From a virus: a stretch of DNA of 20,369 nt. Position 1 is the first letter of the stretch. Each line of letters begins with the position of its first letter. The translations under genes and the position numbers were made by a program. This document shows positions 1-20,369 of the stretch, piece by piece. The stretch lies in IMG/VR virus record IMGVR_UViG_3300047388_000168, positions 1 through 20,369 of that record; one strand, given 5' to 3'. The notes beneath the pieces were generated by a model that was not told the DNA's origin, did no database searches, and saw nothing but the letters and a program-made list of their open reading frames with translations.

Positions 1-249
1 GTTGATACTGATGCATTGTTAGGTTCACTGTAATTAAAATAGGTTTTAGTCGTGAGTCACCTATTTCAACGAAAGCAACCGCGACAGTTAATAGTAGGGC
101 AATCTCCTGAGATTTGTATCACCTCCCTTACGTGATTAACAAAAAATAGGCACTTTCCCCGGTGCCGAGTTCTCCCCCATACCTTCGCAGTGGGGTTGAC
201 GAGCGGGAATATGGGTAAGCGACTTAACATCCTTACCCATTTTCTTTTT
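1..249 (+). other. Gene-free structured region, possible noncoding RNA
   Basis: No convincing reading frame is visible here. Several short inverted repeats lie in a row: a 9-bp palindrome at 52-60 (GTGAGTCAC), a 5-bp stem with CCTG loop at 101-114, a GGCAC/GTGCC stem at 149-166, a CCCCA/TGGGG stem at 175-195, and the terminator stem at 211-240. Successive hairpins ending in a terminator just before the early promoter suggest either the 3' end of an upstream transcript or a small structured RNA. I recognise no RNA family and see no clear promoter at the left edge, so the RNA interpretation is an inference. Confidence 0.35.
211..249 (+). terminator. Rho-independent terminator
   Basis: A perfect 9-bp inverted repeat (ATGGGTAAG at 211-219, CTTACCCAT at 232-240) with a 12-nt loop is followed at once by the T-rich run TTTCTTTTT (241-249). 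This is the classical intrinsic terminator form for rightward transcripts. It insulates whatever lies to the left from the early promoter that begins 20 nt later. Confidence 0.8.
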
Positions 250-268
250 ATAACTTAATAAATAATAG

Positions 269-310
269 TTGACATTATACGTACGTTATATTATAATGGT
301 ATACGTATAA
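269..310 (+). promoter_or_regulatory. Early sigma-70 promoter with palindromic operator-like elements
   Basis: The -35 box is TTGACA (269-274) and the -10 box TATAAT (292-297), separated by 17 nt; this is a full consensus match. The spacer contains the palindrome ACGTACGT (279-286). A 10-bp palindrome TATACGTATA (300-309) covers the expected transcription start. A protein binding either palindrome would block polymerase, so these are candidate operators. The promoter reads into the gene at 323, whose SD-like GAGGAC lies just after the palindrome. The same downstream element recurs at the second promoter near 3.9 kb. Confidence 0.85.
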
Positions 311-322
311 GAGGACTTTGTA

Positions 323-520
323 ATGATTAAGCATAATTTTATATGCACTGTATGTAATAGAACTTTTGCAGAAGACGAAGCTGAAAGAAAACCTGAAACA
401 ACTTCTTACGAGTTTTGGGGAAGTAAAGGTACTATTAAAACTTGTCTATTTATCTGTCCTTATTGCAGTTCAGAAGAAATTGACGAATTCTTTGGAGATT
501 TAGATGAAACGAATACTTGA
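323..520 (+). CDS. Small zinc-ribbon-like early protein
   Basis: This is the first gene after the consensus promoter, with a GAGGAC ribosome-binding site 7-8 nt before the ATG. The 65-aa product has two CxxC knuckles, CTVC near residues 8-11 and CPYC near 45-48, about 35 residues apart, which fits a single zinc ribbon. The C-terminal tail is acidic (EEIDEFFGDLDE). Its first position in the early transcript suggests an early function such as a nucleic-acid-binding or host-takeover factor, but nothing in the sequence gives a specific role. The next gene starts inside its last codons in another frame. Confidence 0.75.
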   Translation: MIKHNFICTVCNRTFAEDEAERKPETTSYEFWGSKGTIKTCLFICPYCSSEEIDEFFGDLDETNT

Positions 521-614
521 GATTTCCGCCGTGGTAGCAGCGTTGGTTATTTTAATCGGTGTTATCTGTGCTTATATATGGGCGGCTTGGGCTATAACAC
601 AGGGAAATTGGTAG
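504..614 (+). CDS. Single-pass membrane microprotein, 36 aa
   Basis: The ATG at 504 follows GGAG (494-497) at 6 nt and overlaps the end of the preceding gene by 17 nt. The product begins MKRILEIS, followed by one hydrophobic segment at about residues 8-28 (AVVAALVILIGVICAYIWAAW) and a short polar tail. The Lys/Arg before the helix predicts an N-in orientation. The good SD, the overlap with its neighbour and the clean membrane segment argue that it is real despite its size. The function is unknown; phage early regions often hold such membrane peptides. Confidence 0.6.
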   Translation: MKRILEISAVVAALVILIGVICAYIWAAWAITQGNW

Positions 615-634
615 TTAACTTATTGGGGGTTGAG

Positions 635-1480
635 ATGAAAGATAAACTTAATAAAATGGTTTCTGCATTATGTCGCGCCACATCACATGATAAAATATCG
701 ATCTATGATTTTCGAGATGATGTTCAGATTGTAAAAGAGGCTGCGGACTTCCTTCAATCTATGGCTGATATGCAAGAAGGCACTCCACCATATGAAGAAA
801 CAATGCTAAAGCCATATCGCGATACTCCGTCAGCTCCTTGGGTTCCAAAAACACACGTTGACTGGCACATCAAGCAGCATGCGCTGACGAAGGCTGAACT
901 AGAGGAATCGTTTACCGAGATACAGGAATTACAAGATGAATTACGAGTAAAGAATAATACTATCGCTGAATTCATGAGAGAACTCGCCGAAGCCAAGGCT
1001 GAGATGCTTCAGATTATCGCACGTAATGAAGGTCTCAACTCCATTATAGTCGGTAACATAGCATTAAAGGATTCGTGTGTAGCATATGCCAATGCAATGG
1101 AACAGGATTTGATATCAGCAGAAGATCAACTCACCGCCGCACAGCAGTTAGCGCGTGATCTACAGCAGAAGGTTGAGAGCATGGAGGAAATTGATAGAGC
1201 TGCACAGCGGCGGATTGCGGAGCTGGAACGACCACATGATACAGTTGGACAATATAATCCAAATTATCAACCCGGCATGCCAGCAATGGAAAAGCTATAC
1301 GGTATTAACCAATCCAAGCGCCCGCTGCTGTCTGATCAGCCGGTGATGAGCAGGAGCCAGTTAGATACCATAATTGAATTAATACTAGCATTAGCTGAAG
1401 GCCAATTATTCCATGTTAGTGCGCGAGAACGCTTTAAAGCAGCAAAGGAAGCTGCAATCAAGTCATTGGTCGGCCCATGA
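635..1480 (+). CDS. Coiled-coil early protein of unknown function
   Basis: I place the start at the ATG at 635, directly after a GGGGGTTGAG ribosome-binding site, rather than the in-frame ATG at 578, which would overlap the membrane microprotein and lacks a clear SD. The protein is 281 aa. Its middle (roughly residues 85-205) is rich in Glu, Ala, Leu, Gln and Lys in heptad-like spacing (for example IQELQDELRVKNN and RRIAELE), which predicts a long coiled coil. The C-terminus (LDTIIELILALAEG, then FKAAKEAAIKSL) is helical. The style resembles Ead/Ea22-type accessory proteins of enterobacterial phages, but that is only an impression. It ends in an ATGA overlap with the next gene. Confidence 0.75.
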   Translation: MKDKLNKMVSALCRATSHDKISIYDFRDDVQIVKEAADFLQSMADMQEGTPPYEETMLKPYRDTPSAPWVPKTHVDWHIKQHALTKAELEESFTEIQELQDELRVKNNTIAEFMRELAEAKAEMLQIIARNEGLNSIIVGNIALKDSCVAYANAMEQDLISAEDQLTAAQQLARDLQQKVESMEEIDRAAQRRIAELERPHDTVGQYNPNYQPGMPAMEKLYGINQSKRPLLSDQPVMSRSQLDTIIELILALAEGQLFHVSARERFKAAKEAAIKSLVGP

Positions 1481-1677
1481 GCGATGATACTTGTAAGCGT
1501 GAAGTTGCAAAATCTCGATTCCAGCAGCATCGAGATGGTAGCAAGCCGGGATATGTATTTAAAGATGTTAGGATAAAATATAAAGAAGCATGCAACAAAC
1601 CAAAACCAGCAGATAAACTTTACTGTCCTGATTGCGAGAAAGAGATTTATGATGAACCAACACAACGCGAGGGCTGA
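1477..1677 (+). CDS. Small basic protein with a CxxC knuckle
   Basis: This 66-aa product starts in an ATGA overlap with the upstream stop, a sign of translational coupling. The N-terminal half is rich in Lys and Arg, and a single CPDC motif lies near residues 50-53; one further Cys lies near residue 39. A single CxxC could be half a zinc site, perhaps completed by dimerisation. I recognise no family. The gene sits in a tightly packed early operon and is followed after 2 nt by the next ATG. Confidence 0.65.
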   Translation: MSDDTCKREVAKSRFQQHRDGSKPGYVFKDVRIKYKEACNKPKPADKLYCPDCEKEIYDEPTQREG

Positions 1678-1679
1678 GC

Positions 1680-2054
1680 ATGAGTGACCAAACGTCTGAT
1701 GAATGGTTTGCTGGATTAAAGAAGGTTGCAGATACAGACCGTTGTTTTGTAACGCTGACTGATGTTATGCGTTATTTGAATGATAAGGACGCACAAATAG
1801 CCAGCCTCACCGCGCGCAATAAAGAGCTTGAGCAATGTTTGCAATTCTATGCGCGGGGTAATCATTTCACGCAGACTGATCCGCTACAATGGGATTCAGT
1901 ATCAGGAGAGCCGCCCAACTTCCTCTGCGATGACCAAGGGCTTGCCACTATTGAAGATGGGTCCCTTGCAAGAATGGCTATGGAAGGGGTAAAAATTAAT
2001 TGGGAAGATGAAGCCGTCGACGCTGCCATAGCACAGGGGGAAGGTGATGAGTGA
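1680..2054 (+). CDS. Early accessory protein, Ead/Ea22-like style
   Basis: The 124-aa product begins MSDQTSDEWF and contains a short helix with coiled-coil character (DAQIASLTARNKELEQCLQF, about residues 37-56), then an acidic C-terminal half that includes LATIEDGSLARMAMEGV. The pattern of a helix followed by a variable tail is common in small accessory proteins of enterobacterial phages. The start lies 2 nt after the previous stop and the end overlaps the next gene by 8 nt, so it is part of a coupled operon. The function is unknown. Confidence 0.7.
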   Translation: MSDQTSDEWFAGLKKVADTDRCFVTLTDVMRYLNDKDAQIASLTARNKELEQCLQFYARGNHFTQTDPLQWDSVSGEPPNFLCDDQGLATIEDGSLARMAMEGVKINWEDEAVDAAIAQGEGDE

Positions 2055-2340
2055 TAAAGAAGACCTACAGCGCGGCGTTGTGATGGTTTGCGATGCATTG
2101 GTGAATAAGGCCGATGCTCTACAATGGAGTGAGCGACAGTGCGTAGAATCATCAGTACAGATTAATCAACTGAATTGCAAATTAGCAGTAGCTGAAGCAC
2201 GAGCAGAGCGGGCGGTTGCAGCGTTGAAGCAGATAACCATTGGTGCAAGTCCTGATGATGATCATGATGCACTGACATATCAAGAGATAGAAGATATTGG
2301 TATGAAAGCACTCGCCGAACTAACCACAGAGCAGGAGTGA
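2047..2340 (+). CDS. Small helical early protein
   Basis: I choose the ATG at 2047, preceded by a GGGGGAAGG ribosome-binding site, over the GTG one codon upstream. The 97-aa product begins MSDKEDLQRG and has a helical stretch (KLAVAEARAERAVAALKQI, about residues 45-63), followed by DDDHDALTYQEIEDIGMKALAEL. The last segment, a helix ending in an ALAEL-type tail, is typical of accessory proteins that carry repeated Ala/Leu/Glu helices. No catalytic motif is visible. It overlaps the upstream gene by 8 nt. Confidence 0.65.
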   Translation: MSDKEDLQRGVVMVCDALVNKADALQWSERQCVESSVQINQLNCKLAVAEARAERAVAALKQITIGASPDDDHDALTYQEIEDIGMKALAELTTEQE

Positions 2341-2344
2341 TCAG

Positions 2345-2572
2345 ATGATACGAGAAAACAGGTTTTTAGTTTTAAAGCGGTCTGACATTGCCGATTATCT
2401 AACCCAAGAGCAGCAAGAAGATTTACAGCTTTTATGCACCATAATTGAAACTGGCAGAAATAGCGATGGCAAGCATTATAACCAGTATGTTTGCATTGCT
2501 GACGACTGGCCTGAATACGAACAGGTATGGAAGATGATTGAGGCTCGTGTTGATAACAACCCTAAACCATAA
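2345..2572 (+). CDS. Small conserved-looking protein of unknown function
   Basis: The 75-aa product has an alternating strand/helix composition: RFLVLKRSDIADYL, then QEQQEDLQLLCTIIETGR, then QYVCIADDWPEYEQVWKMIE. The compact mix of hydrophobic and aromatic residues suggests a folded domain rather than a chance frame. GGAGTG lies just upstream of the ATG. The product does not begin with Ser-Asp as many neighbours do. I recognise no family. Confidence 0.65.
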   Translation: MIRENRFLVLKRSDIADYLTQEQQEDLQLLCTIIETGRNSDGKHYNQYVCIADDWPEYEQVWKMIEARVDNNPKP

Positions 2573-2587
2573 CAGCGGAGTACTATT

Positions 2588-2767
2588 GTGAGTGATAACA
2601 CTGAACTTTATTATTCTGAACTTGAATACGAACGCAACAAAGCTGAAGACGCATATTTTGCAGCTAGGCCACAGATAATTCGCACTAGCGATAAGGAAGC
2701 ATTGTTTCGTGCTGGCTTCGACCGTGCATTCAATTTGTTATGGAAAAAATCCCCACCAACCGAATAA
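2588..2767 (+). CDS. GTG-start small protein, 59 aa
   Basis: A GTG start at 2588 follows GGAG (2577-2580) at 7 nt. The reading frame gives a 59-aa protein beginning (M)SDNTELYYSE, with a charged helix (SELEYERNKAEDAYFAA) and a basic/aromatic C-terminal part (ALFRAGFDRAFNLLW). The leader sequence before the start (GGAGTACTATT) matches the leaders of neighbouring genes at 2786 and 3014, which strongly supports this start. The RAGFDRAF segment resembles short helices seen at the ends of many phage accessory proteins. The function is unknown. Confidence 0.65.
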   Translation: MSDNTELYYSELEYERNKAEDAYFAARPQIIRTSDKEALFRAGFDRAFNLLWKKSPPTE

Positions 2768-2785
2768 CCCCAAGAGGCTGCTATT

Positions 2786-2980
2786 ATGACCGACGATCAA
2801 ATTATTGCACAACAGGCTAGGACAATTATTAAGCTGCAAACCGAGCTGAATGATAAGCGTCAGTCTTTGCGAAACATAGGAAACGTACTATATGGAATAG
2901 GGCAGCCACTTAACGATAACAAGCTCAAATATACCAAAGAGCAGTTACACAACTTTTTCCTGATTTCTCAGGAATTGTAA
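2786..2980 (+). CDS. Small helical early protein
   Basis: The 64-aa product begins MTDDQIIAQQARTIIKLQTEL, a strongly helical, coiled-coil-like opening. A second part (NIGNVLYGIGQPLNDNKLKYTKEQLHNFFLISQEL) probably forms two more short helices. The leader GAGGCTGCTATT before the ATG is of the same type as at 2588 and 3014. No motif for enzymatic activity is seen. It belongs to the same row of small accessory genes. Confidence 0.65.
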   Translation: MTDDQIIAQQARTIIKLQTELNDKRQSLRNIGNVLYGIGQPLNDNKLKYTKEQLHNFFLISQEL

Positions 2981-3013
2981 AATAACAACCCCAATATCGA
3001 CACAGGAACTATT

Positions 3014-3241
3014 ATGAGTGATCCAAAAGAAATTGAATTGAGCGTTTGTCATGAAGATGACGGTGATATGAACCTTGAGCTATATATTGACCGTGACAAT
3101 CAAATATCACTATCAATCAACAAGGATGGCAGCATTGCATGGGCTGCTTCGTCTTATGGTTCACGCGATCATCAAAGAACTGAAACGGGGAACATGGGAA
3201 AGATATTGTACCAGCTCATCGCACAGACTAACCCTGAATGA
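3014..3241 (+). CDS. Small acidic protein of unknown function
   Basis: The 75-aa product begins MSDPKEIELSVCHEDDGD and then shows alternating strands (MNLELYIDRDNQISLSINKDGSIAWAA), suggesting a small beta-rich fold, and a helical end (MGKILYQLIAQ). The AGGAACTATT leader precedes the ATG. A frame starting at 3075 overlaps it but lacks a comparable leader, and I treat that as a shadow. This is the last gene of the accessory-looking row before composition shifts to the more AT-rich core. Confidence 0.65.
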   Translation: MSDPKEIELSVCHEDDGDMNLELYIDRDNQISLSINKDGSIAWAASSYGSRDHQRTETGNMGKILYQLIAQTNPE

Positions 3242-3274
3242 AAAAATAGTTCTACTTAACCGAGGATTTTTAAA

Positions 3275-3742
3275 ATGAAAGACTCTCTCGATTTACTTTT
3301 AAAAGAAGCTTTAAAGCACCAATTAAATAACAAAAAAGGGGTTGGCGTTAAAATCCGCCTTGCCCAAATAGAGGAAACGGTTCATTCTGCTTACAACAAC
3401 CCCGATAACTGGAAGTTCACTCGTTTCTTAACTCTCCGCCATACAGATGAAAAAGGTAATGAAACTGTATTAGGGCAATTTCGTGAGTATACTTATAAAT
3501 ATAGCGAAGCGAGGAAATTGTGCCGGGATGCTACCCCTTTAGACCACTCCGTTGATATCGAATATGTCTCAGGAGATTATTGGATTCACCTAGAGCCTTC
3601 TGACCCACCGCCGACACAGTTTTTAATGGAAGACCTACAAGTAATCCGAAATTATCTTGACCAGTTTAAGCCTATTCCCTTAAAACCCTTATTAAAAGAA
3701 TTAAACGCCGAGCATTTACTTAAAGAACTCCGAGGATTTTAG
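3275..3742 (+). CDS. Phage protein of unknown function, 155 aa
   Basis: The ribosome-binding site is CGAGGATTTTT before the ATG; nearly the same sequence is used again by the next gene. The 155-aa product opens with a helix (SLDLLLKEALKHQL), contains a probable beta-sheet domain (WKFTRFLTLRHTDEKGNE, GQFREYTYKY, VDIEYVSGDYWIHLEP) and ends with helices including LKPLLKELNAEHLLKEL. There is no recognisable motif. The last codons and stop directly precede the ATG of the membrane microprotein at 3744. Confidence 0.7.
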   Translation: MKDSLDLLLKEALKHQLNNKKGVGVKIRLAQIEETVHSAYNNPDNWKFTRFLTLRHTDEKGNETVLGQFREYTYKYSEARKLCRDATPLDHSVDIEYVSGDYWIHLEPSDPPPTQFLMEDLQVIRNYLDQFKPIPLKPLLKELNAEHLLKELRGF

Positions 3743-3743
3743 T

Positions 3744-3890
3744 ATGTATAATTGGCAGGATCAGTGGAAATTAACTACTATTTGTATTTTAACGACTATT
3801 GGATTATACAGTACAGGTCATTATGTAGGTGGTAGTATAGCTTTAATTTTAACATTATTTAATTTTTATATCTTAATTGACAATAATTAA
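3744..3890 (+). CDS. Membrane microprotein with YSTGH motif, 48 aa
   Basis: The ATG at 3744 lies 1 nt after the upstream stop and uses GAGG within CGAGGATTTTAGT. The 48-aa product has two short hydrophobic segments, TTICILTTIGLY and ALILTLFNFYILI, joined by STGHYVGGSI. The YSTGH(Y/W)(V/I)GG core reappears in the microprotein at 4422, so the two are paralogs. A hairpin with both ends in the cytoplasm, or a single interrupted helix, is likely. The end of this gene contains the -35 box of the second promoter. The function is unknown. Confidence 0.65.
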   Translation: MYNWQDQWKLTTICILTTIGLYSTGHYVGGSIALILTLFNFYILIDNN

Positions 3891-3928
3891 TATCATACGC
3901 ATAATACCCACAAATGGTACACGTACAA
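3877..3928 (+). promoter_or_regulatory. Second early sigma-70 promoter with shared operator-like element
   Basis: The -35 box TTGACA (3877-3882) lies inside the end of the preceding gene. A 17-nt spacer leads to CATAAT (3900-3905), a 5-of-6 match to the -10 consensus. Downstream, TGGTACACGTACAA (3915-3928) matches TGGTATACGTATAA at the first promoter (297-310), at nearly the same distance from the -10 box. The shared TGGTAYACGTAYAA sequence points to a common regulator. The promoter serves the gene at 3940 and the core operon behind it. Confidence 0.75.
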
Positions 3929-3939
3929 ATAGGCTTTAA

Positions 3940-4221
3940 ATGAGACATCCTGACATTATCCGCCCTATTAAATTAACCACTACTCTCCCCGAAGATGTAA
4001 AGGCTAAATTAGACTTGCATTTATTCTCGGAAGTAGCTGGTAGAGTGCCTATAGGGGCTTACCAAAAGTTCTTTTTAGAACGGATAAAGGATTTCTTCTA
4101 CGAAAAAACTTTAGATATAAGTGAATATCTAGATTCCCCTGTTGGCTGTGTTACTATCAAGGGCGGCCCTGCCGCCTTAGAAGCTGTTAAAACTATCTTG
4201 GAGCGCCATAATGGCAATTGA
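3940..4221 (+). CDS. Conserved-type phage protein, possible RHH-like start
   Basis: The 93-aa product begins MRHPDIIRPIKLTTTLPEDVKAKLDLHLFSE. A strand followed by a helix of the form LTTTLPEDVKAKLDLHL is what the first half of a ribbon-helix-helix DNA-binding protein looks like, but the following GAYQKFFLERIKDFFYEK and a terminal domain (GCVTIKGGPAALEAVKTILERH) are not typical, so DNA binding is only a suggestion. The ATG has no strong SD and may be read from an almost leaderless transcript, since the predicted start of promoter 2 is only about 28 nt upstream. It overlaps the next gene by 11 nt. Confidence 0.7.
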   Translation: MRHPDIIRPIKLTTTLPEDVKAKLDLHLFSEVAGRVPIGAYQKFFLERIKDFFYEKTLDISEYLDSPVGCVTIKGGPAALEAVKTILERHNGN

Positions 4222-4420
4222 ACTTCCTGCGGAATTAGCCGCTAAAATTTCTAACTGGAGGCAAAAGGCTTCTTTAGGTACGATTACGTTACCAGAGATG
4301 AAAGAAGCTATATTAGCTTTACGTCAAGCCCGATTTAATGCAGCGGGGAAAGCTAAAGAAACTAAAAAATCAACTAAAGCTCCGGCCCGGTCGGCGGATG
4401 ATTTGTTAAGTGAGTTATAA
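4211..4420 (+). CDS. Small Lys/Ala-rich phage protein
   Basis: The 69-aa product has a helical N-terminal domain (LPAELAAKISNWRQKASLGTITLPEMKEAILALRQARF), followed by a low-complexity basic linker (AAGKAKETKKSTKAPARS) and a short acidic end (ADDLLSEL). GGAG at 4200-4203 (GGAGCGCC before the ATG) is the ribosome-binding site. It overlaps the upstream gene by 11 nt, which indicates coupling. The form, a small helical domain with a basic tail and acidic tip, would suit a partner of a DNA-bound complex, but the function is not known. Confidence 0.7.
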   Translation: MAIELPAELAAKISNWRQKASLGTITLPEMKEAILALRQARFNAAGKAKETKKSTKAPARSADDLLSEL

Positions 4421-4421
4421 A

Positions 4422-4553
4422 ATGCACACACATGATCCAGTTGCAAATTCAATTCTATTGGTGGGCACTACAGCTATGTATAGTACAGGTCATTGGATAG
4501 GTGGTACTGTATTATTGGTAGTAACACTTATAGTATTTTTTGCTAATAAATAA
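4422..4553 (+). CDS. Membrane microprotein with YSTGH motif, 43 aa (paralog)
   Basis: The ATG lies 1 nt after the upstream stop. The 43-aa product has two hydrophobic stretches (ILLVGTTAM and VLLVVTLIVFF) joined by YSTGHWIGGT. Comparison with the protein at 3744 shows the same core (YSTGH, aromatic, V/I, GG, S/T) followed by a hydrophobic helix, so a duplication is the simplest explanation. The N-terminus (MHTHDPVANS) differs. The SD is weak, and coupling to the upstream stop is likely. The function is unknown. Confidence 0.6.
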   Translation: MHTHDPVANSILLVGTTAMYSTGHWIGGTVLLVVTLIVFFANK

Positions 4554-4556
4554 GTT

Positions 4557-4736
4557 ATGAGCCTTCTATACACCCCCAACTTTGATGATGAATGTCACGT
4601 TTGTGGTACATCTCCTTGTGTCATCGTCAACAACCATCTTCAACCCCATACCTTCCTATGCGGACCTCATTTTTTCAGCGACCGCTCGATGGTAGATTGG
4701 GAATTGTGGAATAATCCTCCTGAGTCAACAGAGTAA
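4557..4736 (+). CDS. Small zinc-finger-like protein, 59 aa
   Basis: The ATG at 4557 lies 3 nt after the previous stop. The 59-aa product contains CHVC (residues 13-16), Cys21, and CGPH (35-38), which together could form a CxxC...CxxH zinc site. The rest is rich in aromatics and prolines (HTFLCGPHFF, DWELWNNPP). CxxC plus CxxH within about 26 residues is a common layout for tiny phage zinc proteins. No SD is obvious, so translation is probably coupled. The role is unknown. Confidence 0.65.
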   Translation: MSLLYTPNFDDECHVCGTSPCVIVNNHLQPHTFLCGPHFFSDRSMVDWELWNNPPESTE

Positions 4737-4741
4737 ATGCG

Positions 4742-4963
4742 ATGAAAACAGTAGTTATATTTGATCAATGTGGTGAATGTGAACTGAGATTTGGTGTATT
4801 TGACGGTGACCTAAGTCATTTACATAATAAGTATATTAATACAACTGAAATTTCAGACGAAGATTCTGATGATATTAGTGAGCTTAATTGTAATTTAGAT
4901 ACCTTTCCTACAGAAGAAGTTAAAAATGGGGCTAAGGTAATAGTCTGTGGATTTATACCCTAA
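4742..4963 (+). CDS. Acidic small protein of unknown function
   Basis: The 73-aa product begins MKTVVIFDQCGECELRFGVFDGD, a strand-rich opening with a CGEC pair, followed by a strongly acidic middle (EISDEDSDDISELN) and a hydrophobic end (AKVIVCGFIP). The acidic middle could mimic nucleic acid, but this is speculation. It starts 5 nt after the zinc-finger-like gene, and its stop codon shares an A with the next ATG (TAATG). Confidence 0.65.
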   Translation: MKTVVIFDQCGECELRFGVFDGDLSHLHNKYINTTEISDEDSDDISELNCNLDTFPTEEVKNGAKVIVCGFIP

Positions 4964-5061
4964 TGAAAACCCAAACACTCCTAACACTATCCTTAACTTT
5001 GACTATCATAAGCGTTATCAGTACTCTAACCGCATTATATCTTGCAATCACAGGTAAATAA
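4963..5061 (+). CDS. Single-pass membrane microprotein, 32 aa
   Basis: The reading frame starts in a TAATG overlap with the upstream stop and ends 1 nt before the ATG of the nuclease gene. The 32-aa product is almost one hydrophobic helix (LLTLSLTLTIISVISTLTALYLAI), with a Lys at position 2 and GK at the end. Chance remains possible for so short a frame, but exact packing between two genes favours a real gene. The function is unknown. Confidence 0.45.
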   Translation: MKTQTLLTLSLTLTIISVISTLTALYLAITGK

Positions 5062-5062
5062 A

Positions 5063-5971
5063 ATGAACGATGAAAACTATTTCCCTTCCATATTCGATTC
5101 CTCCATGCTTGGGTCTTTCAAGTCCTGTCCTCAGCTATTCAAAAAAACCTACATGTCTCAGTGGAAACCTAAGGAAGCTTCCGTCCACCTCCACGCCGGT
5201 GCTGCATTCGCCAAGGGAATTGAAACTGCCCGTACCGCTTTCTATGTTAATAGCCTCTCGTCAGAAGATTCCGTTGCTGCCGGGCTTACTGCTCTCATCG
5301 AACACTACGGAGACTTTGCCTGTCCATCCGACTCCCCAAAATCTTTAGAACGTATGGCAGGAGCTTTAGAATTCTATTTCTCCAATTATCCTTTAACCAA
5401 GGACGATTCCGTTCCTTACCTATTACCCGGAGGTAAAAGTGCTATCGAATTCTCTTTTGCTCAACCTCTTCCTATTAACCATCCTGTTACTAACGATCCT
5501 CTTTTATATGTCGGTCGGATGGATGCTATTATTAATTATGCAGGCGGTGTTTATATTTGCGATGAGAAGACTACATCTCAGCTGGGTGCAAGCTGGTCAA
5601 GACAATGGGATTTGCGAGCACAGTTCACCGGATATGCTTGGGGATGTCAACAGGCCGGAATCAGAGTTGATGGTGCCATCGTACGAGGAGTTTCTATCTT
5701 AAAAAGTAAGTATGATACGCAGCAAGCGATATCATATAGACCTGATTGGCAGATTGAAAGATGGTATGAAGATTTATTAATGTGGATTGAGGATATTAAG
5801 AAGTGTTGGGAAACAGGTAAATGGAGATATAACTTAGACCACGCATGCGCGGAGTACGGCGGTTGTACTTTCAGACAAGCTTGTTCAAGTCAAGATGAAA
5901 CTCCGTGGTTGGAAACTTATTTTGAAAAGCGTCATTGGAATCCTTTACTACGTATTGAAACTAAGTTATGA
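5063..5971 (+). CDS. Cas4/RecB-like PD-(D/E)XK nuclease with Fe-S cysteines
   Basis: I choose the ATG at 5063 (302 aa) over one 7 codons earlier that would overlap the microprotein. The nuclease core is visible: HAGAAFAKGIE (44-54), Asp154 in GRMDAII, Asp167-Glu168-Lys169 in DEKT, and the QxxxY motif (Gln187, Tyr191). Cys22 in SCPQLF together with Cys262, Cys268 and Cys274 matches the one-plus-three cysteine layout that holds a 4Fe-4S cluster in Cas4 and AddB-type nucleases. Such enzymes resect DNA ends to single strands. With the Sak4-like ATPase and SSB-like protein downstream, a role in phage recombination or replication is likely. There is no sign of a CRISPR system. Confidence 0.85.
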   Translation: MNDENYFPSIFDSSMLGSFKSCPQLFKKTYMSQWKPKEASVHLHAGAAFAKGIETARTAFYVNSLSSEDSVAAGLTALIEHYGDFACPSDSPKSLERMAGALEFYFSNYPLTKDDSVPYLLPGGKSAIEFSFAQPLPINHPVTNDPLLYVGRMDAIINYAGGVYICDEKTTSQLGASWSRQWDLRAQFTGYAWGCQQAGIRVDGAIVRGVSILKSKYDTQQAISYRPDWQIERWYEDLLMWIEDIKKCWETGKWRYNLDHACAEYGGCTFRQACSSQDETPWLETYFEKRHWNPLLRIETKL

Positions 5972-6396
5972 ATTCTCTAATACTAATAAAAGAAAAGGAA
6001 CTTGTAACCAGTGTAACTATCCCTTACACTCGTTCTAGTGAATACCTTTTATTAGTATGTCCGGAATGTAAGGAAGTATGGGGGGAGATAAAACCTGAAA
6101 ATTACGGTTATCATTGGGCTAATATAGCTACTTGTCGTTATTGTGTTTCCGCCGACCCTATCCGTACCCCCGGTTCTATTATAGACAACTATTTTTGCAA
6201 TTGTCATATCGATGTTAAGTTATTAAACCATCTCCCTACCGAACTTGTTTATCGTGAATTTGAGTTAGCTTTAAAGTTATTTGAGGAAGAATCATGTCAG
6301 AAACAGAATCAATTGAACACTCACTGCTTCCAGGGGTCAACATACTACTCGAAGGAGCTACCGGAACAGGGAAAACCTACGCCCTTGGGACCATAG
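5968..6396 (+). CDS. Zinc-ribbon protein with run-on C-terminus
   Basis: The frame begins in an ATGA overlap with the nuclease gene. The 142-aa product contains CPEC (about 31-34), CRYC (about 56-59) and CNCH (about 77-80), so one or two zinc sites are likely. The last 34 residues or so are read out of frame through the start of the next gene, an overlap of 103 nt, and have no recognisable character. The natural end was probably near residue 109, where the ATG of the next gene lies. Zinc binding next to recombination genes suggests nucleic-acid interaction; nothing more specific can be said. Confidence 0.7.
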   Translation: MNSLILIKEKELVTSVTIPYTRSSEYLLLVCPECKEVWGEIKPENYGYHWANIATCRYCVSADPIRTPGSIIDNYFCNCHIDVKLLNHLPTELVYREFELALKLFEEESCQKQNQLNTHCFQGSTYYSKELPEQGKPTPLGP

Positions 6397-7160
6397 CAGA
6401 CGCTGGCTGCGAACTTTTCCTTCTCTTCACAGAATCCGGTCTCGAAACAGCCCTAGGCTATTGGACCGATCGCGGCAAGGAAGTCCCTCCCAACGTCCAT
6501 TGGCATATCTTGGAACGTAGTTCCACCGACTTCACCACTCTCATGGCTGGTGCTACTTCTATCAACACCCTAACTCAAGAATCCCTTCATAAAATGCAGG
6601 ACCCTTTCCGTGCTAAACATAACCAGTTCATTGGACTCCTTAAAACTCTGTCGAACTTTGTCGATCACCGTACAGGTAAGACTTTTGGAGCGGTGGATAG
6701 TTGGGGTCCAGATAGATGCCTTGCTATTGACTCCCTTACGGGAATCAATCCAATCGCATTATCACTTGTCGTTGGAAACAAACCTGTCAAGTCTCAGCCT
6801 GATTGGGGAATCGCTCAGGACCAGGTGGAGAAACTTATTCGACAACTTACCGATGGATGCAAGTGTCACTTTGCTCTTACTGCGCATGTTGAAAGAGAAA
6901 CGGATCAAGTTTTTGGAGGTGTCAAAATTACTGTATCGACTCTTGGTCGTGCTTTGGCTCCTAAGATCCCCCCTATGTTTTCAGATGTTATTTTATCGTA
7001 CCGGGAAGGAACCAAGTTTTTTTGGTCGACCGCTAACCCGCAAGCCGACTTGAAGGCTAGGAATCTTCCTTACGCCGATGGCATCGATCCTAATTTCCAA
7101 CAGATCTTCTCAAAGTGGTTATCACGTGGAGGCCGCTTTGTTTCTGAAGTAAAACGCTGA
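6294..7160 (+). CDS. Sak4-like RecA-fold ATPase (AAA_24 type)
   Basis: The ATG follows GAGGAAGAATC, a strong ribosome-binding site. The 288-aa protein has a Walker A motif GATGTGKT (residues 21-28), a Walker B-like strand CLAIDSLT (Asp146), and an AHVERE segment (197-202) after the next strand. Phage ATPases of this length and layout (Sak4, a RecA/Rad51-like single-domain group) pair complementary single strands together with an SSB. The next gene encodes an SSB-like protein and the gene two upstream encodes a resection-type nuclease, so the set forms a plausible recombination module. Substrate and oligomer state are inferred from the family. Confidence 0.8.
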   Translation: MSETESIEHSLLPGVNILLEGATGTGKTYALGTIADAGCELFLLFTESGLETALGYWTDRGKEVPPNVHWHILERSSTDFTTLMAGATSINTLTQESLHKMQDPFRAKHNQFIGLLKTLSNFVDHRTGKTFGAVDSWGPDRCLAIDSLTGINPIALSLVVGNKPVKSQPDWGIAQDQVEKLIRQLTDGCKCHFALTAHVERETDQVFGGVKITVSTLGRALAPKIPPMFSDVILSYREGTKFFWSTANPQADLKARNLPYADGIDPNFQQIFSKWLSRGGRFVSEVKR

Positions 7161-7191
7161 TCCACAATTTTATTTATCAAGAGTAACTATT

Positions 7192-7653
7192 ATGTCCAAC
7201 TTCGATCCTTCATTATTCCTCGACGCCTCAACAACCGAAGCCAGTGTAAAACGTCCACTAATCCCAGCTGGATTAGACATCACCGGAACTATTGGTGATA
7301 TTAAGGCTAGTACTTGGCAGGGTAAGAAAGACCCTACACAATCAGGTATTAAGTTTGATATCCCCATTACGTTTGATCTTACCGCTATGCCTGATTTGCA
7401 TAAATCAATCGGAGCAGATTCGGTAACGCTAACTGACACAATCATGTTAGATGTTACTGAAAACGGTTCTATTGATTATGGTCCGGGTAAGAATGGTAAG
7501 CTCCGCCGATATCGTGAAGCCTTGGGTATGAATGTACCGGGAGAGGCTTTTTCTCCTCGCGCTATGACCGGGCGGTTGATCAAAGCAAAAATTAAACACG
7601 ACCTTTATGAAGGCGATGTTTATGATAAGATCGATTCCATAGCTAAGGCTTAA
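7192..7653 (+). CDS. Phage ssDNA-binding-like protein
   Basis: The 153-aa product begins MSNFDPSLFLDAS and continues with a strand-rich body (IPAGLDITGTIGDIKASTWQGKK, IKFDIPITFDL, VTLTDTIMLDVTENGSIDYGPGKN, LRRYREALGMN, TGRLIKAKIKHDL). I recognise this pattern from phage proteins that sit directly after Sak4-type ATPases and are thought to be OB-fold single-strand binders, but the typical acidic tail of bacterial SSB is absent. The GAGTAACTATT leader resembles those of the early genes. A terminator-like hairpin follows the stop. Confidence 0.65.
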   Translation: MSNFDPSLFLDASTTEASVKRPLIPAGLDITGTIGDIKASTWQGKKDPTQSGIKFDIPITFDLTAMPDLHKSIGADSVTLTDTIMLDVTENGSIDYGPGKNGKLRRYREALGMNVPGEAFSPRAMTGRLIKAKIKHDLYEGDVYDKIDSIAKA

Positions 7654-7661
7654 CTTTCAAT

Positions 7662-7692
7662 AGGGAAGGGACTACCACCTTCCCTCTCTTTT
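7662..7692 (+). terminator. Intrinsic terminator or attenuator inside the core operon
   Basis: A perfect 8-bp inverted repeat (AGGGAAGG at 7662-7669, CCTTCCCT at 7678-7685) with an 8-nt loop is followed by CTCTTTT (7686-7692). The stem is GC-rich for this genome. The T tract is short, so termination may be partial, giving more SSB-like transcript than downstream transcript. I saw no promoter between here and the next gene. Confidence 0.65.
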
Positions 7693-7703
7693 AAGGATTA
7701 ATT

Positions 7704-8057
7704 ATGCTTCCTCCAATTAACCCTATGCAGGGTAAGAATCTATATAAAGTCGAAACCTTTACTGATATGATGTCAGGGAGTATTATTAAACATACTCCGG
7801 TTAATGAAGATGGTTCCGCCGATCCTTTACGGGAAGCTGTGTTTTCGGGTAACACCGTGATGAACACCAATCGCGGACCTATGCCTTTAGACTTCCCTAT
7901 TAAAGCACAATCTTTAGCTCAAGCAATAGATATGTTTAGTAATTCTCTTAGAGATTTATTAGATGAAATGGAATCTAATATGACAAGGCAAAGGATATTA
8001 AGCGGTAGTCAAGTAACTTCTGACGTATCTAAGATTATCAACGGAAAGGGTAATTAA
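7704..8057 (+). CDS. Conserved-type phage protein of unknown function
   Basis: The 117-aa product is read from an AAGGATTAATT ribosome-binding site. It has a strand-rich first part (VETFTDMMSGSIIKHTPVNEDGS, AVFSGNTVMNTNRGPMPLDFPIKAQ), a helix (SLAQAIDMFSNSLRDLLDEMESN) and a short basic end. A beta-sheet followed by one amphipathic helix is seen in small proteins next to replication genes in several phages, but I cannot name a family with confidence. The gene lies just after the hairpin at 7662-7692, so its level may depend on read-through. Confidence 0.7.
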   Translation: MLPPINPMQGKNLYKVETFTDMMSGSIIKHTPVNEDGSADPLREAVFSGNTVMNTNRGPMPLDFPIKAQSLAQAIDMFSNSLRDLLDEMESNMTRQRILSGSQVTSDVSKIINGKGN

Positions 8058-8060
8058 ATT

Positions 8061-8408
8061 ATGTATCCTTTACTCAATAAAAATTTACCTGATATAAAGC
8101 CTTTAATACCCTTTACAGAAGAAACAGGGAAAGTTGGTAATACAGATGACTATGGGGGTAAATATATTACGCTTACAGCTTCAGGGATAAAAGAAGAAGG
8201 CAATCCTTTCGACTGTTATTATACTTCAGAAAAAAATTGTATTATACAATATTCAATACATTTAGTTTTGTTTCTACAGGACAGAAGGCATATAGTATGG
8301 AGAATTATCCCTGAATTAGTTACTTTAAAAGTAAAAGAAAGTGTTTCTGTATATCTTAATGTATATCAAATATACTCCAGATTAACCGCATATCCTAGGA
8401 AATTATAA
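8061..8408 (+). CDS. AT-rich hypothetical protein, 115 aa
   Basis: The ATG lies 3 nt after the upstream stop with AAAGGGTAATT before it. The product has a strand-rich middle (YGGKYITLTASGIKEEG, CIIQYSIHLVLFLQDRRHIVWRIIPELVTLKVKE) and a basic end. The gene is more AT-rich than its neighbours. I see no motif, and function cannot be assigned. It ends 1 nt before the methyltransferase gene. Confidence 0.6.
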   Translation: MYPLLNKNLPDIKPLIPFTEETGKVGNTDDYGGKYITLTASGIKEEGNPFDCYYTSEKNCIIQYSIHLVLFLQDRRHIVWRIIPELVTLKVKESVSVYLNVYQIYSRLTAYPRKL

Positions 8409-8409
8409 T

Positions 8410-9726
8410 ATGCAGCTTCATACATTAAAAATCCACGAAATTCTTATCCCTAAAAATCGCCAGAGGAGGGAATTCAAACACGAAGAAATAGTTAAGCTCG
8501 CCGGATCAATATCTCAAAACGGATTGATTCAACCCGTAGTAGTCCGACAAGATACCGACGGAGCTATCTTACTAATCGCCGGAGAACGAAGACTTCGTGC
8601 TTTAAACTATGTATGGAACTTTGGTGAATCTGTTAGATGCGGAGAATACCAGTTCCCCGAAGGCCAAGTACCCTGTATATTCCAAGGTGAAATGGACCCA
8701 TTAGATGCGTTTGAAATGGAGTTAGAAGAAAATATCCGCCGGGTTGATTTAACTTGGCAAGAACGTGCTTTAGCTACTTCAACTTTATTTGAATTAAGAG
8801 ACAAACAATCTAAAGCTAAAGGAACTGCTCCGCCAACCGCCGCGTCTATATCAGAAGAAATATACGGCGACGACAACACCGGCGCTATGGAAAATAACAC
8901 CCGCACCGAACTCATAGTCGCCCGACATTTAAAAGACGAAGATGTATTAAAAGCTAAGTCCGCCCCTGAAGCTTTAAAAATACTAAAGCGTAAAGAGCAA
9001 ATTAAAAAATCCGAAGACCTAGCTAAGTCCGTCGGCACTACTTTTACTTCTTCCGTCCACCGCCTTGAATGCGGAGACTGTTTTGAAATAATGGAACACA
9101 TGACTAAGGAATCTTTCGACGTAATATTAACTGATCCTCCCTATGGTATAGACGCGGATACTTTCGGAGACTCTGGAGGTAAAACTCATGGCGCGCACTT
9201 CTATGATGACAGCTGGACGACGTGGAATAAATTGGCTAAACGCCTTGCGGTGGAGAGTTATCGTTTGGCTAAGCCTCAAGCACATGCGTACATCTTTTGC
9301 GATATTGATAATTTCGTCATCTTCAAATCCTTCATGGAGGAGGCTGGTTGGAAAGTATTTCGCACTCCATTTATATGGTATAATCCTACAGCTTTTCGTG
9401 CCCCGTGGCCTGAGCAAGGTCCTCAAAGAAAATATCAAATAGTTCTATATGCAGTTAAAGGAGATAAACCTGTTACAAGATTATATAGTGATGTTATTAC
9501 TGGTACTAACGATGATAACCTTAATCACCCCGCTCAGAAACCTGTGTCGGTGTATATTGATTTGCTTCGCCGTTCCGTTAGTGCTGGGGACAATGTTCTT
9601 GATCCTTTTGGTGGGAGCGGTACGATCATCCCGGCGGCACACGAGCTTAAATGCAAAGCGACTTATATAGAGCAGGATCAAGCGGCGTTTGGAATAGCGG
9701 TTAAGAGGTTGAAAGATTTAATATGA
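8410..9726 (+). CDS. ParB N-domain / N6-N4 DNA methyltransferase fusion
   Basis: The 438-aa protein has two recognisable halves. Residues about 1-115 match the ParB/Srx-like fold, with GERRLRA (58-64), the nucleotide-binding signature, and ENIRR (107-111). Residues about 215-438 are a beta-class methyltransferase: the catalytic motif DPPY (242-245) comes first and the SAM-binding LDPFGGSGT (397-405) comes last, after HPAQKP. DPPY favours N6-adenine as target. Between the halves lies a Lys-rich linker (about 130-210). Such fusions occur in phages and plasmids; the ParB part may give DNA recognition or CTP/ATP use. No restriction partner is seen, so protection from host enzymes or marking of phage DNA is the likely role. 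The stop overlaps the next ATG. Confidence 0.88.
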   Translation: MQLHTLKIHEILIPKNRQRREFKHEEIVKLAGSISQNGLIQPVVVRQDTDGAILLIAGERRLRALNYVWNFGESVRCGEYQFPEGQVPCIFQGEMDPLDAFEMELEENIRRVDLTWQERALATSTLFELRDKQSKAKGTAPPTAASISEEIYGDDNTGAMENNTRTELIVARHLKDEDVLKAKSAPEALKILKRKEQIKKSEDLAKSVGTTFTSSVHRLECGDCFEIMEHMTKESFDVILTDPPYGIDADTFGDSGGKTHGAHFYDDSWTTWNKLAKRLAVESYRLAKPQAHAYIFCDIDNFVIFKSFMEEAGWKVFRTPFIWYNPTAFRAPWPEQGPQRKYQIVLYAVKGDKPVTRLYSDVITGTNDDNLNHPAQKPVSVYIDLLRRSVSAGDNVLDPFGGSGTIIPAAHELKCKATYIEQDQAAFGIAVKRLKDLI

Positions 9727-9917
9727 GTGATCTAACTATACCTTTCGGTAAACATAAAGGCGAAGATATAGAAGATATTCCTACTGAGTATCTTGAATGG
9801 TTTTTATCTAATGTAGATACTCCTCCTGTTTCTAAAAAAGAACTTCGAGAAAAACATCTAGATTTATGTAGTGCTATTGAAGATGAATTAGCTTCACGAA
9901 AAAAATACGGGAGATAA
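9723..9917 (+). CDS. DUF3820-like small protein
   Basis: The frame starts in an ATGA overlap with the methyltransferase gene. The 64-aa product begins MSDLTIPFGKHKGEDIEDIPTEYLEWFL, which fits the signature of the DUF3820 family (also named putative quorum-sensing-regulated virulence factor): PFGKHKG, then IP, then YLEWFL. These small domains are found in phages next to replication genes and in nucleases and helicases; their biochemical role is not settled. The C-terminal half is a charged helix (EKHLDLCSAIEDELASRKK). Confidence 0.75.
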   Translation: MSDLTIPFGKHKGEDIEDIPTEYLEWFLSNVDTPPVSKKELREKHLDLCSAIEDELASRKKYGR

Positions 9918-9920
9918 TAT

Positions 9921-10094
9921 ATGAAATATATAATAAAGTTTCTAGCTGATCCTAAAGTATTTAACTATATAATTATGGTTTTATACACTCTTAATGCTTT
10001 AAGATGGGCCTTAGATAAAAAATATGCGGATACATGTTATTGGCTTTCTGCTTTAGCTATTACAGCTACAGTAACCTTTCTATACAAACATTGA
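9921..10094 (+). CDS. Two-helix membrane microprotein, 57 aa
   Basis: The ATG at 9921 lies 3 nt after the previous stop, with GGGAGATAATAT as ribosome-binding site. The 57-aa product has hydrophobic segments at about residues 14-30 (FNYIIMVLYTLNALRWA) and 38-54 (DTCYWLSALAITATVTF), separated by LDKKYA. This suggests a helical hairpin in the inner membrane. It is unlike the YSTGH microproteins. A similar small membrane protein before the polymerase gene is, from memory, not rare in phages. Function unknown. Confidence 0.65.
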   Translation: MKYIIKFLADPKVFNYIIMVLYTLNALRWALDKKYADTCYWLSALAITATVTFLYKH

Positions 10095-10103
10095 GGGTTT
10101 ACT

Positions 10104-12524
10104 ATGCCAATCCAGGTGAAACCCGATGGGCCGATACCGGCTAAGATAATGATCGTTGGAGAAGCTCCCGGCGCCGATGAAGAAGCTAAAGGTATTCCTT
10201 TCGTCGGAGCTTCTGGTATTGAACTAAACAAAATGCTACAGGAAGTCGGTATCACCCGCAGCGAATGTTTCATAACTAACGTAGCTCGGGAGCGGCCTTT
10301 AGGTAATAATATAGAAAACTTTATCGCATTTAAAAAGAAAGACATCACCAAAGAACATAAGCTCTTACGGGATAAATACGTTAAAAAACCTATTCTTGAC
10401 GGCATGGAAATACTTAAAACCGAGATCAAGGCGGTTAAACCTAACATCATAATCGCCCTAGGCAACACCCCTCTCTGGGCTTTAACTGGCCTATGGGGTA
10501 TAGTAAAGCAGCGAGGTTCAATGTTATATGAAGACATTTCTGGACTCAAGTGTAAAGTTATTCCTACTTACCATCCTGCTGCTATTCTTAGACAATGGGA
10601 GTGGCGCTCCATCGCCGTTAGCGATCTCCGACGTGCTGCGCGATTTCGCGGAGGCCTTGATTATCCTGTTACTAATTGGAACTTTCGTATCCGCCCGTCG
10701 ATAGACACCGTTATAGTTGAATTAACTGCTTTAATAGTAAAATGTAACCAAGGTATAACCCTTATCTCTTTCGACCTAGAAACCCGCAACGGCCACATCG
10801 CTTGTGCTGGTATTTCCTGGACTCCTACCGACGCTTTATGTATCCCTTTAATGTGTATGGAAAACCAGTCTGGATATTGGAGTGAAGATGAAGAAGCAAA
10901 TATCATACACCACTTATACCGGCTACTTACTCACCCTAACTGTCACGTGGTGGGACAGAACTTACTTTATGATAGTCAGTATACTTATCGCCATTGGCAT
11001 TTTATCCCTAACGTTAAGCAAGACTCAATGATATCACATCATGTAGCTTTTGCGGGATTACCAAAGCGGTTGGATTTTCAAGCTTCAATGTATTGCAACC
11101 AATATGTTTACTGGAAAGATGACTCCAAGCATTGGGAAAAGGGTGTTGGTGAAAACCAACTATGGTCTTATAACTGTGAAGACTGTGTGCGAACAGCTGA
11201 ATGTGCAGAAGTAGAAAAGGGTATTATAGATAAATTTAATCTACAAGAACCGGAAGAATTTCAACAGGCTATGTTTTACCCAGTCCTAGCCGCTATGCTT
11301 CAAGGTGTTCGTATTGATTTAAAAGCCCGTAACGATATGGCTATGGAATTATCTGAAGAAATGTTTAAAAGAGAATCTTTCTTCGAACAAGTGTTAGGAC
11401 ATAACTTAAACCCCCGATCACCTAAGCAAATGCAACAGTTATTTTATGATGACCTTAAACAACCAATCATATTAAAAAAAGGTCGCCCTACTCTCGACGA
11501 CGATGCATTAACTCGCCTTGGCCAGCGAGAACCTCTTTTACGTCCTTTGTTAAAAAACATTGCTGAGTATCGAACCCTTGGTGTATTTTTAAGCACCTTC
11601 GTCCTAGCGGAGTTAGATTATGACAACCGGATGCGCTGTAGCTATAATATTTGTGGTACTGAGACTTATAGATTATCTTCAAGTGAAAACGCTTTCGATT
11701 GCGGCACAAACTTACAGAACATACCAAAAGGATCAGTGGCTAAAGACCCAGAAGATCTTACTCTACCTAACATACGCAAAATCTTTATTCCTGATCCTGG
11801 GATGGTGTTTTTCGATATGGATCTTGACCGAGCAGATCTTCAAGTAGTAGTTTGGGAAGCAGATGATAAGGATTTAAAACTTGCTTTACGCTTAGGCTTA
11901 GATATGCATTTAATGAACGCCTGTTCTATCTTCAATATCAAAGGTATTCCCTATGAAGAACTTACTGAAACGCATTCCAATTATAAAGAGCATCGTGAAA
12001 GGATTGGAGAAGACAAACGACAAAAAGCTAAACAAGGAGTACACGCTACTAACTATGGGTGTAAAGGCAGAACACTCTCACAACATCTTAACTCTTCAGT
12101 ACACGAAGCTGACAAGTTCATATCCAGTTGGCTTGCTGCACATCCAGGGGTCGGTAAATGGCATACCCGCACTGAACAACAGCTTAGAACCCGGCGATAC
12201 GTTGAAAATAAGTTTGGATACCGACGGTTCTACTTTGATCGTATCGAAGGTCTATTGCCCGAAGCACTAGCTTGGATTCCACAATCTACTGTAGCTTTAA
12301 CTATTAACAGAATCTGGTTGAATATTTATTGTAACTTAGGTAAGGATGTTAAGGTGTTATTACAAGTACACGATTCTCTTGCCGGACAATATCCTAAACA
12401 ACAAGAACAACTATTATTACCTTTAATTAAAAAGAACGCTCAGATAGTTATTCCCTATGAAGATCCCTTAATTATTCCTATAGGCATTAAAACCAGTGAA
12501 AAGTCCTGGGGCGATGTAAAATGA
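10104..12524 (+). CDS. Uracil-DNA glycosylase domain fused to family A DNA polymerase
   Basis: The 806-aa protein joins three parts. Residues 15-180 form a family 4-type uracil-DNA glycosylase: GEAPGADEEAKGIPFVG (19-35) and the catalytic-loop HPAAILR (157-163). Residues about 218-370 are a 3'-5' exonuclease with all three motifs: Asp224/Glu226, Asn286/Asp290 and Tyr356/Asp360. Residues about 385-806 are the polymerase: motif A around Asp573, motif B Arg639/Lys643/Tyr651-Gly652, motif C His756-Asp757. There is no 5'-3' exonuclease domain. It is the likely replicative polymerase, with uracil sensing or removal built in. Three usual active-site residues differ (see findings). GAGGG precedes the ATG; the end overlaps the next gene. 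Confidence 0.92.
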   Translation: MPIQVKPDGPIPAKIMIVGEAPGADEEAKGIPFVGASGIELNKMLQEVGITRSECFITNVARERPLGNNIENFIAFKKKDITKEHKLLRDKYVKKPILDGMEILKTEIKAVKPNIIIALGNTPLWALTGLWGIVKQRGSMLYEDISGLKCKVIPTYHPAAILRQWEWRSIAVSDLRRAARFRGGLDYPVTNWNFRIRPSIDTVIVELTALIVKCNQGITLISFDLETRNGHIACAGISWTPTDALCIPLMCMENQSGYWSEDEEANIIHHLYRLLTHPNCHVVGQNLLYDSQYTYRHWHFIPNVKQDSMISHHVAFAGLPKRLDFQASMYCNQYVYWKDDSKHWEKGVGENQLWSYNCEDCVRTAECAEVEKGIIDKFNLQEPEEFQQAMFYPVLAAMLQGVRIDLKARNDMAMELSEEMFKRESFFEQVLGHNLNPRSPKQMQQLFYDDLKQPIILKKGRPTLDDDALTRLGQREPLLRPLLKNIAEYRTLGVFLSTFVLAELDYDNRMRCSYNICGTETYRLSSSENAFDCGTNLQNIPKGSVAKDPEDLTLPNIRKIFIPDPGMVFFDMDLDRADLQVVVWEADDKDLKLALRLGLDMHLMNACSIFNIKGIPYEELTETHSNYKEHRERIGEDKRQKAKQGVHATNYGCKGRTLSQHLNSSVHEADKFISSWLAAHPGVGKWHTRTEQQLRTRRYVENKFGYRRFYFDRIEGLLPEALAWIPQSTVALTINRIWLNIYCNLGKDVKVLLQVHDSLAGQYPKQQEQLLLPLIKKNAQIVIPYEDPLIIPIGIKTSEKSWGDVK

Positions 12525-12943
12525 GTATCCTCACTAAACATTCTTATAGTAATCCTTTGTATAATACTTGGAAGGATATGCGAAAACGTTGTAGTAACCC
12601 TAATAGAAAAGACTACAAATTTTATGGGGGTAAAGGTATACAAGTGTGCGATAGATGGCAACAATCTTTTACAAATTTTCTAGAAGATATGCTACCAACT
12701 TGGTTTATAGGCGGAACTATAGAACGTTTAGATAATGATAAAGGCTATTGTAAAGAAAATTGTACTTGGGTTACTATCAGTAAACAGCAACAAAATAGAA
12801 GTAACGTAAAAGGATATTGGAAAAAGGAGGCCGAAGTAAAAATACTAAGAGGTAAAGGTTTATCACAGCAAAAAGTAGCTGATATATTAAACATGACCCA
12901 AGCAGCGGTATCTAGAATTGAAAATGGTTTAGGTCCATTATAG
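12521..12943 (+). CDS. HNH-like DNA-binding domain fused to HTH
   Basis: The 140-aa protein starts in an ATGA overlap with the polymerase gene. Residues about 10-95 match a phage family with the pattern YNTWKDMRKRC, YGGKGIQVCDRW, then IERLDNDKGYCKENCTW followed by QQQNRSN. This resembles HNH/homing-type proteins (such as those with AP2-like parts), but the first catalytic His of HNH is not evident (Glu68/Arg69 lie there), so it may bind rather than cut. Residues about 105-137 form a Xre/resolvase-type helix-turn-helix (LSQQKVADILNMTQAAVSRIENG). Its place between polymerase and ATPase genes is typical for inserted homing genes. Regulation or mobility are both possible. Confidence 0.7.
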   Translation: MSILTKHSYSNPLYNTWKDMRKRCSNPNRKDYKFYGGKGIQVCDRWQQSFTNFLEDMLPTWFIGGTIERLDNDKGYCKENCTWVTISKQQQNRSNVKGYWKKEAEVKILRGKGLSQQKVADILNMTQAAVSRIENGLGPL

Positions 12944-12945
12944 TA

Positions 12946-14133
12946 ATGCGTAACTTTCCTGATTGGTTAACCGCCTACGTCCAATACGCCAGCTATAGTG
13001 AAGCTCCTAAGCGAATGCACTTTTGGTCTGGTGTATCCGCTGTAGCCGGCGCTCTCCGCCGTCGTGTATGGATCGACATGAAGTACTTTCAATGGCATGC
13101 AAACCATTATTTAGTCTTCGTGGCACCGCCGGGTATCGTATCCAAATCCACCACGGTAGCCATTGCTATGAACATCCTACGCAAGGTACCTGGTATTAAC
13201 TTTGGCCCCGACGTGGTTACATGGCCCGCATTAGTAACGGCATTTGCTAGTTGTGGGGAATCTTTCCTCGTCGGTGATGAATATCACCATCAATGCGCTT
13301 TGACCTTGGAATCAAGTGAGTTTGGTAACTTAGTAAACCCTGCTGATCGAGAGCAAATAGACCTTCTTGTCTGCTTATGGGATAGCCGCCAGGGTTCATT
13401 CAAAAAGGTTACCAAGAGTTCTGGTTCCGACCATATAGAAAATCCTTGGATTAATATGATTGCGTGTACTACCCCTTCATGGATAGCGGGTAATTTTCCT
13501 GAATACATTATCGGCGGCGGTTTTACTTCCCGCTGTTTGTTTATCTACACTGAAGTCAAAGATAAACTAGTAGCCTACCCCAGTCTTGAAATCCCTGATG
13601 GTATGAAGGAACAACAAACAGCTTTAATTCAAGACCTTGAACACATATCCGTAGCTTTATCCGGCCCTTATAAACTATCCGCCGACGCTATTGAATGGGG
13701 TAAGATCTGGTATGTAAACCATTATGACCATCCTCCACCATTATTAAATGATGATCGCTTCGCTGGTTATATCGCCCGCAAGCAAACGCATCTTCACAAA
13801 CTCGCTATGGTATTAGCCGCTTCTTGTCGCGATGAATTAGTCATAACCGCCGACGAGTTAATCCTCGCCGATAAAATGATAAGCGATCTAGAAAAAGATA
13901 TGCCTAAAGTATTTTCTAAAATCGGCAGAACTGAGGAATCAATTCAGGCGGAACGATTTATTAATTTTGTTAAAGACAACAAGCAACTTCCTTATGCAGA
14001 TGCTTATAAATATATTCACACCCATTTCCCGGGAGCTTCTTCTTTCGAAGATGTAGTTCAAGGAGCTATTCGATCTGGTTATCTTGAGCTATTAAACACC
14101 ACGTCCGGTATAATGCTTAAATATAAAACTTAA
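12946..14133 (+). CDS. DUF3987-like phage replication ATPase
   Basis: The 395-aa product begins FPDWLTAYVQYASYSEAPKRMHFWSGVSAVAGALRRRVW, as in phage and plasmid proteins of the DUF3987 kind. A P-loop-like segment APPGIVSKSTT (60-70) and a Walker B-like FLVGDE (107-112) show an ATPase core; VSKST is one residue longer than a standard P-loop and lacks the second Gly. Later segments include ACTTPSWI (sensor-like position) and a helical C-terminal domain (about 330-390) that looks like a winged helix. A replicative helicase or loader role is likely from family and from its place behind the polymerase. It is the last rightward gene. Confidence 0.75.
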   Translation: MRNFPDWLTAYVQYASYSEAPKRMHFWSGVSAVAGALRRRVWIDMKYFQWHANHYLVFVAPPGIVSKSTTVAIAMNILRKVPGINFGPDVVTWPALVTAFASCGESFLVGDEYHHQCALTLESSEFGNLVNPADREQIDLLVCLWDSRQGSFKKVTKSSGSDHIENPWINMIACTTPSWIAGNFPEYIIGGGFTSRCLFIYTEVKDKLVAYPSLEIPDGMKEQQTALIQDLEHISVALSGPYKLSADAIEWGKIWYVNHYDHPPPLLNDDRFAGYIARKQTHLHKLAMVLAASCRDELVITADELILADKMISDLEKDMPKVFSKIGRTEESIQAERFINFVKDNKQLPYADAYKYIHTHFPGASSFEDVVQGAIRSGYLELLNTTSGIMLKYKT

Positions 14134-14171
14134 TGTACGTACAATATAAAAATATACTATACGTACATTAA
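14130..14171. terminator. Inverted repeat between convergent genes, possible bidirectional terminator
   Basis: TTAATGTACGTA (14130-14141) and TACGTACATTAA (14160-14171) form a perfect 12-bp inverted repeat with an 18-nt AT-rich loop. It fills the gap between the stop codons of the rightward ATPase gene and the leftward spanin gene. Both flanks are T-rich in the respective reading direction (CTATTTT rightward, AGTTTTATATTT leftward), so termination in both directions is plausible, though the stem is AT-rich. The ACGTAC core also appears at the two early promoters, so protein binding is an alternative. Confidence 0.55.
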
Positions 14172-14173
14172 AT

Positions 14174-14653
14174 CTATTTTCCACAAGTCTCAATATCCAG
14201 CCTAACCCTATCTTGTAGCACCTTAATCAGTGCGTCGTCGTCGCGGAATCTGGTGTCAATGTCGGGGCCGTAGTCTCTGGTTGTTTCACTAGATTGCGAA
14301 ACCACTGTTGGCTGTTCCTTGGCAGCATTATCGATTGATCCACCTCCGGTAACTTCACGCACGCTTGCTTGGCGTACTGGTTTGTTTGGCAAGCACTGAT
14401 AAAAATGGGGAGCATCATCAGCGGGAGGAGCTGCAACAGTCTTTTTATACTCTTCAATTTGTGTACTAGCGATTTCATTTGCCTTTGTTTCAACCTCTTG
14501 TTTATGAACTATAGACGCTGCCATTATTTGTTTGTCTTTTTCCTTGACAATATTTTCACCTTCGGTTATAAGGCTATGGCGATACCATAGAAACAGTACT
14601 AGTAGAAACACTCCTATTACTATTTCTATTATTAACCTTACGTTTTTGAACAT
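14174..14653 (-). CDS. Rz-like inner-membrane spanin subunit
   Basis: The 159-aa product has an N-terminal membrane anchor (about residues 6-24, RLIIEIVIGVFLLVLFLWY), followed by a charged helical region (ENIVKEKDKQIMAASIVHKQEVETKANEIASTQIEEYKK) and a long polar periplasmic part. This topology is that of i-spanins, which join the outer-membrane lipoprotein Rz1 and fuse the membranes in the last step of lysis. The nested lipoprotein gene in another frame at 14227-14478 supports this call strongly. The C-terminal part is longer than in lambda Rz. Its start lies inside the upstream gene (80-nt overlap) with a weak SD (AAAAGA). Confidence 0.8.
   Translation of the reverse strand: MFKNVRLIIEIVIGVFLLVLFLWYRHSLITEGENIVKEKDKQIMAASIVHKQEVETKANEIASTQIEEYKKTVAAPPADDAPHFYQCLPNKPVRQASVREVTGGGSIDNAAKEQPTVVSQSSETTRDYGPDIDTRFRDDDALIKVLQDRVRLDIETCGK
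14227..14478 (-). CDS. Rz1-like outer-membrane lipoprotein spanin (nested)
   Basis: This frame lies fully inside the i-spanin gene. I take the ATG at 14478 (83 aa), 4 nt after AAAGG; a TTG five codons earlier would also be in frame but sits directly on its SD. The product has basic residues, a hydrophobic signal stretch (LLQLLPLMMLPIFI) and the lipobox ISAC with Cys30 as the lipidated residue. The mature part contains several prolines (QPETTAPTLTPDS), as expected for o-spanins. Nested Rz1 inside Rz is the lambda-type arrangement. Length fits the family. Confidence 0.82.
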   Translation of the reverse strand: MKSLVHKLKSIKRLLQLLPLMMLPIFISACQTNQYAKQACVKLPEVDQSIMLPRNSQQWFRNLVKQPETTAPTLTPDSATTTH

Positions 14654-14819
14654 GTCTTTTAGCCTCCACTATATCTATAACTGGCTGCCATTCTTTTTCT
14701 GTAATATACCTAGAACCCTTTTCAGGGCTCTTCGGCATAGTATGATATTTTCTTGGAGGCATAGAAGCGTGTAACTTCCTTCTATACTTATCCAAGAAAT
14801 CTTCTATAAGAAGTCTCAT
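14574..14819 (-). CDS. Basic small protein before the spanins
   Basis: The frame starts in an ATGA overlap with the Ig/Fn3-like gene and overlaps the i-spanin start by 80 nt. The 81-aa product begins MRLLIEDFLDKYRRKLHASMPPRKYH, continues with SPEKGSRYITEKEWQPVIDIVEAKRHVQKRKV and ends in a Ser/Asn-rich tail read over the spanin start. The first 60 residues look like a real basic helical protein; the tail may be a run-on. I do not recognise the family. Being between structural and lysis genes fits a late role. Confidence 0.6.
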   Translation of the reverse strand: MRLLIEDFLDKYRRKLHASMPPRKYHTMPKSPEKGSRYITEKEWQPVIDIVEAKRHVQKRKVNNRNSNRSVSTSTVSMVSP

Positions 14820-15121
14820 ACAACAGTTACAGAAATAGTAGGCGCCGAGGGAGCCGCCTCAACTGCTACTACTGTTACAGCTTCTGCTTGACTAAGATCC
14901 CCTTCTTTAACCGCCGGGTTAGTATCAAATACACTTGCTTGGTATTGATAAGTACCCGGAGCCAAGTCGGTTGGATCATCAAATGTAGATGAAGGGTAAG
15001 ATACAGTTCCTACAATATTACCATCCCTTAGTACGTGAGCCCCACCGATACGATTGGTTGGGAGGGCGGAGCCGTCGGAGCGTGTCGTCGGATAAGTAAT
15101 AACCACAGTTGCTTTAGCCAT
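14816..15121 (-). CDS. Ig/Fn3-like beta-sandwich protein
   Basis: The 101-aa product begins MAKATVVITYPTTRSDGSALPTNRIGG and has strands spaced as in Ig-like or fibronectin type III domains: AHVLRDGNIVGTVSYPSS, then DLAPGTYQYQASVFDTN, then EGDLSQAEAVTVVAVEA. APGTYQYQ followed by S-x-A-x-x-V-x-V resembles the end strands of Fn3. Such single domains decorate phage virions and can bind glycans or host surface weakly. The ribosome-binding site is GAGGATTTTAAA, the same form as used at 3275. No signal peptide is present, in line with a virion protein. Confidence 0.6.
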   Translation of the reverse strand: MAKATVVITYPTTRSDGSALPTNRIGGAHVLRDGNIVGTVSYPSSTFDDPTDLAPGTYQYQASVFDTNPAVKEGDLSQAEAVTVVAVEAAPSAPTISVTVV

Positions 15122-15140
15122 TTTAAAATCCTCATAAATT

Positions 15141-15154
15141 ACTCCTTAAGGAGT
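15141..15154. promoter_or_regulatory. Perfect palindrome holding an SD sequence
   Basis: ACTCCTTAAGGAGT is a 14-bp perfect palindrome between two leftward genes. On the leftward strand it contains AAGGAG, a full Shine-Dalgarno, 6 nt before an ATG at 15135. That ATG opens a 35-codon frame (to 15028) overlapping the Ig/Fn3-like gene. Folded as a 5-bp stem with TTAA loop, the hairpin would hide half of the SD. It lacks a T-tract, so it is not a terminator. Confidence 0.4.
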
Positions 15155-15163
15155 GTTAAAAAA

Positions 15164-15301
15164 TTAATGAACATCACTCTGCTGTTTAGCTTTAGCAATT
15201 GCTGCTTCGATATCGTTTTGATATCTAGTAGCTCTTGCTTTATTATTTCTCCAGATAAGAAATAATCCTACTACAAGTAATCCAAATATAATATAACCCA
15301 T
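15164..15301 (-). CDS. Single-pass membrane protein, 45 aa
   Basis: The ATG at 15301 follows GTGAGGTAGTT, a good ribosome-binding site. The 45-aa product begins with a hydrophobic helix (about residues 3-17, YIIFGLLVVGLFLIW), followed by a basic patch (RNNKARATR) and a helical charged tail (YQNDIEAAIAKAKQQ). Positive charge after the helix predicts N-out, C-in. It lies between the holin-sized gene and the Ig/Fn3-like gene, so it may be part of the lysis cassette, as a holin, an antiholin or an accessory membrane protein. Family not recognised. Confidence 0.65.
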   Translation of the reverse strand: MGYIIFGLLVVGLFLIWRNNKARATRYQNDIEAAIAKAKQQSDVH

Positions 15302-15308
15302 AACTACC

Positions 15309-15494
15309 TCACTGATTTTTACTGTTAACAAATCCACGCCAAAAGGTTAGTACCGCCGATGTTGCTAGATAATACTTCAAATGACTCTCTGGTATAATAC
15401 CAGTAACACCGCATAAAGCCGCAATAGTTCCTTGAGCTAATCCTAGTACTTTTGTACCTTCTTCTTTTATTACATTCCGAGTAATCTGTATCAT
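15309..15494 (-). CDS. Holin-sized membrane protein, holin candidate
   Basis: The 61-aa product starts in an ATGA overlap with the endolysin gene. It has an amphipathic N-terminus (MIQITRNVIKEEGTKVLG), a hydrophobic segment (about 17-33, GLAQGTIAALCGVTGII), a short polar turn (PESHLKYY) and a second weaker segment (LATSAVLTFWRGF) with a basic end. Two membrane segments, small size and coupling to the endolysin gene make it the best holin candidate here. LTFWRG endings occur in small phage membrane proteins I have seen beside lysis genes. Direct evidence for pore formation cannot be had from sequence. Confidence 0.6.
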   Translation of the reverse strand: MIQITRNVIKEEGTKVLGLAQGTIAALCGVTGIIPESHLKYYLATSAVLTFWRGFVNSKNQ

Positions 15495-15874
15495 TTTACA
15501 CCTCCATAAGTCATAGAGAAATGGTTACCATCTGGGCGAGTAGTAAACCGCCCGCCCCAGCAACATAAAGGATCTAAAGACTCCCAATAGATACCCATAC
15601 TAGTATAAGCATAAGTATCTGTTAGATATACACCATCCTTAAACAATTGTAAATCAATAGCCAATCTTTGTGTATGAAGGCTATGAGATATCCCAGCACC
15701 ACTTTGGGCGTTTAATGCGGCTTGCTCTGGTGTTCTATAACACTCTCCAAAGGTAACTTCATACCCATTCTTATAAACCCACTGAATAAGTAATGCTACA
15801 TATTGTGGGAATAAAGTTTGCTGTTGGTGCAGTGTTAAATCATTAGGTCTACGAATTATTGGTGTATCTGACAT
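15491..15874 (-). CDS. M15-family peptidase endolysin
   Basis: The 127-aa protein is a compact VanY/L-alanyl-D-glutamate peptidase-like enzyme. The zinc-binding pattern SLHTQRLAID (His67, Asp74) matches SxHxxxxAxD, and NHF (His118) gives the third ligand, with Asp115 just before it as possible catalytic residue. GECYRTPEQAAL (43-54) is the conserved N-terminal loop of the family. It cuts peptide cross-links of peptidoglycan. There is no signal peptide, so it needs a holin to reach the wall; the holin candidate follows directly. Length fits single-domain phage endolysins of Gram-negative hosts. Confidence 0.9.
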   Translation of the reverse strand: MSDTPIIRRPNDLTLHQQQTLFPQYVALLIQWVYKNGYEVTFGECYRTPEQAALNAQSGAGISHSLHTQRLAIDLQLFKDGVYLTDTYAYTSMGIYWESLDPLCCWGGRFTTRPDGNHFSMTYGGVK

Positions 15875-16194
15875 GGTGTATTCTCAACTAAACATTTAGG
15901 GAGGGGCGGAGGCATGATTCCGTGAACAGCTAGCTCCATTCTTAATGAGTCAACATGCTCACGTAACATCATAGATTCTGTTTCAGCTTTCCATGCCGTT
16001 TGTTTTGCAAGTTCGGCTATATCTTTTGCTTGATAAGATTGGGCAGTCATGAAAATAACTATGAGGGCAAGCAATCCAAACCAAGGCAATGGGCTATTAG
16101 TAATCTTTTTCACGAGCACGCTAAATGAATTACCGTCACCATCGTTATTGATCAGGGGACTTTCTGACCAATGATTCTGTTTTGGAACGCTCAT
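15856..16194 (-). CDS. Membrane-anchored coiled-coil protein
   Basis: The 112-aa product has a polar N-terminus of about 35 residues, one membrane segment (about 37-51, LPWFGLLALIVIFMT), a helical region (QAKDIAELAKQTAWKAETESMMLREHVDSLRMEL) and a Pro-rich end with two Cys (PPPLPKCLVENTPC). The layout recalls spanin-like or tail-lysis membrane proteins, but a spanin pair is already present downstream. It overlaps the endolysin gene by 19 nt and the gene before it by 4 nt, so it is coupled to the lysis cassette. Function unknown. Confidence 0.65.
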   Translation of the reverse strand: MSVPKQNHWSESPLINNDGDGNSFSVLVKKITNSPLPWFGLLALIVIFMTAQSYQAKDIAELAKQTAWKAETESMMLREHVDSLRMELAVHGIMPPPLPKCLVENTPCQIHQ

Positions 16195-16523
16195 GGGTGC
16201 CCCTTAGTAGAGAACACATTAGCCCATAGCCATGCAAATGCCCCGGCAAACGATATCATTGCCGCTATTACAATACCGAGCGCCTTCCATGCTCCTTTTA
16301 GTTCGCTGCGATCAGTGGTTATTCCACTCACGACACCACCTTGATTCGATACTTGCTCTTTGAGTTCCGTGAATCTTCGGTCATCTTCCTTTTCATGGTT
16401 TTTACGCCAATTACGCGACTCTTGCACATAGAGCAGCATCTCGATTTTAAATCGTTGCTCATCCTTGGCGACTTCTGCCAATCGTGCCATTTCATCAGGT
16501 CGTGTAGTAGGGCTATTGCTCAT
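16191..16523 (-). CDS. Coiled-coil protein with C-terminal membrane segment (XhlA-like layout)
   Basis: I use the ATG at 16523, which overlaps the tailspike stop as ATGA; an ATG two codons earlier (16529) is equally possible, and neither has a clear SD. The 110-aa product has a charged helical region (about 10-60, with RRFTELKEQVSNQGG), a GITTDRSELKGAWK linker and a membrane segment near the C-terminus (about 81-102). A soluble coiled coil followed by one C-terminal helix is the layout of XhlA-type lysis proteins and some holins. Sequence identity to those is not evident, so the link is tentative. Confidence 0.6.
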   Translation of the reverse strand: MSNSPTTRPDEMARLAEVAKDEQRFKIEMLLYVQESRNWRKNHEKEDDRRFTELKEQVSNQGGVVSGITTDRSELKGAWKALGIVIAAMISFAGAFAWLWANVFSTKGHP

Positions 16524-18277
16524 ACGCATTCAGCCATGAAATAGGTTTCATCCGTGGCACCTGAAATAGTAAGATTTCCGCCTGTATCTTGACGCACATA
16601 AATTTCCCATGTCGTATTAGTTGCAGAATTATCTACTAACCAAGTACACATAAATGAATTTGCACCAGTCCCGGACATCTCGTCTGTATATGTCTTAAAT
16701 GCTGCACCATTGGCATAAAGCGCGAGAATCACTCTTGACTGATCTACGCCTGCCGTAAACTTCACACAGGTAGTAATGCGCTGTTTCCGCTTAGTTTGTG
16801 GGGTGTAAGTACTGCTAGCATAGCAATTTGTTTCATCAAATACCTTGGTTCCAAATGTTACTTTAGTAAATGTTGCAGTAGTAACTCCAGTCTGATCAGT
16901 GCCATTTTTATGCGCTGAAACTCTCGGACATATATCTCCATAAAGCTGTGCTGTGGAATCAAGCACATAAGTTGCTATAACACCAGATGATTGAATCAGG
17001 TTACGATTCTCCAGTATTGATCCTTGCACATTAACACTGGCAGTATTCCATGTAGTGCCAAGATGGGTATTTCTGGCTGACATATCGCAATTGCTTTTAA
17101 ACTGTAATGCATATTTGTTATTGCTGTCAGTGGCTGAAATAAAGCCGCCATCAATGGAGCCAGTACAGCCATCAAACTCCATTCCAACTGCTGCCTCTGT
17201 TGCTCCAGATGGCATTTCAATGTAAGGCCCAGTCATGACTATACCGGCTGTATTCGTAATCAAAACCTGATCCGTACCGCGATTATTTTCCCATTCACAG
17301 GCAATAAAATTAAAGCCACGATTCGCAGTGGTAGTAGGGAAATTCATGCCACCAGCGGTCGATGACGATGACCCACAGGCTTCAGTAATACAGTTATACC
17401 AATTGATATAATTAAACGTACCGCCATCCACGGAGGCCAGCTTAATCCATCCAGAAGAATTAATAACAGTATTGCCGCATGAATCAAGTTCAACATCAAT
17501 AAAATCAATGTTCCAGTTTTGATCCAAGAACCCCACGCCATAATCTGCGAACTTCCTGATTCTTACAGATTGCAGCATCGGCATAGAGCGCATGTTCCAG
17601 CCAATTGCAAGTCCCTTTACTTGATTTCCTGCGTTTGTACCATCTAGAGTAAGATTTCTAAAGGTAACAATTTTTCTATCTACTGGAAACCCTCCAATAC
17701 CAGAGCCTCTAGCATCAACAAAGATATTATTTGCCATTACCCCGTTAGCAGCAGTACACATCAAATTAGTGTCATATTTCCCCATTCCCTCCCAATTCAC
17801 TCCCGTAGCAACAGGAAGCGTATTGTTAAAGTTCATCGAACCGGAAGGGAAGCGAATTGTGCCACCACCTAATTGAGTTGCCACTAAAGTAGCATTTGTA
17901 ACAGCAGTCACATTTGCAGCAGCAGTGACAGAAGTTCCTCCACCATAGCGCTGTAACAATAAAACACCAATTTGATCATGTGATGGTATATATAAATTAG
18001 TAGGCGTCACGCTCGCAGCAGATTCTGCGGCGGTTTGGGGATATTTAATAGCTAAATAACTTACTAAGGTTTTAAGCCCATTTAATAAATCCCCTATAAA
18101 GGTTCTAGACCCAGTACCTCCGTTAGCTTCTTCTAAAGGTAAGTCAGAAGTTAAAGCTGTTCTTGCTTGTGCCTTTGTAGTAGCGTCCGCAAAAATAGTA
18201 AACTTAATAGTATCTACTGCATTGAGCCAAGCAGCGGATACAACCGTTTTTAAATCTTGGAAATTAATAAGTGCCAT
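16520..18277 (-). CDS. Tailspike/tail fibre protein with beta-helix fold
   Basis: The 585-aa protein has a short N-terminal virion-attachment part (MALINFQDLKTVVSAAWLNAV) and the motif EEANGGTGSRTF (49-60), which is common in phage tail fibres. From about residue 110 to 430 it shows the rhythm of a parallel beta-helix of the pectate-lyase type (GGGTIRFPSGSMNFNNTLPV, VTFRNLTLDGTN, many Asn and Gly turns). The C-terminal part (about 450-585) looks like a separate beta domain for trimerisation or receptor binding. The likely role is to bind or cleave host surface polysaccharide. Catalytic residues cannot be named. It is preceded by a 1-nt gap and overlaps the next gene. Confidence 0.8.
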   Translation of the reverse strand: MALINFQDLKTVVSAAWLNAVDTIKFTIFADATTKAQARTALTSDLPLEEANGGTGSRTFIGDLLNGLKTLVSYLAIKYPQTAAESAASVTPTNLYIPSHDQIGVLLLQRYGGGTSVTAAANVTAVTNATLVATQLGGGTIRFPSGSMNFNNTLPVATGVNWEGMGKYDTNLMCTAANGVMANNIFVDARGSGIGGFPVDRKIVTFRNLTLDGTNAGNQVKGLAIGWNMRSMPMLQSVRIRKFADYGVGFLDQNWNIDFIDVELDSCGNTVINSSGWIKLASVDGGTFNYINWYNCITEACGSSSSTAGGMNFPTTTANRGFNFIACEWENNRGTDQVLITNTAGIVMTGPYIEMPSGATEAAVGMEFDGCTGSIDGGFISATDSNNKYALQFKSNCDMSARNTHLGTTWNTASVNVQGSILENRNLIQSSGVIATYVLDSTAQLYGDICPRVSAHKNGTDQTGVTTATFTKVTFGTKVFDETNCYASSTYTPQTKRKQRITTCVKFTAGVDQSRVILALYANGAAFKTYTDEMSGTGANSFMCTWLVDNSATNTTWEIYVRQDTGGNLTISGATDETYFMAECV

Positions 18278-18278
18278 T

Positions 18279-18584
18279 TTAGGTTTCCGTTACAAGAGGG
18301 TTTCCAGCTATCATACAACCGGAAACAGCAAGACCCGCTCTAGCAGATCTACCGTTAATAGTACAAAACATAATATCAATATCTGTTTGGGGTTGTTCCC
18401 AAGGAACTGTTTGGATATCAACAACACCTTTAACAAAGTCTTGTGGTTGTCTAGGTTCATTATGCTCCGGACATCTGTATTGACCTTGCCAGTTTTTAAC
18501 TAATTCAGAAGCCTTACGTTTCCGCCCACACATAGAGCATGCGGCATTCCAGTCACCTAGGGAGAAAAAACTAGATCTACCCAT
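18279..18584 (-). CDS. Small zinc-ribbon late protein
   Basis: I take the ATG at 18584 (101 aa, MGRSSFFSLGDWNAACSMCG), which has GGGG 8-9 nt upstream and overlaps the ligase stop by 8 nt; an ATG eight codons earlier lies deeper in the ligase gene. CSMC (residues 16-19) and Cys38-Pro-Glu-His41 (CPEH) form a likely zinc site. The second half (VDIQTVPWEQPQTDIDIMFCTINGRSARAGLAVSGCMIAGNPL) is hydrophobic and Gly-rich. A place directly before the tailspike gene suggests a virion or assembly protein. I recall this type from phage late operons but cannot give a function. Confidence 0.7.
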   Translation of the reverse strand: MGRSSFFSLGDWNAACSMCGRKRKASELVKNWQGQYRCPEHNEPRQPQDFVKGVVDIQTVPWEQPQTDIDIMFCTINGRSARAGLAVSGCMIAGNPLVTET

Positions 18585-19902
18585 ATTTAATCCCCGTAGC
18601 AAAGCCATAAGATTGTAGCTCAGGTAACTGGTCTTCTAATCGCTTACCTATGTCTGTCCTAAACATAACATTAGAAGGCCATTTAATCTTCCATGCTATA
18701 TCATAAGCATTATCAATAGCCTTTTTAACAGTATTACCATGACCTCCTGCTATCAATACATAAGGCCCAGCTGTCATAGGTGTAGTAACTCTTTCCACTT
18801 TCCCTTCTACTATCATAGGAGCTTGGCCTACCATTACTTCTTGAAAATGGATATGCTCCATATCAGAAGGATTCATTCCATATATAGGAAAGCCCTCACC
18901 AGTTCCCCAAGGTTTAATATCTAAAGGGAAATCTTCATGAGCCATAATAACACCTACAGCTATATCTGTAGAAGCTCTTAATGTATCCCTACCTTCTATC
19001 AAGTCGGCTATCCATTGCACTGGATCACCTTTAAATACTTCTTGTCTAATACAAAAATCGGGCCATCCAAGTCTCATAGTAAATTCAAACGGCCAAGGAT
19101 TTCCCTTATCATCTATCATGCAATTAACATCACAAGGACCGACATAATTAACCATATGTAAGTAATCTGTTATAGGTTCTAATACCATATCAAATAACTT
19201 AGATTTAGTTGTATGTCTAAGCACTGTTCCCATCTCACCAGTGTTTTGCCCAAGATCATCATTCATAAACTTTTTATGCTCAAAGCATTCTTCAATAACA
19301 CTAGACCAACCGCCGGGGCCGAACATACCAGAGACCCCCATCTCAATCCCTTTAACCTTTTCCTGTAGCATAAGTTCCCCTTTAAACAGTCCATCCTTTT
19401 TCCACTTCTCTAATATAAATACAGCCTCACTAGGTGTATTTGCCACAAACGTCATAGCCTTATTAGCAGTTCCGCCCCAAGGCTTCATAGCATAAGCCTT
19501 TTTGGTTTTGACTATTAGTTTAATAGCTTCTTCCACACTAGACACTACTTGATAGGGAAGTGTTTTAATCCCATATCGTTTAAGAACTTCTTGTCCTACA
19601 CCACGGTCTAATTCTAATTCAGCTGATTTAGCGTTGGCGCCAAATATAGGATAGCCCTTACCAAAGTATTCATTCAACTCTAATGTATAATCACTATTTC
19701 CTGTAAGTATAATTAAATCCGCCCAGTCCATTTGAGGCTTCCATTCTTTAGGTTTATCCACCATCCCATTACCAAAGGGGCGTTGATCACCTGCCTTTGT
19801 AGGGGGTAACCAATACTTAACCATATGCCCAGCATCTTGAGCACGGATAGCTATATCCAATCCATTACCGTCCCCACCAGTATCCATTACAAATACTTTC
19901 AT
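18577..19902 (-). CDS. PurD-like ATP-grasp ligase
   Basis: The 441-aa protein resembles phosphoribosylamine-glycine ligase (PurD, GARS). Visible features: an N-terminal domain (MKVFVMDTGGDGNGLDIAIRA), the helix before the ATP-grasp (GANAKSAELELDR, about 88-100), Lys140 in AMKPWGG (ATP phosphate contact), LMLQEKVKGIEMGVSG (177-192), QNTGEMGTV (219-227, like NTGGMGAY of PurD) and PFEFTMRLGWPD (271-282, like EFNxRFGDPE). In PurD the Asn of EFN binds metal; here it is Thr275. So it is an ATP-dependent carboxylate-amine ligase whose substrate may differ. It is cotranscribed with virion genes, with no other purine gene near. Host purine supply, base modification or virion ligation are possible roles. 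Confidence 0.82.
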   Translation of the reverse strand: MKVFVMDTGGDGNGLDIAIRAQDAGHMVKYWLPPTKAGDQRPFGNGMVDKPKEWKPQMDWADLIILTGNSDYTLELNEYFGKGYPIFGANAKSAELELDRGVGQEVLKRYGIKTLPYQVVSSVEEAIKLIVKTKKAYAMKPWGGTANKAMTFVANTPSEAVFILEKWKKDGLFKGELMLQEKVKGIEMGVSGMFGPGGWSSVIEECFEHKKFMNDDLGQNTGEMGTVLRHTTKSKLFDMVLEPITDYLHMVNYVGPCDVNCMIDDKGNPWPFEFTMRLGWPDFCIRQEVFKGDPVQWIADLIEGRDTLRASTDIAVGVIMAHEDFPLDIKPWGTGEGFPIYGMNPSDMEHIHFQEVMVGQAPMIVEGKVERVTTPMTAGPYVLIAGGHGNTVKKAIDNAYDIAWKIKWPSNVMFRTDIGKRLEDQLPELQSYGFATGIKYG

Positions 19903-20102
19903 TACTCTGTCCCCAGGTAAGGATCATTTTGAAGGCTATCCACCATCACGCCCCAATCAAGGCGAATATATATTTTATTACCGTTTTGCATAACCTTAAC
20001 CATTTGATCCGTCTGCTCTCCAAATATCTTTCTAATAACTTCGGGTAATGGCGCTACTACCCCAACCGATATATAAGGTATCCTATTCATCTGGGGATTC
20101 AT
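19902..20102 (-). CDS. Small late protein of unknown function
   Basis: The 66-aa product begins MNPQMNRIPYISVGVVAPLPEVIRKIFGEQ and continues QMVKVMQNGNKIYIRLDWGVMVDSLQNDPYLG. It appears to contain a helix (PEVIRKIFG) and two strands (KVMQNGNKIYIRLDW). It overlaps the ligase start by one base (TAATG) and the preceding gene by 20 nt, so the three are coupled. I recognise no family. The context suggests a virion or assembly accessory. Confidence 0.65.
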   Translation of the reverse strand: MNPQMNRIPYISVGVVAPLPEVIRKIFGEQTDQMVKVMQNGNKIYIRLDWGVMVDSLQNDPYLGTE

Positions 20103-20369
20103 ATTTATACCTCAAGTGATCTTTATTAGAATGAGGAAGGTAAACTTCCCTTTCCTCTGGAGTCATTTGATCTAATATCTTTTTCTGTTGTTGCCAAGTC
20201 ATTCGTTGGAACATAGAGATATTTGAATCCTTTCCAGTCATGGCAGCCTTAGCTATTTTTAATTGCTCTTGCGGAGTTAAATCATACTTCTCAATAAGCT
20301 TATCTAACCCCTCACTATAGTTATCCATATCCCCAGCAGCATATTGCTTTTGAAGTTTTTTAACTTCAG
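20083..20369 (-). CDS. Late protein cut by the window edge
   Basis: The frame contains an ATG at 20328 (81 aa), but it stays open upstream to the window end, giving EVKKLQKQYAAGD before the Met. That segment is helical and continues smoothly, and GGGG sits only 2-3 nt before the ATG, so I infer that the real start is outside. The visible part has helices (LDKLIEKYDLTPQEQLKIAKAAMTG, FQRMTWQQQKKILDQMTPEEREVYLP). This helix-rich, Gln/Lys-rich composition is common in head or injection proteins, but function is not clear. Confidence 0.6.
   Translation of the reverse strand, partial: EVKKLQKQYAAGDMDNYSEGLDKLIEKYDLTPQEQLKIAKAAMTGKDSNISMFQRMTWQQQKKILDQMTPEEREVYLPHSNKDHLRYKYESPDE

Follow-up and report, generated by a model that had tools for sequence, protein, structure and literature searches.

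A PurD-paralogue ATP-grasp ligase encoded at the end of a phage DNA-ejection cassette

What would a phage do with a relative of PurD, the phosphoribosylamine-glycine ligase, encoded among its virion genes? The question is raised by a 20,369-nucleotide stretch of viral DNA (IMG/VR record IMGVR_UViG_3300047388_000168, positions 1 to 20,369; hereafter the window). The original prediction, made from the sequence letters, placed a PurD-like ATP-grasp ligase with an altered metal-site residue in a late operon next to a tailspike gene, and proposed that the enzyme modifies DNA bases, a virion protein or a surface glycan rather than making purines. The features that bear on this proposal are collected in Table 1.

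Table 1. Positions of the ligase gene and its neighbours in the window
Feature	Position	Strand	Details
PurD-like ATP-grasp ligase gene	18577..19902	minus	441 aa, ATG start; ORF list and family/structure matches
Thr275 codon, at the PurD metal-site Asn position	19078..19080	minus	computed from ORF start
Small Cys-rich (zinc-ribbon-like) protein, 109 aa	18279..18608	minus	overlaps ligase end by 32 bases
585-aa protein, tailspike/tail-fibre position	16520..18277	minus	position and length
66-aa ORF between ejection-type gene and ligase	19902..20102	minus	putative; 1-base overlap with ligase start (TAATG)
Large ejection-type protein gene, 3' end	20083..20369	minus	frame open to window edge, cut by edge

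The ligase call was borne out: the reading frame is real, it carries a GARS_A match in Pfam (5.8e-14) and it is predicted with confidence to adopt the GARS fold. The Pfam match to GARS_C is weak (2e-7, under that family's own cut-off). An AlphaFold2 model, built from an alignment of 49 relatives from which one row of the phage collection (L002) was left out, reached a pLDDT of 94.5 and a pTM of 0.91. Superposition on PurD, which had been proposed as a check, recovered the ATP-grasp fold. GAR synthetases ranked at the top in Foldseek, and VIA-align gave Z scores of 31.9-35.1 over ~380-395 residues for all 13 PurD/GARS entries listed, the best being 2yw2 (Z 35.1, 3.1 Å, 394 residues); PurK and PurT were the next families, at Z ~24. 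The model (range 1-427) contains the full-length GARS fold with its N, ATP-grasp and C domains, and the ATP-grasp fold carries K140, E97, E187, K210 and the metal-site residue E273. No close viral match for the model was found in BFVD, and no PHROG matched the ligase or any of 52 relatives.

Although the whole fold is common to the ligase and PurD (PDB 2yw2, 1gso, 2xcl), as is the C-terminal RxDIG motif, the identity between them is only ~21-24%. The window ligase scores 103.7 bits against the NCBIfam model TIGR00877, whose cut-off of 288 is reached by none of 10 ligase relatives and exceeded by PurD in 13 of 14 control genomes. The PurD motifs GGREHA and GPExPL, present in 10-11 of 11 PurD references, are not conserved across 52 family members, which instead conserve D7, R20, W60 and N69 in the N domain. 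Since the third PurD feature tested, the Asn of the EFN motif, fails as well, we do not file the ligase as PurD, although it would work in the manner of a PurD-type ligase. No gene of the PurM/PurL or PurA type was present in the window or in 19 relatives (20 records, possibly incomplete), which argues against purine supply. Purine synthesis by the ligase is therefore unlikely, as had been proposed. The 11 references include PurD matches fetched from the phage collection, most of which look like true PurD. Two of the collection's entries, AGRM01000005.1 (L091) and CAKLQH020000004.1 (L092), are filed as phages and carry an ordinary bacterial purD adjoining purH; they are probably bacterial DNA.

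Alignment confirmed that Thr275 occupies the position of the E-F-N Asn, which is N288 in Salmonella PurD and N285 in A. aeolicus PurD. This position is Asn in 11 of 11 PurD references. It is Thr in 52 of 52 members of a first family set and in all 126 of a later non-redundant set (<80% mutual identity), with members down to ~30% identity, a constancy beyond chance. As the single defining change, however, Thr275 proved too narrow, being one of several fixed changes that accompany the loss of the N-domain motifs. The alterations reach well beyond this residue: K>R100, E>Q180, D>E208, G>E223, N>T275, D>W/Y280 (W280 in the window ligase) and R>Y381 are near-fixed differences of the family from PurD. 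E97, R100, K140, E208, K210, E273, T275, R277 and R415 are invariant in 126 of 126 members, and E187 is kept in 125.

The A. aeolicus enzyme offers a guide to these residues. Its ATP has been assigned to K103, K143, E185, E192 and K214, its glycine to D212, R287 and E292, and its Mg to E100 and K214 (PMC8880213). By alignment, the ATP residues correspond to R100, K140, Q180, E187 and K210 of the window ligase, the glycine residues to E208, R277 and D282, and the Mg residue E100 to E97; equivalents of E100, K143, E192, K214, E283 and R287 are kept. At the glycine site of the family the Arg is retained, the Asp has become Glu in all members and the position of the second glycine-binding Glu varies between A, T, D and I. 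The predicted ATP/Mg and carboxylate-binding residues are retained in the family, and R277, the Arg that holds the glycine carboxylate in PurD, supports its reading as a carboxylate ligase. We read this pattern as one in which carboxylate activation may have been kept and the acceptor changed. With the conserved N-domain motifs of PurD gone, phosphoribosylamine is probably not the acceptor; phosphoribosylamine binding by PurD itself has not been solved (PMC8880213), so the N-domain loops are a presumed acceptor site.

The ligases form a separate family of PurD paralogues that is common in phages. Scanning IMG/VR with one sequence gave 9 relatives; a profile picked up 77 loci, and with a wider profile the viral matches numbered at least 499, of which the best 80 were taken as sequences. 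FastTree set the family apart from the 11 PurDs with a support of 0.99 and a stem of ~2 substitutions per site. Within the family dN/dS had a median of 0.065 and a maximum of 0.12 over 46 close pairs that are not independent of each other, and the family is under purifying selection. We found no published description of it in a search mostly confined to the open-access literature. At one locus a second partial match (L031:11819-12271, residues 291-440) lies ~500 bases past the intact copy, possibly a duplicated C-terminal part. An apparent 1084-aa fusion (L130) was rejected: its extra N-terminus is a spurious frame in GC-rich DNA, and the ligase begins at residue 635.

Cellular members are rare among the sequences searched, and all are plasmid-borne: Halarchaeum (L125:14950-16266), Roseomonas (L126:14962-16236) and Sphingomonas (L127:11938-13238), the last split into two ORFs and overlapping a convergent SET-domain gene. 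A search of cellular genomes with the ligase returned one distant PurD-type match only. The proteins of Halarchaeum sp. CBA1220 and Roseomonas haemaphysalidis, annotated as 'phosphoribosylglycinamide synthetase C domain-containing' and 'hypothetical', show 29% and 26% identity. They carry the family signature (E208, TGEMGT, EFT) together with R100 and R277 and cluster with the family and not with PurD, but do not keep D7 and N69. In the tree both proteins are placed, along with two phage contigs, next to the main phage clade (support 0.75), the deeper nodes being weak. The genes of the two cellular proteins have stand-alone metabolic surroundings, without virion genes.

The surroundings of the phage genes are of another kind. 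The gene order in the relatives begins with head closure (phrog_578, 7.9e-85), a GNAT (phrog_1249) and an ejection protein (phrog_598, 7.6e-31), and continues with a protein of ~370-600 aa and one of ~500-1900 aa, followed by the ligase. The last two proteins before the ligase we take to be ejection proteins, from their position and by analogy with P22 and T7. Because phrog_598 detects the ejection protein in just 6 of 20 records, the linkage was counted with profiles built here. In 39 later loci, independent of those used to build the profiles, ejection-type genes lay directly upstream of the ligase in 37 and downstream in none. The predicted late virion operon is supported, and the ligase gene closes the DNA-ejection cassette. 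An exact 4-base NTGA overlap was found at 64 of 105 junctions and a one-base overlap at 6. Across phages, ligase similarity is correlated with the similarity of Hc3 (rho 0.78) and of the ejection protein (rho 0.50), in pairs that are not independent and for which p-values were not used. The GNAT was considered as a strict partner and rejected: it lies upstream in 62 of 94 loci, occurs also in phages without the ligase and correlates weakly with the ligase (rho 0.15).

In the window the cassette is cut by the edge. An 81-aa part of the edge ORF clusters with upstream proteins of 800-1800 aa in the relatives (cluster 7). Of the small late genes that had been described on both sides of the ligase, the 66-aa ORF, without a Pfam or PHROG match, is indeed small, but the ORF at 20083-20328 is the end of a giant ejection-type gene. 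On the other side, the Cys-rich protein has no Pfam match and belongs to a cluster (cluster 18) of 11 loci, in 10 of which it takes position +1; its gene is part of the same late operon as the ligase in close relatives. It has a conserved EPRQPQDFV stretch and is shared by 11 relatives. The 585-aa product has no Pfam match, so its name of tailspike is an inference. A gene does occupy that position, as had been noted, and in the window, as in many relatives, the ligase has ejection genes on one side and genes in the tailspike position on the other. This adjacency is secondary, however: the downstream neighbour varies and lies on the opposite strand in 46 of 149 loci, whereas the upstream ejection cassette is the constant neighbour.

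The same cassette occurs in cultured phages that lack the ligase. Pseudomonas phage PfAn1, Rhodoferax phage P26218 and the Vibrio zobellviruses have head closure and ejection/internal virion proteins in comparable order, with a GNAT in PfAn1 and the Vibrio zobellviruses, and a tail-type protein gene comes next, in the ligase's place. The ligase is therefore an accessory part of the ejection module, and it represents a GARS-like ATP-grasp subfamily in a new setting. No papers joining ATP-grasp enzymes or acetyltransferases with ejection proteins were found in the literature searched.

Other genes of the window were recorded in passing. An 806-aa frame at 10104-12524 (plus strand) encodes a DNA polymerase A with an N-terminal domain of the uracil-DNA-glycosylase superfamily, and 8410-9726 (plus strand, 438 aa) a fusion of the N-terminal domain of ParB with an N6/N4 DNA methyltransferase. 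On the minus strand, a 159-aa ORF whose N-terminus contains a hydrophobic stretch (14174-14653) and a lipoprotein-like ORF (PIFISAC) nested within it in another frame (14227-14493) are a possible Rz/Rz1-type spanin pair.

These results led us to a model in which the protein is an active ATP-grasp ligase that joins a carboxylate to an amine. Produced late along with the ejection proteins, it would modify a virion or ejection protein or else travel with them; we regard modification, the likelier of the two, as evenly poised between right and wrong. We infer its activity, donor, acceptor and target as follows. Translated late alongside the DNA-ejection proteins, the enzyme would bind Mg-ATP through E97, R100, K140, E187, K210 and E273 and phosphorylate the carboxylate of a small, probably amino-acid-like acid, held by R277 and by E208 at the position of the PurD Asp. 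An amine would then attack the acyl phosphate to give an amide product, the target most likely being one of these ejection proteins of the virion. Of the three targets first proposed, a virion protein is the best, though unproven; modification of DNA bases or of glycans ranks lower. A C-terminal tag on an adjacent protein was considered as the target and rejected, no conserved tag or shared motif being seen on the protein adjacent to the ligase. Against modification of a virion protein stand the cultured phages, in which the cassette works without the ligase; in addition, the linkage may reflect the timing of expression only, and two of the upstream 'ejection' names were given from position.

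The same coupling to ejection genes would suit a ligase that is itself packaged into the virion alongside the ejection proteins and then injected, joining an amine to a host molecule in host-protein modification or counter-defence. An effector role after injection has been suggested for GNATs and polyvalent proteins packaged in virions (PMC5512222), and modification of host proteins for phage ATP-grasp peptide ligases (PMC7824862, PMC4431377). Peptide- or amide-ligase chemistry has been proposed for the R2K ligases of jumbo phages and for the ATP-grasp and amidoligase pair of LUZ24-like phages (PMC7824862, PMC4431377, PMC3890496), but these belong to other subfamilies, and the LUZ24-like genes are early and outside the ejection cassette. 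We consider an injected ligase rather unlikely, its presence in the virion being putative and no fusion to a structural protein having been found among about 150 loci. The place between ejection and tailspike-position genes could also fit an enzyme that alters the host receptor polysaccharide against re-adsorption or superinfection; the inconstant downstream neighbour, set against the constant upstream one, and the absence of any sugar-pathway gene seen near the ligase make such a role improbable.

A modified base could be a substrate for an amide ligase, and the addition of an amino acid or amine to such a base had been among the first proposals, but no supporting partner gene was found. Thymidylate-synthase-type genes are absent from all 20 records (possibly incomplete), which argues against the common routes of pyrimidine hypermodification, not against all routes; the ligase is linked to virion genes, and the replication modules differ among its carriers. 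We judge base hypermodification very unlikely. If the enzyme were a genuine PurD and its gene an auxiliary metabolic gene that supplies purines, this would agree with the nearest solved structures, all of them PurD, and phage purD genes in metagenomes have been described in that way (PMC11097641, PMC12043954), reports that do not imply membership in the present family. With a score far under the TIGR00877 cut-off, the N-domain motifs, the EFN Asn and the second glycine-binding Glu not kept, no other purine gene families in the 20 records and a gene tied to the ejection cassette, we give that role hardly any credence. Equally little credence goes to a protein that keeps the fold but has lost catalysis, serving as a scaffold or as a structural part of the virion: the virion cassette and the loss of the metal-site Asn would suit it, but core active-site residues are invariant in 126 of 126 members.

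Matching PurD models in Pfam and NCBIfam and having no PHROG model, the family may be counted in surveys as a purine auxiliary metabolic gene. Its link to ejection genes hints that genome delivery may include a modification step. With slightly less than even expectation, we propose that in hundreds of phages a repurposed PurD attaches a small amino acid or amine to ejection proteins, or is injected against a host target. If this is true, covalent amide modification would be tied to genome delivery in hundreds of phages.
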